In this document: piece after piece, positions 1 through 62,089 of the stretch | Layout of the letters: each line of letters opens with the position of its first letter | How positions within the stretch are numbered: position 1 is the stretch's first letter | Assembly (NCBI GenBank): GCA_016793885.1 | Contig: JAEUHE010000062.1 | Coordinates: forward strand, 1-62,089 | Source: Verrucomicrobiales bacterium | Lineage (GTDB): Bacteria; Verrucomicrobiota; Verrucomicrobiia; Limisphaerales; UBA11320 | Direction: 5' to 3' | Length of the DNA stretch: 62,089 bases | Program-made: the position numbers and the translations under genes | The notes under the pieces: generated by a model | Seen by the model: the letters and a program-made list of their open reading frames with translations, nothing else | The model's database searches: none | What the model was told of the DNA's origin: nothing

Positions 1-471
1 GCCGAGAAGCTGAAGAATCGCAGCGGAGATGACGTGCGCGTGGGCCGGTTCGCCGGCTTCGATTTGTTTTTGCGTTCCGGTTTCATCGGCGACCCGGATT
101 TGGTGGTGCGCGGCAAAAACAGTTACGCCGCCAAAGTCACCGATACCGCGCTCGGCACGATTCGTTCACTGGAATCAACCGTGCAAGGATTTGAGGAGCG
201 CGGCGTGAAGCTCGAAGGCACGATTGCCGACGCGCAGAAGCGAGCCAAGGAACTCGAAGGCAAGGTCGGTGCCGCGTTTGATCGCGAGGAGCGTTATCAA
301 GAACTTACGCGCCGGCAAAACGAGATCACCGAGAAGCTTGACCTCACGAAGAACCAAGCGTCGAGTCAGGTCGAAGCAGCCTTGCCCGAGGAAACCGCTC
401 AAATAGCAACCGAAAATCACGCCATCAAGGACACCGCTCGGCCCACGCGGCGGTTGTCCATCCGCGTTTGA
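1..471 (+). CDS. C-terminal end of a large plasmid/phage-type helicase-methylase (partial)
   Basis: The frame is open from the first base of the window, so this is the 3' end of a longer gene. The visible 156 residues start A-E-K-L-K-N and run through a GFDLFLRSGF segment, a GKNSYAAKV segment and a charged coiled coil (about residues 50-130). This order (a FDL-like strand, a G-x-x-SY motif, then a long helical tail with repeated E-x-x-x-x-L) is what I know from the C-terminus of the very large SNF2-helicase/N6-methylase proteins of conjugative plasmids and phages. The catalytic domains would lie upstream of the window. It sits outside the tRNA-Gly element that starts at 689, so it may belong to a second, neighbouring mobile region. 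Family assignment is by resemblance only. Confidence 0.6.
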   Translation, partial: AEKLKNRSGDDVRVGRFAGFDLFLRSGFIGDPDLVVRGKNSYAAKVTDTALGTIRSLESTVQGFEERGVKLEGTIADAQKRAKELEGKVGAAFDREERYQELTRRQNEITEKLDLTKNQASSQVEAALPEETAQIATENHAIKDTARPTRRLSIRV

Positions 472-645
472 TTCCCTCCGGTCAAAGGTTGTTCCCGTCC
501 GCCAAAACCCAAATCTCGAAGGGCAGCGTTTTGAGTCGAAAATGGCCTGCTGCGGCCTCGCAAAAAACGATTCGCCCCAAGAAGTCGCTGATTTGGCAAT
601 AACAGCGGATAGGGGTAATCGGAAGGAGTAGTACAACTGAAATTT

Positions 646-665
646 GCTACACTAGCGCTACACTA
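646..665 (+). repeat. Direct repeat GCTACACTA x2 left of attL
   Basis: The 9-mer GCTACACTA occurs at 646-654 and 657-665, 11 bp apart, about 25 bp left of the left attachment site. The spacing matches that of the paired GTTAGCA motifs inside the element. It could be a recombinase arm site of an adjacent element or chance. Confidence 0.35.
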
Positions 666-688
666 ATTCGCAAGTTGTTGATTATCAG

Positions 689-718
689 TGGAGCGGGTGA
701 AGGGAATCGAACCCTCGT
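689..718. repeat. attL: 30-bp duplicate of the tRNA-Gly 3' end
   Basis: This is identical, over 30 bases, to 10286-10315, which encodes the 3' third of tRNA-Gly including CCA. It is preceded one base earlier by TTGATTATCA (678-687); the other copy has the matching palindromic TTGATAATCA at 10273-10282. Reading through it gives the peptide MERVKGIEPS, a known artefact of translating tRNA 3' ends, which falsely lengthens the integrase reading frame. Confidence 0.88.
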
Positions 719-790
719 ATAGATTCCAGGTAAGGCCTCAGTGCAATTCCTTAATAAATAGTCACATACAGACATCGTTGACACCGCTGG

Positions 791-810
791 ACGTTAGCAA
801 TACGTTAGCA
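791..810 (+). promoter_or_regulatory. Paired GTTAGCA motifs, left inner end (putative recombinase arm sites)
   Basis: ACGTTAGCA occurs at 791-799 and 802-810, immediately upstream of the integrase start. The same core GTTAGCA is paired near the right end (10237-10243 and 10250-10256). Pairs of short direct repeats at both inner ends of an element are typical of arm-type integrase or excisionase sites. They could also serve autoregulation of the integrase. Confidence 0.45.
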
Positions 811-813
811 GGC

Positions 814-1944
814 ATGGCCAGTATCCATCGCAGACCGGGTTCCCAGTATTACCACGCCGCTTGGAGAGACTCCTCAGGAAGGTTGAGGATGCAGAGCACC
901 AAGCTAACCGACCGAAGCGCTGCAACGGCCTTCGCCCTGGAGATTGAAAGGACCGAGAAGCTGGCTGGGGCCGGTTCCCTGGTTGAAGCCCAAGCGACGG
1001 CCATCTTGAAGGGTATCCTAGAGAGGGCCGGGGGCGGAGAAACGCTTAGAACCCGCATTACGAGCGAATGGCTGCGCTCCTGGATTGAAGGCAAGGAGGC
1101 GACCAAGTCCACTGCGACCGGCGTTCGTTACAAGCAGATCGTGGAGGAGTTCATCGAGCACCTTGGACACCGAGCCAAGAAGCCGCTCTCAGCAGTCACC
1201 ACCAGAGAGATTCAAGCATTCCTCACGAAGCGAACGGATTCGGGATGCTCTCCCACCACCGTTCAGCTGGACGGCAAGATTCTGAGAACCGCGTTTAACC
1301 GGGCACGGCGAGAAGGATTGATCACCACGAACCCAGCAGAGGCGGTGGAGCTGCCGGAAAGGGATTCAGTGGAGCGCGGAACCTTCACCCCTGCCGAGGT
1401 AAAGATCCTAATTAATGCGGCCAAGGGGGAATGGAAAACGATGATCTACTTGGCCTACTTCACCGGGGCGAGGCTCGGAGACTGCTGCCGGATGGAGTGG
1501 GAATCGGTTGATCTGGCCAAGGGACTTCTCACCTACAAGCAAACCAAGACGGGCAAGACGGTTCTCCTGCCGATCCATCCTCAGCTGCTGACCCACCTGG
1601 AGACCTTGGCCGTCTCAGACAAGGCAGAGAAGTTCGTCATGCCTGGAATGGCTAATAAGGGCCCAGGAGGACGCCATGGCTTGTCTGAAGGCTTCAAGCG
1701 CATCATGGAGAAGGCAGGTGTAGACTTTCAGCAAGTAGACGGTAGCGGCAAGCGCAAGATCTGCCGAAGAACATTTCACGCCCTTCGCCACAGCTTCACC
1801 TCTGTCCTAGCCAATGCTGACGTTGCTCCTGAATTGCGGATGAAGCTTACCGGACATTCATCCCAGTCGGCACATAAGACCTACTCCCACCATGACCTTG
1901 AGACGCTGCGCCGGGCCGTGGACAAGATGCCTCGGATTAGCTGA
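814..1944 (+). CDS. Tyrosine recombinase / phage-type integrase
   Basis: This 376-residue protein catalyses site-specific recombination between the tRNA-Gly att sites. An N-terminal Arm/SAM-like region (about 1-165) precedes a catalytic domain that holds the complete set of active residues: R220 (TGARLGDCCR), a Lys in KTGKTVLLP, H322-x-x-R325 (FHALRHS), H348 (LTGHSS) and nucleophile Y357 (KTYSHHD). I choose ATG 814 because the frame further upstream, to 688, merely reads through attL. Its position next to the left att site, on the end away from the intact tRNA, fits an element-encoded integrase. The GTTAGCA pair directly upstream may couple expression to recombinase binding. The family call is secure; directionality and target choice are inferred from the att sites. 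Confidence 0.95.
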   Translation: MASIHRRPGSQYYHAAWRDSSGRLRMQSTKLTDRSAATAFALEIERTEKLAGAGSLVEAQATAILKGILERAGGGETLRTRITSEWLRSWIEGKEATKSTATGVRYKQIVEEFIEHLGHRAKKPLSAVTTREIQAFLTKRTDSGCSPTTVQLDGKILRTAFNRARREGLITTNPAEAVELPERDSVERGTFTPAEVKILINAAKGEWKTMIYLAYFTGARLGDCCRMEWESVDLAKGLLTYKQTKTGKTVLLPIHPQLLTHLETLAVSDKAEKFVMPGMANKGPGGRHGLSEGFKRIMEKAGVDFQQVDGSGKRKICRRTFHALRHSFTSVLANADVAPELRMKLTGHSSQSAHKTYSHHDLETLRRAVDKMPRIS

Positions 1945-1952
1945 CAAATGCT

Positions 1953-2504
1953 ATGGAAGACAGGCTACCAGACAGACCCACAGTGCAGGAGTTAGCGCTC
2001 CTCGCCGCCACGTTGAAGGCCTCTAAAACTGCAAACGAAATAGAGGATATAGCTTCTGAGGCTTTGACGCTGTGGAGGAAGTGTCGGAAATGCCTGGAGG
2101 AAGACATGTGGGAGCAGGAAGTCCGCGAAATGGAGGAGGAGGACGCACGACGCGACGCGGTTTTCCTCCCGCGTCAGGACTGTCCCCCCATAAAGCGTGA
2201 CCACTTTCTGAAACGGGTCCTTCCTCAGTGCCAAGGACGGACCGCCGAACTGGCTAGAATCGCAAAAGCCTATGTTCGTTGGGATCTAACCAGAAGACTG
2301 GGAGAAACTCCAACCGAGATCGAAATCAGCGAGGGCTATGCGAAATGGCCTGACATGAATAGTTTTCAGGAAGCAAACGAGCAGGCCCTGTTTTTTAAAT
2401 ACTGGCATAGAGGCGTTTTCTTGAAGGCGAGTAAGCGAAGGGCCAGGCCCACGCCCAAAACTTCGCCTCAAAAAAAACTCACCAAAAAAACATTTGGAAG
2501 TTAA
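1953..2504 (+). CDS. Hypothetical protein downstream of integrase
   Basis: This 183-residue protein starts 8 bases after the integrase stop, so it is probably co-transcribed. I do not recognise a family. It is highly charged, with an acidic helical stretch around residues 45-75 (several consecutive Glu/Asp) and a Lys/Arg-rich C-terminus (about 155-183) that could bind nucleic acid. A central W-x-x-x-R-R-L-G-E-T segment could be part of a helical DNA-binding fold. There is no signal peptide or membrane segment. Codon usage resembles the rest of the element and is less GC-rich than the chromosomal genes. It may assist recombination or regulate the integrase, but that rests only on position. Confidence 0.6.
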   Translation: MEDRLPDRPTVQELALLAATLKASKTANEIEDIASEALTLWRKCRKCLEEDMWEQEVREMEEEDARRDAVFLPRQDCPPIKRDHFLKRVLPQCQGRTAELARIAKAYVRWDLTRRLGETPTEIEISEGYAKWPDMNSFQEANEQALFFKYWHRGVFLKASKRRARPTPKTSPQKKLTKKTFGS

Positions 2505-2695
2505 ATCTAGCTGCCGATTCTGCGTAATGCCTACAGCGGCATGTAGAATGAATTTCCCTTAGATGTTAGATGCCGGAGGGTCGCTGTGTTTTGCTGAGAG
2601 GAGTATGTAGTTTGCGGTCTTAGCTCTTCGAAAAGCCAGATTATCCACATGCTATCCATGTGTCGTGAAGTCATTGGACTTCGCTGAACAAACAC

Positions 2696-3064
2696 ATGAC
2701 AAAAGCACAAAAGACCAACTGGCAGTCGGTAGTTGAGAGCAACGATCAAACCGAATGCGAACACATCACAACCTCAATTCTTGCGCGGAAGATTCCGGAA
2801 CCTCCCAAGCGAGTCTCCCTATCGCCATCTGCAAGTGAACTTCAACGGGAGCGAGATAAAGGAATTCCCATTTGGATCCGCGCACCCAAGAGCGGACCGG
2901 AACACTACTCGGGCTTTACACGGTCAAAGCTGTACGAGTTAGCGACCCATGGGCGAATTCGTTCAGTAAGCATTAGGGAACCGGGAAGGATGAAGGGAGT
3001 AAGACTCTTTCACTTGGACAGCATCCTGCGATACGTGGAGGGTTGTGAAATGACGGTTAACTAA
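2696..3064 (+). CDS. Excisionase/AlpA-like helix-turn-helix protein
   Basis: The 122-residue protein has a disordered, polar N-terminus (1-60) and a winged HTH-like segment at about 68-117 (FTRSKLYELATHGRI, then V-R-L-F-H-L-D-S-I-L-R-Y). The pattern of a Ser/Lys-x-x-x-Tyr-x-x-x-x-x-G-x-I helix followed by a strand and a closing 'L(D)SIxRY' helix is that of excisionase/HTH_17 proteins. In integrative elements these direct excision or repress/activate replication genes. It is 16 bases from the small gene at 3081 and heads the run of replication genes, so a role as regulator of that cassette is equally likely. It has an unusually long N-terminal extension compared with typical 60-80 residue excisionases. 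Confidence 0.65.
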   Translation: MTKAQKTNWQSVVESNDQTECEHITTSILARKIPEPPKRVSLSPSASELQRERDKGIPIWIRAPKSGPEHYSGFTRSKLYELATHGRIRSVSIREPGRMKGVRLFHLDSILRYVEGCEMTVN

Positions 3065-3080
3065 TGCCTTTTTGATGCAT

Positions 3081-3239
3081 ATGAGCACCATCTCAACACA
3101 AAGAAAGGCCCCGACCGCTGTTAAGCAAGCCGGGGGTGATACGGGTGATGTCCTACCCTATTGCCAGACTTACCAACTTGCAAGCAAACCCCGCCTAGAC
3201 GATAGAATTCTCGGATTGAAGATCGGGGGTGATAGATGA
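3081..3239 (+). CDS. Small 52-residue protein translationally coupled to the primase-like gene
   Basis: ATG 3081 (or in-frame ATG 3075) opens a 52-residue frame: MSTISTQRKAPTAV at the start, I-L-G-L-K-I-G-G-D-R at the end. Its TGA at 3237-3239 overlaps the ATG of the next gene (3236) as ATGA, and the same type of overlap joins the next two genes. It fills the only gap in an otherwise gap-free run. No family is recognised; it has no membrane segment. The decamer GGGGGTGATA appears twice in it (3132-3141 and 3225-3234), the second serving as a likely ribosome-binding site for the primase gene. The coupling makes me think it is a real gene, though it could be a leader that only delivers ribosomes. 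Confidence 0.5.
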   Translation: MSTISTQRKAPTAVKQAGGDTGDVLPYCQTYQLASKPRLDDRILGLKIGGDR

Positions 3240-4258
3240 CACCTCAGGAACGAGCTTCCCGTTACCTAGCAGCAACACCTCCTGCCATCAGCGGGAGCGG
3301 TGGCCACAATCAAACCTACAGCGTTGCCATCTCTTTAGTGCAGGGCTTCGGACTCACTATCACGGAATCCCTCCCGATCCTTCAGCAATGGAATTCCAAG
3401 TGTCTTCCTCCCTGGAGCGAAGCCGATCTGATTCACAAGCTTCGCGATGCTGAATCCAAGCAAGTGGGCAAACCTCGGGGCTGGCTCCTGGAGAATTCTG
3501 CTTCCAAGGTTACCCTGCCCGCCAGACCAACCAGCCCAGTGGCCAACCAGCCATTGCCCAGAGAGAAAAAGCCATCCAAGGAAGGATGGACTATCGGAAC
3601 CGATGAACAGTTAGGAAGACTCTCGAAAGCTAGACCTTACTCGTTAGAAGGCCTTCAACTGGCAACTACCCGGGGGCTTCTCCTCTTTGGCTCCTACGGG
3701 GGCTACGAGTCCTACGCCGTGACCGACAAGAGCGATTACGTCTTAGAGGCGAGAAGAGTAGATCAAAAGCCTTACCCTGCAACGTTCCACCTGGAAGAGA
3801 GAAAGAGCCATGGAATTGCTGGAACATGGAAGCAATGGCCGGTCGGGATTCTTGAAGCTGCGAAACATGATACAGTCGTCTTAGTGGAGGGCATCCCTGA
3901 CTTTCTAGAAGCGCACTATTTGGCTCAGTGGGAACAAGCCGAGCATTTCTCCAACACTTCCATGCGTTGCGCTATCGTCGCTATGCTAAGCGCTTGCCCT
4001 TATATCACAGAAGAAGCCTTGCCATACTTCCGAGGAAAGAGGATTCGGCTGTTCCCTCATGCAGATAAAGAAGGGGTCAATGGAGCCGCTAAATGGGTGA
4101 AGCAACTTAGGGCTGCGGGAGCGGCCAAGGTCGATCTCTTCGACTTTGGGGCTTATACCAAGCGGGACGATTCCCCTGTGAAAGATCTCTATGACTTTCG
4201 AGACCTACACCCCCGCCACTATAAAGCTGACTCGGAGCTGTGGAGGATCCTGCCATGA
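3236..4258 (+). CDS. PriCT/TOPRIM primase-like replication protein
   Basis: This is a 340-residue protein. Residues 1-75 resemble the PriCT (primase C-terminal-like) helical domain: R-A-S-R-Y-L-A, then G-x-G-G-H-N-x-T-Y-x-V-A and P-P-W-S-E-A-D-L-I-H-K-L-R-D-A. A TOPRIM-like fold follows at about 205-310, with a glutamate motif (VVLVEGIPDFLEA) and an acidic H-A-D-K-E-G motif after RIRLFP, typical of plasmid and phage primases that bind Mg and RNA primers. The ATG overlaps the upstream small gene and its TGA overlaps the helicase ATG, so the three are coupled. No separate AEP-type catalytic domain is visible, so it may be only a primase accessory or a TOPRIM-type primase. It probably primes replication of the excised element. 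Confidence 0.75.
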   Translation: MTPQERASRYLAATPPAISGSGGHNQTYSVAISLVQGFGLTITESLPILQQWNSKCLPPWSEADLIHKLRDAESKQVGKPRGWLLENSASKVTLPARPTSPVANQPLPREKKPSKEGWTIGTDEQLGRLSKARPYSLEGLQLATTRGLLLFGSYGGYESYAVTDKSDYVLEARRVDQKPYPATFHLEERKSHGIAGTWKQWPVGILEAAKHDTVVLVEGIPDFLEAHYLAQWEQAEHFSNTSMRCAIVAMLSACPYITEEALPYFRGKRIRLFPHADKEGVNGAAKWVKQLRAAGAAKVDLFDFGAYTKRDDSPVKDLYDFRDLHPRHYKADSELWRILP

Positions 4259-5316
4259 TCAAGGAAGAGACATCCCAACTGGCAATTGTCCAAAGCGGAA
4301 TCGCTAGTTTGGCACAAGGCCTTCCCAGCCTTGACCACAACCCGTCCACTGCAAGAGAAGTGGAGGAACTAACGCGGATGATGGGCCAGAGTGCTATGAA
4401 TCCAACCTCGCTCGCTCAACTGGAAATCCCCAAGCGTGAACCAATCATTGGCGAGTGGTTCCGAGAGGGAGACCTAGGATTTGTTTTTGCGCCGCGTGGC
4501 TTAGGCAAAACCTGGCTCAGCATGTTAATGGCTCGGAAGTGTGCGGATGGCCACGGTTCATGCGGGCTCTGGACAGTACACAGGACCAAAAAAGTCCTCT
4601 ACGTTGACGGTGAGATGCCGCTCGATTCGATGTTGGAGAGAGATAGGTTAATTGCTTCCCTGCCCTCGGAGAATCTCACATTCCTCCAGCACGAAGCCTT
4701 CTTTCACCAGCATGGAAGGGTTCTTAATCTCAGCGACCCAACGACTCAGCAGGCGCTTCTCGCGCATTGTCAGGCCAACGGTGTTGAGATCCTGATCCTG
4801 GACAATCTCAGCTGTCTGTTCTCCGGCGTTAAGGAGAATGATGCTGATGCTTGGGAGCTTGTCCTCCCTTGGCTGCTAACGCTGCGACGGAACCGGATTG
4901 CGGTGGTGATTGTCGCCCACGCCGGAAGAAACGGTCAAATGCGTGGAACCTCCCGCCGGGAGGATGCTGCTTTTTGGGTCATCCAGCTTAGCGAGGTGGC
5001 GGATGCAGCATCCCCTAAGACCGGGGCTCGTTTCGTCTCCAAGTTCATCAAGAATCGGAACGGGACCGAGGAAGCATGCCCAAGCTACCAGTGGGAGTTT
5101 ACGACAAAGCCAACATTGGACGAGGTGGAAGTCCGGTGTGCCATCGTCTCCCCGCTAGACCAACTTGTGGGATGGGTTAGAGACGGGTTAAGCAGCGCAA
5201 GCGACATAGCGGTGGAGATGGGAGTCAGTAAGGGACAGGTTAGCAAATTGGCCAAGCAAGCGATCGAGCGAGGATTAATCCGGAAGGAGGCCCGCGAGTA
5301 CCTCCCCTGCCCTTGA
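4255..5316 (+). CDS. RepA-like hexameric replicative helicase (AAA_25 type)
   Basis: The likely start is ATG 4255, which overlaps the upstream TGA and follows a good GGAGG at 4242-4246; a GTG at 4240 is also in frame but lacks that spacing. The 353-residue protein is a RecA-fold ATPase with a Walker A (FAPRGLGKTWLS), a DGEMP motif (residues about 119-124), a Walker B (VEILILDNLS) and a sensor-like IVAHAGRNG. The final 50 residues form a winged-helix (A-S-D-I-A-V-E-M-G-V-S-K-G-Q-V-S-K-L-A) that could bind the origin. RepA-type proteins of broad-host plasmids and satellites unwind the origin as hexamers. The TGGAAACGA cluster lies directly downstream and is the natural candidate target. Confidence 0.85.
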   Translation: MIKEETSQLAIVQSGIASLAQGLPSLDHNPSTAREVEELTRMMGQSAMNPTSLAQLEIPKREPIIGEWFREGDLGFVFAPRGLGKTWLSMLMARKCADGHGSCGLWTVHRTKKVLYVDGEMPLDSMLERDRLIASLPSENLTFLQHEAFFHQHGRVLNLSDPTTQQALLAHCQANGVEILILDNLSCLFSGVKENDADAWELVLPWLLTLRRNRIAVVIVAHAGRNGQMRGTSRREDAAFWVIQLSEVADAASPKTGARFVSKFIKNRNGTEEACPSYQWEFTTKPTLDEVEVRCAIVSPLDQLVGWVRDGLSSASDIAVEMGVSKGQVSKLAKQAIERGLIRKEAREYLPCP

Positions 5317-5327
5317 ATACGCTTCGC

Positions 5328-5507
5328 CTCGTTTCTTGTTTCCCTCCCTAGGCGTGGAAACGGGAAACGAATGGAAACGAAACTGGAAACGAAACCGTTT
5401 CCAGGGTTTCAAAACCTCCAATCGTTGGTCTTTTTCAATACTCCTGGAAACGAGCGTAAAAAAGGCTTTGGAAACGAAAGGCAGATTCCGAGGCTTCCTC
5501 GTTTCCA
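5328..5507. repeat. Iteron-like cluster (TGGAAACGA) after the helicase gene, putative origin
   Basis: TGGAAACG(A) or its complement occurs at 5355, 5372, 5384, 5396 (reverse), 5445, 5469 and 5499 (reverse). Degenerate copies (GGGAAACGA at 5362-5370; CGTTTC near 5330) bring the total to about nine in 180 bp. Spacing between the first four is 12-17 bp, close to a helical turn or 1.5 turns. The clustering next to a primase/helicase operon, with an A/T-rich stretch (5430-5465), is what an iteron origin looks like. An alternative is an operator for the replication operon. The whole gene-free stretch is 5317-5724; I see nothing else in 5510-5724. Confidence 0.65.
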
Positions 5508-5724
5508 GAGGTGCAATCGTAAGAGATTCCCGGAGGTGAGGCTGTGAGGCGTTTTGACCGCCACCTCAACCCAAAGTAGCCCAGGTAGGACATGACGCGT
5601 CCTAGGCCTTACCACGGAGCAAATTAAAGGGGTTTAGCAGGCAGTGCCAAACCAGGTGAGGGGAAACCTTCTATTCCTGCAACTTCCGCGCGCTTTGGGT
5701 GTAGCACTTTACCTCCTAGACGGG

Positions 5725-6183
5725 TTAATACCCCAACTGCTTAGCAGCCCAAACCATTAACTTCATGTCCTTGTTTAGCCCATACGTTCCGGGAACCTTC
5801 GCCAATGCCTCTTTCTGCCTACGCGCTCTAGCCGGGGCACCCTGCTTCCTCCACCTTCTCAGTTGAGGCGGTTGAGGTGGCCAGCCATGGAGCTTGGCTT
5901 TCTCCCTCTTGAGCGCCCAGCTTTGCCACAAGTCGGGATGCTGAGCTTTCAAGCCGAGGTATTCTGTCCAAGAGATTTTACAAGCCGCTGCAACAATGCC
6001 CTCCTTGTTGCGATTGATCGGCTCTTCCAAGGGTGTTTGCCTATAAAGCTTCCAACATAACAACCGAACTCTTCGCATTCCGGAAGTGCGCCATTTCTGT
6101 TTGAGAGCCGGATTATTCTCCTCCGAGGTTAACGCTTCGGAAACATCCATAAGTCTGAGAGGCTTCACAAATACAGGGAACAA
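5725..6183 (-). CDS. Small basic protein of unknown function
   Basis: This 152-residue frame is on the strand opposite to the replication genes and separated from them by the iteron-like cluster. An internal ATG at 6150 gives MDVSEALTSEEN, an equally good start. It is rich in Lys, Arg and Trp (nine Trp, such as W-x-x-W-A-L-K-R-E-K and W-P-P-Q-P-P-Q-L-R-R-W-R), suggesting nucleic-acid binding. I do not recognise a family. A Pro-rich hinge near residues 100-107 separates two helical halves. It could be an element regulator or a chance frame; size and lack of a competing frame favour a gene. Confidence 0.4.
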   Translation of the reverse strand: MFPVFVKPLRLMDVSEALTSEENNPALKQKWRTSGMRRVRLLCWKLYRQTPLEEPINRNKEGIVAAACKISWTEYLGLKAQHPDLWQSWALKREKAKLHGWPPQPPQLRRWRKQGAPARARRQKEALAKVPGTYGLNKDMKLMVWAAKQLGY

Positions 6184-6246
6184 TGTGGCTAGAATAAAAA
6201 GATGCAGAATGTCAGGCCGTTTCCGAGGATCTGGCGTACAGGCTAA

Positions 6247-6879
6247 CTAGCGTTGTGGGTCAAAGAGGCGGCGCAGCCAACTTGCGAAGACATCGACTTC
6301 AGGCACATCCGTATTTAGAAACCTGGCCCTGATCGCCGTCCCAAATGGTCTACCCGGCTCCTCCTGCCAAGCTAGCCAGGTATGGATTAATGCTTTCGGT
6401 CTATCCAGATCACTGAACCGAACCTCCTCGTTAGGGATGCCAACCAGGCAGGACTTCGCGTAATCCCACAAACGCGCGGACGGAACCATGAAACGCAGGA
6501 AATCTTCGAGAATCCCTTTGGAAGAATTGTCGGGCATCAGCCATACCCCTACGCGAGGGAGATAGGATCGTTGAGGGGGTAGCAAAATTGTTCCACTCAA
6601 ATCAGGTTCGTTCGGCACCATATCGAATCCCGCCCCTTCCAGCCTAGCTTTCAACGCCGCCCAACTTGCAGCCGTACTGGTATCGCAATCGATGATCACG
6701 CCTAGGGAATCAATGTCGCTTCCCTTTAGAAAAACTGGCAGGACATTCAGCAATCTCTCAATTCCTTGTTGCTCCTTGATGGCGGGAGTCGTGATGCCTT
6801 TTCGCACACAAATGGCGTCGAGAACATTGACTTCATCCTTGCCCTCGACGAGCAGCACATGTTTGCTTTGCATTCTCAT
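6247..6879 (-). CDS. TOPRIM (DUF3226-like) nuclease subunit of ATPase/TOPRIM pair
   Basis: This 210-residue protein opens with a TOPRIM glutamate motif (KHVLLVEGKDEVNVLDA, residues 6-22) and continues with a DxD motif in LGVIIDCDTSTAASW (residues about 59-73). This is the metal-binding pair of OLD-type nucleases. The middle segment with TILLPPQ, R-V-G-V-W-L-M-P-D-N and G-I-L-E-D-F-L is the pattern I associate with DUF3226. Its ATG overlaps the TGA of the upstream ATPase by four bases, so translation is coupled and the two products probably form one complex. Together they add up to about 592 residues, the size of a single-chain OLD nuclease. Anti-phage function is inferred from this resemblance and from location on a mobile element. 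Confidence 0.8.
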   Translation of the reverse strand: MRMQSKHVLLVEGKDEVNVLDAICVRKGITTPAIKEQQGIERLLNVLPVFLKGSDIDSLGVIIDCDTSTAASWAALKARLEGAGFDMVPNEPDLSGTILLPPQRSYLPRVGVWLMPDNSSKGILEDFLRFMVPSARLWDYAKSCLVGIPNEEVRFSDLDRPKALIHTWLAWQEEPGRPFGTAIRARFLNTDVPEVDVFASWLRRLFDPQR

Positions 6880-8024
6880 CGCACCTCCACGCTTTCACGG
6901 GTGACGATGGCAAGTTCGTCCTCACGGAAAATCGTCGGGACAATGATGTCATCATACCTCGCAAGCCGGATGAGCGAACCTTCCTCGGGATCAGCTGCTG
7001 CAGCTTCCTGAAAAGTCCTCACGGCGTCCCAGCTGTGGGTAGTAGCGAACACCTGGATATTGAGAGCCGTGGACAAGCGAAAAATCGCCTTCCAGACGTC
7101 GAGCTGCACAGTATGGTGCATACCATTCTCGAACTCATCAATGAGAAGCAGACCACCTTTAGCATTCACCAATGAAAGCGCGATACTAAATAGCCTATTG
7201 AGCCCGTCTCCGTAGGATCGAAGCGGGATCGGACGCGGGAAACGGGAGGACTTAACAATAGCGGTTCTATGCGTCCTATTACCTTCGACGCCCACCATCG
7301 ATACCGCCATTATATCCGGCGAAATCAGCTGGAGAGCATCTACGATGTCGTTCTCAAGGTCCGACAGAGCAATCTTGTCCCAGAGGTGACCAACGTTTGA
7401 AGTGCGTTCGTTTCCATACGAACTGACAAAAGCGCAAGGAAGACCTACTTCCTCAGGTACCTCCAAGCGCCAAATCCGATTTCGAAGGTAAGACCGTTTC
7501 AAAAGATCGACCGGAATCACCCGACGTGCCCGGCCGGTCCGCTCCGTAACTAGGGCGGCAATCAAACCATCCGGAGGCATCAGGCCTTCGGATGGGAAAA
7601 GCTCAGGCTGTTGAGGAACGAATTTCTTGCTTCCGTCCTCCTGACGTTCCTCCGTAAAAAATTTAACCGAAAGCGAAAGCCCCAACGCGCGGTCATTTCC
7701 TGGGGCTTCCAAAACGATGGGCTCACGGATATCTGCTACCTGGGGAAATCCCGTGAAAAGACTTCCTATCTGTAGGAGTCCTTCTGATTCTGCACCTCTG
7801 GTTGAGTCTTCAGACTCGCTGTAGTCCTCTTCTCGATTCCTGGCGATCGCGTTAAGCATAGAAGGAGCGGCATCCGAGGCCATGATGCGTAGCGCTTCTA
7901 GGAGAGACGATTTCCCAGTGTTATTCCGTCCCGTTATCAGGTTGACCCTCGCCAGGTTCTCAAGTTCGAGCCGTTTCAAGGAGCGGAAATTCTCGATTCT
8001 TAGAGACGAGATGATCAATTTCAT
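6876..8024 (-). CDS. AAA/ABC-type ATPase (OLD/PARIS-like) of a putative defence pair
   Basis: The 382-residue protein begins MKLIISSLRIENFRSLKR, the usual SMC/RecF-like opening, with Walker A TGRNNTGKSS at 31-40. A C-terminal half carries a Walker B (GGLLLIDEFENGMHH) and an H-switch (VFATTHSWDAV). There is no TOPRIM domain on this chain; it is supplied by the overlapping downstream gene. Split ATPase plus TOPRIM pairs are known from PARIS (AriA/AriB, there with DUF4435) and single-chain versions from OLD and Gabija; the partner here is different. The ~268 bp upstream (8025-8292) would hold the promoter. In defence systems the ATPase senses a phage product and releases or activates the nuclease; this role is inferred. 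Confidence 0.8.
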   Translation of the reverse strand: MKLIISSLRIENFRSLKRLELENLARVNLITGRNNTGKSSLLEALRIMASDAAPSMLNAIARNREEDYSESEDSTRGAESEGLLQIGSLFTGFPQVADIREPIVLEAPGNDRALGLSLSVKFFTEERQEDGSKKFVPQQPELFPSEGLMPPDGLIAALVTERTGRARRVIPVDLLKRSYLRNRIWRLEVPEEVGLPCAFVSSYGNERTSNVGHLWDKIALSDLENDIVDALQLISPDIMAVSMVGVEGNRTHRTAIVKSSRFPRPIPLRSYGDGLNRLFSIALSLVNAKGGLLLIDEFENGMHHTVQLDVWKAIFRLSTALNIQVFATTHSWDAVRTFQEAAAADPEEGSLIRLARYDDIIVPTIFREDELAIVTRESVEVR

Positions 8025-8292
8025 ATTCTTCTTACGATGCCTTATTTAGCCGAAGCTCGCGGGAGCCTACCAAAAGCGCTCCGGAGACAAAGCAAACACA
8101 TGCAGGGAGCCTTCGGCAACATCTTTGGCGGAACTTATATCAATAGCCTGGTGCTTTTAACAGTTTACTCGCACATTTTCGGATATTCACTCATGAACGC
8201 CTACCCAGACAGTTGAAAGCTTGGGCGGTTCCACCACACTTCCGAGTTGCTAGATTGCTCTGACATCGGCTTTCTTTGCTGCAGGAGTCCGT

Positions 8293-8490
8293 ATGAAAAC
8301 CCCCAAGAAATCGTTCGCTATATATGTTCTATCGAAGGAGTTGAGAGATGCGTTTAAGCGATTGAAACACCCCAGGACGGAGGAGGACCAAAAGCTTGTA
8401 GAGGCGTGCGCCCAGGTTCGAAAACATCTGAACCGCTTGTGGTCGGATCGGCAACAAAAGGTTGAGCAGTGGGACAACAAACGGCGGTGA
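8293..8490 (+). CDS. Small 65-residue protein
   Basis: A 65-residue frame opposite in strand to the ATPase pair, starting MKTPKKSFAIYV. It is highly charged, with two helical stretches (K-E-L-R-D-A-F-K-R-L-K and L-V-E-A-C-A-Q-V-R-K-H-L-N-R-L-W), compatible with a small helical dimer or coiled coil. No family is recognised and no signal peptide or membrane segment is present. It lies between the defence pair and the exported cargo genes; it could be a regulator, antitoxin-like protein or a chance frame. Confidence 0.4.
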   Translation: MKTPKKSFAIYVLSKELRDAFKRLKHPRTEEDQKLVEACAQVRKHLNRLWSDRQQKVEQWDNKRR

Positions 8491-8523
8491 ACGTCCCCGC
8501 TTATTCACTCAACCAGATCCATC

Positions 8524-9492
8524 TCAAGGTTCTCTACTGGCTCGGATTCTATAGAACAGAAAGCTTCCCTCGGCTTCAAGGGATCGCGAAATGCGTCCGC
8601 CATCGCCAAGAATCTGTCCTAGAAGGACGTTCCAGACCTTTGTGTCATTGGATCCTTCAATCGCGTAGAAGATCAAAGGCTCCGAGGTAAACTCGATGGT
8701 GATGGATTTCTTAACATCAAGGACCGGAGCCTTCGGTGGAGCTGGCTGGTCTGGGAGAGTTGGTGTCTCAGGGTCTGGGGCTGTTAGAAATGGTGTAAAC
8801 GTGACATAGCCCGGACTGTTGAACGTGTCATTCCGATCGATAATCCGATCTTCTATGACCTGGCTATTGGTAGTGGTCCAGTAATTCAGGGAAATATCGA
8901 AGGTGCCAGAACGGATCACAGTCATGTTGCCTACCAAAAACGAATTGTATCTAATCAGCGAGGTAGCGGGGGGCCAATTAAACATTACTGTCTCTGGTGG
9001 AGCACCTGGTGGAAAAGTAAACAAGTTATTCACCAGAGTGGTGTTGCCGATGTCCCAGTTGACTTGCCCGAGGAAGCGGTTACGCATGAGGATATTGGTT
9101 TTCCCCCGGGTGCTAAAAGCGGTAGCTTGGAAGGTGCAGTCATACGCCTCGAAGCGCGCTGCATCCCTCCCACTTTGGATCCATCCGTTGGTCATGATCA
9201 GATACCGGACGAGAATCTGGTTACCCGATCGATAGGCATCGATTCCGCCTCCGATAAACACAACCGGCTTATGCTCGGTTCCCACGATCACCACCTTGCT
9301 ATTCTCGTAAGGCACAAGAAACTGGCTTGATGAGTTCACAACGACTCCGGCCTCAATGATTAGAGTATCGTTCGGAGGAATCTCGAAAGTCTTGGCAAGG
9401 TTAATCGGCGACTGAGCAGCGGTCCATCGGATCTCGGCTGCATTGCAGCTAGCGGCGCAGAGGAAAGTAATGAGGGCTAGGGTCGCTTTCAT
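8524..9492 (-). CDS. Exported right-handed beta-helix protein
   Basis: This 322-residue protein has a clear signal peptide (MKATLALITFLCAASCNA, cleaved before AEIRW). Residues about 45-215 show short repeated beta strands with Asn/Ile ladders (NQILVRYLIMTNGW, N-I-L-M-R-N-R-F, N-T-T-L-V-N-N-L-F, S-L-I-R-Y-N-S-F), as in NosD/pectate-lyase-like right-handed helices. A Pro-rich linker (about 235-255) leads to a C-terminal module ending FLFYRIRAS, the same type as in several large exported proteins of this chromosome. The start overlaps the upstream gene's stop by four bases (ATGA), so it is the second gene of a two-gene unit. It is cargo of the tRNA-Gly element. Substrate or partner cannot be told. 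Confidence 0.7.
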   Translation of the reverse strand: MKATLALITFLCAASCNAAEIRWTAAQSPINLAKTFEIPPNDTLIIEAGVVVNSSSQFLVPYENSKVVIVGTEHKPVVFIGGGIDAYRSGNQILVRYLIMTNGWIQSGRDAARFEAYDCTFQATAFSTRGKTNILMRNRFLGQVNWDIGNTTLVNNLFTFPPGAPPETVMFNWPPATSLIRYNSFLVGNMTVIRSGTFDISLNYWTTTNSQVIEDRIIDRNDTFNSPGYVTFTPFLTAPDPETPTLPDQPAPPKAPVLDVKKSITIEFTSEPLIFYAIEGSNDTKVWNVLLGQILGDGGRISRSLEAEGSFLFYRIRASREP

Positions 9493-10106
9493 GGTTGAGG
9501 TAAACTTGATTTCTGCAACCGAATCCTAAAGAACTGAGCAACTTCACCCGATTTCAATCCATTGGTGGTCGCCACCCAGCTTGAAAGGTCAGTGCTAACT
9601 TCCATCGTCACGTTCATGGCATTCTCTGGTCCTGGAAGTACAATGGAAGTCTTCTGCGGATTGTCGGGGCCGGGAATGATCTTGTAGGTAAATAGAGTAT
9701 CCGCCCCAATAAAGTGAAGCCTGCCGGGTCCGGAAACCGTCCCGTAAGGGCCCAATGCGAATGTCGAAAGTCCTTCTCCAAACCGATCCAAGCCCCCGGT
9801 CCAGCGCCATACCTGGTAGAATCGTCCTTCCCGCTCCAAAGTAACCTCGATGATAGGTGGCTGTAGTCCCTGCGAGGCTTCTTTCGGGAGGCCCGCTTGG
9901 GATGCCTGAACCATCATGAAGGTTTGGCCGGCTAGAAGTTCTATTGTGTTCGTGGTACTGCCAACACGGTCTGGGCTAGAAACTCCTTTCGAGGTGACAG
10001 TGCTGAAGTATTGCTCCTCCGCCTGCAAGATGGGAAGGAGGCCGACCAACAAACCAGAAACCACGAGGGCAATCAGGTAATACGCTCTCCAAGGTTTAAG
10101 CCTCAT
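9489..10106 (-). CDS. Exported protein, first gene of the beta-helix pair
   Basis: A 205-residue protein with an N-terminal hydrophobic segment (WRAYYLIALVVSGLLVGLL, residues 6-24) that serves as signal peptide or anchor. The rest is beta-rich, with L-L-A-G-Q-T-F-M-M-V-Q-A and Y-K-I-I-P-G-P segments. It ends in a module (MEVSTDLSSWVATTNGLKSG, then FFRIRL) that I recognise as the short C-terminal beta module shared by many verrucomicrobial exported proteins. It is coupled to the beta-helix gene by an ATGA overlap. I cannot assign a function; the pair could be a cell-surface modification carried by the element. Confidence 0.6.
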   Translation of the reverse strand: MRLKPWRAYYLIALVVSGLLVGLLPILQAEEQYFSTVTSKGVSSPDRVGSTTNTIELLAGQTFMMVQASQAGLPKEASQGLQPPIIEVTLEREGRFYQVWRWTGGLDRFGEGLSTFALGPYGTVSGPGRLHFIGADTLFTYKIIPGPDNPQKTSIVLPGPENAMNVTMEVSTDLSSWVATTNGLKSGEVAQFFRIRLQKSSLPQP

Positions 10107-10236
10107 AGGTGATGCGAGTTTGGATAGTTTTTTTGGTTTGAAAAACCCGTCGACCGAATCTCAGCCTCCATGCTCGCGTGCCCCCCCGCCCCTACGTCCT
10201 TGAACATCCTGGAACCTCATTGAAATCTAGGGATTT

Positions 10237-10256
10237 GTTAGCAGCCCACGTTAGCA
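10237..10256 (+). promoter_or_regulatory. Paired GTTAGCA motifs, right inner end (putative recombinase arm sites)
   Basis: GTTAGCA occurs at 10237-10243 and 10250-10256, in the same orientation as the left pair at 793-799 and 804-810. Only one further copy was noticed inside the element (about 5239, within the helicase gene). The enrichment at both ends points to integrase/excisionase arm sites. Confidence 0.45.
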
Positions 10257-10285
10257 TGATTTTCACAAATCCTTGATAATCAACT

Positions 10286-10315
10286 TGGAGCGGGTGAAGG
10301 GAATCGAACCCTCGT
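10286..10315. repeat. attR: 30-bp direct repeat within the tRNA-Gly gene
   Basis: It is identical to 689-718 and covers the CCA, discriminator, acceptor 3' strand and T-arm of the tRNA gene on the minus strand. It marks the tRNA-proximal end of the integrated element. Confidence 0.88.
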
Positions 10316-10359
10316 CTCAAGCTTGGGAAGCTCACATTCTACCATTGAACCACACCCGC
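10286..10359 (-). tRNA. tRNA-Gly (CCC anticodon), CCA encoded
   Basis: On the minus strand the gene reads GCGGGTG at the acceptor 5' end, D-arm GTTC-AATGGTA-GAAT, anticodon loop TTCCCAA closed by TGAGC/GCTTG, T-arm with GTTCGAT, acceptor CACCCGC, discriminator T and encoded CCA: 74 nt in all. The CCC anticodon matches the glyU-type tRNA-Gly. It is intact and is the integration target of the 689-10315 element, which lies at its 3' side. Confidence 0.95.
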
Positions 10360-10972
10360 TTCCTGAAGACGCGTTGGTGTTAACAAGTTCGGCCGCACTT
10401 GGCAACTGAATGTTTCCCCGTTTTCGGATGCCGTCCTGCCCTCAGGGACCGTGGAAAAATCAATCCGGGTTTTGCTGGAGGAATTCTAACATTCTGGCGA
10501 GGCACGAGAGAGGAGCATACCCACAGCGGTCTGTGACGAGCGAGTAACGAAGCCAGAATCTGAGAAGGACCCAGCCCCGCGGGGCGGGGCGGTGCCAGGC
10601 CAACTGCGTCGTTGCTCGTCAGTTACAGCCCCACTGCGGGGGGATGCGCCATTCTCGCGCCTAGCATCTGGCCTGGCAGCGCTCGCGCCAAAACCCGAAT
10701 TTATTTTTGCACGGTCCCTTACTCGCCCCCGGGATGCGGTGCATTTTTAACCCGGTCTTCACAGCCAACACCTTTTCACCCGCGATCTACCGGTCCAAGG
10801 ACACCTTGAGTCCAATGACAATGCAAAGGTCACAATGATCATCGGAACGTCACTTGTCCAAAAAACAACGCACTTGTTAGAGAGGGTGGAGCCGAACAGA
10901 CCGTCGGCTGACCCAATAAAATAACAACCTCTCCAACCAACTAAACCAAGTGTTCGTCGACAAGGATGCATC
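10360..10972. repeat. Gene-free stretch with a 10-bp perfect hairpin arm pair
   Basis: I see no convincing gene here. TGCCAGGCCA at 10593-10602 is complementary to TGGCCTGGCA at 10669-10678, with a GC-rich loop of 66 bases containing further partial pairing (GCTCGTCAGTTACAG against CTGTGACGAGCGAGTAACG at about 10532-10550). The neighbouring CCCCGCGGGGCGGGG (about 10573) adds another self-complementary block. The whole (about 10480-10680) looks like a folded repeat of REP type. The short frame at 10612-10809 reads through it and is rejected as a gene. The last 150 bases would hold the promoter of the next gene. Confidence 0.4.
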
Positions 10973-13585
10973 ATGAACAGCTACTCACCAGAATTGAATC
11001 GTGACCGTTTTCTACGCCGCCACGCTTCGCTCGGAAGCTTAAGAGCCGCGACCGTCGCTCTTTCACTCTACACGCAGCTCCACCTCGCCGTGGACCTTTC
11101 CTCGGCCCAACAGATCACCGGTTTCGCCAAACTACCGGGAGCCACGTTCGCCGCAGGACCCACTTCAGGTCAGTTCATCGTCGGTACCAACGGGGTGGCC
11201 ACTCCCTTCGTCGGCCAACAGCCGGTGCAAGGCTTCTCCGGCATCCTGGATGACGGGAACGGCGGCTACCTGGTCCTCACTGACAATGGCTTCGGTGCGA
11301 AAGCCAATTCGGCCGACAGCCTGCTCCGTTTCCACAATGTCACCGTGGATTTCAAGACGGCCAGCGGTGGATCGGGCACGGTCGTTTACAAAGGAAACGT
11401 GACCCTCAGCGACCCTGACCGCAAAATCAACTTCCCCATCGTCGCCGATCAGGCGTTCTATCCGAACGGCGCCACCAACGTGCCCGTCGATGCCACCATC
11501 ACCGCCGGACGATTGCTCACCGGAGCTGACTTCGATCTCGAATCGTTCCGGAGGGCTGCGGATGGCACATTCTGGTTCGGAGAAGAGTTTGGCCCTTTTC
11601 TCCTGCACACGGACGCCCAAGGTAAGGTCCTCGAAGCCCCGATTCCTCTACCAGGCATCCAATCCCCCAGCAACCCGCTCCTGGGCGGCCAAACAGCCAA
11701 TCTCCCCAACAGCCGAGGCTTCGAAGGAATGGCCATCAGCGCGGACGGCTTGAAACTGTACCCCATCCTCGAAGGTCCCCTGACGACCGACCCAGACCAG
11801 CGAAAGCTGATCATCTTCGAGTTCGACACGGTGACCAAAAGCTACACCGACCGCCGACTGTTCTACAAAATGGACAGCGCACGTGCCCGGGGAAATCATA
11901 TCGGTGACTTCTCCCCGGTCGGACAAAACAAGTTTGTGCTGACAGAAACCGATCTCGCCGATGCCCCCAGCGGGGTTAAGAGGCTCTTCCTGCTGGACCT
12001 CAACCGTGTTGACTCCTCAGGGTTCGTCGCGAAGACGCTTCTGGTGGATCTGCTCCGCATCCCGGACCCCAATCACCTGGCAAGTCCGGTGAACGAGTAT
12101 CCGATGCCTTTCTCCACGATCGAAAGCCTGATCCTCACCGCCGCTGATGAATTGTTGATCCTGAATGACAACAACTATCCGTTTAGCGCCGGCCGGATCC
12201 CCGGAGTGGCGGACAATGAGGAGTTCATTCGTATCAAATTCCCTCAACCGCTCGAAAACATCCCGGTCCCGGGCCTCTTCCCTACCCTCACAGGCCAAGA
12301 TCCCTTGGTTATCGGACACCGCGGCGCTGCGGGCTATCGGCCGGATCACACGCTTGCCGGATACCTCTTGGCCATTGAGATGGGGGCCGACTACATCGAA
12401 CCTGATCTCGTCTCGACCAAGGACGGGGTGCTCATCGCCCGTCACGAGCCGATGTTGGGCGGAACCACGGATGTGGGCTCGCATGCGGAATTCGCGGATC
12501 GCAAGTCCACCAAGATGGTGGACGGCGTCGCGGTCACCGATTGGTTTGCCAGTGATTTCACGCTGGCGGAAATCAAGACCCTCCGTGCCATTCAGCCCCT
12601 GGGACGCCGGGATCAGAGCTTCAATGGTCTCTACGAAGTGCCCACCTTCACGGAAGTCATCGAACTCGCCAAAGCGCAGGGCGCCTTGAAAGCGCGGACA
12701 ATCGGTATCTATCCGGAAACCAAGCACCCCACTTTTCACGACAGCCTCGGGCTTTCGCTGGAGGAGCCTCTGCTGGCAGCTCTGACGGCCGCCGGCTGGA
12801 ACACCTCGAACGCACCGGTGTACATCCAATCGTTTGAGGTCTCGAATCTCCGTCAACTGAACCAAATGACCGAGGTCCGACTGGTTCAGCTGATCGATGC
12901 CGACGACGTCAATGCGGATGGGTCGCTCTCGCTGGTGGCGCCGTACGCCCAGCCTTACGACTTCGTGATCAGTGGCGATCCGCGCACCTTCGCGGATCTG
13001 CTGACACCAGCGGGACTGGACTTTGTCCGCACCTACGCCGATGGCGTCGGACCCTGGAAACCCTACCTGCTCAAAACGAGGATCTACGATCCGAATGGCG
13101 ACGGCATGGCTGAAGATCGCAACGGTGACGGCACCGTGGATATCAAGGACCGAGAGATCGTGGGCGACACCGGTGTGATCGCGGCCGCCCACCGAGCCGG
13201 CCTGGTAGTTCATGCGTTCACGTTCCGGGATGACGCCAGCCTCTATGGCTTTCGGGATCCGATCTCCGAGTATCAAGCCTTCTTCCGCCTCGGCGTGGAT
13301 GGGCTCTTTAGTGACTACACAGATACAGGGGTAGCGTCGCGGGCCCGGCTTCATCAAGTGGGCAACGTCTTAGCCATCGAACCCTTGGGTCACAGCCCCA
13401 AGGGATTGCGCGCCCGTGTCTTCACGGAGGGCGGGAAGCCGGTACTGATTGAGTCGAGCACGACTCTGGCGCCGACGGCTAGCTGGAGCTCGGTTATGGA
13501 AGTAGCTCCGACCATGCCTGTGTGGGAACTGGATCTACCACTGAGCGGGGGCTCGGCTGGCTACTATCGGTTGCGGGTGCCTTGA
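10973..13585 (+). CDS. Exported phytase-like / glycerophosphodiester phosphodiesterase fusion
   Basis: This 870-residue protein has an N-terminal export signal (hydrophobic core about 24-45). Residues about 50-430 resemble the esterase-like domain of phytase (G-F-S-G-I-L-D-D-G-N-G-G-Y, N-S-R-G-F-E-G-M-A-I-S, L-L-D-L). Residues about 440-780 are a GDPD domain with the catalytic HRGAAGYRPDHT, the metal-binding YIEPDLV and ARHEP motifs and a calcium-loop-like D-P-N-G-D-G insertion. The last ~75 residues are the short C-terminal beta module ending YYRLRVP. It should hydrolyse glycerophosphodiesters, possibly scavenging phosphate outside the cytoplasm. The combination of both domains on one chain is seen in the sequence; the substrate is inferred. 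A strong terminator follows 36 bases downstream. The 1792-residue protein at 38281 shares the phytase-like head. Confidence 0.85.
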   Translation: MNSYSPELNRDRFLRRHASLGSLRAATVALSLYTQLHLAVDLSSAQQITGFAKLPGATFAAGPTSGQFIVGTNGVATPFVGQQPVQGFSGILDDGNGGYLVLTDNGFGAKANSADSLLRFHNVTVDFKTASGGSGTVVYKGNVTLSDPDRKINFPIVADQAFYPNGATNVPVDATITAGRLLTGADFDLESFRRAADGTFWFGEEFGPFLLHTDAQGKVLEAPIPLPGIQSPSNPLLGGQTANLPNSRGFEGMAISADGLKLYPILEGPLTTDPDQRKLIIFEFDTVTKSYTDRRLFYKMDSARARGNHIGDFSPVGQNKFVLTETDLADAPSGVKRLFLLDLNRVDSSGFVAKTLLVDLLRIPDPNHLASPVNEYPMPFSTIESLILTAADELLILNDNNYPFSAGRIPGVADNEEFIRIKFPQPLENIPVPGLFPTLTGQDPLVIGHRGAAGYRPDHTLAGYLLAIEMGADYIEPDLVSTKDGVLIARHEPMLGGTTDVGSHAEFADRKSTKMVDGVAVTDWFASDFTLAEIKTLRAIQPLGRRDQSFNGLYEVPTFTEVIELAKAQGALKARTIGIYPETKHPTFHDSLGLSLEEPLLAALTAAGWNTSNAPVYIQSFEVSNLRQLNQMTEVRLVQLIDADDVNADGSLSLVAPYAQPYDFVISGDPRTFADLLTPAGLDFVRTYADGVGPWKPYLLKTRIYDPNGDGMAEDRNGDGTVDIKDREIVGDTGVIAAAHRAGLVVHAFTFRDDASLYGFRDPISEYQAFFRLGVDGLFSDYTDTGVASRARLHQVGNVLAIEPLGHSPKGLRARVFTEGGKPVLIESSTTLAPTASWSSVMEVAPTMPVWELDLPLSGGSAGYYRLRVP

Positions 13586-13620
13586 GTGCGTCCTAAGAGG
13601 CCCCGATTAGACAAATCATT

Positions 13621-13664
13621 CACTCGCCCCGGGTGCGGCAGCGCTCACCGGGGCGAGTGCTTTT
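13621..13664 (+). terminator. Rho-independent terminator of the GDPD gene
   Basis: A perfect 12-bp stem (CACTCGCCCCGG at 13621-13632 with CCGGGGCGAGTG at 13648-13659) is followed by CTTTTAG. It lies 36 bases after the stop codon. Confidence 0.8.
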
Positions 13665-13714
13665 AGATGGATCGCGGACGAATCGCACGCTGAGCGGTTA
13701 GGGTCGGCACCGCC

Positions 13715-14166
13715 GAGGGGATCCCAGCTACGCTGGGGGGACCAAAGCGGCAGAGGGCTCTCATCTTTACCTCCAAAAATGCGGACTAGACAAGTCGGGC
13801 AACACCGTCGTTTCTCACTTTGTCGGCAAGGCCCGAACCCGCAGGGTTCAAAGAGATGTAGCCGGGGGTGCTCGCACCCCCGGAACTGTTAAAAGTACGG
13901 AGCATCGCGCAGCGATGCCACCGGCTTCTGAGACCTGCGTTACCACTCCTCAAAGAACCTAATCAGTTCGTCAGTCCGTTCGCCGACGGGTGGCACGCCT
14001 TTCAGGGTGCTGTTGAATAGGGGCCGACAGACCGGGGGTGTCGCTGCTCTCCACACCGCGGTTAATCTCTTTGAACCCTGCGGGTTCTCGGCCGTGGATA
14101 CAGGAACTCACCCGAAGAAGTGAGGATCTCCTGCAACCTGTTTAGTCCGCCTTTTTGGAGGTAATG
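13715..14166. repeat. Palindromic repeat A, copy 1 (with internal insert)
   Basis: The copy begins with GATCCCAGCT(A)CGCTGGGG and contains two long complementary arms. CCTCCAAAAATGCGGACTA (about 13771) pairs with TAGTCCGCCTTTTTGGAGG (about 14144). GAACCCGCAGGGTTCAAAGA (about 13837) pairs with TCTTTGAACCCTGCGGGTTC (about 14066). The outer arms match copy 2 at 31026-31307, which lacks the ~150-bp inner part (about 13883-14030) found here. It could be a MITE-like element or a family of structured RNA. It fills most of the gene-free stretch 13586-14304; nothing else is seen there. Confidence 0.55.
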
Positions 14167-14304
14167 CTTAGAGCGGGTTCGACGGAAAACAGAATTATAA
14201 ACTCAATCGGATCGAACATCGATCAAGTCTCTCCCTACCCGCTGGGTTTGGCAGACGTTAACCTCCCTTGCTCTCGTGAACATCCAAGCCCAGAGTAAAC
14301 CGCC

Positions 14305-15348
14305 ATGAACACCAACGAAGCCGAAGTCCTGGTCTTCAACGGAGCAGGAAAGCCGTTTGAACTCAAACGGGTGCCTATTCCTACGCTGGGGCGAGGCGAG
14401 ACACTGATCGAGCTGTCGCTCTCCACGATCTGCGGATCGGATTTGCACACGGTCGACGGCCGTCGCAACGAACCTACTCCTTCCGTCCTCGGCCATGAAG
14501 GGGTGGGCAGAGTGGTCGCGATCGGCGAGGGCGTCGAGGCAGCCTGGGTGGGCTGCAGGGTAACCTGGAGCTCGGCGGTCGGATGCGGCCGGTGCCGCAC
14601 CTGTTGTGAATGGGATCTCCCTCAGAAGTGCGGCCAGGTTTTCAAATACGGCCACGCACGGTTCAAACCGGAGGATACACTGAACGGATGCTACGCCTCG
14701 CACCTGATTCTAAGAGCGGGAACCAAGATGGTTAGGCTACCAGAATGCGTGACAGACTCGATGGGCGCTCCCGCGAACTGCGCTTTAGCCACGATGATGG
14801 CCTCGACGGAGCCGCTCCGAGAGACACACGATTGCGCCCTGATCCAGGGCGCCGGCCTGCTCGGGATCTACGGGTGCGCAATTTTGCGCCGCGCCGGCTG
14901 GAAGCGCGTGTTGGTCAGCGAGCCGAACCCGGAGCGTCGCAAGCTGGTTGACGCCTTTGGCGGCGAGGCGTTCGATCCCGCCGACTCCGGTCAAATCTCT
15001 GCGGGTTCGGTCGACGCGGTGTTAGAAGTGAGCGGGAATCCTGCGGTGGTCCCCGAAGCAGTGCGAGTGCTGCGGGTTGGAGGACACTACGGCCTGGTGG
15101 GGATGGTGCATCCAGATTCAGCCCTCGGACTGACCGGGGAAACGATCATTCGCAAATGTCTCACCTTGCGAGGCACTCACAATTACGCCTCGCGTCATCT
15201 GGAGGCGGCCGTCGCCTTCCTGGAGGCAAGCGCTGAAGCCATGCCGTGGGATACTCTCGTATCGCCACCCCTGCCCCTCCATGACCTCTCTACCGCGTTC
15301 GAGCTAAGTGCCACGGGCCAATGGCCTCGGGTCGCGGTACGGCCGTAG
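14305..15348 (+). CDS. Zinc-dependent alcohol dehydrogenase, HpnZ-like
   Basis: This 347-residue medium-chain dehydrogenase has the catalytic zinc site (STICGSDLHT, GHEGVGRV), a structural zinc-type Cys cluster (C-G-R-C-R-T-C-C-E-W-D-L-P-Q-K-C) and the NAD-binding IQGAGLLGIYG. The Cys-rich segment followed by L-P-Q-K-C and FKYGH, and the M-G-A-P-A-N-C-A-L-A-T segment, recall the phosphonate-catabolism-associated group TIGR03366 (HpnZ). No other phosphonate genes are visible in the window, so the true substrate is open. A terminator hairpin (15372-15389) follows. The start ATG 14305 directly precedes NTNEAEVLVF and has no obvious Shine-Dalgarno, as is common in this genome. Confidence 0.75.
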   Translation: MNTNEAEVLVFNGAGKPFELKRVPIPTLGRGETLIELSLSTICGSDLHTVDGRRNEPTPSVLGHEGVGRVVAIGEGVEAAWVGCRVTWSSAVGCGRCRTCCEWDLPQKCGQVFKYGHARFKPEDTLNGCYASHLILRAGTKMVRLPECVTDSMGAPANCALATMMASTEPLRETHDCALIQGAGLLGIYGCAILRRAGWKRVLVSEPNPERRKLVDAFGGEAFDPADSGQISAGSVDAVLEVSGNPAVVPEAVRVLRVGGHYGLVGMVHPDSALGLTGETIIRKCLTLRGTHNYASRHLEAAVAFLEASAEAMPWDTLVSPPLPLHDLSTAFELSATGQWPRVAVRP

Positions 15349-15371
15349 CAGCCCGACAGGCGCTATAGAGC

Positions 15372-15394
15372 GCGGAGACATGTCTCCGCTTTTC
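15372..15394 (+). terminator. Terminator with GCGGAGACATGTCTCCGC stem
   Basis: A perfect 18-bp palindrome (15372-15389) followed by TTTTCC lies 23 bases after the dehydrogenase stop. The same hairpin (one base different, GCGGAGACGTGTCTCCGC) recurs at 20831-20848 in the opposite role. Confidence 0.65.
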
Positions 15395-15466
15395 CTGCGC
15401 GCGGCGGACTAGCTGCTAGTGTGCCTATTGTAAACGGCAGCGTTGGAGGGGTTGAGCTAGAGCGAA

Positions 15467-15785
15467 GGAACAGCGGTGTCGTGCCCTAAGCATTACCCAC
15501 AAGTTCGGAGTGTTTCGGTCCCTATCCCAACGGGATTGCGCCTCAAAGCCCAGGGTTGGGAGGAACGAGCTACCCTGGGGAAACCGCTATAGAATTCACA
15601 ACCCCATCGTGGGTTGCGGTTAGTTGGGGGTGTTAGCCGATCCAGTCGCAACCCGCGATGGGGTTGTCAGAAAACAACGACTAACCCAGGGTAGGCGCTC
15701 CTGCGTCGCGCCAACCCTGGGCTTTGAGGCAGAATCCCTTTGGGATTCTAACATTAGGTCGAGGAACTTGTGGGGAATGCTTAGG
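15467..15785. repeat. Palindromic repeat B, copy 1
   Basis: About 319 bp of nested inverted repeats. CTAAGCATTACCCACAAGTTC near the left end pairs with GAACTTGTGGGGAATGCTTAG at the right end. CTCAAAGCCCAGGGTTGG (about 15542) pairs with CCAACCCTGGGCTTTGAG (about 15711). CACAACCCCATCGTGGGTTGCG (15598-15619, as two halves) pairs with CGCAACCCGCGATGGGGTTG (about 15648). It matches copy 2 (20437-20752) in inverted orientation and half of copy 3 (61894-61960). A reading frame across the right arm (15624-15920) is an artefact. It accounts for most of the gene-free stretch 15349-15853. Confidence 0.6.
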
Positions 15786-15853
15786 GCAGCAAGCGGGAAA
15801 ACGTCACCCGAACGTTACCCCTCGCCTTCGACAGAACAGCTAGGATCGGCGGC

Positions 15854-17179
15854 ATGGCAACTCGGAAAATCGTCGATGCTCAGGTGGGCCATGCCACGCC
15901 CCGCGAGTCGGGATGGTTAGCACACCCCGGAGCGCTGGCTGCGTGGAGCATGATCGCCGCCTTTGGGGCCTACGCGTCCATGTATGGGTTCCGCAAACCT
16001 TTCACAGCAGGGGGCTACTCCGGCAACGAATTTCCCGACGGTTTCAAAGTCTGGCTGATTGTGGCCCAGGTTCTCGGCTACACCGTCTCGAAATTTGTCG
16101 GGATTCGGGTGGTGGCAGAGATGAGACCGTCGGGGCGGGCAGCTACCCTGCTGGCGCTCATCGGCGCAGCGGAGCTCTCCTTGATACTCTTCGGGCTGAT
16201 TCCAACACCCTGGAACTTGGCCTGCCTATTCTTAAATGGCCTGCCCCTTGGAATGGTTTTCGGATTGGTGCTCGGGTTCCTGGAGGGCCGTCGCATGACT
16301 GAGGCGCTGGTGGCAGGATTGTGCGCCAGCTTCATCGTCGCCGATGGCTTCGCGAAGTCGGTCGGCGCCACACTCCTGAAGGGTGGAGTGCCCGAGCGAT
16401 GGATGCCCGCCGTGGCCGGCCTGATCTTTCTCGCCCCCCTGCTTGCGTTCGTCTGGATGTTGCAGCGTATTCCCGCTCCCACCCAGAAGGATCACGAAGC
16501 CCGCTCACCGCGCAGTCCCATGACTCGCGCGGACCGCCGTCGGTGGCTGAAACGGCACGGGGTCGGACTGGGGTTGATCACCGCCGGATATCTGCTGGTG
16601 ACGGTGCTGCGGAGCTTGCGTGCGGATTTCGCTCCCGAACTCTGGGCGGGGCTGGGGGTGAAGGGTGCCCCCAGCCTATTTACCATCTCGGAACTCTGGG
16701 TGGCCCTCGGCGTGGTGTTGACCAATGGGCTAATTTTTCTCGTGCACGACAACCGCCGGTCCTTCTTTCTAGCCCTGGGGGTCGCCATCTTCGGACTCCT
16801 GCTGGGTGGGGTGGCATTGCTAGGGCAGTCCGCTGGATGGCTGGCCCCTTTGCCTTTTATGATCCTGATGGGGCTCGGCATGTATCTGCCCTATGTCGCG
16901 GTTCACACCACCGTGTTTGAGCGGCTCATCGCCATGACCCGAGACCAGGGTAACATCGGCTTCCTGATGTATCTCGCAGACGCGTTCGGATATCTGGGTT
17001 ATGTGGGCGTCATGTTGGGTAAACTGGCATTTCAAACCGGAGGGAGCTTCCTTGAGTTCTTTCGTCCTACCGCCGCCATCACGCTAGGGCTCGCCGCCTT
17101 GGCCTTTCTGATCGCCTGGCGCGTCTTCGCCGTGCGGATACCCGGTCAGACTCATGGATCCCCGGTTGGACCGGGCTAA
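15854..17179 (+). CDS. DUF5690 family MFS-like membrane transporter
   Basis: This 441-residue protein has about twelve hydrophobic segments spread from residue 25 to 430. The N-terminal GAYASMYGFRKPFTAG motif and the A-Q-V-L-G-Y-T-V-S-K-F-V-G-I-R-V segment are the hallmarks I associate with DUF5690, a family related to the major facilitator superfamily. The central cytoplasmic loop (about 212-232) is basic, as in MFS proteins. It should be an inner-membrane transporter; the substrate is unknown. It follows the HpnZ-like dehydrogenase in the same direction, but a terminator and palindromic repeat B separate them, so a shared transcript is unlikely. Confidence 0.75.
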   Translation: MATRKIVDAQVGHATPRESGWLAHPGALAAWSMIAAFGAYASMYGFRKPFTAGGYSGNEFPDGFKVWLIVAQVLGYTVSKFVGIRVVAEMRPSGRAATLLALIGAAELSLILFGLIPTPWNLACLFLNGLPLGMVFGLVLGFLEGRRMTEALVAGLCASFIVADGFAKSVGATLLKGGVPERWMPAVAGLIFLAPLLAFVWMLQRIPAPTQKDHEARSPRSPMTRADRRRWLKRHGVGLGLITAGYLLVTVLRSLRADFAPELWAGLGVKGAPSLFTISELWVALGVVLTNGLIFLVHDNRRSFFLALGVAIFGLLLGGVALLGQSAGWLAPLPFMILMGLGMYLPYVAVHTTVFERLIAMTRDQGNIGFLMYLADAFGYLGYVGVMLGKLAFQTGGSFLEFFRPTAAITLGLAALAFLIAWRVFAVRIPGQTHGSPVGPG

Positions 17180-17391
17180 ACGGGAAGCGACAAGCCCGAC
17201 AGGCTCTCCGTCAACCAAGCCTCGTTACTCGGCTCCTACACTGGGGACAGTAGGCGGTTCAGATTGGAAGGGTGCCTGGAGTCTGTCGCTTTCCTGTGAC
17301 CAAAAGGTCATTGGAAAGGGTCGAAAACCTTGCTATACAATACCACCAACTTGACGACGGTTCAGCAATCAACCCGAAATACCAAACCGCT

Positions 17392-20331
17392 ATGCATCAG
17401 AAAACCACCATGGGACTCGCGATTATCGCGGGCGGCCTGGCGTTCGTCGGATCCGCGAACGCGACCGATCTCATCATCAACGGCAGCTTCGAGGAACCGA
17501 ACAACGGGGAGTGGATCGGCAGCTTCGGCACTTACAAGTTCACCGATGTCTACTTCGCCGGCCCCGCCATTCCAGAAAGCTACGAGCCGGGCATCAACTA
17601 CTCCTGGCGCCACCGCGAAGCGAACAACGACGTCCCGTTGACTCAACTCGTCGACCTGACCGCCGCCCTCTCCCCCACTGAAATCGATGCCGGCGACGGA
17701 AAATTCGCCCTGAGCGCCTGGCTGGCCTCCTACACTTCCAATCCTGAGGTTGCCAAGCTCAGCGTGGATTTCTTCTCCCCAGACAACACCGCCCTAGGCC
17801 ACGCCGAGTTTTCCGGAGCCAGTAGCACCTATCTGGTCCGAAATGCCGATGGCTCTGGACCAGAGGGTTGGACCACCAAAAACTGGTCTCTCTACTTGCG
17901 CGAGGGACAGATTCCGGCTGGCGCACGCAGCGCTGTCGTCTCGATCACCCGTGATCCGGCTGCGGGACTGAGCGGCAACCCCGATACCTACGTCGATCTG
18001 GTGAAACTGGACGTGTTCGCCTCCGCCGCCCCGGTGCCGCCCACGGTGGAGAGCATCCAGCCAGCCGCCGGCAGCAAATCCGTTCCACCCACGGTGGTGC
18101 TGGATTTTACGATTCGCGATGGCACCACCCAGGTTAAGAGCGACAGCATTCAATTCCAGTTCGACGGTGCCACAACGGCACCCACGGTGACCAAGGAAGC
18201 GGATGTCACTCGCGTTAAATTCGACCCGCCCGGACTGCTTCCTGCGAACTCAACGCACACCGCACTGCTCACTTTCAGCGACAACGCCAACCCAGCCAAC
18301 ACCAAGACAGTGGAGCTTTCGTTTACCGTGTTACCCTATCTGAGCTTCGATCTGCCGACTCCCCTGGTGTTCGAGAACTTCGATGGCATCGGCGAAGGGG
18401 AATTGCCCGCCGGCTGGACGATCGGAAACTTCATCGCGCCTCCCAACGAGGACCTGGATCTGGGCGACTTGAATTCCAAGTCCTATGCCGACTGGGTGGT
18501 CGTCCAGAGTGACCGCTTCAAGGAATCGTTGCTCACCTACGACAACCACGCACCCAGCACCGATTACCGCCGCGTGCTTTCCCCGAACCCCCAGGTAGTG
18601 CTGAATGGTGAACTCGTCGAGAACTATGCCCAAGGGAACATTCTCTTCGGCGACTCGGGCTATCGGTCTGGCTCAGGGCAATACCTCTATACAGTCACGC
18701 CAGATTTCGACTTCTCCGGAAAGTCTTCCCTTTATCTGATCTTCAAGAGCCTGTGGGAGCAGAACCAGGACAGCATCGGCACGGTTGAGTACTCCATCGA
18801 TGAGGGAGTCACCTGGATTCCCCTGCTCTACATGTTGGAGAATGCTGACGTGAAGCGGGATGCCTCTGGAGGGATCGATGCGCTGGAGACCTTCAGCGCG
18901 ATCCAGGGCGATACCGCTCGCTTCACCGACCTGGATGGAAACGAAAAGGGGAACCGCTACGGAGACTTCTTGAGCATCCCCGAAGACCAGTGGGCCACCC
19001 TGGCCCCTTACATCAGCCCCCGAGTCAACGACGATCCAGCTGAATCCAAACGCCTGGAAATCCTGGCGCTGCCAAACGCTGCCAATCAGTCGAAAGTTCG
19101 CTTTCGGTTCGGTCATGCCGGAACCGACAGCTGGTATTTTGGCATAGACGACGTTGGGGTCTACAGTGTGACGTCTTGGCCGGCACCTCAACTCGAAGTG
19201 GTCGCCAGCGCCGCAACCACTTACGTGGGCAACCGGGAACGCCTGAGCGTGAATGTCAAAGGCGTCGGCCCGTTCACGTTTCAATGGAAGAAGAACGGGG
19301 TGGCTGTGGCGGGTGCAACGGCAGACAGCTTGATCTTGGCCGATATCCAAGCGACCGACGCGGGTAACTACACGGTCGAGGTGGGGTATACGGGTGGGAC
19401 AGCCACCAGCGCCCCCTTGGCGTTATCCGTTTCCGCTGCGCCGACCAAGCTGCTCGGACAATGGGACTTCCAGGGCGATCTGAAGGCGAGCTACGGTCGC
19501 GACCTCGCGTATGCTTCGGCGGAGGTGGAGCCCTTGACCGTGTTCTCGACCACCGAGGCTCTGGGTATCCCGGGTATCGGGGAGCGCTCCGTGCAGGTCA
19601 TGGGATTCAACCCCGTGGGCAAATTTGACGGTTATCGCCTCTACCCGGGACTGACCCGGCCTGCTTCGACCTCGGCCTCCGGCAAGTTGAACCAGTACAC
19701 GCTCATTCTAGACGTGTTCTATCCTTCCGCGACTTCAGCTGCCTGGCGGTCGCTGCTGCAGTTAGATCCAACCAACGCCGACGATGGAGAATTCTTCATC
19801 AATCCCTCAGGGGGCATCGGCATCGACTCGGTTTACAACGGCGTGGTCAGCCTGGATGAGTGGCATCGGCTGGCCATCGCAGTCGACCTCGTGGGTCCGG
19901 GCGTCTTCCCGGGAGCCACCATTTTCATCGATGGCCAAAGGGTGGCTAAACGCAGCTTGAGTCAGGGAGCGGACGCCCGCTGGTCCTTCCCCGTCGGATC
20001 CGGAGCAGACGATGTCTTCGCCCTGCTATTTGCGGACGAGAGCGGGGATGTAGCTCCCGGCTATGTCAGCAGCGCTCAGCTCTACGAAGGACGATTGAGC
20101 GAGTCGCTTATCGCCTCCCTCGGTGGGGCCAGTGCCGACAAACTTCCGAGCCAAGTCATCCAGACTTCCTGGACGGGTGGAAAACTGACTTTAAGTTGGC
20201 CGGGAGCACAAACGCTCGAAAGCGCTCCTTCCCTGAACGGACCCTGGACAACCATCCAGGGCGCCGCCAGTCCCTATGAAGTTACCGCGCTCCCGGGGGC
20301 CGCTCATTACTTCCGCCTGAAGACGCAGTAA
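17392..20331 (+). CDS. Large exported protein with Ig-like and LamG-like domains
   Basis: I start it at ATG 17392 (979 residues), which gives a normal signal peptide (MHQKTTMGLAIIAGGLAFVG, cleaved after ANA), rather than at the upstream ATG 17272. Residues about 25-215 begin with DLIINGSFEEP, as in DUF642/carbohydrate-binding-like jelly rolls. A further beta-rich part (about 330-590) includes C-Y-like blocks such as W-T-I-G-N-F. An Ig-like domain (about 598-680) shows FTFQWKKNGVAVAGAT and DAGNYTVEVG. A LamG/concanavalin-like domain follows (about 685-880), and the C-terminal module ends PGAAHYFRLKTQ. It is likely secreted and binds polysaccharide or the cell surface; no catalytic motif was found. 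Confidence 0.7.
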   Translation: MHQKTTMGLAIIAGGLAFVGSANATDLIINGSFEEPNNGEWIGSFGTYKFTDVYFAGPAIPESYEPGINYSWRHREANNDVPLTQLVDLTAALSPTEIDAGDGKFALSAWLASYTSNPEVAKLSVDFFSPDNTALGHAEFSGASSTYLVRNADGSGPEGWTTKNWSLYLREGQIPAGARSAVVSITRDPAAGLSGNPDTYVDLVKLDVFASAAPVPPTVESIQPAAGSKSVPPTVVLDFTIRDGTTQVKSDSIQFQFDGATTAPTVTKEADVTRVKFDPPGLLPANSTHTALLTFSDNANPANTKTVELSFTVLPYLSFDLPTPLVFENFDGIGEGELPAGWTIGNFIAPPNEDLDLGDLNSKSYADWVVVQSDRFKESLLTYDNHAPSTDYRRVLSPNPQVVLNGELVENYAQGNILFGDSGYRSGSGQYLYTVTPDFDFSGKSSLYLIFKSLWEQNQDSIGTVEYSIDEGVTWIPLLYMLENADVKRDASGGIDALETFSAIQGDTARFTDLDGNEKGNRYGDFLSIPEDQWATLAPYISPRVNDDPAESKRLEILALPNAANQSKVRFRFGHAGTDSWYFGIDDVGVYSVTSWPAPQLEVVASAATTYVGNRERLSVNVKGVGPFTFQWKKNGVAVAGATADSLILADIQATDAGNYTVEVGYTGGTATSAPLALSVSAAPTKLLGQWDFQGDLKASYGRDLAYASAEVEPLTVFSTTEALGIPGIGERSVQVMGFNPVGKFDGYRLYPGLTRPASTSASGKLNQYTLILDVFYPSATSAAWRSLLQLDPTNADDGEFFINPSGGIGIDSVYNGVVSLDEWHRLAIAVDLVGPGVFPGATIFIDGQRVAKRSLSQGADARWSFPVGSGADDVFALLFADESGDVAPGYVSSAQLYEGRLSESLIASLGGASADKLPSQVIQTSWTGGKLTLSWPGAQTLESAPSLNGPWTTIQGAASPYEVTALPGAAHYFRLKTQ

Positions 20332-20436
20332 GCATGAGCAGGTGAAGGTAGCACCGATCGCGATCCCCCTCGCCGGGACGGACTACTGGCGAGGGGATCC
20401 CAGCTCCGCTGGGGGGGACCAAAGCGGCAGAGGGCT

Positions 20437-20752
20437 CTAAGCATTACCCACAAGTTCTTCGACCAAATGTTAGAATCCCAAAGGGATTCCGGCTCAAAGC
20501 CCAGGGTTGGCGCGACGCAGGAGCGCCTACCCTGGGTTAGTCGTTGTTTTCTCACAACCCCATCGCGGGTTGCGCTTGGGATCACCTGAAGCCCCACAGG
20601 GTTCGCAACCCACGATGGGGTTGTGGATTCTATGGCGTTTTCCAGGGTAGCTCGTTCCTCCCAACCCTGGGCTTTGAGCCGGAATCCCGTTGGGATAGGG
20701 AGGAAGCCCTCCGAACTTGTGGGTAATGCTCAGGGCACGACACCGCTGTTCC
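20437..20752. repeat. Palindromic repeat B, copy 2 (inverted relative to copy 1)
   Basis: CTAAGCATTACCCACAAGTTC at the left (20437) and CTTGTGGGTAATGCTCAGGG near 20717 form the outer arms. The reverse complement matches copy 1, including the GGAACAGCGGTGTCGTGCCC tag at its end. It is preceded at 20393-20436 by GATCCCAGCTCCGCTGGGG and a flank shared with repeat A. Copies 1 and 2 flank the DUF5690 and Ig/LamG genes in opposite orientation. The rest of the gene-free stretch 20332-20919 holds a CCCCTCGCC/GGCGAGGGG hairpin just after the upstream gene. Confidence 0.6.
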
Positions 20753-20830
20753 ATCACGCCCCCTCGCCCCTCACACGCACGTAGTTTGCTGGGTTACCAC
20801 CCCACAGCCATACCGGAGCGCGTAGGAAAA

Positions 20831-20848
20831 GCGGAGACGTGTCTCCGC
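20831..20848 (-). terminator. Terminator of the glycosylase gene, GCGGAGACGTGTCTCCGC stem
   Basis: On the minus strand the palindrome is followed by TTTTCC, 71 bases after the glycosylase stop. It differs by one base from the hairpin at 15372, so this genome seems to use a stock terminator cassette. Confidence 0.6.
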
Positions 20849-20919
20849 GGTACATAGACTTACCTCGCCCGATGGGCCGACACGGCCCGCACTACCTATT
20901 CTTGCGATGATGAAGGTGT

Positions 20920-21555
20920 TTACGAGTGTCGATGGGAGACCCATTCAGAACGGCTGAGTAGAAATCGTAAGGGCAAATCTGCAGCTCTCGAGATCCCAAT
21001 TCGTGGAGTGCGCTGGATCGGCCCCAGCCGCCGAAGCAGAGAACGCCTAGCCGGGTTCTCAGCAATCCAGACCGGCGACTCCGCAGAGCAGAGATCCACC
21101 CCATCCAAGGAGCGATCGATCCCCAAGGCCTGGCACAACTTCGCCGGACCACGAGTCAGGTCGATCACCCGACGAGTTGGACGGCGTTGTTGCATGAGCT
21201 CAAACCCGTGCGTCGCCTCGAGAGCCCGGATCAGCACCGCCTCCCCGCGTCCCTCCGGCCCACACACCGCGTTGAAACATTGGTGCATGCCATAAATGAA
21301 ATAGACGTAAGCGCGGCCGGGAGCCCCAAACATCGACCGATTTCGAGCCGTGGGCCCCGCAAACGCATGGCAGGCGGGATCGTTGTGCAAGTAGGCCTCG
21401 GCCTCTACCACCACACCACCCATAACCCCCTCAGGGGTAACCCTTAGCAGGTAATGCCCCAGCAATCGCGGAGCGACCACGCGGGCGCTGGGAAGATAAA
21501 AATCCCGTCTGAATGGCAGGAGCTGGAGAGGCGGGAAGGAGTTCGCGTCAGACAT
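20920..21555 (-). CDS. mpg: 3-methyladenine DNA glycosylase (AAG/MPG family)
   Basis: This 211-residue protein excises alkylated purines such as 3-methyladenine from DNA in base-excision repair. Motifs of the AAG family are visible: LGHYLLRV at about 32-39, VVVEAEAYLHNDPACHA (with the catalytic Glu region), T-x-R-N-R-S-M-F-G-x-P-G-x-A-Y-V-Y-F-I-Y-G-M-H, and R-G-P-A-K-L-C-Q-A-L-G-I. Length agrees with the bacterial family (about 190-215). It stands alone, transcribed on the minus strand, with a stock terminator after it. The C-terminus carries the usual G-P-I-Q-R-T-P-R-I-G-I segment. Confidence 0.92.
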   Translation of the reverse strand: MSDANSFPPLQLLPFRRDFYLPSARVVAPRLLGHYLLRVTPEGVMGGVVVEAEAYLHNDPACHAFAGPTARNRSMFGAPGRAYVYFIYGMHQCFNAVCGPEGRGEAVLIRALEATHGFELMQQRRPTRRVIDLTRGPAKLCQALGIDRSLDGVDLCSAESPVWIAENPARRSLLRRLGPIQRTPRIGISRAADLPLRFLLSRSEWVSHRHS

Positions 21556-21614
21556 CTCTAAAATAGTTTTGTAATACTGCGTTTCGCATTTCGTAGAACA
21601 CGGCGAACCGGAGA

Positions 21615-21747
21615 AACCCAGCCGGTTTGCCGCCTGAAAGGCGCGTCAGGTTTAACAACGAGTGAACCGGATGTAACGTGGAACTTGCATCCGACACCTG
21701 ACTCCGTGAGTGCGGAACGCTAACACGGGCGGCAAACCGGCTGGGTT
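21615..21747. repeat. Perfect 20-bp inverted repeat enclosing a structured ~90-base loop
   Basis: AACCCAGCCGGTTTGCCGCC at 21615-21634 is exactly complementary to GGCGGCAAACCGGCTGGGTT at 21728-21747. Inside, GTCAGGT pairs with ACCTGAC, and further GC-rich blocks follow. No T-tract follows the arms, so it is not an ordinary terminator. A second inverted pair at 21867-21879 and 21949-21961 (12 of 13 bases, TAGCAGGCTGTCG) sits next to the TRAP gene stop. The stretch 21556-21959 has no gene. Confidence 0.5.
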
Positions 21748-21959
21748 CAACTCATTTTGGATCTTCCCATGAACCAATCCTCGTCCCCTCGTCTCCTAAA
21801 CGCTGGACTGGAGGAGACGAGGTCACGAGTCCTTGTGGTGCGGTCTCCTCGCACGCAGTGCCTTCTAGCAGGCTGTCGCGGCGTTTCCTAAGAGATACAT
21901 CAGCACCATCGGGATCCGCAGCCGGACTCGCGTCCGATAGACACAAGTCCGACAGGCTG

Positions 21960-23822
21960 CTAGGGCTTGAACAAGCTCGGCAGCCACAGGGTGAGCGGGG
22001 GGAAGTAGGTGATCACCAGCACCCCCACGATCAACACGAACAGCATCGGCAACACCGCTCGAGTCACCTCGGCCATGCTCTTTTGAAAGCGATAGGAAGC
22101 GAGGAACAGATTCATACCCACGGGCGGCGTGAGGAACCCGAGTTCCATGTTCGCCAGAAACAGGATGCCGAAGTGGAGGGGATCAATTCCAAACCTGGCG
22201 GCCAGCGGAGCCAACAAAGGCACCACCACCACGATGGCTGAGAAAATGTCCATCAGGCATCCCACGACCAGCAAAAAGAGGTTCACGGCCAGCAGAAAGA
22301 CCCACTTGGAATGGATGCGCGTCGTCACCCACTCGACGAGCAGATCGGGCACCTGGGCGTCGATGAGCCAATGGGTAAAACCGAGAGCCACTCCCAGTAT
22401 CAGCAGCACACCCCCGACCAGAAGCCCACACTCCGTCATGACTCGAGGCACGTCCCGAAACCAATGGAGATCGCGGTGAATCACCGCCTGAGTCAGAAAC
22501 GCATAGAGCGTCGTGACCGCAGCCGCCTCCACCGGAGTAGCCCAACCGCTGAAAAGCGCGACGAGAGCAACCACTGGCACCAATATCTCCCACTTGGCCT
22601 CCCAAAGCGCCGCTCGACTTTCGTTCCAACTGAACGTGCGATCGCTGGATTTGTCCTTGGGACCTTGTCGGATCCCCCACCAAGCGGTCAACCCCACCAA
22701 CAGCAAACCGGGGCCGATTCCGGCCAGGAAGATTTGTTGGAGAGTCAGGTCGGCCTGGGCGCTGGTGTTCGCCACGATCACGTACAAGATGAGCGGCAGG
22801 CAGGGAGGGAAGAGCAGCCCCAAAGATCCCGCGCTGGTGAGCAGCCCCAGCGACGCGCGCTCGGAGTAACGCGCCGCGACCAGCACCGGCATCAACAGCC
22901 CGCCGAGGGCCAAGATCGTCACACCCGACGCGCCCGTGAACGATGTGAAAAAGGCGCAGACCAGGGCGGTCACCAGCGCGGGCCCTCCGCGAAACCACCC
23001 GAACCATGACTGAAACACACGAACGAGCCGACGCGAAGCGCCTCCTTCTGCCAGGAAATAGCCAGCCAAAGTGAAGAGCGGAATGCTCGGCAATGTTGAA
23101 TTCGTGACCAGTGAATAGTGCTTGAGGGGCACCACCGCCAGGGGCTCCTCGTGCCCCCAGAAAAGAATCAGGGCCGCGCCGCCCAAGGTCGTGAACACGG
23201 GCGCACCGAAGACCGTGGCGAATCCCAGCACCACCAGGGCCGGGACCATCAGCTTGGAAGGATCGATCCCCCCCCACCGACCCACCCCCGCAATCGCTAA
23301 AGCGATGGCCAAGGTGATCAGTCGCACTGCGGCAGTTTCACCCGAGTGCCAAACCAGTCTCAACGCCACCGCCCCAAACCCAATCGGCATGACCAATTGA
23401 ATCCACCATTTCTGAACCCCATAGGCCAGCTCCTGCCCCAGTCCTTTCTGCGAAATCAGGAAGTCCACGCTGGCAGCACATAAAAAGATGCAAATGGCGG
23501 CGGCCCAGCCCTGACTCAGCACCGACGCCAGAATTTTCCATTGGCCCTTCAACCATTGGGAGATGGGCGAGAGCGACAGCAACCGCTGATCCCGGGCCGC
23601 CAGCGCCCCCCCAAACACCCCCACACACAGCGTCAAATGTTGAACGATCGCGCTGACATTGGAGATGCCCGTCTGCGCCACTTTGCGAAGCACAATCTCC
23701 AAAAGCGGCAGCAGCGTCATTGCTGCCAACGCAACCACCACGAGCGAGTTTTCCGCCTCGCGCAACCATCGCCAAGGACCGGTGATATTCCTCGGGTCCA
23801 CTGTGGGGATTTCAGCGCTCAT
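21960..23822 (-). CDS. TRAP transporter permease, fused small and large subunits (DctQM)
   Basis: This 620-residue protein carries both TRAP membrane subunits. Residues about 15-190 hold four hydrophobic segments of a DctQ-like small subunit (E-N-S-L-V-V-V-A-L-A-A-M then L-R-K). Residues about 195-620 hold the large DctM-type subunit, with repeated G-A-S-G-V-T-I-L-A, L-F-P-P-C-L-P-L-I-L-Y and F-L-T-P-P-V-G-M-N-L-F motifs. It takes up a solute with a sodium or proton gradient together with the binding protein encoded upstream. The gene is last in a minus-strand operon of lipoprotein, binding protein and permease. The substrate is not evident; DctP/TatT types often take organic acids. Confidence 0.88.
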   Translation of the reverse strand: MSAEIPTVDPRNITGPWRWLREAENSLVVVALAAMTLLPLLEIVLRKVAQTGISNVSAIVQHLTLCVGVFGGALAARDQRLLSLSPISQWLKGQWKILASVLSQGWAAAICIFLCAASVDFLISQKGLGQELAYGVQKWWIQLVMPIGFGAVALRLVWHSGETAAVRLITLAIALAIAGVGRWGGIDPSKLMVPALVVLGFATVFGAPVFTTLGGAALILFWGHEEPLAVVPLKHYSLVTNSTLPSIPLFTLAGYFLAEGGASRRLVRVFQSWFGWFRGGPALVTALVCAFFTSFTGASGVTILALGGLLMPVLVAARYSERASLGLLTSAGSLGLLFPPCLPLILYVIVANTSAQADLTLQQIFLAGIGPGLLLVGLTAWWGIRQGPKDKSSDRTFSWNESRAALWEAKWEILVPVVALVALFSGWATPVEAAAVTTLYAFLTQAVIHRDLHWFRDVPRVMTECGLLVGGVLLILGVALGFTHWLIDAQVPDLLVEWVTTRIHSKWVFLLAVNLFLLVVGCLMDIFSAIVVVVPLLAPLAARFGIDPLHFGILFLANMELGFLTPPVGMNLFLASYRFQKSMAEVTRAVLPMLFVLIVGVLVITYFPPLTLWLPSLFKP

Positions 23823-23870
23823 GACAAAGAGGACGAAACGACGAGGCGACTCTTGCGTCTCAGCAGTGAA

Positions 23871-24893
23871 CTAGCGAGCAGCCGGCTTGGATCGAAACTC
23901 CTTCAAGTGGCCATGCACCGCATCATAGAACTCAACGGGAACCACTGGGCCGCGGATCCGATCCTTGATCTGCTCGGCAGCCTCCTCCCAAAGCGCCTGG
24001 TTCTGGGGTGTCACGGGGTGGACGGTGAGCTTCCGCTTCTGCATCGCCACCACCGACTCCACGCCCTCGGCACGCGCCAGTGTCTTCACTTCCTTGCCAG
24101 TGGCCGCGGCAGACTGCAGCAGCTCCGCGCGAATGGCTTCCGGGATCTTCAGCCACGATTCCTTGCGGACGACCAGCGCCCCCACCAAGGGCGCCCAGTT
24201 CAATTCCAGCATAAAGGGCGCGGCCGTATCTATCTGAGTGGCCAAGGCGAAGAAGGGAGGCATGGGTGCCGCGGTGATGATGCCGGTTCCCAGGCTGGAG
24301 AAAATCTCGGTGGGTTCCAAGGACACCGGATTAAAGCGGCCCGCTTTCCAAGCTTCAAACTCGCCTTTGCCGCCGGCCCAGGAAAAGACTTTCAGCTTGC
24401 GCAAATCGTCGGGCTGAATCACCGGCTGCTTCGAAAAAAACCGCACCCAACCGGAGTCAGTCCAGAACAAAACCACAAAACCCTTGGCGTCCATGCGGGA
24501 TTCGAGCATGGGCCTCATCTTCTCGGTGACGAAGTCCACCTCTTCCAGTGATCGAAATGCCATCGGCATGCTCTGCAACGCCACCACCGCGGGCTCGATC
24601 TGGGACAAACCGGCGGCTGTCAGCAACCCGGCTTGGAGATTTCCAGTGGTCATGGCACTGACCATCTCCCCCTCCGAACCCTGTCGACCGTCGGGATACA
24701 CGATGACCTGCACCGATCCGGCGGACACCTTCTGCCACTTGTCCCGAAGTTGGAGCAACTGCTTGTGATACGATGTCCCGCTGGGAGCCAGCGTTCCCAA
24801 CTTGAGAGTCACCTTCTTCTCGGCGGCCGATGTCGGCAGACCCGCGCACAGGCACAGAAGGCTAAGAATCCAACCGATTCGAAATGATTTCAT
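23871..24893 (-). CDS. dctP: TRAP transporter solute-binding protein (DctP family)
   Basis: A 340-residue periplasmic binding protein with signal peptide (ILSLLCLCAGLPTSA). It opens KVTLKLGTLAPSGTSYHKQL, typical of DctP, and has A-M-T-T-G-N-L-Q-A-G and F-W-T-D-S-G-W-V-R-F-F-S segments; the R in W-V-R-F sits in the region where an arginine usually contacts a carboxylate. G-T-G-I-I-T-A-A-P near 200 follows the domain hinge. It lies between the TatT lipoprotein gene (2-base gap) and the permease (48-base gap), so the three are co-transcribed. Presence of TatT suggests the P-T type in which the binding protein may load hydrophobic or lipid ligands. Confidence 0.9.
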   Translation of the reverse strand: MKSFRIGWILSLLCLCAGLPTSAAEKKVTLKLGTLAPSGTSYHKQLLQLRDKWQKVSAGSVQVIVYPDGRQGSEGEMVSAMTTGNLQAGLLTAAGLSQIEPAVVALQSMPMAFRSLEEVDFVTEKMRPMLESRMDAKGFVVLFWTDSGWVRFFSKQPVIQPDDLRKLKVFSWAGGKGEFEAWKAGRFNPVSLEPTEIFSSLGTGIITAAPMPPFFALATQIDTAAPFMLELNWAPLVGALVVRKESWLKIPEAIRAELLQSAAATGKEVKTLARAEGVESVVAMQKRKLTVHPVTPQNQALWEEAAEQIKDRIRGPVVPVEFYDAVHGHLKEFRSKPAAR

Positions 24894-24895
24894 GA

Positions 24896-25837
24896 CTAGG
24901 GTTTCGCTTTTTCAACAAAGAGTTCATCGAGGCGTCCCAGGAGCCAGCGGGCGCGACGCTGCATGACCAGGTTCTCAAGCCGCCACTCCTCGCGGGCGTC
25001 GGCATCCACTTTCAAAGCTTGCTGAAGCAGCGACTCGAACTGGGCTCGATCGTTCTGCGGCACGCAGACCGCCTCCGCCAGGCCAAGATAAGGCCCGGCG
25101 AGTTTACCTTCGGACAGCTGGACGACCCGATCAAAATGACGCCGGGCGTTCACCGGAGCCTCCGGATTGCTCCCCGGCCGAATCATCTCATACTGGATAA
25201 ACAACCCGTGGATCGCCCCATAGTTCCATCCTTCGTCCAAGGCGAGGGCTCGCTCCAGCACCGCTTCAACCAAGGGCAACTCCCCAATCAGATCCGGCTG
25301 ATCCTTCGACTGGGCTATCGCGGCCGCCCAAGCCGCACCGGTCCAGAACAGCAAGGGAACATCCTGACGCTTCGCCGCGTTCACCGCTCCCTTGGGATCG
25401 GCCCTTAAGTTCTTCTCAAAGCCTGGGTGGCGGACCTCCAGGCCGCGCAATCCATGGTTGCGGGCGCGCAGATAGAGACGACGGGCGCGCTGCTTTAAGG
25501 CTTCACTCGCGGCAAAGTCGTCGGCCTCGCGCTGATCGGCCTCCTGCTGCACAAAGGCATACGCATATTGCACAAACCCGGCGGCGGCCGCGCGCCGAAG
25601 CTCCACATGATTCGGGCTCTCAGCCAGCAGCGTCTCCATCGTCTTCAAGCTGAACGGCGCAGCCTGAGCGATCAGGTCTGGATCCTCGTCGCTGGAGAAA
25701 GTCTTCCCGCCCGCCGCCAGAGCATCTCCCAGTCGGTTCACCGCCAGGCGCTTGATCGAACACCCGGGCATGAGCAACCCCAGCACTAAGAGTAAATAAC
25801 TGCATTGAACCCACCGCATAATCTTAGGTCTCACCAT
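24896..25837 (-). CDS. TatT-like TRAP-associated lipoprotein
   Basis: This 313-residue protein has a signal peptide with lipobox LLMPGC (Cys about 26, or 20 if translation starts at the second Met). The rest is helical with TPR-like pairs (L-R-R-A-A-A-A-G-F-V-Q-Y-A-Y-A-F, L-P-L-V-E-A-V-L-E-R-A-L-A-L-D-E-G-W). The TatT family of Treponema and Gram-negatives forms a trimer that docks the binding protein. Here it is the first gene of the TRAP operon, two bases before dctP, matching that partnership. The family is recognised by position and by the segment W-T-G-A-A-W-A-A-A-I. Confidence 0.82.
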   Translation of the reverse strand: MVRPKIMRWVQCSYLLLVLGLLMPGCSIKRLAVNRLGDALAAGGKTFSSDEDPDLIAQAAPFSLKTMETLLAESPNHVELRRAAAAGFVQYAYAFVQQEADQREADDFAASEALKQRARRLYLRARNHGLRGLEVRHPGFEKNLRADPKGAVNAAKRQDVPLLFWTGAAWAAAIAQSKDQPDLIGELPLVEAVLERALALDEGWNYGAIHGLFIQYEMIRPGSNPEAPVNARRHFDRVVQLSEGKLAGPYLGLAEAVCVPQNDRAQFESLLQQALKVDADAREEWRLENLVMQRRARWLLGRLDELFVEKAKP

Positions 25838-26056
25838 GAATGACTCCTCTTTTTAATCGGCCCGGAACAGTTTGACCATAGTTTCTTTGCCCAGGGCAGC
25901 TCCATGGAGTGCTGTAGCCCGCTACAGCTTTTCAGCGCCCCCGGAGGGGAGATGCAGGCTGTCCGTTGAGTCCGTCCCGAGCCGGACGGATCCGGGAACC
26001 TCCCACCTCCACACCAAGCTGTTCAACCGTCAAAAAGTCATCCAAGCTCCCCTCCC

Positions 26057-27424
26057 ATGAAACACTTCCGCAGCCTCTGGATCCCGTTGATCCTCGCCCT
26101 GATCGAGCTCGGATGCCCCCCGGCGAGATGCTCCGCCGAGCCGGTCTGGAAGGCAGGTTTGGCCCGACGAAACATCACCCCCACCGAGCCGCTCTGGCTC
26201 AGTGGCTATGGATCGCGTGACCACACGTCGGAAGGAACCCGGCTGCCGCTCTGGGGTAAAGTGCTCGCCCTGGAATCGGCCGACGGGCAGCGCGCAATGA
26301 TCATCAGTTTGGACGTGGTCGGGCTGGACCGGGAAACCGCCCAACAGGTTCGGCAAGAACTCCAAGCCAAAGCTGGAATTCAGGCAGATCGGATCGCCAT
26401 CTGCAGCTCCCACACCCACACCGGGCCGGTGGTAGGCCGCAACCTGGACACGATGTACTTTTTCTCCGCCGAGGAGGGTGCCAAGATCAAACGTTACACC
26501 CACCGCCTGCAGGAACATTTGATCCAGGCCGGCGAGGAGGCCGTTCGAAATCTGACCAACGCACACCTATCCTGGGGCGTCGGCTGGGAAAATTTCGGCG
26601 TGAACCGGCGAAACAATCCCGAGCCCTTGGTGCGAGCTCATCGGGCTGCGGGTAAATTGAGAGGGCCGGTCGACTATGATGTGCCAATCCTCCGGATCAC
26701 CGATGCCCAAGATCAACTCACCGCGCTGATCTTCGGCTACGCCTGCCATGCCACCGTCCTGGATGATTATCTCTTCTCCGGAGACTATCCCGGATTCGCT
26801 CAAGCCGAGCTGGAGCGCCGTCACCCGGGAGTTCAGGCGATGTTCTTAGCCGGCTGCGGAGCCGACATCAATCCCCTGCCGCGACGCACCCCGGAGTTGG
26901 CCGAAGCCTACGGACGTCGGCTGGCCGAAGCGGTGCTTCGCACCACTGAAGGGGTGCTGACGCGTCTGCCGCCTCAACTGGAGTTAGGCGCCTCCGAAAT
27001 CGAACTCCCGTACGACACCCTCCCCTCCAGAGAATCGCTGGAGGAGAAGGCCAAATCGGCTGACAAATACGTGGTGGCCTACGCCAAGAAGATGCTCCGA
27101 GAACTGGACAGCCGCGCAGCGCTTCCCAAGAGCTACCCGTATCCCCTCTCCGTCTGGCGACTGGGCGGCCAACTCACGTGGATCGCCCTCGGCGGCGAAG
27201 TGGTGGTGGATTATTCACTGCGTTTGAAACGAGAACTGGGACCCGGCACCTGGGTATCGGCCTACAGCCACGATGTCATGGCGTACATCCCCTCGAAACG
27301 GGTCTGGGATGAGGGTGGCTATGAGGGCGGCGGAGCCATGATCTACTACGGCCTCCCCACCCGCTGGGCCGGCGACGCCGAAGAGCGCATCATCGAAGCG
27401 GTGAAGAAGCTCACGCCGAGGTAG
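26057..27424 (+). CDS. Exported ceramidase-family (neutral/alkaline ceramidase N-terminal) protein
   Basis: The 455-residue protein has a signal peptide (cleaved near CSA). It shows the conserved blocks of PF04734: AGLARRNITPTEPLWLSGYG, CSSHTHTGP (zinc-binding His), G-Y-A-C-H-A-T-V-L, L-A-G-C-G-A-D-I-N-P and the C-terminal W-I-A-L-G-G-E-V-V-V-D-Y. It is shorter than true ceramidases, as it lacks the C-terminal domain, as usual in planctomycetal and verrucomicrobial members. It may act on a lipid or sugar amide. It is divergently oriented to the TRAP operon; the 219-base gap (25838-26056) would hold both promoters. Confidence 0.85.
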   Translation: MKHFRSLWIPLILALIELGCPPARCSAEPVWKAGLARRNITPTEPLWLSGYGSRDHTSEGTRLPLWGKVLALESADGQRAMIISLDVVGLDRETAQQVRQELQAKAGIQADRIAICSSHTHTGPVVGRNLDTMYFFSAEEGAKIKRYTHRLQEHLIQAGEEAVRNLTNAHLSWGVGWENFGVNRRNNPEPLVRAHRAAGKLRGPVDYDVPILRITDAQDQLTALIFGYACHATVLDDYLFSGDYPGFAQAELERRHPGVQAMFLAGCGADINPLPRRTPELAEAYGRRLAEAVLRTTEGVLTRLPPQLELGASEIELPYDTLPSRESLEEKAKSADKYVVAYAKKMLRELDSRAALPKSYPYPLSVWRLGGQLTWIALGGEVVVDYSLRLKRELGPGTWVSAYSHDVMAYIPSKRVWDEGGYEGGGAMIYYGLPTRWAGDAEERIIEAVKKLTPR

Positions 27425-27577
27425 GTGGTAGGTGGTAGGTTGTCGAAAACTTCGTCGAGTGCGGCTCTTTCCGCCGCCGATGGGCCCAGAGGGCCCACGC
27501 TACATTTGAACAAGAGTGACGAGTGACGAGTGATGAGTTCCTCGACGGCCGACACATGCCAACTGCCAACTGACAAC
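27421..27577. repeat. Three different heptamer tandem repeats
   Basis: GTAGGTG-GTAGGTG-GTAGGTT (27421-27441), GAGTGAC-GAGTGAC-GAGTGAT (27514-27534) and TGCCAAC-TGCCAAC-TGACAAC (27557-27577) all have a 7-base unit and three copies, the last one mutated. A GGGCCCAGAGGGCCC palindrome sits between the first two (27482-27496). The pattern resembles short tandemly repeated repetitive sequences of cyanobacteria. Confidence 0.55.
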
Positions 27578-27593
27578 CGCCCCCTTCCCCCAC

Positions 27594-29768
27594 TCACCGC
27601 TTCTTCAGTCCGGCCGGTCGGGGGGCGAGCTTCACTTGCGGGTAACGCCGCTTGCCGGATCGTCCCTTGGCCTTCGCCTTGGCTTCCGCCGTTCCGGCGG
27701 ATGCAGCCAACGACATCGACATGAAATCGCGCTGCGAGTCGCGTTCGGTCTTCACTTTGCGTGAACGCGAAGCCGCCCGCCGATACGAACCGTCCGATTC
27801 GAGAAAATGAGTCCGCGCCGTGTCCTCCAACATGGTCTTCAAGATCTCGTTGCGGACGCGATCCGCTAAATTGCCGTCCTCGACGGGGAAAACCACTTCG
27901 ATACGACGAAAGAAATTTCGCGGCATCCAGTCGGCACTGCCCAGGTACACCTCCGGCTGACAGGCGTTCTCGAAGGCAATGATCCGGCTATGCTCGAGAA
28001 AGCGCCCCACCAGACTGCGCACGCGAATGTTCTCACTCACCCCTTTCACCCCGGGCCGCAAACAGCAGATTCCCCGAACAATCAGCTCGATCTTCACCCC
28101 GGCCCTGGAGGCCTCATACAACGCCTCAATAATCTGGCGATCCACCAGGGAATTCATCTTGGCCACGATCCCGGAGACCAACCCCTTTCGAGCATGATCG
28201 GCCTCTCGATGAATCAGCTCCAGCAGCCTCGAATGCAGCTGAAAGGGAGCCACCAACAATTTCCGGGTTTCCTGAAACTGACAAACACCCGTCAGGAGGT
28301 TGAATAGATTGGTGACGTCTTCCCCGTAATCAACACGGCTGGTCATCAGTCCGAGGTCGGTGTAGAACCGGGCGGTAGTCGCATTGTAGTTGCCCGTCCC
28401 GACATGCACGTAGCGCCGAATGCCATCCTCGTCGTTCCGCACGATGAGCGTCATCTTCGCGTGGATCTTGTATCCCACCAGCCCATAAACCACATGGACC
28501 CCAGCTTCCTCAAGCTGCCGTGCCCATTGAATGTTGTTCGCCTCATCAAAACGGGCCCGCAACTCCACCACCGCTGTGACCTGCTTGCCATTTTGCACCG
28601 CGCGCATCAAGGCGCCCACAATGCGGGTGTCGCCACCGGTTCGGTACAGCGTGGTCTTAATCGCCAGCACGCTCGGATCGACCGCCGCCTGCTCGAGCAA
28701 AGCGATCACACTCTCGAAATGTTCGTAGGGATGATGCAGCAGAACATCGCGCTGCCGCAGAGCCGAAAATAAATCGGACTCGTCACGAAGCGCCGCAGAG
28801 AGGGGAGCCACAAAGGGGGCAAACCTCAGCTCCGGCGAATGATCCCCCTCACAGATCGCCATCAAGCGCGTCGGATTCAGCGGGCCGTCAATGACGTAGA
28901 GATCCTCTTCCGTCAGGTGAAGTGTTCCCAACAACGCATGGCGCATGTCCTGGGGCGTATCCTGCTCCACCTCCAAACGCACCGCATCGCCTCGCCGCCG
29001 GTTGTGCAATTCGTTCTCCACCGCGTGGAGTAGGTTGTCCACATCCTCCTCGTCAATGTAGAGCTCGCTATTCCGCGTCACTCGAAACTGCCAATAACCC
29101 AAGATACGTGTGCCGGGAAATAGGTCGGCAAGAAAATGCCCGATCAACCTTCCCAGAAAGACATAATCCTGCGAGTGCCCTTCCTCGCGAGGCAGCTTCA
29201 CCAACCGGGGAAGCACGCGCGGGGTCTGAACGACGGCCATATGCTTCAGCACCTGCCCCGCCTGGGCCATCTCCAACTGAACAATGGTGTTGAGGGATTT
29301 GTTGAGCAGTTGCGGGAACGGATGCGCCGGATCGATCGCCAGGGGGGTCAGAACGGGACGGACCTGGTTGAAGTAGTACTGCTCCAGCCATTGAGAGTCC
29401 TGGCTGTCCAGCTGCGACGGATCCAGAAAACGGATACCCTCCGCCTCCAGCGCCGGAACCAGGTCTTCACGCCAACAACGATACTGATCCTCCACCATGC
29501 GACGCACCCGCCGCTGCACCGCGCGAAAGGTCTCGGTAGCCGTGAGGCCATCGACGGAACGCTCCACAACATCACTCTCGATCTGCTGCTTGACCCCCGC
29601 CACACGCACCTCAAAGAACTCGTCGAGATTGGAGCAGGTGATGCAGAAAAACTTAACCCGCTCCAGGAGGGGATTCCGCTTCTCCAAGGCCTCATCGAGA
29701 ACCCGCTGGTTAAACTCCAGCCAGCTCAGCTCCCGATTGATAAAATGCTTGGGTCCGTAGGATTTCAT
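27594..29768 (-). CDS. ppk1: Polyphosphate kinase 1
   Basis: This ~724-residue enzyme polymerises the terminal phosphate of ATP into polyphosphate. ATG 29768 (MKSYGPKHFINRELSWLEFN) begins the canonical PPK1 N-terminus; a further in-frame Met lies 11 codons upstream. The phosphorylated-histidine motif YVHVGTGNYNA and the second His motif FLEHSRIIAFEN are both present, with the A-I-K-T-T-L-Y-R-T-G-G and P-Y-E-H-F motifs of the PLDc-like active site. The C-terminus is extended by about 45 Lys/Arg/Ala-rich residues (KAKAKGRSGKRR), probably disordered. It precedes aroB on the same strand, but the gap of 83 bases leaves linkage open. Confidence 0.95.
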   Translation of the reverse strand: MKSYGPKHFINRELSWLEFNQRVLDEALEKRNPLLERVKFFCITCSNLDEFFEVRVAGVKQQIESDVVERSVDGLTATETFRAVQRRVRRMVEDQYRCWREDLVPALEAEGIRFLDPSQLDSQDSQWLEQYYFNQVRPVLTPLAIDPAHPFPQLLNKSLNTIVQLEMAQAGQVLKHMAVVQTPRVLPRLVKLPREEGHSQDYVFLGRLIGHFLADLFPGTRILGYWQFRVTRNSELYIDEEDVDNLLHAVENELHNRRRGDAVRLEVEQDTPQDMRHALLGTLHLTEEDLYVIDGPLNPTRLMAICEGDHSPELRFAPFVAPLSAALRDESDLFSALRQRDVLLHHPYEHFESVIALLEQAAVDPSVLAIKTTLYRTGGDTRIVGALMRAVQNGKQVTAVVELRARFDEANNIQWARQLEEAGVHVVYGLVGYKIHAKMTLIVRNDEDGIRRYVHVGTGNYNATTARFYTDLGLMTSRVDYGEDVTNLFNLLTGVCQFQETRKLLVAPFQLHSRLLELIHREADHARKGLVSGIVAKMNSLVDRQIIEALYEASRAGVKIELIVRGICCLRPGVKGVSENIRVRSLVGRFLEHSRIIAFENACQPEVYLGSADWMPRNFFRRIEVVFPVEDGNLADRVRNEILKTMLEDTARTHFLESDGSYRRAASRSRKVKTERDSQRDFMSMSLAASAGTAEAKAKAKGRSGKRRYPQVKLAPRPAGLKKR

Positions 29769-29851
29769 GCGTCGCGTCACTCTTCGCCACCAAACCGCCA
29801 AAAGAACGTGAGTCTACTGCCGCCTAACGACCGAGCAAAGTGACAATCCGG

Positions 29852-30934
29852 TTACGAACCAAGCACTTCGTCCAGAAGCGCAGCGGAGACTTTCTGTCCC
29901 CACCGAACCTCGCCAATCCGGGTGGCGAGCACAAATTTCACCTCGCCCTGGCTGACTTTCTTGTCCAGCTTCATCGCGTCGCGGAGCCGGACCTGAAAAG
30001 CCCGAGTCATCGGCAGCGCAGTCGGCAGCCCGGCCCGACGGAACAATTCGCGGATCCGCGCCACTTCCCCCCCCGACAAACCTGTGAGTCGCGAGGACAG
30101 TTGGGCGGCTTTCACCTGCCCAACAGAGATCGCCTCGCCATGCAAAAACTTGCCATAGCCCGAGATCGCCTCGATCGCATGGCCAATGGTATGGCCGAAG
30201 TTCAAAATCGCCCGGAGCCCGGTTTCCGTTTCGTCCTGACTCACCACCTCCGCTTTGATCTCGCACGAGCGCGCAACAATCCGCGTGAGCAACGCTGGGT
30301 CGCGACGCAGAATTCGTGGCATTTCCTTCTCCAAGAGCCGAAACAGCCGCGCATCGTAAATGATGCCGTACTTGATCACCTCGGCAAGCCCTGCTCGAAA
30401 CTCGCGCTCCGGAAGGGTTTTGAACGTGTCCAGATCGCAGAGGACCAACCGAGGCTGGTAGAACGCGCCCACCAAATTCTTACCCGCCGCCAGGTTCACT
30501 CCAGTCTTCCCGCCGACGGAACTATCCACCTGAGCCAGCAGCGTCGTCGGGATCTGGATGAACGGGATGCCGCGAAGATACGTCGCCGCCACGAACCCCG
30601 CCAAATCCCCGACAACTCCCCCACCCAGAGCGACGATGCAGGACTTTCGTTCCAAACGATGCTTGGCCAGCAGGTCATAGCACCGCTCCACATTGCGAAG
30701 CCGCTTGGCCGATTCGCCCGCAGGAATGGTGACCAGCGTCGCTTCCACTCCCGCCTCCTTCAGGCTTTTCATGACCCGAGCCGCGTACAGGGGCGCCACG
30801 CGGACATCGCTGATCACCGCACAGCGAGCCCCTAACTTAAGGGAGGCGTAGTGCCGACCTAGCCCCGCCAAAAGGCCGGAACCAACCTGAATCGAATAAC
30901 TACGGGAACCAAGGGCGACTGCAACGCGCTTCAT
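29852..30934 (-). CDS. aroB: 3-dehydroquinate synthase
   Basis: This 360-residue protein converts DAHP to 3-dehydroquinate, the second step of the shikimate pathway. The NAD-binding GGGVVGDLAGFVAATYLRG, the QVDSSVGGKTGVN phosphate-binding loop and the zinc site (NFGHTIGHAIEA with E and two His) are all visible at about 100-260. The length is typical. No other aromatic-pathway gene is next to it. Downstream on the same strand lies ppk1. Confidence 0.95.
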   Translation of the reverse strand: MKRVAVALGSRSYSIQVGSGLLAGLGRHYASLKLGARCAVISDVRVAPLYAARVMKSLKEAGVEATLVTIPAGESAKRLRNVERCYDLLAKHRLERKSCIVALGGGVVGDLAGFVAATYLRGIPFIQIPTTLLAQVDSSVGGKTGVNLAAGKNLVGAFYQPRLVLCDLDTFKTLPEREFRAGLAEVIKYGIIYDARLFRLLEKEMPRILRRDPALLTRIVARSCEIKAEVVSQDETETGLRAILNFGHTIGHAIEAISGYGKFLHGEAISVGQVKAAQLSSRLTGLSGGEVARIRELFRRAGLPTALPMTRAFQVRLRDAMKLDKKVSQGEVKFVLATRIGEVRWGQKVSAALLDEVLGS

Positions 30935-31025
30935 GCAGAGAACCCTAGAGCAAAGCCCCGCGGCGAGCCAGCGTTTCCATTACGGGGGCTATGGGGAGTG
31001 AATTGAAGTGGGTAGCATGGGAGCG

Positions 31026-31307
31026 TGATCTCAGCTCCGCTGGGTGGACTTACGCGGTAGCGGGCGCTCATCCTTATCTTCAAAATGGGGACTAGAAAAG
31101 CAGGGCAATGCCGGCGTTTCTCACTTTGTCGGCAGGGCCCGAACCCGGAGGGTTCAAAGAGATCTAGCCGGGGGTGTCGCTGCGCTCCACACCCCGGCTA
31201 CCCTCTTTGAACCCTGTGGGTTCTCGGCTTCGGCCTCAGGAACTCATGCGAAGAAGTGAGGATCCCCTACAACTTCTTCAGTCCTCCTTTTGGACCTAAA
31301 GATGAGA
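31026..31307. repeat. Palindromic repeat A, copy 2
   Basis: The copy begins GATCTCAGCTCCGCTGGG and includes arms CCCGAACCCGGAGGGTTC (about 31138) and GAACCCTGTGGGTTCTCGG (about 31210), plus GGGGACTAG/CAGTCCTCC outer arms. It is about 280 bp and lacks the extra central block of copy 1 (13715-14166). It occupies most of the gene-free stretch 30935-31362. Confidence 0.5.
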
Positions 31308-31362
31308 GAGGGCCGCCGCAATCCGTACACCTCGTTCCCCACAACCGGAGCCCAACCCTCCC

Positions 31363-32805
31363 TTACACAATCATCTTCGCGATCACCTGCCCGTGGACAT
31401 CGGTCAGTCGAAAATCCCGCCCCTGGAACCGAAAGGTCAGCCGTTCGTGATGAATGCCCAACAGGTGAAGCAGCGTTGCATGCAGATCATGGACATGGGC
31501 TCGATCCTCCACCGCATTAAATCCCAATTCATCGGTCCGGCCCACCACCGCCCCCGGCCGAGTCCCGCCTCCGGCAAACCACATGGTAAACGCATCAATG
31601 TGATGGTTCCGACCGGTCTTCTCCCGCGATTCTCCCATCGGAGTCCGCCCGAACTCGCCGCCCCAGATCACCACGGTGTCTTCCAGGAGCCCGCGCGACT
31701 TCAAATCGGTAACGAGCGCCGCGCAACCCTGATCAATCTCGTGGGTCACCTTCGGAAGATCATCCTCGATGGTCTGCCCCGGACCGCCATGGCTATCCCA
31801 ATCGGCATGATAGAGCTGCACAAAGCGGACCCCCCGCTCCACCATTCGGCGAGCGAGCAAGCAGTTGCGCGCGAAGCTGGGTTTCTCCGGATCACAGCCG
31901 TAGAGCCGAAGGGTGGCTGCGCTCTCCCCTTTGAGGTCGGTCAGGTCAGGAGCGCTGGCCTGCATACGAAAAGCCAACTCGTAGCTGGCGATGCGAGTCG
32001 CGATCTCGGGATCGCCGGTTTCTACCAAACGAGCGAGGTTCAGATCACGCAGCGCATCCAAGGTGCGGCGCAGACCTCCACGAGTCACTTCCTCAGGACC
32101 GCTCAAGTTCAGAATCGGATCCCCCGAACTGCGAAAGGGAACCCCTTGATAGGCCGTCGGCAAAAAACCACTGGTCCAGTTCACCGCCCCGCCGCGCGGT
32201 CCTCGGGGCCCGCTCTGCAACACCACAAACCCAGGAAGATCGCGCGACTCACTGCCCAGACCGTAGGTGAGCCAGGATCCGAAACTAGGCCGGCCGAACT
32301 GTCCCGACCCCGTGTTCATGAACAACTTCGCCGGAGCATGGTTGAACAGATCCGTTGCGCAGGATCGCACCCACGTCAGCTCATCCGCCACAGTTGCCAG
32401 GTGGGGCATCAAATCGCTGATCCACATGCCTGAGGCACCGCACTGACGAAAGGTGCGCTTGCATCCGAGCAGCGTGCTGCGGTTCTTGAATGAAGAGTCC
32501 ATGAAGGCGAAGCGCTTCCCTTCCAAAAACGAATCCGGAATCGCCTTCCCGTTCAGCTCGTTCAATCTCGGCTTGTAGTCAAACAGCTCCAACTGACTAG
32601 GACCGCCCGCCATGAACAGATAAATCACATTCTTGGCCCGCGGAGGGAAATGGGGCCGACGAACCCGCATCGGATCGCCGCTTCCTACATCCGGCTCCGA
32701 TTGGCCCGAAGCCATCCCGCCAGCCATCGAAGCCAAAGCGAGTCCACCCAGCCCAAACGCGCAGCGGGTGAAGAGATGACGACGAGTAAGCTCTAGCGGG
32801 TTCAT
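31363..32805 (-). CDS. DUF1501 exported protein
   Basis: The 480-residue protein has a twin-arginine signal (TRRHLFTRCAFGLGGLALA, residues 9-27). It has the DUF1501 marks: N-V-I-Y-L-F-M-A-G-G-P-S-Q-L-E-L-F-D-Y-K-P, H-A-P-A-K-L-F-M-N-T-G, LYHADWDSHGG and V-V-I-W-G-G-E-F-G-R-T-P. These proteins of planctomycetes and verrucomicrobia are sulfatase-like in fold, and are always paired with a DUF1549/DUF1553 protein. Here that partner ends 10 bases upstream on the same strand, so they form one operon. The function is unknown; a role in polysaccharide turnover is often guessed. Confidence 0.9.
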   Translation of the reverse strand: MNPLELTRRHLFTRCAFGLGGLALASMAGGMASGQSEPDVGSGDPMRVRRPHFPPRAKNVIYLFMAGGPSQLELFDYKPRLNELNGKAIPDSFLEGKRFAFMDSSFKNRSTLLGCKRTFRQCGASGMWISDLMPHLATVADELTWVRSCATDLFNHAPAKLFMNTGSGQFGRPSFGSWLTYGLGSESRDLPGFVVLQSGPRGPRGGAVNWTSGFLPTAYQGVPFRSSGDPILNLSGPEEVTRGGLRRTLDALRDLNLARLVETGDPEIATRIASYELAFRMQASAPDLTDLKGESAATLRLYGCDPEKPSFARNCLLARRMVERGVRFVQLYHADWDSHGGPGQTIEDDLPKVTHEIDQGCAALVTDLKSRGLLEDTVVIWGGEFGRTPMGESREKTGRNHHIDAFTMWFAGGGTRPGAVVGRTDELGFNAVEDRAHVHDLHATLLHLLGIHHERLTFRFQGRDFRLTDVHGQVIAKMIV

Positions 32806-32814
32806 CGCAGGTTG

Positions 32815-35025
32815 TTATTCGCGGGTGATGGCTTCGTCCAAGTTCAACAAGACCCGCGCCACTGAGGTCCACACGCGATCTTCGGTCGCATCCGACAGCG
32901 CTCGCTCCACGCTCAAAAAGCGCTCCAGACGATCCAGTTCAACAGAACCCGCCTTCCGGCTCAGAACCAATTCCAATCCCAACTCCAGCCGTTCCCGATC
33001 ATTGCTCGGCGACGACGCCCGCATCAACCTCCTGCCCAGAGCCCCCGTGAGTTCTCGAAACGCCGGGTCATTGAGCATCGTTAAGGCTTGGAGGGGAGTG
33101 TTACTCCGCATCCGACGGGTGCAGGTTTGAAAACCATCCGCCGAATCGAATACAGCCAGCGCTGGGTGCAGGGTAGAGCGCTGCAGGTGGGTGTAAACCG
33201 CCCGCCGATACCGATCAGGCCCCACGCTGGTTTTCCAGGGGCGATCGTTCTGGGTGAAAGAACCTAGCCCGGCTGGCTGAGGAGGAAAAACCGGGGGGCC
33301 ACCAAGCCGGGTCTCCAACCGGCCGCTGGCCAGGAGCAGGACATCGCGGATGATCTCGGCGTCCAAGCGTAGCCGATTCTGCCGTCCCAACCAACGATTC
33401 AGCGGATCGCGTTCCGCCGAAGTCGGAGTGAGTCGGGACGATTGACGGTAAGTCGAGCTGATCACGATCTGCCGATGGAGCGACTTTAGGCTCCATCCCG
33501 ACCGAATGAGCCCGCTCGCCAGCCAATCCAAAAGCTCCGGGTGAGACGGAGATGCCCCCTGCGTTCCGAAGTCATTCTCAGTCTCTACCAAGCCCTTCCC
33601 AAAAAGCTGCTGCCACACCCGATTGACAAGAACACGCGCGGTCAGTGGATGCTCGGGGCTCACCAGCCACCTCGCGAGATCAAGACGGTTCAATGGTCGG
33701 ACGGAGGCATAGGCGGTGGATCTAACTCCCGTTGGTTTGAGCGCTTCGGGAAAACCGGGAGAGACCTCATCACTCGGACGGGTAAAATCTCCCTTCACGA
33801 ACATCGTGGTCCGGCGGGGAGCCGACAGCTCCTTCATCACCAAAGTGCGCGCCAAGCTCGGCAGTTGTGATTTGAGCGCCTCCACCTCCTGGCGTCGGGC
33901 GCGATAACCCGGGTGTTGGTCCCGAAAGGCCGCCCAGACCAAATTCGATTGGTCCTGATTACGTTGATCGCGTGGGATCCGCAGTGTGTCCCGCGTCAGG
34001 CTGCTCAGCTTAGCCGTTGCCTCCGGGCGCAGAGCCGATTCCCAAGCACCCAACTCGGGAGCCACCTCGCGCGCCGCCCAGGCTCTCAGTTCCTTCTCGC
34101 GGTCCGCGATCCGCCTTCGAAGCGCATCGCGAGCCGCGAGCTCGACCGAGGATGCCAGCTCCACCACGTTCTCCGCCTCCAGGCCTGAACTGCCATGACC
34201 GTCGTTCTCGCACGAGTTGAAAAAAGCCAGAAAGCGATAGTAGTCGCGCTGGCTCAAGGGGTCGAACTTGTGATCATGACACTGCGCGCAAGCCAACGTG
34301 AGCCCCATCCAGACCGTAGCGGTTGTGTTGACCCGATCGACGACACTCTCCAATCGGAATTGCTCAGGATCGATGCCACCCTCGTGATTCACCTGCGTGT
34401 TGCGATGGAATCCCGTCGCGATCAAAAGATCGACCGGCGGTGTGCCCGCAGGGATTTCCTGCTCGGGAATCAAGTCTCCGGCAATCTGCCAGAGGGTGAA
34501 CCGGTCGAAGGGGAGGTCCGCATTCAGCGCCCGAATCACCCAGTCGCGGTAGGGCCAGATGCTACGCGGGGAATCGATACTGTAACCATTGCTGTCCGCA
34601 TAGCGCGCAGCGTCCAACCACCAGCGCCCCCACCGCTCGCCGTAATGAGGAGAGGCCAGCAAGCGGTCGACGAGCCTTTCATAAGCACCCGGAGCCTGGT
34701 CGGCGAGAAAGCTGCGCAGTTGCTCCGGGGTCGGAGGCAACCCGATGAGGTCGAGGAAAACCCGTCGGGCCAGGGTGGCGGAATCCGCAGGAGGAGAAGG
34801 CGCGAGCCCAGCTGCCTGCACTCGCGGCAGAACGAAGGCATCGAGAGGAGTGACAGCCCCCGCGACGGCCGGGGGAACCGGATTCGCGATCGGCTCGAAA
34901 GCCCAGAGGCGCACCGCGGGCGGGGAGGATTTGGGGTCAGCCGCCGGCGCGCTGCTGCAGGCCAGAAACAAACAACTCAAGCCGACCAGACCGCGTCGGA
35001 GCAGTGAGTGCTGGTTGGCTGGCAT
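32815..35025 (-). CDS. DUF1549/DUF1553 exported protein
   Basis: This 736-residue protein is the first gene of the pair with DUF1501. The N-terminal signal ends with an LFLAC lipobox-like site. DUF1549 spans about 40-250 (L-A-R-R-V-F-L-D-L-I-G-L-P-P-T-P, R-W-W-L-D-A-A-R-Y-A-D-S-N-G-Y) and contains L-A-C-A-Q-C-H-D-H-K-F-D-P. DUF1553 follows at about 410-680 (R-L-D-L-A-R-W-L-V-S-P-E-H-P-L-T-A-R, R-S-N-T-P-L-Q-A-L-T-M-L-N-D). Typical family members have an N-terminal cytochrome-like CxxCH domain; here only C-A-Q-C-H within DUF1549 is present. The role is unknown. Confidence 0.9.
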   Translation of the reverse strand: MPANQHSLLRRGLVGLSCLFLACSSAPAADPKSSPPAVRLWAFEPIANPVPPAVAGAVTPLDAFVLPRVQAAGLAPSPPADSATLARRVFLDLIGLPPTPEQLRSFLADQAPGAYERLVDRLLASPHYGERWGRWWLDAARYADSNGYSIDSPRSIWPYRDWVIRALNADLPFDRFTLWQIAGDLIPEQEIPAGTPPVDLLIATGFHRNTQVNHEGGIDPEQFRLESVVDRVNTTATVWMGLTLACAQCHDHKFDPLSQRDYYRFLAFFNSCENDGHGSSGLEAENVVELASSVELAARDALRRRIADREKELRAWAAREVAPELGAWESALRPEATAKLSSLTRDTLRIPRDQRNQDQSNLVWAAFRDQHPGYRARRQEVEALKSQLPSLARTLVMKELSAPRRTTMFVKGDFTRPSDEVSPGFPEALKPTGVRSTAYASVRPLNRLDLARWLVSPEHPLTARVLVNRVWQQLFGKGLVETENDFGTQGASPSHPELLDWLASGLIRSGWSLKSLHRQIVISSTYRQSSRLTPTSAERDPLNRWLGRQNRLRLDAEIIRDVLLLASGRLETRLGGPPVFPPQPAGLGSFTQNDRPWKTSVGPDRYRRAVYTHLQRSTLHPALAVFDSADGFQTCTRRMRSNTPLQALTMLNDPAFRELTGALGRRLMRASSPSNDRERLELGLELVLSRKAGSVELDRLERFLSVERALSDATEDRVWTSVARVLLNLDEAITRE

Positions 35026-35122
35026 CGTTCCAGTCTGGAGATTTAGTTCAAACCGTCAAGCCGAGGCAGAGGGGTGCTTTTCCTCATTGTTAAAACAATG
35101 GCCTTCGAGTATTCCCTTCCCC

Positions 35123-35998
35123 ATGCGCACCCTGTTTCTAGCCCTCGCCCTTGGCAGCTTCGCCTCACTTTCTGCTTGGGCGGCACCGCTGAGAGTCTTG
35201 CTCATCGACGGACAGAACAACCATGACTGGAAGGCTAGTTCGCCGTGGATCAAGAAGATCCTCGAGAGTAGCGGTCTGTTCGTGGTCGACGTCGCCACCA
35301 CGCCCGGAGCCGGGGGAAACATGGCCGCGTTCAAGCCGGATCTAGCCCCCTACCAAGTGCTGGTTTCCAATTACAACGGCGAGTCGTGGTCCAAGGAGTT
35401 CCAACAGGCGTTCGTGAACTTCGTTCGCAACGGGGGCGGTTTTGTCTCGGTGCATGCAGCGGACAACGCCTTTCCAGATTGGCCGGAATACAACGAGATG
35501 ATTGGGATCGGGGGATGGAATGGACGCAATGCGAAGTCGGGCCCCTGGCTCTACTGGGACGGCAAGATCGTGCGCGACCCATCGCCCGGAAACGGGGGCA
35601 GCCACGGCAAGCAGCATGAGTTCAAGCTGACCACCCGCGAACCCAGCCACCCCATCATGGCCGGATTGCCGGCCGAGTGGATGCACTGCAAGGACGAACT
35701 CTACGATCGCCTGCGTGGCCCGGCGAACAATGTAACCGTCCTCGCCACCGCGTTTTCAGACAAGGCCACCAACGGAAGTGGACGTCACGAGCCCTTGCTG
35801 ATGGCGCTCACCTTTGGTCAGGGCCGGATCTTCCACACCGCCTTGGGCCACAACAACGGCCCCGACCTGACCTCCCAGAAATGCGTCGGCTTCATCACAA
35901 CGCTCCAACGGGGGACCGAATGGGCAGCCACCGGCCAAGTGACCCAACGTCCTCCGGCCGACTTCCCCACCGCCGACAAGTCCAGCTCACGCCCTTAA
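35123..35998 (+). CDS. ThuA domain exported protein
   Basis: I choose ATG 35123 (291 residues), which gives a good signal peptide (MRTLFLALALGSFASLSAWA). The ThuA fold is a glutamine-amidotransferase-like domain: R-V-L-L-I-D-G-Q-N-N-H-D-W, then V-S-N-Y-N-G-E-S-W, F-V-S-V-H-A-A-D-N-A-F and G-R-I-F-H-T-A-L-G-H-N. ThuA is linked to trehalose/sucrose metabolism in rhizobia, and exported forms are common in Verrucomicrobiota. It is transcribed away from the DUF1553 operon; the 97 bases between them hold both promoters. The next gene, a sugar-isomerase-like protein, follows after 80 bases. Confidence 0.88.
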   Translation: MRTLFLALALGSFASLSAWAAPLRVLLIDGQNNHDWKASSPWIKKILESSGLFVVDVATTPGAGGNMAAFKPDLAPYQVLVSNYNGESWSKEFQQAFVNFVRNGGGFVSVHAADNAFPDWPEYNEMIGIGGWNGRNAKSGPWLYWDGKIVRDPSPGNGGSHGKQHEFKLTTREPSHPIMAGLPAEWMHCKDELYDRLRGPANNVTVLATAFSDKATNGSGRHEPLLMALTFGQGRIFHTALGHNNGPDLTSQKCVGFITTLQRGTEWAATGQVTQRPPADFPTADKSSSRP

Positions 35999-36078
35999 TG
36001 CTCCACTGACCCGGTTCAACTCTCCCGAAAGACCCTAGCCCAACGCTCTCGATTCACCCACCCAACCCCTCGGGCCCT

Positions 36079-36981
36079 ATGAAACTCGAACGACGCCGCT
36101 TCCTCACCCTCGCCGCCGGCACCACCGCAGCCCTTCCGCTCCTGACGTCCGGGTTTGGTTCGACCGCCGTCGCAGCCACGCCCACGAACCCCAGCTTTCT
36201 GAAGGGCAAATCGCGGATGCGCCTGGGCACGGTCACCTACAATTTGGCGAAGGACTGGGATGTGGAGACGTTAATCAAGAATTGCGAAAGCGCGGGCTTC
36301 GAAGGAGCTGAACTGCGCACCACGCATGCCCATAAAGTCGAGGTGGCGCTGTCGAAGGCCGAACGTGAGGAGGTCCGCAAACGCTTCGCCGACTCCAAGG
36401 TCGAGTTGATGGGGCTCGGCAGCGCCTTCGACTACCACACCGCGGATGCCGAAAGGCTCAAAAAGGATATCCAAGCGACCAAGGATTACCTGGTGCTCGC
36501 CCACGATGTTGGGGCTTCCGGAGTGAAGGTGCGCCCCAATGGGTTTCCCAAAGACGTTCCCAAGGAGAAAACCTTGGATCAGATTGGCCGTTCACTGCAG
36601 GAATTGGGGGAGTTTGGAGCCGGTTACGGAGTCGCCATCCGCCTGGAGGTTCATGGGGAAGGCACTTCCCTGCTGCCGCACATCCGCCGAATCCTGGATG
36701 TCGCGGACCACAAAAACGTGGGCATCACCTGGAATTCGAACCAGGCGGACCTAGCTGGCGAAGGCTTCGATCACAACTTTAACCTGGTGAAGGACAAAAT
36801 CTTCTGCGTGCACATGCGTGATTTGTTCCTGGAGGAGTATCCCTTTCGCCAGCTCCTGACCCGGCTCAACGAGACGGGCTTCTCCGGCTATTGTCTGGCG
36901 GAGATTCCGGACAGCAAAGATCCCGTCAGGGTCATGCGCTACTACCGAGCGCTCTGGCTCAGCTATCAAGGTCTGCTCTAA
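36079..36981 (+). CDS. Tat-exported sugar phosphate isomerase/epimerase-like protein
   Basis: The 300-residue protein has a twin-arginine signal (ERRRFLTLAAGTTAALPLL). The mature part is an AP-endonuclease-2-like TIM barrel: G-F-E-G-A-E-L-R-T-T, L-V-L-A-H-D-V-G-A-S-G-V-K-V, R-L-E-V-H-G-E-G, W-N-S-N-Q-A-D-L and C-L-A-E-I-P-D-S, giving the expected metal ligands Glu, His, Asp and Glu. Such proteins often act with ThuA and DUF1080 proteins on sugar substrates; here ThuA precedes it on the same strand and a DUF1080 gene lies nearby. The exact substrate is unknown. Confidence 0.88.
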   Translation: MKLERRRFLTLAAGTTAALPLLTSGFGSTAVAATPTNPSFLKGKSRMRLGTVTYNLAKDWDVETLIKNCESAGFEGAELRTTHAHKVEVALSKAEREEVRKRFADSKVELMGLGSAFDYHTADAERLKKDIQATKDYLVLAHDVGASGVKVRPNGFPKDVPKEKTLDQIGRSLQELGEFGAGYGVAIRLEVHGEGTSLLPHIRRILDVADHKNVGITWNSNQADLAGEGFDHNFNLVKDKIFCVHMRDLFLEEYPFRQLLTRLNETGFSGYCLAEIPDSKDPVRVMRYYRALWLSYQGLL

Positions 36982-37042
36982 GCCGGTAAAATTCCTCAAC
37001 TCGCGCTTGATCCGGTCCGGTAGCTAGCTAACATCCACCTGC

Positions 37043-37204
37043 ATGAGCGTTTTCCTTGGTGCAATGTTTGCTTGGGTAATCATCGGGTTGGTCCTCGGTG
37101 GCAGTATTTTCTTACTGACCGTCAAGGGCATGGTTTGGCCATTCGTCGTCACCTCTCTCTTGCTCCTCTGGATCATTAAGCGCGTGGGTTGCAGCACCCA
37201 TTGA
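37043..37204 (+). CDS. Small two-TM membrane protein (53 residues)
   Basis: ATG 37043 opens a 53-residue frame: MSVFLGAMFAWVIIGLVLGG at the N-terminus and L-L-L-L-W-I-I-K-R-V-G-C-S-T-H at the C-terminus. Two hydrophobic helices (about 3-26 and 30-45) and a basic RVGC end follow the pattern of short membrane proteins in this phylum. It lies 61 bases after the isomerase gene on the same strand. Because it is short, it can be missed by gene callers. I cannot assign a role. Confidence 0.5.
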   Translation: MSVFLGAMFAWVIIGLVLGGSIFLLTVKGMVWPFVVTSLLLLWIIKRVGCSTH

Positions 37205-37247
37205 CCACCCAGCATCGGCCACCCGCCATCGCCCTCTGTCGAGAGGG

Positions 37248-38048
37248 CTATTTATCCAGGCTCCGAAGCCGAATCTTTCGCAAGGCTCCAGTGGTGCTCC
37301 ACGTCGAAAAGCCCAGCGGCATCGACATTTCCACTTCAATCCGAACGGAAATCGTGCGGTCCGTCGTTACCAAATTCACGACCTGCTCGTCATCCAGCCA
37401 GGCTTGAATCAATCCTTCGGTAACGCGAAGCCGGATTCGATACCACCTTCCCTCTTCGAACTTTAAATACTTAGCAGTCTCGTTGTGCGCGGCATCCTCG
37501 CTGTCGATGGAAGACAGTCCCAAAACACTGCCGCCCCATCCACCCACAATCAAACTGCAGGGATCCTTGCCCACCGGGAACGTCAAGCCACAGAAGAAGT
37601 CGCTCCCCGCCACTCTCATCGCTTCGAGGGTGATCTCGTAATTCATGCGCGGCAGATCGTTCGTCCAAGTGATCCCGGTCATGACACCCTGCTCGAGAAT
37701 GATCGCGGGACCGCCTCCTCGAAAATTAGGTTCAACCCGCACTTCGGCAGCCCCGGCAAATTCGGTGAGCTTCCAGCCAGTGAGTGTGCGTCCATCGAAG
37801 ATCTCACGATCGCCGAAGGGCACTTTGGAAGAAGCCTTGGGCGGAGCGGCAGCCGTCGACGCCGGAACCGCGGGTGGCGTGGGGGCAGTCGCGGGAGCCG
37901 ACGCTGGTTTCGGCTGGACGGACCCGTTCGTGGATTGAGAAACCGAGGGGGAAGGCGAAGCCTGAGGGGATGTCGCGCAGCCGGAGCCGAGGAACGAAGA
38001 AACCGCGATGACCAGAACCAGCCACAGACCAGGCAAACGGGAATGCAT
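37248..38048 (-). CDS. DUF1080 lipoprotein
   Basis: This 266-residue protein starts at ATG 38048 (MHSRLPGLWLVLVIAVSS) and has a signal peptide with lipobox FLGSGC. A Pro/Ala/Ser-rich linker (about 22-75) precedes the DUF1080 jelly roll: L-T-G-W-K-L-T-E-F-A-G, N-Y-E-I-T-L-E-A, G-S-D-F-F-C-G-L-T-F and G-R-W-Y-R-I-R-L-R-V. The family is called 3-keto-disaccharide hydrolase in some databases. It lies opposite to the ThuA/isomerase genes; its link to them is by proximity. Confidence 0.85.
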   Translation of the reverse strand: MHSRLPGLWLVLVIAVSSFLGSGCATSPQASPSPSVSQSTNGSVQPKPASAPATAPTPPAVPASTAAAPPKASSKVPFGDREIFDGRTLTGWKLTEFAGAAEVRVEPNFRGGGPAIILEQGVMTGITWTNDLPRMNYEITLEAMRVAGSDFFCGLTFPVGKDPCSLIVGGWGGSVLGLSSIDSEDAAHNETAKYLKFEEGRWYRIRLRVTEGLIQAWLDDEQVVNLVTTDRTISVRIEVEMSMPLGFSTWSTTGALRKIRLRSLDK

Positions 38049-38203
38049 TCCCCCTTCATGCCAAGCCCAGTCGATCAGGTCCAGTCTTAACCCAACCAGG
38101 AGAGGGACGGAGCTCATCGTTTCTGCGTGTCCAACGAGTTCCGATCGGACCGGAGCTTGGTGACTTTGTGGCTTGGTGTGAGAAAATGGGATCAGCGATT
38201 GAA

Positions 38204-38244
38204 ATAAAAAGCCCGCGCCGGAGCTTCCATTCCCCGGCGCGGGC
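38204..38244 (-). terminator. Terminator of the 1792-residue protein gene
   Basis: On the minus strand, GCCCGCGCCGG and CCGGCGCGGGC (11 bp, at 38234-38244 and 38211-38221) form a hairpin followed by TTTTTATTTC. It lies 37 bases after the stop codon at 38281. Confidence 0.82.
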
Positions 38245-38280
38245 GTGTCTGTGTCCCCTACTCTCCTACGTCCAACGGCC

Positions 38281-41200
38281 TCATTCCCGTTGCACGCGGA
38301 AGAATCGATTCCCTGCTGTCGCAGGGATGGTCACCTCGTGCTGTTCTCCATCACCAGCCACGACAGCCCCGACGGCTGTCCATGGACCGCTGACCTCCGA
38401 GGCGCTCTCCACTTGATGGCTCCCTGACGTCGCCGCCCAAAACTGAAGCTGCACATTCCCCTGCTCCAACCTGACTCGACTGAGAAAGGGGATGCCTTCG
38501 GGAACCACATCCACGATAGCTCTGACGGCAGTGGCAAACCCGCTTTGCACCTGGCCGCCATATTCAATGACATGACTGCCCGCTGTGAGAGGTTCTAACA
38601 TCAGCCAATACCCATCCGAAATGGCGGGGCCGCTCGGCATTCCATCGACGTAGCGCGGATCAATCACCTTGTAGATGTTGTCCACGGGAAGCGTGAAGGC
38701 GAACTCTGGCGACGTGACACGCAAGGACGTCGGATTTGGAATCGGAATGCCATCCATCGTACCCAGAAGTTTCAGGGGGTTATCCATAAAGCTCTGGGCA
38801 TCAGCTCGCAGCTGGAGGACTGAGACATCCGGATCGTAGGTGATATTGTCGTTCTCAACGTTCAACATCGGGAAGAACAGATGCTTACCACCCGGCACTC
38901 GGTAATGACGGGTAGCCGCCGGAACCGTGGGATCATCCGTTGATCCAAAAGTCCCCCCCAAGAAGAACACCGAGCCCTTCTGCAGGTTATTGGCCTGAGC
39001 TCCGGTTGTGTCCATTAGGGGATTTGTCGCCGAGGTCTGCTCGCTGGCCCAAATCCACCACTTCGAGCTGTAGTCCGACTGGGTCACGCCGGCTACACTC
39101 GCATAAGGCGGCAGGACACCGGGCGGAAGCACCGTCAAATGATAGGTCACGTCCACACCAAAGGTGGCATGACCCCCACCTAGACGAATGATGTGATTCC
39201 CAGCACTGAGCGGCTTGAGCATCACCCAATAGCCGTCGGACACGCCCTGCTGTTCAGTCCCCGTCACACAAGGATCCCAAGTGTCCCGAAGGCTGATATC
39301 GGCAGTGAAGTTGAACATGGACGAGGTTCCTCGATAGGCGAAGAGATTCGTCAATGCCACACCGTCCACCTCCGCGAAGAGGTTGGTGGTTCCGGCCATG
39401 AAGTCCTTAGCACCCTGCAGGAGGAAATCCTCCAAACTCTGGCCTTCGGCCGGTTTGAAGTTCGGATCCGGGCAAGGATAGTCGTTCGCGATATTGATGG
39501 TCGGGAAGAACAGGCTCTTGCCGTAGGGGATCACCAATTCCCGCGTCACGGTCGCGCCGGAAGTTCCGGCCAGGAACCAGACATCCCCGCTCTGGTTAAA
39601 ATGCCCGGATGTCCCATTGGTGTCCATGATCGGATTCTGGGCGAAAGGAAGAGACCATGCCCATTGCCACCAGGCAGCACCCCATTCCCCATAGGTCTTG
39701 CCCAGGTAAGTTTCGGTCGCCGGGACCACGGTCGGCCCCACCACCCGAATTCGGTTCGTGACGGCCAGCGACCAGCCAAACGTGTTTTTGCCTCCGAAGG
39801 TGATCGTGTGATCACCCGGCGCGAGCGGACTCAGCATCACCCAGATGCCATCCGAGACCTGATCTTCAATGACGACGCCGTCGCGATATCCCGGGCTCAA
39901 GGGTTGAAACACATTGTCGGTTGGCAGCACCAGCGCGCTGAGGGGAGATCGCTGACGATAGGTCGTCAGCAGGGTCACGGGATTTCCGTCGATGGTCGCA
40001 AAGACGTCCCGATAACTGTCAAACCCCGACGCGGCCCACTCCCGCAGCTGCTGTTCGCTGACCGGCGGAACCACGTCGATGTTGTCCGCCGCCCCATTCA
40101 GCACCGGGAAGAAGAGATGCTTTCCCGCCGGCACTGTAAACGTCCGGCTCGCCGTGTACGGCTCCAGCGTGTAACCAAGCAATCCAGCGAGGAAAAACAC
40201 ATCCCCATGCTGGCGCACATTGGCATTGGCCCCGTTTCGATCGAGCAACGGACTGGTGTTAGTCCCCTGGCTCAGCGCCCACTGCCACCATGCCCCGCTC
40301 CACTCGGCCTGGCTCTTGCCCGCGACCTCGACATAAGGCGGCAACACTCCGGTCGGCGGCACCGTGATGTGGTAAGTGATGTCCTGATCACCGAATGGAT
40401 ACTCAACGTCATTTCCAGCCGCATCCTTGCCCGGGATAAAATCCTTGGCTTTGAAGCGGATGGTATGAAGCCCTGGTGACAACGGCTCCAGCATCACCCA
40501 ATAACCATCAGCCACGCCCTTGGAATTCGGGCGATTGGCAGCGCACGGATCAATGCCCGCCCAGGTGGCGTCGGCAACGAATTCAAAGAGCGCACTGCGC
40601 GCTCGGAACGGAGCCGAGTTCGTGGTCACGACCCCGTCAATCTCCAGATAAAAGTCCCTTGTCGTGTCGATCACCGCCTTGGCGAACTCCGCGAGAAACT
40701 CTTCCAGTGTTTGCCCGGGTCCAGGTTGGAACCCAGCATCAGGACAGGGGTAATCGTTGATGATGTTGATGACCGGGAAAAAGACATGCTTCCCAGCTGG
40801 GACGACCACGTTGCGCTCGATCACACCGCCGACGGTTGACCCGGCGAGGAACCAGACCGGTCCCTGTTGGCCATAAGGCATGTTTGCTCCCGTCGCATCG
40901 ATGCTGGAAGCGCGATTGGTCGGGTTCCCCAGATCCCACTTATACCACTCGGCACCCCATTCCCCATAGCTCTTGCCGGCGATGGGCTGGGACTGCGGCA
41001 CCACCGAGGGAGGCAGAACCGAGATCTCGTAGGTGATGTCCTGCCGGAAGGTGAATGACTTGGTGGGATCCGGGTCGTTGTAAACGAAGGTGCCACCAAA
41101 CTGCAGGGTGTGCTGTCCCGGAGTCAACGGCTCGAGCATGGCATAGTAGCCTTCGTCGACAGCCACACCGTTCGTAGGACCAGGAACGCCCAGGAAGTTA

Positions 41201-43659
41201 ACCGCCGGTGCCTCAAAGGAGAACAGCGGAGAAACGATCCGGTTTCCACCCAATCCCGGAACCGCGACGCCGTCGATCGTGCAAAACACGTCGATTTTCG
41301 GAAACTTCACTGCGCAGGCGCGAAGTGTTTCCTCCAGTTCCCCACCCGCGAACGGAGGATTTTCCACATTCGAACATTCGCCGTTAACCAGCGGAAAATA
41401 GAGATACTTTCCCGCGGGCACCACAACCTTGCGGGTCACCTTGCCCGAATCGTTCACCACGCCGCCCAGGAACCAGACGGAGCCGCTTTGGCCACGCGAC
41501 GCATCATCGCCTTCTTCATCCTTCAGCGGATGATGAGCATCGAAGTCTTGTCGCAGCGCCCATTGCCACCACTTGACCGACCACTCTGGAAACTTTGACC
41601 CGGCCACAGTTGCCAAGGGCGAGGTCACTTTTCCCGGCAAAACGTTCAGCAGCACCGACGAGCTCAGCTGACTCACCCCCTGATTGTCCACGGCTACCGC
41701 GCCGATGGTATGGGCTCCAGCTGGCGCATTGCTCCAGCTCAGGCTGTATGGAGCCTTCTCGGAAGAACCCACGAGGGTCCCGTCGACTCGATACTCGACC
41801 CGAGTGATATACCCATCCGCATCAGAGGCGTCGACGGAGAGCGAAACCGTAGAGCCCGCCGCCGCGTAGGAGGCATCGGCCGGGGCGATCAGGCGCACGA
41901 GCGGAGGCAGGTTCTCAGCGGTGACGTTCACCGTGATGACCGCCTCTCCGCTGGCACCCAGGTTGTCGCGACACACGGCGCGATAGGCATGATTTCCAGC
42001 AAGAACGCCTTCCAGACGCAGGGAGAAGGGGAAGGTCGTGTCCTCGCCGAGCTTGGTGGCACCCTCATAAAATTCCACAGTCCGGACTAGTCCATCCTGA
42101 TCGTAGGCCTCGACTTCCAAATCAACGCGAGCCGGGGCTGAGAGAGTCGGCTGGCTCGGACCGGTGAATGCCAGCGTAGGCACTCCGTTGAGAGGGGCCG
42201 CGGCCCCGACCCCAGGCAAAGTCACATGGTAGGCAAAGAGGAAGGTATCAACATTAAAGTCGTTGGTCGCCACCACGATACCATTGTGATAAACCAATGA
42301 CGCGGTGATATCGTTGTCCGTCCCGATCAACAGATAGTAGTCATCGGGCGCGGCTGGATCATTCTTAGGCACGAGCCCAAGCCCCTCCCATTTTTCGGGC
42401 ATCGAATTGGCGTCGGACGCGGTATTGTTGAGCCCAAATCGAGCCAGATCCTGCGGGTTGAGCAGATCCACCAAATCGACCTTGGACACCGGCTTGAGAC
42501 TAGAAGGCAGACTGTTGGTCGGAAGGGCCTTCATCCCAGGTGCGCCACGTTCCAGATCATAGCCGCTGTTGATGATGTTGGAGGCATCGGCTGTGCTGAA
42601 CAGCACAATGCGCTTATAGGTGCAGGCATTGGTATCACCAGATCCATAGCCCAAACTATCACGTTCCGAGGCCAGAAAGGTCTGGTGGTTGATCGCCAAA
42701 ACCTCACTGAGAATGGTCTGCCGATTGCCTTGAGCGTTTCCTTGAAGCGTCAGCGGATAGACATACTCGGCGACGGGCTTGCCGTAGGTAGGCGATCCCA
42801 CCTCAATATCAAACAGCAGCACCCGAGAATTTTGGCTGTTGTTGGCTCTCCCTCCATCCTGAACCAGGGGACTCTGAAGTACGGTCACCAATCGCTTCCC
42901 ATCGGGAGTCAAGGTGAGCCCCTCGAAGCCGCGATTATTACGGCGTCCAGTGGTCCCGGAACTCGCACCCGTCCAATTGAGGGTCGCGGGGTAGTTTCCA
43001 CGTTTCGGCAAATAAGCTTCCGGCGGCAAGAAGGTGCCGATCAGCTCGCCAGCGGCGTTGAACCGGTGGATGACCGGGCCATACTCATCAGCCACAAACC
43101 AGCCGCCCTGAGGATCCTTCGCCAAGCCTTCCGAGTCGAGGGAAGGCTGACCACGCCCGGGACTGTCGCCGGGGGACGTGGGTATGGCCGGTGCGGGAAG
43201 CTGCAAGGAATCATAACCGGTGAGCGGACTCCCATTGGCCGAGAAAACCAAGGAGGCGGTGTTGACCAGCGTGATTCGATCCTGCGCCACAGGGCCAGGA
43301 CCGGTGTAAGGGTTGAGCGTGAAGGAAAAAGTCTGAACTCGAGGATGGTAGTCATAGGTAAACGCCCCCCCACCCACCGCCCAGCCTCGATCCGTCAAGC
43401 CATGAACCGTACCGGTCACCAATGATCCTTCGTATCGGACCGAGGCCGAATCCAGTACCATCCCGCTAAAGAATCCCCCCAAAGTATCCACTTTATCGCC
43501 CAGCTGATCAAATTGATCGGCTGGGAAACGCCCCACTGCGACCAATCCGTGATTGACCGGGTCAGCCCCCAAGACCGACGTCGTGGTCACAGGCAAGCCC
43601 AGGGCGGCTACCCCTAGCCCAAGGCAGGCCACCCCGCGAGTTAACAGAGTTTTTTTCAT
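38281..43659 (-). CDS. Giant exported protein: phytase-like head, two Ig-like domains, five tandem uncharacterised modules
   Basis: I start it at ATG 43659 (1792 residues), the first Met with a proper signal peptide (MKKTLLTRGVACLGLGVAAL, cleaved near VLG-ADP); frames further upstream add an implausible leader. Residues about 35-480 are an esterase-like phytase domain (N-R-G-F-E-G-L-T-L-T-P-D-G-K-R). About 491-672 holds two Ig-like beta domains. Then come five modules of about 205-220 residues (about 682, 888, 1108, 1311, 1517) with W-S-x-K-W-W-x-W-A, V-W/F-F-L-A/G-G, V-P-A/G-G-K-x-L/V-F-F-P and D-G-Y-W-V-M-L-E-P-L-x-x-G motifs. It ends in the usual C-terminal module (R-F-F-R-V). The module is known to me only as a stand-alone hypothetical domain. 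It is probably a cell-surface or secreted binding/hydrolytic protein. Confidence 0.8.
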   Translation of the reverse strand: MKKTLLTRGVACLGLGVAALGLPVTTTSVLGADPVNHGLVAVGRFPADQFDQLGDKVDTLGGFFSGMVLDSASVRYEGSLVTGTVHGLTDRGWAVGGGAFTYDYHPRVQTFSFTLNPYTGPGPVAQDRITLVNTASLVFSANGSPLTGYDSLQLPAPAIPTSPGDSPGRGQPSLDSEGLAKDPQGGWFVADEYGPVIHRFNAAGELIGTFLPPEAYLPKRGNYPATLNWTGASSGTTGRRNNRGFEGLTLTPDGKRLVTVLQSPLVQDGGRANNSQNSRVLLFDIEVGSPTYGKPVAEYVYPLTLQGNAQGNRQTILSEVLAINHQTFLASERDSLGYGSGDTNACTYKRIVLFSTADASNIINSGYDLERGAPGMKALPTNSLPSSLKPVSKVDLVDLLNPQDLARFGLNNTASDANSMPEKWEGLGLVPKNDPAAPDDYYLLIGTDNDITASLVYHNGIVVATNDFNVDTFLFAYHVTLPGVGAAAPLNGVPTLAFTGPSQPTLSAPARVDLEVEAYDQDGLVRTVEFYEGATKLGEDTTFPFSLRLEGVLAGNHAYRAVCRDNLGASGEAVITVNVTAENLPPLVRLIAPADASYAAAGSTVSLSVDASDADGYITRVEYRVDGTLVGSSEKAPYSLSWSNAPAGAHTIGAVAVDNQGVSQLSSSVLLNVLPGKVTSPLATVAGSKFPEWSVKWWQWALRQDFDAHHPLKDEEGDDASRGQSGSVWFLGGVVNDSGKVTRKVVVPAGKYLYFPLVNGECSNVENPPFAGGELEETLRACAVKFPKIDVFCTIDGVAVPGLGGNRIVSPLFSFEAPAVNFLGVPGPTNGVAVDEGYYAMLEPLTPGQHTLQFGGTFVYNDPDPTKSFTFRQDITYEISVLPPSVVPQSQPIAGKSYGEWGAEWYKWDLGNPTNRASSIDATGANMPYGQQGPVWFLAGSTVGGVIERNVVVPAGKHVFFPVINIINDYPCPDAGFQPGPGQTLEEFLAEFAKAVIDTTRDFYLEIDGVVTTNSAPFRARSALFEFVADATWAGIDPCAANRPNSKGVADGYWVMLEPLSPGLHTIRFKAKDFIPGKDAAGNDVEYPFGDQDITYHITVPPTGVLPPYVEVAGKSQAEWSGAWWQWALSQGTNTSPLLDRNGANANVRQHGDVFFLAGLLGYTLEPYTASRTFTVPAGKHLFFPVLNGAADNIDVVPPVSEQQLREWAASGFDSYRDVFATIDGNPVTLLTTYRQRSPLSALVLPTDNVFQPLSPGYRDGVVIEDQVSDGIWVMLSPLAPGDHTITFGGKNTFGWSLAVTNRIRVVGPTVVPATETYLGKTYGEWGAAWWQWAWSLPFAQNPIMDTNGTSGHFNQSGDVWFLAGTSGATVTRELVIPYGKSLFFPTINIANDYPCPDPNFKPAEGQSLEDFLLQGAKDFMAGTTNLFAEVDGVALTNLFAYRGTSSMFNFTADISLRDTWDPCVTGTEQQGVSDGYWVMLKPLSAGNHIIRLGGGHATFGVDVTYHLTVLPPGVLPPYASVAGVTQSDYSSKWWIWASEQTSATNPLMDTTGAQANNLQKGSVFFLGGTFGSTDDPTVPAATRHYRVPGGKHLFFPMLNVENDNITYDPDVSVLQLRADAQSFMDNPLKLLGTMDGIPIPNPTSLRVTSPEFAFTLPVDNIYKVIDPRYVDGMPSGPAISDGYWLMLEPLTAGSHVIEYGGQVQSGFATAVRAIVDVVPEGIPFLSRVRLEQGNVQLQFWAATSGSHQVESASEVSGPWTAVGAVVAGDGEQHEVTIPATAGNRFFRVQRE

Positions 43660-43843
43660 AATAGGTTGTTTGGTTGTCAGGGTGATATCTCCCCCCTTGT
43701 TGCAGCACTTCCATGTGTTCGAGGCTCGGGAATATGGTTTTCCCGAAGACACGACCATGAGAGATCCAAGGATTAACTCGGGGCGGCCCGGAGAATCTTT
43801 CAAAAAAGTTTTGGATCTAGCCTTCCCTCCTCTCCCACCTCAT

Positions 43844-43967
43844 GGGCCGAGACGGCCCACGCTACATGGTAGCGTCGTCCGTGTCGGACGATTCCCCAGC
43901 CCCGAGCGCAGCGGGCATGTCATCTCATCCTTTCCCTCCTCTCACATCCCATGGGCCGAGACGGCCC
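43844..43967. repeat. Two GGGCCGAGACGGCCC palindromes in a gene-free stretch
   Basis: GGGCCGAGACGGCCC occurs at 43844-43858 and 43953-43967, both followed by ACGCTACA. Related ones are at 20874-20888 (GGGCCGACACGGCCC) and 27482-27496 (GGGCCCAGAGGGCCC). The stretch 43660-44005 has no gene; a GATTAC(G) hexamer triplet lies at 43992-44010. The palindrome is not followed by a T-tract, so it is not a plain terminator. Confidence 0.5.
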
Positions 43968-44005
43968 ACGCTACAAAGAGGCGAAGGAGGCGATTACGAT
44001 TACGA

Positions 44006-45601
44006 TTACGAAGGGGAGGCGAAAGGGGGATCCGCCTCTGGATAGAAACCCGAACGCCTCAGGGACGCTTCCAACAACTCAGGCGTGGAACGCAGCTTGG
44101 CCGCTGCAGCGAAAAGATCCGCTGTGTCGACGGGGAGCCAGTTGCGGCGATCGCGCCGACTCAGACCTGCCACGTCAATCGGAGCGATCACTTGATCAAT
44201 CCTTCGCGCCAACTCCTCGACCGAAAGCGTTGACGACAGCCGCAAACACTCGTCCATTCCCGCGACGAAGACAGGATTGCTCCCCAACAGAAATGAGTCG
44301 CCCGCCAGATCAAGGTGTCCCAGCCGCCGAGCGGATTCCGCATAGCTCACCGCGGCAAAATACAATCGGGTCAGGGTGGCGAACCGAGGGAAATCTCCCA
44401 TGGCCCCATATAACGCTCGGACCAGTCGAGACACACGATGCAGCTCATCCACGCTGCGCTGTGTGGCATTGGCCAACGCAGGCTCCAAACTTTCCCGTCC
44501 CCAATGTTCCGCGGCCGCCTCCACCAGTCGGTTCAGGCCGAACAGCACCAAAGGGAAGCCGGTGGACAGCAAGGGATCCACAAATCCCATCGCCGAGGGC
44601 AGCATCACCCATCCGGGCCCCTGGCACCGCGCGGAAAGATACGGCATCGGACTCTGGGTCATCATGGGTGTGACGGGTTCCGCCGAGGCGAATTGTCGTC
44701 GAACGCTGGGCAAGTGCTCCAACAAGCGATCCCAGCAGGGCTTACCCGCGACGTCTCGGACCCGGTCTGCCCAGGCAGGCAGCAAAGCCGCCCCCGCGCT
44801 GGTGATGCCATTGTTGAAGGGCAGCACCCAAATCCAGCCTCCCTCGAACACATGGTGCAGGGCCGCATCGTCCGGAGGATACGGAGGTGTTTCGGCCGAT
44901 TGAAATTCGGACAGCTCGGCGACCTTGCCCACCCCGCGGAAATGGGCGAACACGGTTTCGGTGGGCGCATAGCCCTCAAAGCGTGCTTCCCCACAGTCGA
45001 GTAGTCGTGACAGGCAGCCGCGAGAACCGGTGGCATCCACGACCAACCGGCAGTTCACACGCAACGGGACTCCGTCTCGTGTGCCCTCCAGCCGAACAAT
45101 CCCGTCCTGCGGAGGCATGAACCGGTGAACCTCCGTCCGATCCCTATATGTGACGCCTCGACTGATCGCAGCCCGCAGAAGGTGCAGGTCGAAATCCGGC
45201 CGATACCAATGTGTGTCGGCGATTCCGTCATGCGGGCTGGCCGCCACCAGCAGCTGATGGCTATGGTCAGAGGTGTCCGAAAACGGCCGGTCCCAGGCAT
45301 GCTGATAGAAACTGAATCCCCGCTTTAATCCGCACGCAACCTCCGAACAGTCCCGCTGCCACGAACCCCATTTGGCTAGAGGCAGCAACTCCGGAAGATC
45401 GTATCGCCGGGCAAATTCCTCCAAGAGCAGATTGGTCAAAGGTGTCGACGACTCACCAATGGCGAAGCGGGGATGCTGCTGTCGCTCAATCATCGCCACC
45501 CGAAGGCCCTGACGTCGCAAGGCGCAGGAGACCAGGCTCCCAGCGAAGCCGGATCCCAGCACGACCACATCCGCCTCCAGATGAAGATCCAGAGTTGGCA
45601 T
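44006..45601 (-). CDS. Flavin-dependent halogenase-like oxidoreductase
   Basis: The 531-residue protein has an N-terminal FAD-binding Rossmann motif (DVVVLGSGFAGSLVSCALRR) and a second flavin contact (R-L-V-V-D-A-T-G-S-R-G). A G-W-I-W-V-L-P-F motif at about 255-262 matches the WxWxIP signature of tryptophan-halogenase-like enzymes, with one conservative change. The catalytic lysine cannot be assigned with certainty (K77 is a candidate). Related family members oxidise or halogenate carrier-bound or free aromatic substrates. The next gene on the same strand, 66 bases away, is a radical SAM protein, so the two may make a natural product. The substrate is unknown. Confidence 0.75.
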   Translation of the reverse strand: MPTLDLHLEADVVVLGSGFAGSLVSCALRRQGLRVAMIERQQHPRFAIGESSTPLTNLLLEEFARRYDLPELLPLAKWGSWQRDCSEVACGLKRGFSFYQHAWDRPFSDTSDHSHQLLVAASPHDGIADTHWYRPDFDLHLLRAAISRGVTYRDRTEVHRFMPPQDGIVRLEGTRDGVPLRVNCRLVVDATGSRGCLSRLLDCGEARFEGYAPTETVFAHFRGVGKVAELSEFQSAETPPYPPDDAALHHVFEGGWIWVLPFNNGITSAGAALLPAWADRVRDVAGKPCWDRLLEHLPSVRRQFASAEPVTPMMTQSPMPYLSARCQGPGWVMLPSAMGFVDPLLSTGFPLVLFGLNRLVEAAAEHWGRESLEPALANATQRSVDELHRVSRLVRALYGAMGDFPRFATLTRLYFAAVSYAESARRLGHLDLAGDSFLLGSNPVFVAGMDECLRLSSTLSVEELARRIDQVIAPIDVAGLSRRDRRNWLPVDTADLFAAAAKLRSTPELLEASLRRSGFYPEADPPFASPS

Positions 45602-45667
45602 CAGCCTGGCCTCCCGAACCAGCTCAGCGACGGACCAGGAATGGAGGCTTTCAACAACAAGGCGTCG

Positions 45668-46687
45668 TCAATCCGGGTTGAGTCCACACGATGCGCAGAG
45701 CGGCCGAGGCAGCACCCGTTGCTCCAGGTTCATGGCGTGGAGCCGAGCTCGCCGTGTCGGAAAACAGACCGCGCAGGACGAAAAGCGCTCCAGGTCCCAG
45801 AGATCGAGAAAAACCCGGCAATTCCCCTGCCCCAAGGAAGCTGCAAACGCTACTTCGATCGACTCCAGCGCGGGCTCAGCCGCCAGTCCCTCCCGGGCCA
45901 ATGGTTCCAGGGCTCCTCGGTCGACCCGGAGCGGGATCAAGGAGATCACCGAGGCTCCAGCTTCCGCTGCCACCTGAACCGATCGCGCCAGCCACGCCGC
46001 CTGTTCCGTCTTGGGAATGAAGGGTGGATGCAACAAAAGGAATACCCGGATAGCCACGCCGTGCCGGCGCAGGAATCGGCAAGCCTCCTGAAAATCCAAA
46101 ACCGTCATACCCTTGTTGAGTCTTTCCAGCGCCTCGGGATGCGCGGTCTCAAGGCCCATTGCCACCTCCAGAACGGTGGTACCGGGCGCTCCTGCCCCGA
46201 GGGGTTGCTGAACCCGCAACAACTCCAAAAAGGGAAGCAGCCGCTCCCCCACCAGGGCCGGGTGACACTCCACGATCAAACGCTCGAACTGGCGCGCACG
46301 GCGAATTAGGTCAGGGTAGTCCTCCGGCGGAATTGCACGGGGGTCAAAGAAGCTCCCACTGTTGTAGAGCTTGAGAACCCGAGGTCGGTCAGAAGGGGCC
46401 GACCCGAGGCGCTCGAGGGCATGGTCTAGCTGAAGAGGGATGAGACCGGGCTCCAGGGAGTGCTCCAGGGTATTCTTCCAGAGATCGCACATCACGCACC
46501 GCCAGGGACATTCGCGGTTGGTGAGGAACACAGTCCAGATTTGCGCCGGAGCGCCGGACTCGCTCGGCTCACACTCCGAAAGGAAAGCGTAAGGCTCGTG
46601 CGGATTGACCGCGTTTCGCAAGCCGCGCCGTCCAGGAGGGCCTCCACCCCGATCCGAACGCTGAAGCGACGAGGCGGAGGCACTCAT
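45668..46687 (-). CDS. Radical SAM protein
   Basis: This 339-residue protein carries the iron-sulfur motif C-P-W-R-C-V-M-C (Cys 60, 64, 67) that binds the [4Fe-4S] used to cleave S-adenosylmethionine. E-V-A-M-G-L-E-T-A is the strand typical of the radical SAM barrel. Its C-terminus has two CxxC pairs (C-A-V-C-F-P and L-C-A-S-C-G-L-N), probably an additional cluster or zinc site. The order C-x-x-x-C-x-x-C followed by a 'LYNSGSFFDP' stretch resembles the archaeosine/Elp3-like B12-independent group. It ends 66 bases before the halogenase-like gene and starts 9 bases after the TIGR03790 stop, so all three may be one transcript. The reaction is unknown. Confidence 0.8.
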   Translation of the reverse strand: MSASASSLQRSDRGGGPPGRRGLRNAVNPHEPYAFLSECEPSESGAPAQIWTVFLTNRECPWRCVMCDLWKNTLEHSLEPGLIPLQLDHALERLGSAPSDRPRVLKLYNSGSFFDPRAIPPEDYPDLIRRARQFERLIVECHPALVGERLLPFLELLRVQQPLGAGAPGTTVLEVAMGLETAHPEALERLNKGMTVLDFQEACRFLRRHGVAIRVFLLLHPPFIPKTEQAAWLARSVQVAAEAGASVISLIPLRVDRGALEPLAREGLAAEPALESIEVAFAASLGQGNCRVFLDLWDLERFSSCAVCFPTRRARLHAMNLEQRVLPRPLCASCGLNPD

Positions 46688-46696
46688 GTGGCGGCC

Positions 46697-48400
46697 TCAC
46701 TTCGAAGCGCCCGAGCTGAACTTCGCGGGAAGCTTGCCGATGTCTTGGTTGTATCCTTGCTCATCCTCGCGTTTACCCAAGCGACGGGCCAGAGGAGCCA
46801 GCTTCTGATAAACCACTACCTTCTCCGGATAATCCGGATTCTCTTTTAGGATGCGCAGATACGCTTCGTAAGCCTTGAGATCGGGACCATAGGTCGAACG
46901 CACGTCGCCCAAGGCGTAGAGCACGCGAACCCGCTGACCGGGGGAAGTCGCTGTCTTGAGCACTTCCTCGAAGGTCTCGGCCGCGAGGTTGAACCGTTTC
47001 TGCTCCAGGAACAGGTTTGCCACCTTTTCCTGAAGAATGGGATTGTGACGAAAATCTGACTTCTGCAAAAACTTGATCACCAGCTGCCGATCCGCGTTGG
47101 CGGCCAAGTTCTGATTCGCCTCCATCAGATTGGACCAGGCAACCAGATCGCTCCCGCGCGCGCGGAGCTGTTTCTCCAACTGATCCGTGGGCTGCCAGAA
47201 AGGTCGATACAGAGGATCGCCAATCGAGGTGATCTGCCAGGATAACGAATTCTGCGAGGCGGAGGCCGCCTCTCCGAACGTGTTGCCAAAGAAGACAAAT
47301 CTTCCGAAGAAGGCGGGCAAGTCTGGGGTGGCACCCAAATACGGCTCCTCCACACAACCCATGGTGGCGGTAACCCCCTTGGCCAGCAGCGGACCGACCC
47401 AGCGCTGGGTGGCGGATCGAACGACCTGGGCGCTAAAGGAATGAAGATGATACGCGAAGGCGCCGGGCATGAACTCCACCTCTGGGCGAGTGAATGGACC
47501 CGAGACCGCCTCGTCGTACCACCCGGCATAAAACGCCACATGGCTCATCGGGTAGCCGCTCGTGAACGTGATCGGCGTTTCGTCGAGAACCGTTTCGAAA
47601 CCCAACTGCTTCATGACCTGTGCCACCGTCTTGATCCAGTCATCACCGTGCACGTACGGACCGTTAGTCAGCCCTCGAGCGTCAAAGTAAGCTCGCCCCC
47701 AGAGACCATTGGTCTCGGCCTGAATTGCTTTGTCAACCAAGCCCTTGGCGATGGCCGGGGTAGGACCATCCAGCCGCGACACCATGAGAATCCCGTTGGT
47801 GGGATGCATGTAAAGCGCGTTGGTCACCCCGTAGAAGGGATTGGGAATCACACCGATCCAGGGAGCCTTGTCACCCCAGGCTAACAATGTCATCTGGCTG
47901 TCGACCGCACAGTCCGATCGACGCAGGTTCTCGGGAATTTTTTCAGCCCCGGCCTCCTTGAGGCTGGGGTCGTTCAGCACTTTCACCGGGACGCCATAGC
48001 AGAGTGCTGCATAGCGAATTTTGGATTTACCCAGCTGTTGCAGGCCATTGCTCAAGGTCTGCAGATCATCCCACACCTTCGCATCAAGCAGCGCCTTGGA
48101 GAGCGGACGCTGGAGGCGCTGGAGATACTCGTCCCGCGTCATCGTCTCGGTCGTGGGCAAATCCAATCCCACGACCTGGTCCGCCGGAACCGAACGTCGC
48201 TCCGCGTAATAATCCGCGACCTCTTTGGATTCCTTGAGGTTGCGGTTGTAAACCACCACAACCGATTCGCCCGACTCGCGGGCCTGGGCGACTGGCGCAG
48301 CCAGCAGGAGGCAAAGCCCAAGGCAGGCAGCGGCAGCTCCCAGAAAAGTTTGAACGAAGCGAGACGCCACCGGTGGTTTTGTGGAGATCATGGAGATCAT
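46697..48400 (-). CDS. TIGR03790 family exported protein with TPR tail
   Basis: The 567-residue protein has a signal peptide (hydrophobic 20-38, cleaved near AQA). V-V-V-V-Y-N-R-N-L-K-E-S-K-E-V-A-D-Y-Y and Y-A-A-L-C-Y-G-V-P-V-K near the N-terminus, then T-G-Y-P-M-S-H-V-A-F-Y-A-G-W-Y and W-Q-I-T-S-I-G-D-P-L-Y-R-P-F, are the marks of TIGR03790. The last ~150 residues form TPR-like helical pairs. The family is common in Verrucomicrobiota and its role is unknown. The gene begins with a duplicated ATGATCTCC, which gives two possible starts. It is first in the possible three-gene unit with the radical SAM and halogenase-like genes. Confidence 0.82.
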   Translation of the reverse strand: MISMISTKPPVASRFVQTFLGAAAACLGLCLLLAAPVAQARESGESVVVVYNRNLKESKEVADYYAERRSVPADQVVGLDLPTTETMTRDEYLQRLQRPLSKALLDAKVWDDLQTLSNGLQQLGKSKIRYAALCYGVPVKVLNDPSLKEAGAEKIPENLRRSDCAVDSQMTLLAWGDKAPWIGVIPNPFYGVTNALYMHPTNGILMVSRLDGPTPAIAKGLVDKAIQAETNGLWGRAYFDARGLTNGPYVHGDDWIKTVAQVMKQLGFETVLDETPITFTSGYPMSHVAFYAGWYDEAVSGPFTRPEVEFMPGAFAYHLHSFSAQVVRSATQRWVGPLLAKGVTATMGCVEEPYLGATPDLPAFFGRFVFFGNTFGEAASASQNSLSWQITSIGDPLYRPFWQPTDQLEKQLRARGSDLVAWSNLMEANQNLAANADRQLVIKFLQKSDFRHNPILQEKVANLFLEQKRFNLAAETFEEVLKTATSPGQRVRVLYALGDVRSTYGPDLKAYEAYLRILKENPDYPEKVVVYQKLAPLARRLGKREDEQGYNQDIGKLPAKFSSGASK

Positions 48401-48458
48401 GTTGCTAATGGTCGGCCGAGAGGAGGCCGGTTAGCCGATCCCCGTCCTGGGGTAACCG

Positions 48459-49244
48459 CTATCCCAACTCGACACGGAGCCCATCATAGGCAAACTCCAC
48501 GGCCGAGGGCAACTCCTGCTGCGCGATATCGTGATCGTAATCGTGGGTCAGGTGGGTAAAGTAGGTTTGCCCCGCCCGGATCCGCCGGGCTGCGGTCAAC
48601 GCCTCGTCCAGACACATATGGGTCGGATGGGGCTGAAACCGTAACGCATCCAGGACCGCCACCTCAACCCCTTCAATGGCTGCCACCACCGGCAACGGGA
48701 CCTCTTTGCAATCGCTCAGGTAGGCCAGTCGCTTGATTCCCCCCTGCTCGAAAAGGAACCCGGTGCTGGTGAAACGCCCATGAGGCAGGTCAAATGGGGT
48801 CACCCGGAGATCTCCCACCTCGAACGGACCGTCAAACACCATCGGCTTGGGGATAAAATATCCTCCCGGCCATGGGCCGTCGTGAAAGGCATAAAAAAAG
48901 ACCTGCTTCAGCACCTGATGGGTGGCGGCGTTGGCATAAATGGGCAGCGGCTGATCGCCGTTGATGGCGCAGAAGCGACGACAATCATCCATGCCCATGA
49001 TATGATCCGCATGCGCATGCGTCACCAGCACCGCATCAATCTGGCGAATCCCCTCCCGAAGACACTGGATTCGAAACTCAGGAGTGGTATCCACCACCAG
49101 CTTGACGTGGTCGGTTTCAACATAGATGGAGGGACGAGTGCGATGATTCTTGGGGTTGGCCAAGAACTCTGGCGGATACTCCTTGCCGATAATGGGCACC
49201 CCCTGCGAGGTGCCGGATCCCAGGAAAACCAAGTTGAACGCCAT
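48459..49244 (-). CDS. MBL-fold metallohydrolase (PhnP-like)
   Basis: I start the gene at ATG 49244 (261 residues), giving [20 protein letters not shown], the canonical opening of this family; the upstream frame reads antisense to recN. The metal ligands are visible as [11 protein letters not shown] (HxHxDH) and the further His in H-M-C-L and H-L-T-H-D-Y. C-R-R-F near the first ligands fits PhnP and related phosphodiesterases. It probably cleaves a cyclic or linear phosphodiester. It is divergent from recN with 90 bases between them. Confidence 0.85.
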
Positions 49245-49334
49245 AGACGAATAACCTACCAGCGCCCCCCCGGAGGGAACAAGAGCCCAGAAATTTTCTT
49301 TGCCCAGGGCAGTCGTGACCGCCAACATGTCCCC

Positions 49335-51014
49335 ATGCTGGCGACGTTGCGGATCAAAAATCTGGCCCTGGTCTCGGACCTGTGTCTGGAGCTCGAATCT
49401 GGGCTCAACGTGATCACCGGAGAAACGGGAGCGGGCAAATCGGTGATCATCGGTGCCCTGAGCCTGATCCTGGGTCAGCGGGCGGATCGCGGCCTCATCC
49501 GATCGGGAGAAGAACTCTGCGTGGTCGAGGCCGTCTTTAGCCTCGAGCCGGCGGGCAAGATCATCCCAGCTTTCCTGGAGGAGAATGGGCTGGAGCCTTG
49601 CGAGTCGCACCAACTCGTCATCAAGCGCAGCTTTCATCTCAATGGCACCAACCGGCAGTTCGTGAACGGTTCACCGACCACGCTGGCCGCCCTCAGCACC
49701 CTCGGCCAGTCCCTGGTGGACATGCACGGACCGCACGATCATCAATCCCTGCTCAGCACCAGCCGTCAGCTGAACATGCTGGATGCCTTCGGCCACCTGG
49801 AGGTTCCGCGTCAACTCTTTGCCGATCTCCTGTCGGAACTAAACCACCTCAAACAAGGGCTGGGGGAGCTGGCCGTGGACGAACGCACCTACGCCCAACA
49901 GTTGGACCTGCTCCGCTTTCAAGCTCAGGAAATCCAGGGAGCCCGCCTCCAGCCCGGTGAGGAAGGACCTCTTCAGGAGGCTTTCCAGAGGGCTAGCAAC
50001 GCCTCTCGGCTTACCGAACTCACGCGCACCGCCGTCGACCTGCTCAGCGACGGCGAGAACTCCGCGCTGTCCGCCGCAGCCCAGTTGGGCCGGACGCTTC
50101 AGGAATTTCAACGGCTCGATCCGCAAGCTCAGGAACTGCTGGTCATCCACGAGCAGGCCAGCCAATCCCTCCAAGAACTCTCCACCGCGCTGTCCCGCTA
50201 TGCCGACCGCCTCGAGGTGGATCCCCAACAGCTGGCTGAATTGGAGGAGCGGATCGGCCTGATCCAATCCCTGAAGCGAAAATATGGCGGCACGGTCGAC
50301 GAAGTAATCGCGTTCGGCGAAACCGCCGCCGAGAAGCTTCGAAAGCTCGAAGGCCGAGAGGCTGAGGTCGCCCGGATCAGGGCCGAGATGGCGCGCGTCG
50401 AGACCAAGCTTTGGCAAGCAGGCCAGGAGCTTTCCGGACAACGGCGCAAAGTGGCGCCCAAACTGGCCAAGGAGATCAGCAAGCAATTAAACGAGCTGGG
50501 CTTCCGCCAAAGCCAGTTCGCGGTCACTCTCCAAACCCAGACTCCCGGCAAGGAGGTCCAATCCGCCTTTCGCGGGCAGGGCCTGGATGAATTGGAATTC
50601 CTGTTCGCCCCCAACCCAGGCGAGCCTCAACACCCGCTTCGCCAGATCGCTTCCTCAGGCGAGATGGCCCGGGTGATGCTGGCGATCAAAACCGTGCTGG
50701 CTGCCCGGGACGATGTGCCCGTCCTGGTCTTCGACGAGGTTGATGCCAATGTCGGCGGCGAAACCGCCCAGGTGGTCGGCCTCAAAATGTCGCAGATCGC
50801 CAAGGATCGCCAGGTCCTCTGCATCACTCACCTCGCTCCGGTCGCCGCCTCAGCCAGAGCGCACTACGTTGTCAGCAAATGCGTCAAGAACGGACGGACG
50901 TGGAGCGCCATCGACCGCCTCGACCGACCAGCTCGAGTCACCGAACTGGCCCGAATGCTAGGCGGCCAATCCAATGCCGCGCGCCAGCACGCCGAAGCCC
51001 TGCTCCAAGAGTAG
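49335..51014 (+). CDS. recN: DNA repair protein RecN
   Basis: This 559-residue SMC-like ATPase starts at ATG 49335 ([20 protein letters not shown]). Walker A GETGAGKS follows at about 30-37, Walker B is [16 protein letters not shown] near 465, and a long helical coiled coil spans about 150-370. It helps process double-strand breaks before RecA loading. Length and motif order match the family. It is divergent from the MBL gene and is followed by the serine acetyltransferase gene after 95 bases. Confidence 0.95.
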
Positions 51015-51109
51015 CGCCCAAGGGGTCAGCGCCTGCCGGCCTTAACCCGCCGGTGAGATGGGGTTTCGCGGCCCTTGCCATCACCATCCGTCTCAGGAAT
51101 AGTCCTCCA

Positions 51110-52027
51110 GTGAATGTGACGGTCACCGACCTTACGAACGAACTCCTCAAGTCCTACGCCAAGACGGGAGGGATCAATCACTTGGACGGGAAGAACCTGC
51201 CCTCGAAGTCCTCGGTGGTGGACATCACCGTCGACCTTTTGCGCCTGCTCTTCCCCGGATTCTTTGATGATCAACCGCTCCACTCTTCCGAGTTGAAGGT
51301 CGGAACCGCCGCGCTCATGGACTCGGTCTTGGGCCGGCTCGAGGACGAAATTCGAAAGAGCTTCGAGTATTCCCCACCGCCGGGACAGAACAAGAAGGAC
51401 CTGCGCCAATCGGCCCACGAAACCGCCACTCTGTTCTTGCAGTCTCTCCCACAGCTCCGGGAATTGCTCCAAACCGATGCCGAAGCCGCGTACCGAGGAG
51501 ACCCTGCCGCACTCAGCAAGGAAGAGGTAATCGTCGCCTATCCGTTCATGGAGGCGGTGGCGGTCCAGCGACTGGCCCATCAGCTCTACCTCAAAAGCGT
51601 GGCGCTCATCCCCCGCATCATGACCGAATGGGCTCACAGCCGCACCGGGATGGACATCCACCCGGGAGCCAAAATCGGCACCCATTTCTTTGTCGATCAT
51701 TGCACCGGCACGGTCATCGGAGAAACCTGCGAGATTGGCAATCGAGTCAAGCTGTACCAGGGAGTCTCTCTGATCGCACGCTCCCTCTCCGGCGGCCAGG
51801 CGCTGCGCGGCATCAAACGGCATCCCACGGTTGAAGACGATGTCACCATCTATGCCGGTGCCACGATCATGGGCGGCGATACCGTGGTGGGAGCCCGCTC
51901 CACCATCGGAGCCAATGTCTTTCTCATGCAGAGTGTGCCCGCCGATTCACTGGTGCTTCCTGACGATGTGAAAGTCAAAGTGATGAGCAAGAAGGAGCAC
52001 CGGGCGGGGCAAACCACCGGATTGTAA
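51110..52027 (+). CDS. cysE: Serine O-acetyltransferase
   Basis: Acetylates serine with acetyl-CoA for cysteine synthesis. The gene probably starts at GTG 51110 (305 residues, VNVTVTDLTNELL), with a weak CAGGAA nearby at 51094; GTG 51116 is also possible, while the ATG at 50879 would overlap recN. The hexapeptide left-handed beta-helix lies at about 175-290 (M-D-I-H-P-G-A-K-I-G, H-C-T-G-T-V-I-G-E-T, V-K-L-Y-Q-G-V-S-L), with the catalytic Asp/His of D-I-H-P-G-A. The N-terminal helical domain (about 1-165) is long, as in EpsC/plant-like types. A GTG start with no strong Shine-Dalgarno is the least certain part. Confidence 0.88.
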   Translation: MNVTVTDLTNELLKSYAKTGGINHLDGKNLPSKSSVVDITVDLLRLLFPGFFDDQPLHSSELKVGTAALMDSVLGRLEDEIRKSFEYSPPPGQNKKDLRQSAHETATLFLQSLPQLRELLQTDAEAAYRGDPAALSKEEVIVAYPFMEAVAVQRLAHQLYLKSVALIPRIMTEWAHSRTGMDIHPGAKIGTHFFVDHCTGTVIGETCEIGNRVKLYQGVSLIARSLSGGQALRGIKRHPTVEDDVTIYAGATIMGGDTVVGARSTIGANVFLMQSVPADSLVLPDDVKVKVMSKKEHRAGQTTGL

Positions 52028-52076
52028 GGCTAACCTGCGTCGCTCCGCGAGGGCAACCTCGGCCGTCAGCACCGGG

Positions 52077-53114
52077 TCAACCGGCTCGCCGACAGACAAG
52101 CACACTTCGGTCGGCTGCCGTGGGCCGAAACTCCGGGGTTTCGAAACCGGACTCCCGAAGCAACTCCGCCATCTCCGAAATGGAGTAACATTTACCCTCG
52201 GTGATGTTCATCAACAACGCCGAGTAAGCGGCTGCCGGCAAGGGCCCCGACTTGTCCGCGCTGAGATGCACATCGTGGATCAGGAGCAATCCCCGCGCGG
52301 GCAACGCTTCGGCCGACCTCCTCAGCAGAAGCCTAACCTTCGGCACATCCCAATCGTGCAACACATTGGAGATGAGGTGAACATCGGCATCCGCCGGCCA
52401 CCGGTCTTGAAACATATCCCCCGCCACCACCTCAATCCGATCACCGAACCCCCGAGCTTGAATGCCCTGACGCGCGATGCGATCGACCGGTGGCTTCTCC
52501 AAGACCACCCCGGACAAGCCAGGATTCGCCGCCACCAAGCTGCAGGCGTAGATCCCCGAGCCGCCCGCCACATCCAGGAGCCGGCGCTGGCCCGACAGCG
52601 ACACAGATCGGGCCAGCGCCGGTCCCAGGTAAACTCCCCGACAATCCATGGCCGCGGTGAACTGCCCCGCAAAGGCCTCCTCTTCCATGGCCTGCGCCCA
52701 GGCTCTCTGATCCTGAAGGCTGGCCCAATTGGCCGGCTTGCCGGTGCGCAGCACTGTCAGGTAATCCTTCGTGACCGGACGATCCTTCATCGATCCATAA
52801 TAGGGCCCGATGAACCAGGGCGATGTCTTGACCAAATGCTCCCGTGCCACGGGAGTCAGATGCATCCGCTGATCCCGCTCCTCCAGCAATCCCATCGCCT
52901 TGAAAAGGGTGATCATCACATCCGTTGGTCGCTCGTGGATCTGGAAGTGACGGCAAATCCCAGGAACGTCGCTCGGCTGAGTCTCCAGCCAGGTGAACAG
53001 GTCCAGCCACACCAAGGCAGCCGCCAGCAAATCGGTGGCATAGAGACCATCACGATAGCGATAGATTGAGAGCGGGTCGGTCGTTGGTGCCTGAGTCAGG
53101 TCGAATGGTGCCAC
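52077..53114 (-). CDS. SAM-dependent O-methyltransferase (family 2)
   Basis: The 345-residue protein has an N-terminal winged-helix dimerisation domain (about 20-105, with L-T-P-V-A-R-E-H-L) and a Rossmann methyltransferase domain. L-L-D-V-A-G-G-S-G-I-Y-A is the SAM-binding motif I, and L-I-S-N-V-L-H-D-W carries the catalytic His. The order fits the acetylserotonin/CrtF-type O-methyltransferases. It may methylate a small hydroxylated aromatic or ester. Its neighbours (serine acetyltransferase downstream on the other strand) do not reveal the substrate. Confidence 0.85.
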   Translation of the reverse strand: MAPFDLTQAPTTDPLSIYRYRDGLYATDLLAAALVWLDLFTWLETQPSDVPGICRHFQIHERPTDVMITLFKAMGLLEERDQRMHLTPVAREHLVKTSPWFIGPYYGSMKDRPVTKDYLTVLRTGKPANWASLQDQRAWAQAMEEEAFAGQFTAAMDCRGVYLGPALARSVSLSGQRRLLDVAGGSGIYACSLVAANPGLSGVVLEKPPVDRIARQGIQARGFGDRIEVVAGDMFQDRWPADADVHLISNVLHDWDVPKVRLLLRRSAEALPARGLLLIHDVHLSADKSGPLPAAAYSALLMNITEGKCYSISEMAELLRESGFETPEFRPTAADRSVLVCRRAG

Positions 53115-53155
53115 GACCCAAGCCTATCCCTCCGGAAAACCTGGCTCAACTCTCT

Positions 53156-54925
53156 TTAGAAGCTCAGATCCACCACTCCAGGGGTATCCTCTCCCGGCTT
53201 CAAGGTGGCCATTTCCGCCCCCGTGATCGTGCGAGGCGGAGCTGCAGGAACTGCCGGGGCCGCCGCGGGAGCCACAGCAGCAGGAGCAGCAGCAGGAGCA
53301 GCAGCAGGAGCAGCAGCAGGGGCAATCCGCTGAGGAGTAGGAGGAGCGGAGTTAGGGGGAGACTTTGCCGGGGGGGCGGCCGGTCCCACGCCGAACAGCA
53401 TCGCGGTGAGCTGCTCGGTCGTCATGGCCGATGCCCCTTTCATTAAGGTCTGCACATCAGGCAGCGGGGCTGGACTCGCAGCCACCACGGCTGCTGGCTC
53501 ACTCGCCGGTGCCACCGGCACGGGCGCCGCTGCTGAGGTTACCGGGACGGGAGCTGGGGTCACTGAAGTTCGCTCCGCCTCCAGCACAGCCGCAACGGGG
53601 GGCGCAACGGGGGGCGCAACGGACGGGACGGGAACAGGCGAAGGAGGGGCAGGTTGGGAGGCCGGCGCAGCCGGCTCTGCGGAAGCCACGGCCGAGGGTG
53701 CCGCTGAATCGTCGGCTCCCCCCATCAAAGAGGCCAAATCCACCGGGCCAGGAGGCAGGACGGTCGGAGTAGGTGCGGATGGAGCCGGAGCGACCGGTGG
53801 CGTGGTCAGGCTGGCGGCATTGGCAGCAGTGCTCGGAGTGGCTCCCGACGCAGGAGCACTCGGCAAACCCGCCGAAGCAGGGGCCTCGGGCTGCCGCAGT
53901 AAATCGGCGATCTGACTCTGGCTCATTTCTCCACCGGAAGCAGAGGCCGAACTCATCGGCGCAGACTGAGTTGAGGCAGCTACCACTGGCGAAACAGTTT
54001 CGTGGGCTGAGGCCGCACCGGCAGGCATGGCAGGAACCGAGGCGATCTCTTCGGCCCTCAGTTCGGGTTCCCGCGGCGGCGGCGCGGTCGGGTCCACCAC
54101 CGACAGGGGGTCCAAGCCCGGGGTGGGCGTGATCGCAGTCTCTGGAGCCGCCACCACTCCCAGCGCAGAGGGTTCGGCGGACTCCGAATGGAGCTCATGA
54201 GCATCGTGCGGGGGCGTGCTGGATGCCAGGGCATGCTCAGGCACGTGCGCTGCATCAGCCGAGGCGACGACTGCATGCGCCCCGACAGCCGGAGCTTGCG
54301 GGTGCAGACGAACCTGAGCCACGAGCCAGGCCATCGCGCCGCTCCACAGCAGCAGCAAGAAGCCAGCACTCATCAACAACCGGTGCTGTCCGGAAGCGAT
54401 GGACTCACCCGCCATCTGCCTGGTCTCCTCCAGCAGTTCAGCAACCTTCTCGGCGTGTTGGAGTCGGGCCTCCGCATACTCGGTGCGAAAACGCTCCATG
54501 GCAAAAGGTCCGGGAGCAGCCGCGTGCTTCTGCACCTGGTCCGCCTGAGGGATCAATTTCTTGCGGAAATGGGTGGCCAGCCCGATGAGCTCCTTGCGAA
54601 CCGGGCCCTGGATGGGTGCCTGTTCCGCCAAAACCCCCAACTGGTGTTGCAGTGCCTCCACCGCCTCGCTCTTTTTCCGCCTCAGCTCAGGCCGATCCGG
54701 AGCCAACATGATCGCCCGGGTGCTCTCATCCAGGTCAGACAGCAGGCCCTGATAATCCGTAAGGCCTACGAAAAGCTCCTGCTGGGTTCGGATGGAGGCA
54801 GCCAGGCCAAAGGTGTTCACCCAAGCCATGAGGTGAGCACCCACGATCGTGACCAGGGCGAGGCCAAGCATCCACGGGAGCCCAGGCACAGTCCTCCACC
54901 GAGTTCCGAATGACTTTTCAGCCAT
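53156..54925 (-). CDS. Two-TM membrane protein with periplasmic helical domain and long Pro/Ala-rich tail
   Basis: I start it at ATG 54925 (589 residues), because GGAGGAGGG lies 8 bases upstream. A first TM segment (about 19-38) leads to a helical domain (about 45-175) that resembles the four-helix bundle of chemoreceptors; a second TM (about 181-202, LLMSAGFLLLLWSGAMAWLV) follows. The rest is Pro/Ala/Ser-rich and low-complexity, with short conserved-looking islands: EMSQSQIADLLRQPE, VDLASLMGGADDS, DVQTLMKGASAMTTEQLTAM and GVVDLSF at the end. The first recalls FliM/FliN N-termini (S-Q-x-x-I-D-x-L-L). Function unknown; it could tether soluble proteins to the membrane. Codon microsatellites (12-base units) encode the linker. 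Confidence 0.65.
   Translation of the reverse strand: MAEKSFGTRWRTVPGLPWMLGLALVTIVGAHLMAWVNTFGLAASIRTQQELFVGLTDYQGLLSDLDESTRAIMLAPDRPELRRKKSEAVEALQHQLGVLAEQAPIQGPVRKELIGLATHFRKKLIPQADQVQKHAAAPGPFAMERFRTEYAEARLQHAEKVAELLEETRQMAGESIASGQHRLLMSAGFLLLLWSGAMAWLVAQVRLHPQAPAVGAHAVVASADAAHVPEHALASSTPPHDAHELHSESAEPSALGVVAAPETAITPTPGLDPLSVVDPTAPPPREPELRAEEIASVPAMPAGAASAHETVSPVVAASTQSAPMSSASASGGEMSQSQIADLLRQPEAPASAGLPSAPASGATPSTAANAASLTTPPVAPAPSAPTPTVLPPGPVDLASLMGGADDSAAPSAVASAEPAAPASQPAPPSPVPVPSVAPPVAPPVAAVLEAERTSVTPAPVPVTSAAAPVPVAPASEPAAVVAASPAPLPDVQTLMKGASAMTTEQLTAMLFGVGPAAPPAKSPPNSAPPTPQRIAPAAAPAAAPAAAPAAVAPAAAPAVPAAPPRTITGAEMATLKPGEDTPGVVDLSF
53275..53320. repeat. 12-base tandem repeat CAGCAGCAGGAG x4 in a Pro/Ala linker
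   Basis: About four copies of a 12-base unit encode A-P-A-A on the minus strand. A second 12-base repeat, CGCAACGGGGGG x2 plus CGCAACGGACGG, lies at 53591-53626 in the same gene. Copy number could vary between strains. Confidence 0.6.
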
Positions 54926-55219
54926 CGAGCAACCCTCCTCCAGAGCCCTGGTGTCCGACAGAATAGTGGTGCACAGGTTTACGTAGTCGTCTCCTCCAGC
55001 CGAAGACACTTCCTCCCCATCTAATCGGGCGTTGAGCCAGAAGGGTTAACTACAAATTATAGTTCAGGTCCAGGAGCCGAACTCGGGCGTGTATCATCAG
55101 ATTCCGACCGATGACAAGGGGATTCCAGAAGACTTTCCACCCTTAGAAACTGATTGAGGCTTGCCACGCTGACTGCATCCCGATTGGATCTAGGGCGTCG
55201 AAGGCATTGCATCGGAACC

Positions 55220-56680
55220 ATGCAGAATTACCCAAAGCATTATTGTGGCGTTTTTGGCATTTTCGGACATCCCAACGCTGCGGAGTTGACGTATTACGGG
55301 CTTTACGCCCTTCAACACCGCGGACAGGAGAGCGCCGGGATTGTCGCGTCGGACGGCCGCCAGTTCCGCACCCACAAAGGGATGGGATTGGTCTCCCAGA
55401 TCTTCAACGGGGAGGTTCTGCATGACTTGGTTGGAAAAATGGCGGTGGGACACACCCGCTATTCCACCACCGGCTCGTCCCAGCTCAAGAACGCCCAACC
55501 TCTCACGGTTGATTGCGCCCGTGGCCAGATCGCCATCGCGCACAACGGCAATCTGACCAACGCCGCCGCCCTGCGGGAGGAGTTGGAGATGCAAGGCTCC
55601 ATCTTTCAGACCACGGTCGACAGCGAAATCATCCTTCACCTGCTGGCCCAGCCCGACGGAGGCAACCTGCTCAACACCCTGGTGCAGACCCTGCACCGCA
55701 TCGAAGGTGCCTATTCCCTGGCCATCATGACCGAGAATGAGCTGGTGGGCGCTCGGGACCCCTACGGTTTCCGCCCACTGTGCATTGGCAAAGTGGACGA
55801 TGCCTATGTTCTCGCCAGTGAAACCTGCGCCCTGGACCTTATCCATGCCAAGTTCGTGCGGGATGTAGAGCCCGGTGAAATCGTCATCATCAACGAGAAG
55901 GGGCTCCAAAGCCTGAAAGCTTTCCCCGAGCATACGCAGCGCGCCTTCTGCATCTTCGAATACGTCTATTTCGCCCGTCCTGACAGTGTTCTTGCCAACC
56001 GAACGGTTTACAAAGCCCGAGTGGACATGGGACGTCAACTGGCCCGGGAAAGCGGTGTCGAAGCCGATATCGTGGTTCCGGTGCCGGACAGCGGAAACTA
56101 CGCGGCCCTGGGTTATTCGCTCGAATCAGGCATTCCCTACGAAATCGCCTTCATCCGGAACCACTACGTGGGCCGCAGTTTCCTGCAACCATCCCAGCTC
56201 ATTCGTGACTTCAACGTGCGGGTCAAACTGAACTTGATTCCCGAGTTGGTGAAGGACAAACGAGTGGTGATTGTGGACGATTCCATCGTCCGGGGCACCA
56301 CCTGCAAAACTCGGGTCAACACCTTGAAGGAAGCCGGCGCCAAAGAGGTGCACGTGCGCGTCAGCTGCCCGCCGCACATGAACCCGTGCGTGTACGGCAT
56401 CGATTTCCCGGATCGGCGCAAGCTCATGGCCGCGAACTACAGCATCGATGAGATTCGCAAGTATCTGAATGCCGACTCGCTGGCGTATCTTTCCCTCGAT
56501 GGCATGGTCCAGGCCACTGGCCACCCCAAGTCCTCGTTTTGCATGGCCTGCTACGATGGCGTCTACCCGGTCGCTTACGATCAAAGCCTCGACAAGGAAA
56601 TCATCGAACGCCGCCGCAAACGCTTCGAAAGCCTGGGCGAAGCCCTGGACAAAGAGAAACGCCAGATCAAGCTGCTTTAG
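55220..56680 (+). CDS. purF: Amidophosphoribosyltransferase
   Basis: Catalyses the first committed step of purine synthesis. I start it at ATG 55220 (486 residues) rather than at 55154, because the nucleophile Cys (C9 in MQNYPKHYCGVFGIFG) then follows an eight-residue propeptide, as in Bacillus-type enzymes. Glutaminase marks (A-L-Q-H-R-G-Q-E-S-A-G-I, H-N-G-N-L-T-N) are followed by the PRPP-binding loop V-V-I-V-D-D-S-I-V-R-G-T-T. Cys residues in FCIFEY, NPCVYG and FCMAC fit the [4Fe-4S] of this type. The upstream 210 bases show no purine riboswitch. The next gene, an ECF-type sigma factor, follows after 94 bases. Confidence 0.95.
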   Translation: MQNYPKHYCGVFGIFGHPNAAELTYYGLYALQHRGQESAGIVASDGRQFRTHKGMGLVSQIFNGEVLHDLVGKMAVGHTRYSTTGSSQLKNAQPLTVDCARGQIAIAHNGNLTNAAALREELEMQGSIFQTTVDSEIILHLLAQPDGGNLLNTLVQTLHRIEGAYSLAIMTENELVGARDPYGFRPLCIGKVDDAYVLASETCALDLIHAKFVRDVEPGEIVIINEKGLQSLKAFPEHTQRAFCIFEYVYFARPDSVLANRTVYKARVDMGRQLARESGVEADIVVPVPDSGNYAALGYSLESGIPYEIAFIRNHYVGRSFLQPSQLIRDFNVRVKLNLIPELVKDKRVVIVDDSIVRGTTCKTRVNTLKEAGAKEVHVRVSCPPHMNPCVYGIDFPDRRKLMAANYSIDEIRKYLNADSLAYLSLDGMVQATGHPKSSFCMACYDGVYPVAYDQSLDKEIIERRRKRFESLGEALDKEKRQIKLL

Positions 56681-56774
56681 CAGGTTCGGCGTCCCTTCCC
56701 GGTTCGGTGCCACCTCCGCCACCGGAATGTTTGGCTTGCTTCCTATCGACCGGAGGAAGAGCATCCCAGCTACT

Positions 56775-57404
56775 ATGAAGCGCGCTGGGACCGATCCGTT
56801 GCCAACCCGGGCGAGTCTACTGGAACGACTCAAAGATCCCGAGGACCAGGACAGCCATCGGGAATTTTACGACCTCTACCGCAACCTCATTTATGGGGTG
56901 GCGATGAAATACGGGCTCTCCGACGCCGACGCCCAGGACATCATTCAGGAGACCATGCGCTCGGTCACACAAAAGCTCGCCGAATTCCAATACGATCCCA
57001 AGGTGGGCTCCTTTAAAGGCTGGCTGCTGCAGAATACCAAATGGCGGATTATTGAACTGCTCCGCACCCAAAAGAAGCACCTCAAGAAGCCGTCCACCAG
57101 CGGAGACGACTCTCGCCGAACCGGCACGATGGAGCGCGTTCCCGACCCCAGCGGAAATAACCTGGATGAGATCTGGGAGGGAGAATGGCAGCGCACCCTG
57201 CTCGAACGAGCGGTGACGAAGGTGCGCCAGGAAGTCCGGCCGCTCCAATTTCAGATTTTTGACTGCTACGTCCTGAAACAATGGCCCGTCGAGAAGGTGG
57301 CCAAAACCCTGGGCGTCAGCGCAACCCAGGCCTACATCGCCAAACTTCGCGTGGGCAAGAAGCTGCGCGATGAGATTAAGCGCCTCGAGACGCAGCTAAT
57401 CTAG
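56775..57404 (+). CDS. ECF-like RNA polymerase sigma factor
   Basis: The 209-residue protein starts at ATG 56775 (MKRAGTDPLPTRASL). Region 2 (about 25-100) has F-Y-D-L-Y-R-N-L-I-Y-G-V-A, D-A-Q-D-I-I-Q-E-T and F-K-G-W-L-L-Q-N-T-K-W-R-I-I. Region 4 (about 155-205) has V-E-K-V-A-K-T-L-G-V-S-A-T-Q-A-Y-I-A-K-L. The order with no region 3 is that of extracytoplasmic-function sigma factors of the planctomycete/verrucomicrobial groups. No anti-sigma gene is next to it. Its TAG shares the four bases CTAG with the stop of the convergent formate dehydrogenase gene. The upstream in-frame extension overlaps purF and is rejected. Confidence 0.85.
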   Translation: MKRAGTDPLPTRASLLERLKDPEDQDSHREFYDLYRNLIYGVAMKYGLSDADAQDIIQETMRSVTQKLAEFQYDPKVGSFKGWLLQNTKWRIIELLRTQKKHLKKPSTSGDDSRRTGTMERVPDPSGNNLDEIWEGEWQRTLLERAVTKVRQEVRPLQFQIFDCYVLKQWPVEKVAKTLGVSATQAYIAKLRVGKKLRDEIKRLETQLI

Positions 57405-60118
57405 CCCACCGGCTCCACGTCCACAGCGACCACCTTGTACTCCGGACACATCGTGTCCTGGTCACATTCGCTGCTCGTGACGGTATTGACCAGCACCTCA
57501 GGGAAATGGAAGGTGCAGTACAACACCCCGGGCTTCACTTCATCGGATCGCTTCGCGTGCAATCGAACTTCCCCTCGCGCGCTGAAGATCCGCACCATGT
57601 CCCCATCCGCAATCCCCTTTCGAGCCGCGTCCTCGGGGTTAATCGCCAACTGGTCCTGAGTCACAATGAGCGCATTGTTCGTCCGCCGTGTCATCGTCCC
57701 GCAGTTGTAATGCTCCAACAAACGGCCGGTGGTCAAAATGAACGGAAACTCATCCTGATGCTTCTCAATCTCGCGGCTCTCCTGAAAGGGAAAGAAGTGA
57801 AACTTCCCAAGACCCCGCTTGAAACTCTCGACATGAAGAATGTCCGTTCCCACACACCCCTCTTGAATCGGCCATTGAGTGCCTTGATCGCTCAAGCCCT
57901 CCCAGGTGGCCCCCTTGAAGAAGGGAACGATCTGCGCGATTTCGGCGAGCATGCCGTCCGGCGTGTAAGGCGGCTGGGGAAAGCCCATGCGGTTCATGAT
58001 ATCCACAATGATCTGCCCATCCGGCTTGGTGCCGGCCAGCGGGGCCATCACCGCATTCACCCGCTGGACGCGCCGTTCACCATTGGTAAAGGTGCCGCTC
58101 TTCTCCAAAAACGACGACGCCGGCAAGACCACATGGGCCATCTCCGCGGTGGGAGTCATGAACAGCTCCTGCACCACCAAAAACTCCAGTGAACCCAACG
58201 CCTTTTTGACATGTTCGGTGTTGGGATCGGTCTGCACCAAGTCCTCCCCCATGACCCACATGGCTTTCAGCCGCCCATCGATCGCCGCGTCATACATCTG
58301 AGGGATCTTCCAGCCGATCTGATCCGAGAGATGCACGCCGTAAAACTCCTCGAACCGTTTGTGATGAACCGGATCGTTCACTGCCAGGTAACCAGCACCC
58401 TGGTGAGGCTGGCAGCCCATGTCGGCCGCACCCTGAACATTGTTCTGTCCGCGCAGTGGATTAACACCCACTCCCGGCCGCCCCACATTGCCAGTCATCA
58501 TCGCGATGTCGGCAATGGTCATCACCGTCTTCGATCCGTGGCTGTGCTCCGTCACACCCAACCCGTGAAAAGCCATGGCGCTCTCCGCGCTGGCATACTC
58601 GATCGCAGCCGCTTTGACCTGCTCCCGATCGACTCCGTGGATCCGTTCCAGTTCATCCAGGTTCAACGACCGCAGCCCGGCTTCGAACTCGCTCCAATTC
58701 TCGCAGCGCTTCTGCACAAACTCCTGATCCACCAGCCCGGCTTCCAGGATGTAGTAGGCGAACATGTTCAGCAGGGCCACGTTCGTGCCCGGGCGTAGCT
58801 GCAGGTGATGCTTGGCGTAGGGCACCAGCTCAATCTTCCGGGGATCCACAACGATGAGCGGAATGCCCTTCATGGCCCGCTGCTTGATCTTCGAGCCGGT
58901 GACCGGATGTCCCTCGGTCGGGTTGGCGCCGATCACCAGGATGCACTCGGTGTATTGGAGATCGATGACGCTGTTGGTCGCAGCTCCCGTGCCGAAGGCC
59001 TTCTGCATGCCCCAGGCCGTCGGCGAATGACACACGCGCGCGCAGGCATCGATGTTGTTCGTGCCAAATACGGTGCGAATGAACTTCTGCATGAGGTAGT
59101 TCTCCTCATTGGTGCAGCGCGCCGAAGAAATCCCCCCAACGGCGTTGCCGCCATGTTCGCTCTGAATGCGCTTCAGGTTCTCGGCGATATAGGCATAGGC
59201 CTCCTCCCAAGTCGTCTCTTGGAACGCGCCGTCCCGACGAATCAGCGGCTTGCGCAGCCGATCCGGATGCCCCACAAAACGAAACGCATACCGCCCCTTG
59301 AGACAGGTGTGGGAATGATTCACCACCGAGTCCGTGGGCGCTTGAATCGACAGAATTTCACCTCCCTTGGTCGCCACATTCAAGTTGCAGCCGACCCCGC
59401 AGTAGGTGCAAACCGTCCGGGTCTTGCGAGTGGCCTCAATCGCTTTCGAGGCGAAGATATCCGATATCGCGGACGTAGGACACGCCTGAGCGCAGGCCCC
59501 GCAGGAAACGCAGGGTGAATCCTTGAAGCTGGTATCCAGACCTTTGATGATCCGGGCGTTGAAACCCCGCCCGTGCATGCTGAGAACAAATTGTCCCTGC
59601 ACCTCATCGCAGGCGCGCACGCACCGCGAACAGTTGATGCATTTGGCCAGCTCGGAGGTCATGTAGGCATGCGACCGATCCTTGGGCTGATGGAGGTGGT
59701 TTTTTCCACCCTGATAGCGGATCTGCCGCACCCCCACCTTGCCAGCCACGGTCTGCAGCTCGCAGTTTCCGTTGACCTCGCAGGTCAGGCAGTCAGGGGG
59801 ATGATCGCTCAATACCAGCTCCAGGATGTTCCGGCGCAAGCGCTGAACCTTCTTGGTCTCCGAATAGATGTGCATCCCCGGGGACAGGGGGGTATGGCAG
59901 GCGGCCACCACGCGGGTCGGCCCGTCCGCGCGCAGCGCCACTTCCACGGAACAAACCCGACAGGCCCCATAAGGCTCAAGCTGCGGGGCATCGCAGAGGG
60001 TCGGGACATGACCGCGACCGAGGTGTCGGTCGGCAAACCTAAGGATCGTGTCGCCCGGCTGCAACGGGTAGGCCTTGCCGTCGAGCCAGGCTTGATTCTC
60101 AGTAGTGGGCAAGTTCAT
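57401..60118 (-). CDS. fdhA: NAD-dependent formate dehydrogenase, alpha subunit
   Basis: This 905-residue molybdopterin enzyme oxidises formate to CO2. A [2Fe-2S] ferredoxin domain (C42, C53, C56, C74), a His-Cys3 cluster region (H106, C110, C113, C119), two [4Fe-4S] clusters (C160/163/166/170; C203/206/209/213) and the bis-MGD domain cluster (C237, C240, C244, C272) are all visible. The Mo ligand is C363 (N-I-D-A-C-A-R-V-C-H-S-P), so it is a Cys, not a selenocysteine, type. The electron-entry subunit is encoded three bases upstream. The two form the soluble NAD-linked FdhAB type. Its last base overlaps the sigma factor stop tail to tail. Confidence 0.93.
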   Translation of the reverse strand: MNLPTTENQAWLDGKAYPLQPGDTILRFADRHLGRGHVPTLCDAPQLEPYGACRVCSVEVALRADGPTRVVAACHTPLSPGMHIYSETKKVQRLRRNILELVLSDHPPDCLTCEVNGNCELQTVAGKVGVRQIRYQGGKNHLHQPKDRSHAYMTSELAKCINCSRCVRACDEVQGQFVLSMHGRGFNARIIKGLDTSFKDSPCVSCGACAQACPTSAISDIFASKAIEATRKTRTVCTYCGVGCNLNVATKGGEILSIQAPTDSVVNHSHTCLKGRYAFRFVGHPDRLRKPLIRRDGAFQETTWEEAYAYIAENLKRIQSEHGGNAVGGISSARCTNEENYLMQKFIRTVFGTNNIDACARVCHSPTAWGMQKAFGTGAATNSVIDLQYTECILVIGANPTEGHPVTGSKIKQRAMKGIPLIVVDPRKIELVPYAKHHLQLRPGTNVALLNMFAYYILEAGLVDQEFVQKRCENWSEFEAGLRSLNLDELERIHGVDREQVKAAAIEYASAESAMAFHGLGVTEHSHGSKTVMTIADIAMMTGNVGRPGVGVNPLRGQNNVQGAADMGCQPHQGAGYLAVNDPVHHKRFEEFYGVHLSDQIGWKIPQMYDAAIDGRLKAMWVMGEDLVQTDPNTEHVKKALGSLEFLVVQELFMTPTAEMAHVVLPASSFLEKSGTFTNGERRVQRVNAVMAPLAGTKPDGQIIVDIMNRMGFPQPPYTPDGMLAEIAQIVPFFKGATWEGLSDQGTQWPIQEGCVGTDILHVESFKRGLGKFHFFPFQESREIEKHQDEFPFILTTGRLLEHYNCGTMTRRTNNALIVTQDQLAINPEDAARKGIADGDMVRIFSARGEVRLHAKRSDEVKPGVLYCTFHFPEVLVNTVTSSECDQDTMCPEYKVVAVDVEPVG

Positions 60119-60121
60119 AAC

Positions 60122-61819
60122 TTAGCGGGCGGAGGGTTGAAAGAAGGGCTTCAGCTCCTCAGCGAAGTAGGCCAGGGCGTTCTTGATCGGCAGCGGCACC
60201 CCGCCCCCCAAGGCGCACAACGAGGTCTGCTCCATGGTTTCCAGCAAATCGTCGATTAGCTCCCGGTCCACCAGACCCTGGCCTGCACGAGCCCGAGCGA
60301 TCAGTTCCTGGCCGCGAGTCGAACCCAACCGACACGGAAAGCATTTCCCACAGCTCTCGTCGGCAGTAAATTGAAACAAATGCTCGATGTACTCGATCAT
60401 CGGCATGGAAGTTGGAATGCTGACCACACCAGCATGCCCCAGGAGAAAGCCCGCGTTCTTGAACGACTCAAAGTCCACGGTTAACGATTCAATTTTCTCC
60501 ACCGGAACCAAGCCACCCAATGGCCCACCCACCTGCACCGCCTTCACCGGGTTCTTGAAGCCGTCCGCCAACTGATACACCACCTTGGACAGGGGCGTCC
60601 CCATCGCCACTTCATAGATGCCAGGCCGACGAAAATGGCTGTCCAACGACAACAACTTCGGCCCGCTGCTCTGCTCCGTTCCGATGCGCGCATACGCCTT
60701 CCCACCCAGCGACAGAATGGCCCGCAGGTTGGCGAAGGTCTCCACGTTGTTCAGAATGGTGGGCTTTCGGAACAAGCCCTCCTGAGTCGGGAACGGCGGG
60801 CGTACCCGCACCTCCGGACGCTGTCCTTCGATGCTGGCCAGCAGCGCGGTTTCCTCCCCGCAGATGTAGGCTCCTGCTCCCTTGATCGTTTTGAAATCAA
60901 ACTCGAAGCCTGAGCCCTGGATGTTCCGGCCCAACCATCCGGCCTCCCGCAGCTCCTGCACCGCGGCGTTCATGCGCCGGATCGAGTCCGGATACTCCGC
61001 CCGAATATAGAGCACCCCCACTTTCGCACCGGCAAACCAGCCGGCGACCATCATACCGAAGAGCACCGAGTGGGGCTGTTGCTCCATCAAATACTTGTCG
61101 ATATAGGCACCCGGGTCTCCTTCGTCGGCATTGCAGACAATGTATTTCACCGACCCTTTGGCTTCACGGGCCGATTGCCATTTCAAATGAAGCGGAAAAC
61201 CCGCCCCCCCTCGTCCGCGTAGCTTGGAATCGCGCAACTCGGTAAGCAAGTCATCGGGACTTCGCTTCAGCCAGGCGTGCAGCGGAGCGAAATACTCGGG
61301 GATTCCGGGAAACGGAGCCGTTAGAAGGGGCTGCGTCAGATCCGATACCACCGCGTAGCGATCCTGCGAGTCTCCCGCTCCCCCCTGGAAAAGCGTCGCC
61401 AGTTGCTGCGCGGTTTGACCGGAGTAATTCTGGTCGGCAAACTGAAAGGCGCCCCCCTGATGGCAACGGCCCAGACAGCAGATGTGGCCGATTTCTTCGG
61501 GCTTAAAGTGTCGAGCTGCCTCCTCGTGCAAGGCCGCCTGAGTGCCTGCACAGAGGCAAGCGGAGCCATTGCAGAGCAAAACCTTCTTTCCGGCGTTCTG
61601 CTTCTTCAGAAAATCGTAGAAGGAAACAGCCCCCAAGGTCACGGCGTCGCCAAAGAGGGAATGCTCGCCCATCCGGTGGACGGTGTCAGCCACCTCGGCG
61701 GTGCCCGTCGATTCAGCAGCTTTGACCATTCGGTCAAAGACATTCTGGTCGAGTCCTTTGCGAAACGACAAGGCGCTCAGATTCCTGGACATGCCTAAGG
61801 AATAGCGCAACTCTGACAT
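60122..61819 (-). CDS. fdhB: NADH-binding (NuoEF-like) subunit of formate dehydrogenase
   Basis: The product passes electrons from FdhA to NAD. An N-terminal thioredoxin-like [2Fe-2S] domain (about 55-120, with CNGSACLC and CCLGRC) is followed by a NuoF-like flavoprotein: G-R-G-G-A-G-F-P-L-H-L-K-W (FMN), G-A-G-A-Y-I-C-G-E-E-T-A-L-L (NADH) and S-C-G-K-C-F-P-C-R-L-G ([4Fe-4S]). The start is uncertain: ATG 61819 has GGTGGAG a few bases upstream and gives 565 residues, ATG 61792 gives 556 and ATG 61882 adds a short odd leader. It is co-transcribed with fdhA (3-base gap). The upstream region touches a truncated copy of repeat B (61894-61960). Confidence 0.9.
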   Translation of the reverse strand: MSELRYSLGMSRNLSALSFRKGLDQNVFDRMVKAAESTGTAEVADTVHRMGEHSLFGDAVTLGAVSFYDFLKKQNAGKKVLLCNGSACLCAGTQAALHEEAARHFKPEEIGHICCLGRCHQGGAFQFADQNYSGQTAQQLATLFQGGAGDSQDRYAVVSDLTQPLLTAPFPGIPEYFAPLHAWLKRSPDDLLTELRDSKLRGRGGAGFPLHLKWQSAREAKGSVKYIVCNADEGDPGAYIDKYLMEQQPHSVLFGMMVAGWFAGAKVGVLYIRAEYPDSIRRMNAAVQELREAGWLGRNIQGSGFEFDFKTIKGAGAYICGEETALLASIEGQRPEVRVRPPFPTQEGLFRKPTILNNVETFANLRAILSLGGKAYARIGTEQSSGPKLLSLDSHFRRPGIYEVAMGTPLSKVVYQLADGFKNPVKAVQVGGPLGGLVPVEKIESLTVDFESFKNAGFLLGHAGVVSIPTSMPMIEYIEHLFQFTADESCGKCFPCRLGSTRGQELIARARAGQGLVDRELIDDLLETMEQTSLCALGGGVPLPIKNALAYFAEELKPFFQPSAR

Positions 61820-61893
61820 CGACTCCACCAAAATTGCTTCGCCATTCGCCGTCCAGACGGTCGATGGCCGCCTATGGACCACGGTGGCACGAC

Positions 61894-61960
61894 CTAAGCA
61901 TTACCCACAAGTTCTTCGACCAAATGTTAGAATCCCAAAGGGATTCCGCCTCAAAGCCCA
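61894..61960. repeat. Repeat B, truncated copy 3
   Basis: About 67 bases match the left arm of copy 2 (20437-20502): CTAAGCATTACCCACAAGTT, then the GAATCCCAAAGGGATTC block and CTCAAAGCCCA. It breaks off before the second half, so a deletion or partial copying removed the rest. Immediately right (61961-62089) is unrelated sequence. Confidence 0.6.
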
Positions 61961-61988
61961 GACATCTGAGTTACTCCGGCAAGGGTTT

Positions 61989-62089
61989 TTAGTTTTTTTG
62001 TTCACCGGAAAGTGAGTTCGATTGGAGCGTTGGCGCCGATGTTTTTGGCCCACGCTTTTTCAAGAGTGCGGCCTCGTACCGGGCTTCGT
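61989..62089 (-). CDS. Possible 3' end of a gene reaching past the window (two frames open)
   Basis: On the minus strand two frames stay open to the window edge. One ends at TAA 61989-61991 (…YEAALLKKRGPKTSAPTLQ…), the other at TGA 62002-62004 (…LEKAWAKNIGANAPIELTFR). Either could be the C-terminus of a gene lying mainly to the right. I cannot tell which, if any, is real, and I recognise no family. Confidence 0.25.
   Translation of the reverse strand, partial: EARYEAALLKKRGPKTSAPTLQSNSLSGEQKN

What the first reader, a model, noticed from the sequence alone, without database searches (positions are those of the whole stretch)
689..10315. Compact tRNA-Gly(CCC)-integrated, self-replication-capable satellite-like element with a defence pair
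The exact 30-bp repeat of the tRNA 3' end defines both ends. Between them lie an integrase, an excisionase-like protein, a primase/helicase cassette, iteron-like repeats and an ATPase/TOPRIM pair, but no capsid or conjugation genes. Elements with this plan are known in Enterobacteria (P4) and Gram-positives (PICI); I am not aware of a described one in Verrucomicrobiota.
Basis: partly seen in the sequence, partly recalled or inferred. Interest (0 to 1): 0.8.

Follow-up and report, generated by a model that had tools for sequence, protein, structure and literature searches.

The report
Satellite-like tRNA-integrated element in Verrucomicrobiota
A 9.6-kb mobile DNA element sits in a glycine tRNA gene of an uncultured Verrucomicrobiota bacterium and carries its own integrase, copying genes and a probable anti-phage gene pair but no virus shell genes; it belongs to a large, apparently undescribed group of such elements in this bacterial order and is laid out like a minimal phage satellite.

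Summary
The element is real and its ends are right. The exact 30-bp repeat is confirmed (689-718, 10286-10315). Both ends carry the same integrase arm sites (GTTAGCA pairs at 793/804 and 10237/10250), tying them to one 9597-bp unit. Nine other complete, sequence-related units (4.2-16.3 kb) were found in tRNA-Gly, -Cys, -Phe and -Glu genes of the same order, sharing the layout att, integrase, then usually a xis/AlpA-like gene, varied replication genes and cargo, then tRNA. This element has no capsid, packaging or relaxase gene. Its integrase clade shares one operator (TTGACA, then paired GTTAGCA, then ATG) and includes a true temperate phage from IMG/VR. The Rep-helicase has a matching iteron array that changes when the helicase diverges. 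Two corrections: the element is probably the tRNA-proximal unit of a tandem array (its left flank is the end of another element whose integrase end lies on contig C2); and the layout matches PICMI satellites of Vibrio better than P4 or PICI, though two PICMI criteria (fis site, DUF3987/DUF5906 primase) are not met. Helper, excision and defence activity are inferred, not shown. No clean empty site was available. Verdict: a new verrucomicrobial group of a known kind.

The parts
1..688 (.). Left flank: right end of a second element ('B'), not plain chromosome
   Evidence: ORF 34-471 is 39% identical to a protein end next to tRNA-Gly(CCC) in congener G041, which matches PHROG DarB-like antirestriction. 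Paired arm-like sites GCTACACT at 646 and 657 match those of the att+integrase end on G000:C2:85195-86301.
689..718 (.). att core, displaced copy (30 bp of tRNA-Gly 3' end)
   Evidence: exact repeat
778..813 (+). Integrase promoter/operator: TTGACA (778) plus two integrase arm sites GTTAGCA at 793 and 804, directly before int ATG
   Evidence: conserved upstream of the integrases of this clade; coordinates
814..1944 (+). Tyrosine integrase
   Evidence: PF00589, phrog_1; clade of 25 including a temperate phage integrase, support 100/99
1953..2504 (+). Integrase-contiguous gene of unknown function (position of PICMI iolg/icg)
   Evidence: starts 8 nt after int; its homologue in L130/L097 (about 32%) overlaps int by ATGA
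2696..3064 (+). AlpA/Xis-like winged-HTH protein
   Evidence: HTH_17 E=0.024 here, best 3e-5 in the family, 6 of 11 members; helix-strand-strand-helix model; 26-member cluster that follows int
3236..4258 (+). TOPRIM primase
   Evidence: model matches T7 gp4 primase and B. subtilis DnaG, Foldseek prob 1.00; relatives in 68 of 293 genomes
4255..5316 (+). RepA-like AAA_25 helicase with C-terminal wHTH
   Evidence: AAA_25 2.3e-21, MarR_2 8e-7
5317..5530 (.). Iteron array, 8 x GGAAACG/CGTTTCC; putative replication origin
   Evidence: the same iteron lies after four 53-56% identical helicases
5725..6183 (-). Unknown ORF, 152 aa
   Evidence: no family match; no relative in the loci collected
6247..6879 (-). 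DUF3226 TOPRIM protein (PDC-M38B)
   Evidence: PF11536 1e-61; PADLOC PDC-M38B 9.5e-47
6876..8024 (-). OLD-like AAA_15 ATPase (PDC-M38A)
   Evidence: PADLOC PDC-M38A 3.2e-91; overlaps the TOPRIM gene by 4 bp
8293..8490 (+). Small ORF, 65 aa, unknown
8524..9492 (-). Cargo protein with apparent signal peptide, 322 aa
   Evidence: N-terminus read by eye; no family match
9489..10106 (-). Cargo protein with apparent signal peptide, 205 aa, overlapping the previous gene
   Evidence: N-terminus read by eye; no family match
10237..10256 (+). Right-end integrase arm sites, GTTAGCA x2 (10237, 10250)
   Evidence: same motif as at the left end
10286..10315 (.). att core inside intact tRNA-Gly
10286..10359 (-). 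tRNA-Gly(CCC), regenerated target gene
   Evidence: ARAGORN

Best explanation
Window 689-10285 is one integrated copy of a small 'hitcher' element laid out like a PICMI-type phage satellite. The integrase recombines the tRNA-Gly(CCC) 3' end through a 30-bp core and GTTAGCA arm sites at both ends. In the integrated state the integrase probably represses its own promoter, because its arm sites overlap the -10 region. The AlpA/Xis-like protein, with the int-contiguous gene product, would turn integration into excision. The circle would replicate from the GGAAACGA iterons through the AAA_25 Rep-helicase and its TOPRIM primase. Lacking both virion and conjugation genes, it most likely spreads inside the particles of a helper phage of the same hosts. 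The AAA_15/DUF3226 pair, placed between the replication genes and the tRNA, would protect the host, and so the element, from other phages. Shown by sequence: ends, layout, shared integrase clade with a temperate phage, Rep-iteron pairing. Inferred: excision, repression, replication, packaging, defence.
For: Exact ends and matching arm sites. Ten complete units with one architecture at five kinds of tRNA gene. Conserved operator upstream of the clade's integrases; the GTTAGCA integrases form one clade of 25 at 100/99 support. That clade includes the integrase of IMG/VR contig G293, which has terminase, portal, head protease and tape measure genes, so phages of these hosts use the same recombination system. 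Primase relatives lie in an IMG/VR phage with terminase, portal and major head protein. Iterons co-vary with the helicase: 7, 7, 4 and 6 copies after four 53-56% relatives, different repeats after more diverged ones. PICMI comparison: core int, alpA and prim, an int-overlapping or contiguous gene, defence genes after prim; the same order here and ATGA-type overlaps in 5 of 24 clade members. No virion or relaxase genes in the window element.
Against: No helper, packaging signal, circular junction or particle was seen. The primase and helicase have no match in 50,697 GenBank phages. The window's own AlpA-like protein is only a weak HTH_17 match and its model found no good structural match. The replication genes are equally typical of integrated plasmids. 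No empty site was available in close relatives.
Confidence: 0.5

Rival explanations
1. An integrative mobilizable element or integrating plasmid: it excises and replicates from iterons like a plasmid and is moved by conjugation in trans through an unrecognised oriT.
For: AAA_25 Rep, primase and iterons look like a plasmid replicon. Hitchers carrying only an oriT are known and hard to detect (PMC11389934). Replication modules differ between relatives.
Against: No relaxase or mobilisation family in the window element or among the best-listed families of the relatives. Helicase and primase have only one weak partial match each among 72,556 plasmids. The integrase clade includes a phage.
Confidence: 0.27
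2. A complete but largely immobile genomic island: integrase-borne cargo (defence pair and secreted proteins) that moves rarely, by general transduction or transformation, without a dedicated helper.
For: Much of the DNA is cargo; several relatives carry varied secreted or defence cargo.
Against: Intact integrase, operator, arm sites, Rep and iterons kept across genera; recurrent use of different tRNA genes.
Confidence: 0.13
3. A decayed prophage that has lost its structural genes.
For: A full temperate phage with the same integrase class exists; primase relatives occur in phages.
Against: Intact reading frames throughout and an exact att pair; nine other complete units of 4-16 kb without recognised structural genes look like a recurrent state, not decay. 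The only virion-like PHROG hits listed in relatives come from one protein, probably through repeat domains.
Confidence: 0.05
4. The true mobile unit is larger: A and the left neighbour B move together as one composite island.
For: The left flank is element DNA with its own arm sites; the B integrase end lies on another contig of the genome.
Against: A has its own matched ends and integrase; A and B use different arm motifs and distant integrases (about 22% identical). Composite excision is possible but not needed.
Confidence: 0.05

Closest known systems
PICMI (phage-inducible chromosomal minimalist islands, Vibrionaceae; PMC10803314)
   Same: Small int-led island between direct repeats; gene overlapping or contiguous with int; AlpA-like HTH gene; primase; defence genes after the primase; no capsid or remodelling genes.
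   Different: Integrates in tRNA genes, not at fis; the window unit uses a TOPRIM primase with an AAA_25 helicase rather than DUF3987/DUF5906 (some relatives do use DUF3987, e.g. L044); helper unknown; different phylum.
P4-like satellites (PMC8628076)
   Same: Integrase, AlpA-like regulator, replication protein, variable cargo including defence.
   Different: No Psu, Sid, delta, epsilon or alpha-type replicase match.
PICI / cfPICI
   Same: Compact integrase-led island with replication genes.
   Different: No terminase small subunit, capsid or morphogenesis genes matched; no stl-type regulator recognised.
Tycheposons and other marine integrase-led satellites (named in PMC11389934)
   Same: Integrase-led hitchers with cargo, proposed to move by particles (from memory).
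   Different: Other phylum; gene homology not tested.
PARIS (AriA/AriB) and split OLD-type ATPase-TOPRIM systems; PADLOC PDC-M38
   Same: Separate ATPase and TOPRIM genes, carried on a satellite-like element.
   Different: TOPRIM partner is DUF3226 and scores as PDC-M38B, not AriB; PDC-M38 is only a predicted defence candidate.

Membership tests
PICMI | Integrase (PF00589) | tested here: met
   1.2e-19
PICMI | AlpA (PF05930 or PF12728) | tested here: inconclusive
   PF12728 E=0.024, below cut-off in the window; 3e-5 at best in the family, 6 of 11 members
PICMI | Primase of type DUF3987 or DUF5906 | tested here: not met
   Window has TOPRIM plus AAA_25. Relatives: DUF3987 in 2 proteins, DUF5906 in 1
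PICMI | Integration next to fis | tested here: not met
   Integrated in tRNA-Gly(CCC)
PICMI | Induced and packaged by a helper phage | not testable with these tools
   no experimental or read data
P4-like satellite | Psu, Sid, delta, epsilon, alpha | tested here: not met
   no Pfam or PHROG match in the window element's main proteins; Sid has no Pfam model and was covered only by PHROGs
PICI / cfPICI | Packaging (TerS) or capsid-forming genes | tested here: not met
Integrative mobilizable element | Relaxase or oriT | tested here: inconclusive
   no relaxase family; oriT cannot be recognised here
tRNA-integrated genomic island | Regenerated tRNA plus displaced 3' fragment at the other end, integrase inside | tested here: met
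PDC-M38 candidate defence pair | Adjacent M38A ATPase and M38B TOPRIM | tested here: met
   3.2e-91 and 9.5e-47, overlapping genes
PDC-M38 candidate defence pair | Demonstrated anti-phage activity | not testable with these tools
   no paper in the library names DUF3226 or PDC-M38
PARIS | AriA plus AriB | tested here: not met
   ATPase matches AriA weakly (2e-23); the TOPRIM matches only PDC-M38B models

The most novel reading that the evidence does not exclude
A large clade of phage satellites native to Verrucomicrobiota: int, int-contiguous gene, xis/AlpA, interchangeable replicon, defence or secreted cargo. They share one integrase class and operator with temperate phages of the same hosts, stack in tandem at tRNA genes, and are carried by a substantial share of genomes of the order.
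Probability: 0.42. Interest if true: 0.72.

Novelty: new variant of a known kind. Interest (0 to 1): 0.55.

Why it matters
Phage satellites have been described mainly in a few well-studied bacterial groups. If these elements are satellites, a major environmental phylum would gain its first satellite group. The reusable signatures found here (paired GTTAGCA arms before int, a tRNA 3' repeat, Rep-linked iterons) would let others find more of them in fragmentary metagenome bins. They also mark where defence genes of these uncultured bacteria are likely to be stored and exchanged, including a DUF3226 pair and, in a relative, a CRISPR adaptation module.

Tried and rejected
- Empty site: the tRNA-Gly(CCC) flanks seen in congeners G041 and G083 carry element-type arm repeats, and the left chromosomal flank on C2 is not conserved in the genus. 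G088 and G050 may be empty, but only their right flanks agree, so no claim is made.
- Single-sequence searches of IMG/VR found no integrase or primase relative and one weak helicase relative; alignments did better.
- GenBank phages and plasmids: essentially nothing for primase and helicase, only about 25-27% identical integrases.
- L208 (IMG/VR) has the identical 30-bp Gly-CCC core, GTTAGCA arms on one side and another integrase class on the other, with a terminase gene about 4 kb away. I could not show that the terminase belongs to the GTTAGCA-armed unit, because the contig's far end carries an unrelated integrase. Not used as helper evidence.
- Virion-like PHROG hits among relatives trace to one protein, L098:4532-6316, and are treated as repeat-domain matches.
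- Primase family by sequence alone: no PDB hit; settled by structure.
- The xis structure search gave only weak generic winged-helix matches.
Full report
WHAT WAS CHECKED. The window is the whole of contig C62 of an 8.7-Mb, 274-contig genome. An exact 30-bp direct repeat lies at 689-718 and 10286-10315. The right copy is the 3' part of an intact tRNA-Gly(CCC) at 10286-10359 on the minus strand. In 97 genomes of the order, searched with this tRNA, the own genome shows one full copy plus short 3' fragments and a more diverged Gly tRNA. The unit is 9597 bp and has 52.6% GC, against 60.0% in the chromosome to its right.

GENES. Integrase (PF00589, phrog_1), probably starting at ATG 814. A 183-aa protein beginning 8 nt after int. 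A winged-HTH protein at 2696-3064: HTH_17 is weak here (0.024) but reaches 3e-5 in its family, and the model shows helix-strand-strand-helix. A 340-aa primase whose model matches T7 gp4 primase and B. subtilis DnaG. An AAA_25 helicase with a C-terminal winged HTH. An iteron array at 5317-5530 with eight GGAAACG/CGTTTCC copies, where the most frequent 7-mer in 500 shuffles never exceeded four. On the other strand, a 152-aa unknown, a DUF3226 TOPRIM protein and an AAA_15 ATPase that score as PADLOC PDC-M38B and PDC-M38A, and two overlapping cargo genes with apparent signal peptides (read by eye). No virion, terminase or relaxase family was found. DUF3226 is sparse in the order, over the cut-off in 4 of 97 genomes, as expected of accessory cargo.

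ENDS AND CONTROL. Two GTTAGCA sites at 793 and 804 lie directly before the int ATG, behind a TTGACA at 778. Two more lie at 10237 and 10250, just inside the right att. The motif occurs elsewhere in the 62-kb window only at 5239 and 15916 on this strand and at 4874 and 9593 on the other, never as a close pair. These are most simply integrase arm sites. At the left end they overlap the expected -10 position, so the integrase is likely to repress itself (inference).

RELATIVES. Scanning 293 genomes of the order, primase relatives occur in 68 (many hits cover only the N-terminal domain), integrases at E <= 1e-60 in 61, and the helicase in 15, seven of them strong including the window's own genome. 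Named records are nearly all Verrucomicrobiota, several labelled Limisphaerales or subdivision 3; a few bins carry other labels. Ten complete units, including this one, could be delimited with a tRNA 3' repeat: Gly-CCC 9.6 kb (window), Gly-TCC 7.0 and 16.3 kb, Cys 5.4 and 5.5 kb, Phe 9.5, 6.3 and 5.9 kb, Glu 4.2 and 10.8 kb. In all of them int lies at the end away from the tRNA and reads towards it. The closest in gene content, L044, has int 57%, xis 57% and primase 42% identical, at tRNA-Gly(TCC).

SHARED OPERATOR AND CLADE. The paired GTTAGCA-type operator precedes the integrases of this clade. In a tree of 69 integrases, all 20 with exact TTAGCA pairs, four near variants or unscored rows and one phage integrase form a clade of 25 with support 100/99. 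The phage is IMG/VR contig G293, 36.7 kb, with terminase, portal, head protease and tape measure genes. Primase relatives (41%) also occur in an IMG/VR phage, L210, with terminase, portal and major head protein. So the recombination and priming modules are shared with phages of the same kind of host, while isolated phages and plasmids in GenBank and PLSDB hold almost nothing similar.

REPLICATION MODULES. After four helicases 53-56% identical to this one, the same iteron occurs 7, 7, 4 and 6 times. After more diverged helicases it is absent or replaced by other repeats. Two DUF3987-helicase units share a different repeat. Rep and iteron therefore change together, which supports an origin bound by this helicase family. 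Other units use DnaB-like helicases, DnaC/DnaD-like loaders, primase-helicases or DUF3987 proteins: the integrase/xis frame is kept and the replicon is exchanged.

TANDEM ARRAY. The left flank (1-688) is not plain chromosome. It encodes the end of a protein related to one beside tRNA-Gly(CCC) in congener G041, which matches a DarB-like antirestriction family. It also ends in a pair of GCTACACT sites at 646 and 657. The same arm motif precedes an integrase at the very end of contig C2 of this genome, right after another 30-bp copy of the att core. With only one intact tRNA-Gly(CCC), the simplest reading is chromosome, att, element B, att (689), element A, tRNA. The join is across an assembly gap and is inferred.

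HOT SPOT. In 27 genomes of the order with enough flank, 14 carry a close direct-repeat pair of 8 or more bp next to the tRNA-Gly(CCC) 3' end, against 0.7 expected from shuffles. Several are clear arm-type pairs; a few (for example L276, L282) may be low-complexity. The site is thus widely used by several integrase classes, which also explains why no clean empty site was found in the genus.

COMPARISON WITH KNOWN SYSTEMS. PICMI satellites need int, alpA and primase; many also have a gene overlapping or touching int, essential for excision in the prototype, and they keep defence genes between the primase and the integration target. The units here have the same order. In the clade 5 of 24 have a 4-bp overlap of int with the next gene; the window has an 8-nt gap, and its int-contiguous protein is homologous to one that does overlap. 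The window unit fails two PICMI criteria (fis site; DUF3987/DUF5906 primase), so it is not filed as a PICMI, only as working like one. P4 and PICI marker genes are absent.

LIMITS. Excision, replication, packaging and defence were not observed. Satellite status is a reasoned preference over an integrating plasmid or oriT-type element, about two to one. The genomes are mostly metagenome bins. The TIGER/Islander resource may hold some of these islands as unnamed coordinates.

Noticed in passing
L097:2798-6180 (G276:C83; same contig as L130, CAINLR010000083.1): A relative of this element (16.3 kb, tRNA-Gly(TCC), GTTAGCA class) carries a CARF/NE0113 protein, Cas1, Cas2 and a 6-repeat CRISPR array (about 37-nt repeats, 75-78 nt period) without interference genes, next to type I restriction-modification genes: a mobile CRISPR adaptation module.
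   Followed up: partly
tRNA-Gly(CCC) loci L265-L294: Half of the examined genomes of the order have paired short direct repeats beside this tRNA, in several motif classes (TTGCACTT, ATTCTTACTTT, GTTAGCAG, TTATTCTCACTT and others): a hot spot shared by several integrase classes.
   Followed up: partly
L208:9700-10010 (IMG/VR 3300041809_003289): A virus-collection contig holds the identical 30-bp Gly-CCC core between a GTTAGCA-armed end and an integrase of another class: a tandem arrangement outside this genome.
   Followed up: partly
window 10444-10719: 31-nt inverted repeat (90%) framing a ~275-bp segment that recurs at 88-92% identity in the own genome (C12) and in congener G083: a REP- or MITE-like repeat.
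   Followed up: no
complete units in L101, L106, L108; also L150: A 300-317-aa protein family of unknown function encoded directly after int, often overlapping it by ATGA, in elements at tRNA-Phe, -Glu and -Cys; a candidate excision helper.
   Followed up: partly
int upstream regions, L127-L149 and window: The likely promoter -10 lies only about 8-10 nt before the int ATG, which suggests a leaderless int transcript across the clade.
   Followed up: no

Follow-up and report, generated by a model that had tools for sequence, protein, structure and literature searches.

Does a pair of overlapping genes, carried by a mobile element in a Verrucomicrobiales bacterium and encoding an ATPase and a TOPRIM protein, constitute a defence system, and if so, is the system new? 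The question arises from a window of 62,089 nucleotides (the whole stretch of DNA analyzed; contig JAEUHE010000062.1), in which an earlier note, based on the letters alone, had described the pair as a candidate new defence system of split OLD-like architecture.

The gene pair and its integrative element

The two genes are adjacent and co-oriented, with the ATPase gene first and the TOPRIM gene second, and they overlap by four bases (GTGCGATGAGA). The features of the region are listed below, together with the basis for each assignment.

689-718, plus strand: left attachment-site repeat, a 30-bp copy of the tRNA-Gly 3' end (direct repeat)
814-1944, plus strand: tyrosine recombinase (integrase), inside the left element end, in an ORF open from 688 (ORF, Pfam)
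2696-3064, plus strand: possible helix-turn-helix regulator, with a weak HTH_17 match below cut-off (Pfam)
3236-4258, plus strand: putative primase-like TOPRIM protein of the replication module, with VEGIPD and HADKEG motifs and weak profile matches only (ORF, PADLOC search)
4240-5316, plus strand: RepA-like AAA_25 helicase with a C-terminal winged helix (Pfam)
5725-6183, minus strand: ORF of 152 aa just downstream of the pair and on the same strand, without Pfam or PADLOC match (Pfam and PADLOC search)
6247-6879, minus strand: DUF3226 TOPRIM nuclease-like protein (PDC-M38B), 210 aa (ORF, Pfam, PADLOC, alignment, model)
6876-6879, minus strand: ATGA stop/start overlap coupling the ATPase and TOPRIM genes (sequence)
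6876-8024, minus strand: ABC/SMC-type split OLD-like ATPase (PDC-M38A), 382 aa (ORF, Pfam, PADLOC, alignment, model)
10286-10315, plus strand: right attachment-site repeat, inside tRNA-Gly (direct repeat)
10286-10359, minus strand: tRNA-Gly(CCC), the integration target (tRNA call)

The overlap, the Walker A motif TGRNNTGKSS of the ATPase and the motifs LLVEGKDE and IIDCDTS of the TOPRIM protein are all as the earlier note had described them. The proposed likeness in size to a one-chain OLD nuclease also holds, the two proteins adding up to 592 aa compared with 528-598 aa for the one-chain OLD proteins examined.

The pair is cargo of a satellite-like integrative element of 9.6 kb, at both ends of which a 30-bp direct repeat reproduces the 3' end of tRNA-Gly. 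This repeat, the adjoining tyrosine integrase and a drop in GC content (about 0.52 within the element versus 0.60 outside) bear out the location on a mobile element that had been claimed from the outset. Elsewhere in the genome, the repeat occurs as one further exact copy and one with a mismatch; a genome search revealed neither a second copy of the element nor a close second copy of its integrase. The putative primase-like TOPRIM protein and the RepA-like AAA_25 helicase, which together span 3236-5316 and adjoin the integrase, form a satellite-like replication module. Two further ORFs between the repeats (8524-10106) have signal-like N-termini and look secreted, and neither has a Pfam match. 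Within the window the pair has no known defence gene beside it, hmaA and hmaB are absent among the ORFs of the element, and its annotated ORFs include no UvrD/PcrA/Rep-like GajB helicase.

Protein families, predicted folds and named systems

The claim of novelty did not survive a profile search. In PADLOC-DB 2.0.0 the ATPase corresponds to PDC-M38A (3.2e-91, residues 5-382 on profile positions 2-383 of 383) and the TOPRIM protein to PDC-M38B (9.5e-47, residues 4-207); both match over their full length, as adjacent genes in the same order, and no difference from the named entry was found. Because both proteins match PDC-M38A/B, an outcome that the earlier note had itself set against its claim, the description as a new system is rejected: the pair is real and mobile, but as an OLD-like defence candidate of two genes it had been catalogued before, and it is not a new kind of system. 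PDC-M38 is itself a computational candidate, so that the match names the pair without explaining it. A literature search, which did not extend to preprints, found no paper naming DUF3226, PF11536 or PDC-M38, and no experiment on an ATPase and DUF3226 pair.

The ATPase matches the Pfam families AAA_15 (7e-24) and AAA_21 (2e-19) and carries, in addition to the Walker A motif (residues 31-40), a signature-like SYGDG (270-274), a Walker B motif LLLIDEFENG (292-301), an H-loop TTHS (328-331) and a C-terminal EVR. Residues G32, N34, G37, K38, D296, E297, H330 and R382 are invariant across 20 ATPases, and both the catalytic Walker B glutamate and the H-loop histidine are kept. The predicted structure (pLDDT 89.6) resembles an SMC/Rad50-like head and is similar to GajA (Z 18.2), PtuA (17.4) and AriA (17.0).

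The TOPRIM protein matches DUF3226 at 1e-61, whereas searches of Pfam and PADLOC at E values up to 1 revealed no match to PF14491 (DUF4435) or AriB, nor to PF13707 (RloB) or AbiLii. The partner is therefore distinct from the DUF4435 protein of PARIS, in agreement with the initial description. The Pfam family OLD-like_TOPRIM (PF20469) gave a weak match below cut-off (E 0.26). Across 16 divergent homologues, E12, G13, D64, P116, G122, E125 and K162 vary little or not at all and D66 is nearly invariant, so that the family keeps the catalytic-type set of E, DxD, E and K (E12/E16, D64-x-D66, E125 and K162 in the window protein). Since the residues are conserved across homologues, the motifs of both proteins are not due to chance. 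In Eco2 and BpOLD the ligands comprise an acidic residue (E or D) in motif I, a DxD motif, a later E and the catalytic K (PMC12405507). Motif I position 12 of the TOPRIM protein corresponds to residue 374 of Eco2 and to residue 400 of BpOLD, and from their order and this offset the other ligands would be equivalent to those described for Eco2 (PMC12405507).

A Foldseek search with the TOPRIM model (pLDDT 96.2) gave no PDB match below an E value of 0.001, the best being BpOLD at 0.013, and the Z-scores compared here derive from realignment. The best match among solved folds is PH0156 of Pyrococcus horikoshii (PDB 2p62; Z 12.3), which also shows a weak sequence match (9e-5), yet is an uncharacterised archaeal protein. 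It is followed by the C-terminal domains of BpOLD (6nk8; Z 10.7 over 170 residues) and XccOLD (6njv; Z 10.1), by TsOLD (Z 9.0), by retron Eco2 (Z 8.4) and by AriB of PARIS (Z 7.0). As modelled, the TOPRIM protein matches the OLD nucleases better than it matches AriB. Two ORFs with predicted OLD-type folds support the split OLD-like architecture that had been proposed.

As in PARIS (AriA/AriB; OLD class 4), which is activated by Ocr-type phage proteins, the ATPase and the TOPRIM protein have genes of their own, arranged in that same order, the genes are mobile-element cargo, and the ABC ATPase falls into one fold class with AriA. The pair differs from PARIS in its TOPRIM family and in the weaker fold match of AriB, and the AriA profile fits the ATPase far less well (2e-23) than does PDC-M38A (3e-91). 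The ATPase also matches the AbiLi model PDLC02336 over its full length (6.3e-62), and the two-gene abortive-infection logic of an ATPase and a TOPRIM protein is common to the pair and the lactococcal AbiL system (AbiLi/AbiLii); PDC-M38A is nevertheless far the better match, and AbiLii is of the RloB type (PMC10440598), whereas the TOPRIM protein fits neither the RloB nor the AbiLii model. Judged by sequence, the pair belongs to neither PARIS nor AbiL, because its TOPRIM partner is not DUF4435 or RloB. With the one-chain OLD nucleases (class 1/2, GajA) it shares the ATPase and TOPRIM folds, the order of the metal ligands and the catalytic lysine, but it is split into two proteins and has no GajB helicase partner.

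Pairing, spread and genomic context of relatives

DUF3226 is present in 19 of the 387 genomes of the phylum to which the window belongs, and at 20 of its 21 loci there an ATPase like that of the window is immediately adjacent. Scanning genomes of bacteria and archaea together with viral contigs provided 84 more loci, all of them with an ATPase match directly upstream, and the two genes are also paired on five annotated plasmids. The usual spacing is an overlap of 1 or 4 bases or a gap of 1-3 bases. The distance matrices of the two proteins are correlated across 103 pairs (r=0.85), a value that none of 2000 permutations reached. At its C-terminus the ATPase carries an [E/D]-x-R motif (codons at 6880-6888 in the window), which has E in 98 of 107 ATPases, D or an internal copy in 8, and is broken in 1; the motif is absent in ATPases of the same phylum that are paired with RloB, DUF4276 or DUF4435. 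The near-obligate pairing, the co-divergence and the shared C-terminal motif together indicate that the pair has stayed together as a unit.

No credible fusion of the two genes was found in the 84 scanned loci. One apparent natural fusion (L100) was rejected, as it represents a decayed or misassembled ATPase that lacks its Walker B half and is read through a frameshift. Further split pairs of an ATPase and a TOPRIM-type protein occur in the same phylum, with RloB in 33 of 194 genomes (for example L132-L145) and with DUF4276 in 26 of 194 (L146-L159); both are commoner than the DUF3226 pair.

The pair is patchily distributed over at least 14 phyla, and a tree of the joined pair requires 34 changes of phylum label compared with a minimum of 13, some of which may reflect binning error. 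In this tree the pair of the window groups with those of Verrucomicrobia, Myxococcota and Gammaproteobacteria. ColRNAI cryptic plasmids of Klebsiella (3.8-4.2 kb; e.g. pKpn114, L186) carry the pair as nearly their sole cargo besides replication functions, and ATPase matches occur in 133 Klebsiella plasmid records. The pair is also found on mobilisable plasmids of Acinetobacter, where it lies beside BrnTA, and of Citrobacter; on a plasmid of Plesiomonas it follows prophage tail genes. Among 50,697 phage records, none matched DUF3226 and none matched the ATPase convincingly; four IMG/VR contigs encode the pair. A tyrosine recombinase like that of the window lies near the pair in 8 of 104 loci, where flanks are short and draft assemblies fragmented, so this count argues neither for nor against general mobility, which was judged instead from the named plasmid, prophage and Hma contexts. 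A predominance of stable core positions had been named as grounds for abandoning the defence reading; it was seen only locally, in three genomes of one genus (L031, L032 and L041) where a divergent copy occupies a shared syntenic neighbourhood.

Among all loci searched, the pair lies between hmaA and hmaB, or against one of them, in 12 (L025, L047, L048, L049, L051, L063, L067, L069, L071, L075, L105 and L108). Both Hma flanks are seen in seven of these (L025, L049, L063, L069, L075, L105 and L108), and the other five show a single flank, on short contigs or at the end of the locus. The order in L049 and L069 is hmaA, ATPase, TOPRIM, hmaB, both Hma proteins being matched at E=0. The phyla represented among the 12 include Acidobacteriota, Pseudomonadota, Chloroflexota, Myxococcota and Thermodesulfobacteriota, and L025 is from the phylum of the window itself. 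In a control, which falls short of a full enrichment test, 71 proteins from genomes of the same phylum gave no Hma match and only isolated PADLOC matches. At one further locus (L028) the pair is located directly behind a type I restriction-modification (R-M) methylase gene, and most relatives lie outside Hma or R-M operons. At the 12 Hma loci the pair resembles the Hma-embedded candidates (HEC), but the copy in the window is not accompanied by Hma genes, and in PADLOC the pair is classed under PDC instead of HEC. The HmaA proteins beside the pair in a Thermoanaerobaculia bin and a Thiocapsa bin (L049:4951-13518 and L069:4700-13560) are 77% identical, and this identity suggests that the entire cassette, Hma genes and pair together, has recently moved between phyla. 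The association with defence that was originally put forward finds support in these relatives and in the PDC-M38 matches.

Proposed mechanism and alternatives

The pair may best be regarded, with a probability of roughly 0.6, as a module of two genes in the PDC-M38 class, directed against phages (mobile elements), in which the ATPase would serve as sensor and the TOPRIM nuclease as effector. Its function as a candidate defence module is well supported by context, while the mechanism is one that we infer from analogous systems. The ATPase, an SMC/OLD-type ABC protein, would most likely oligomerise, sense infection and hold the TOPRIM protein inactive or position it. The latter, a predicted two-metal nuclease, would then be released or activated upon infection and cleave nucleic acid, so that the infected cell is stopped, as in the cases of AriA/AriB (PARIS), AbiL and retron Eco2. 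AriA keeps AriB sequestered, and once a phage protein has triggered its release, AriB cuts tRNA (PMC12409363); in E. coli, TOPRIM_OLD toxins are neutralised by AAA proteins, AbiLii being such an effector (PMC10440598); and the Eco2 TOPRIM is an RNase which is toxic once freed (PMC12405507). These analogies make an ATPase sensor that holds a TOPRIM effector the most likely arrangement. The parts of this reading differ in strength: anti-phage activity is quite probable, restraint of the effector by the ATPase has slightly better than even odds, and for an RNA substrate such as tRNA, rather than DNA, the odds are about even. The AlphaFold models cover single proteins and are silent on the complex and its substrate.

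The substrate is the point at which a rather unlikely alternative departs from this scheme, namely a DNA-targeting nuclease similar to OLD or Gabija, in which an ATPase-regulated TOPRIM protein attacks the DNA of an invading phage or plasmid directly, by nicking or degradation, and no toxic RNase is restrained and then released. The retained Walker B glutamate and H-loop histidine, the resemblance of the ATPase to GajA, Rad50 and SMC heads, and a TOPRIM fold that is nearest, among characterised nucleases, to the DNA-cutting class 2/1 OLD domains would all accord with it. Likeness of fold does not set the substrate, however, as the Eco2 TOPRIM is OLD-like and yet an RNase (PMC12405507), and the split two-gene form is common to AriAB and AbiL, whose TOPRIM protein is a toxic effector.

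The plasmid contexts bear on another, improbable explanation, by which the pair would be a selfish addiction (toxin-antitoxin) module whose role is to keep plasmids and integrative elements stable, and would contribute to defence secondarily or not at all. The pair fills nearly all the cargo space of the ~4-kb Klebsiella plasmids, lies beside BrnTA in Acinetobacter, and has counterparts in the AAA-TOPRIM_OLD pairs which act as toxin-antitoxin pairs in E. coli (PMC10440598); yet chromosomal and Hma-embedded copies occur across many phyla. Moreover, the ATPase is broken beside an intact TOPRIM frame at three loci and the reverse is seen at two, although assembly errors may explain some of these cases, and a simple antitoxin/toxin dependence is therefore not evident. 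That the pair serves not defence but the mobile element itself, as an accessory to its replication or repair, is most improbable. The element does code for primase- and RepA-like proteins, and TOPRIM proteins and SMC/RecF-like ATPases occur in repair, but the pair is on the strand opposite to the replication genes, is found elsewhere without them and recurs inside Hma operons.

Returning to the sensor-effector module, a bolder proposal, possible but on the doubtful side, is that the ATPase and DUF3226 pair forms a split class of OLD-family immunity in its own right, apart from PARIS and AbiL, which evolved within Hma and R-M operons as a second line able to move. In that case the TOPRIM protein would be an RNase that the ATPase holds, perhaps via the near-invariant C-terminal E-V-R, until a phage disables the host operon and the RNase is freed.

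For PDC-M38, the present work adds independent genomic support: the two genes are almost always paired, their proteins co-diverge, and the pair recurs within Hma operons. The ~4-kb plasmids, of which the pair is almost the whole cargo, offer compact natural carriers in which it could be tested. Should its role be confirmed, DUF3226 would stand alongside DUF4435 and RloB as a type of TOPRIM effector with an OLD-like ATPase partner, and DUF3226 pairs would help to decide whether such effectors are RNases or DNases.
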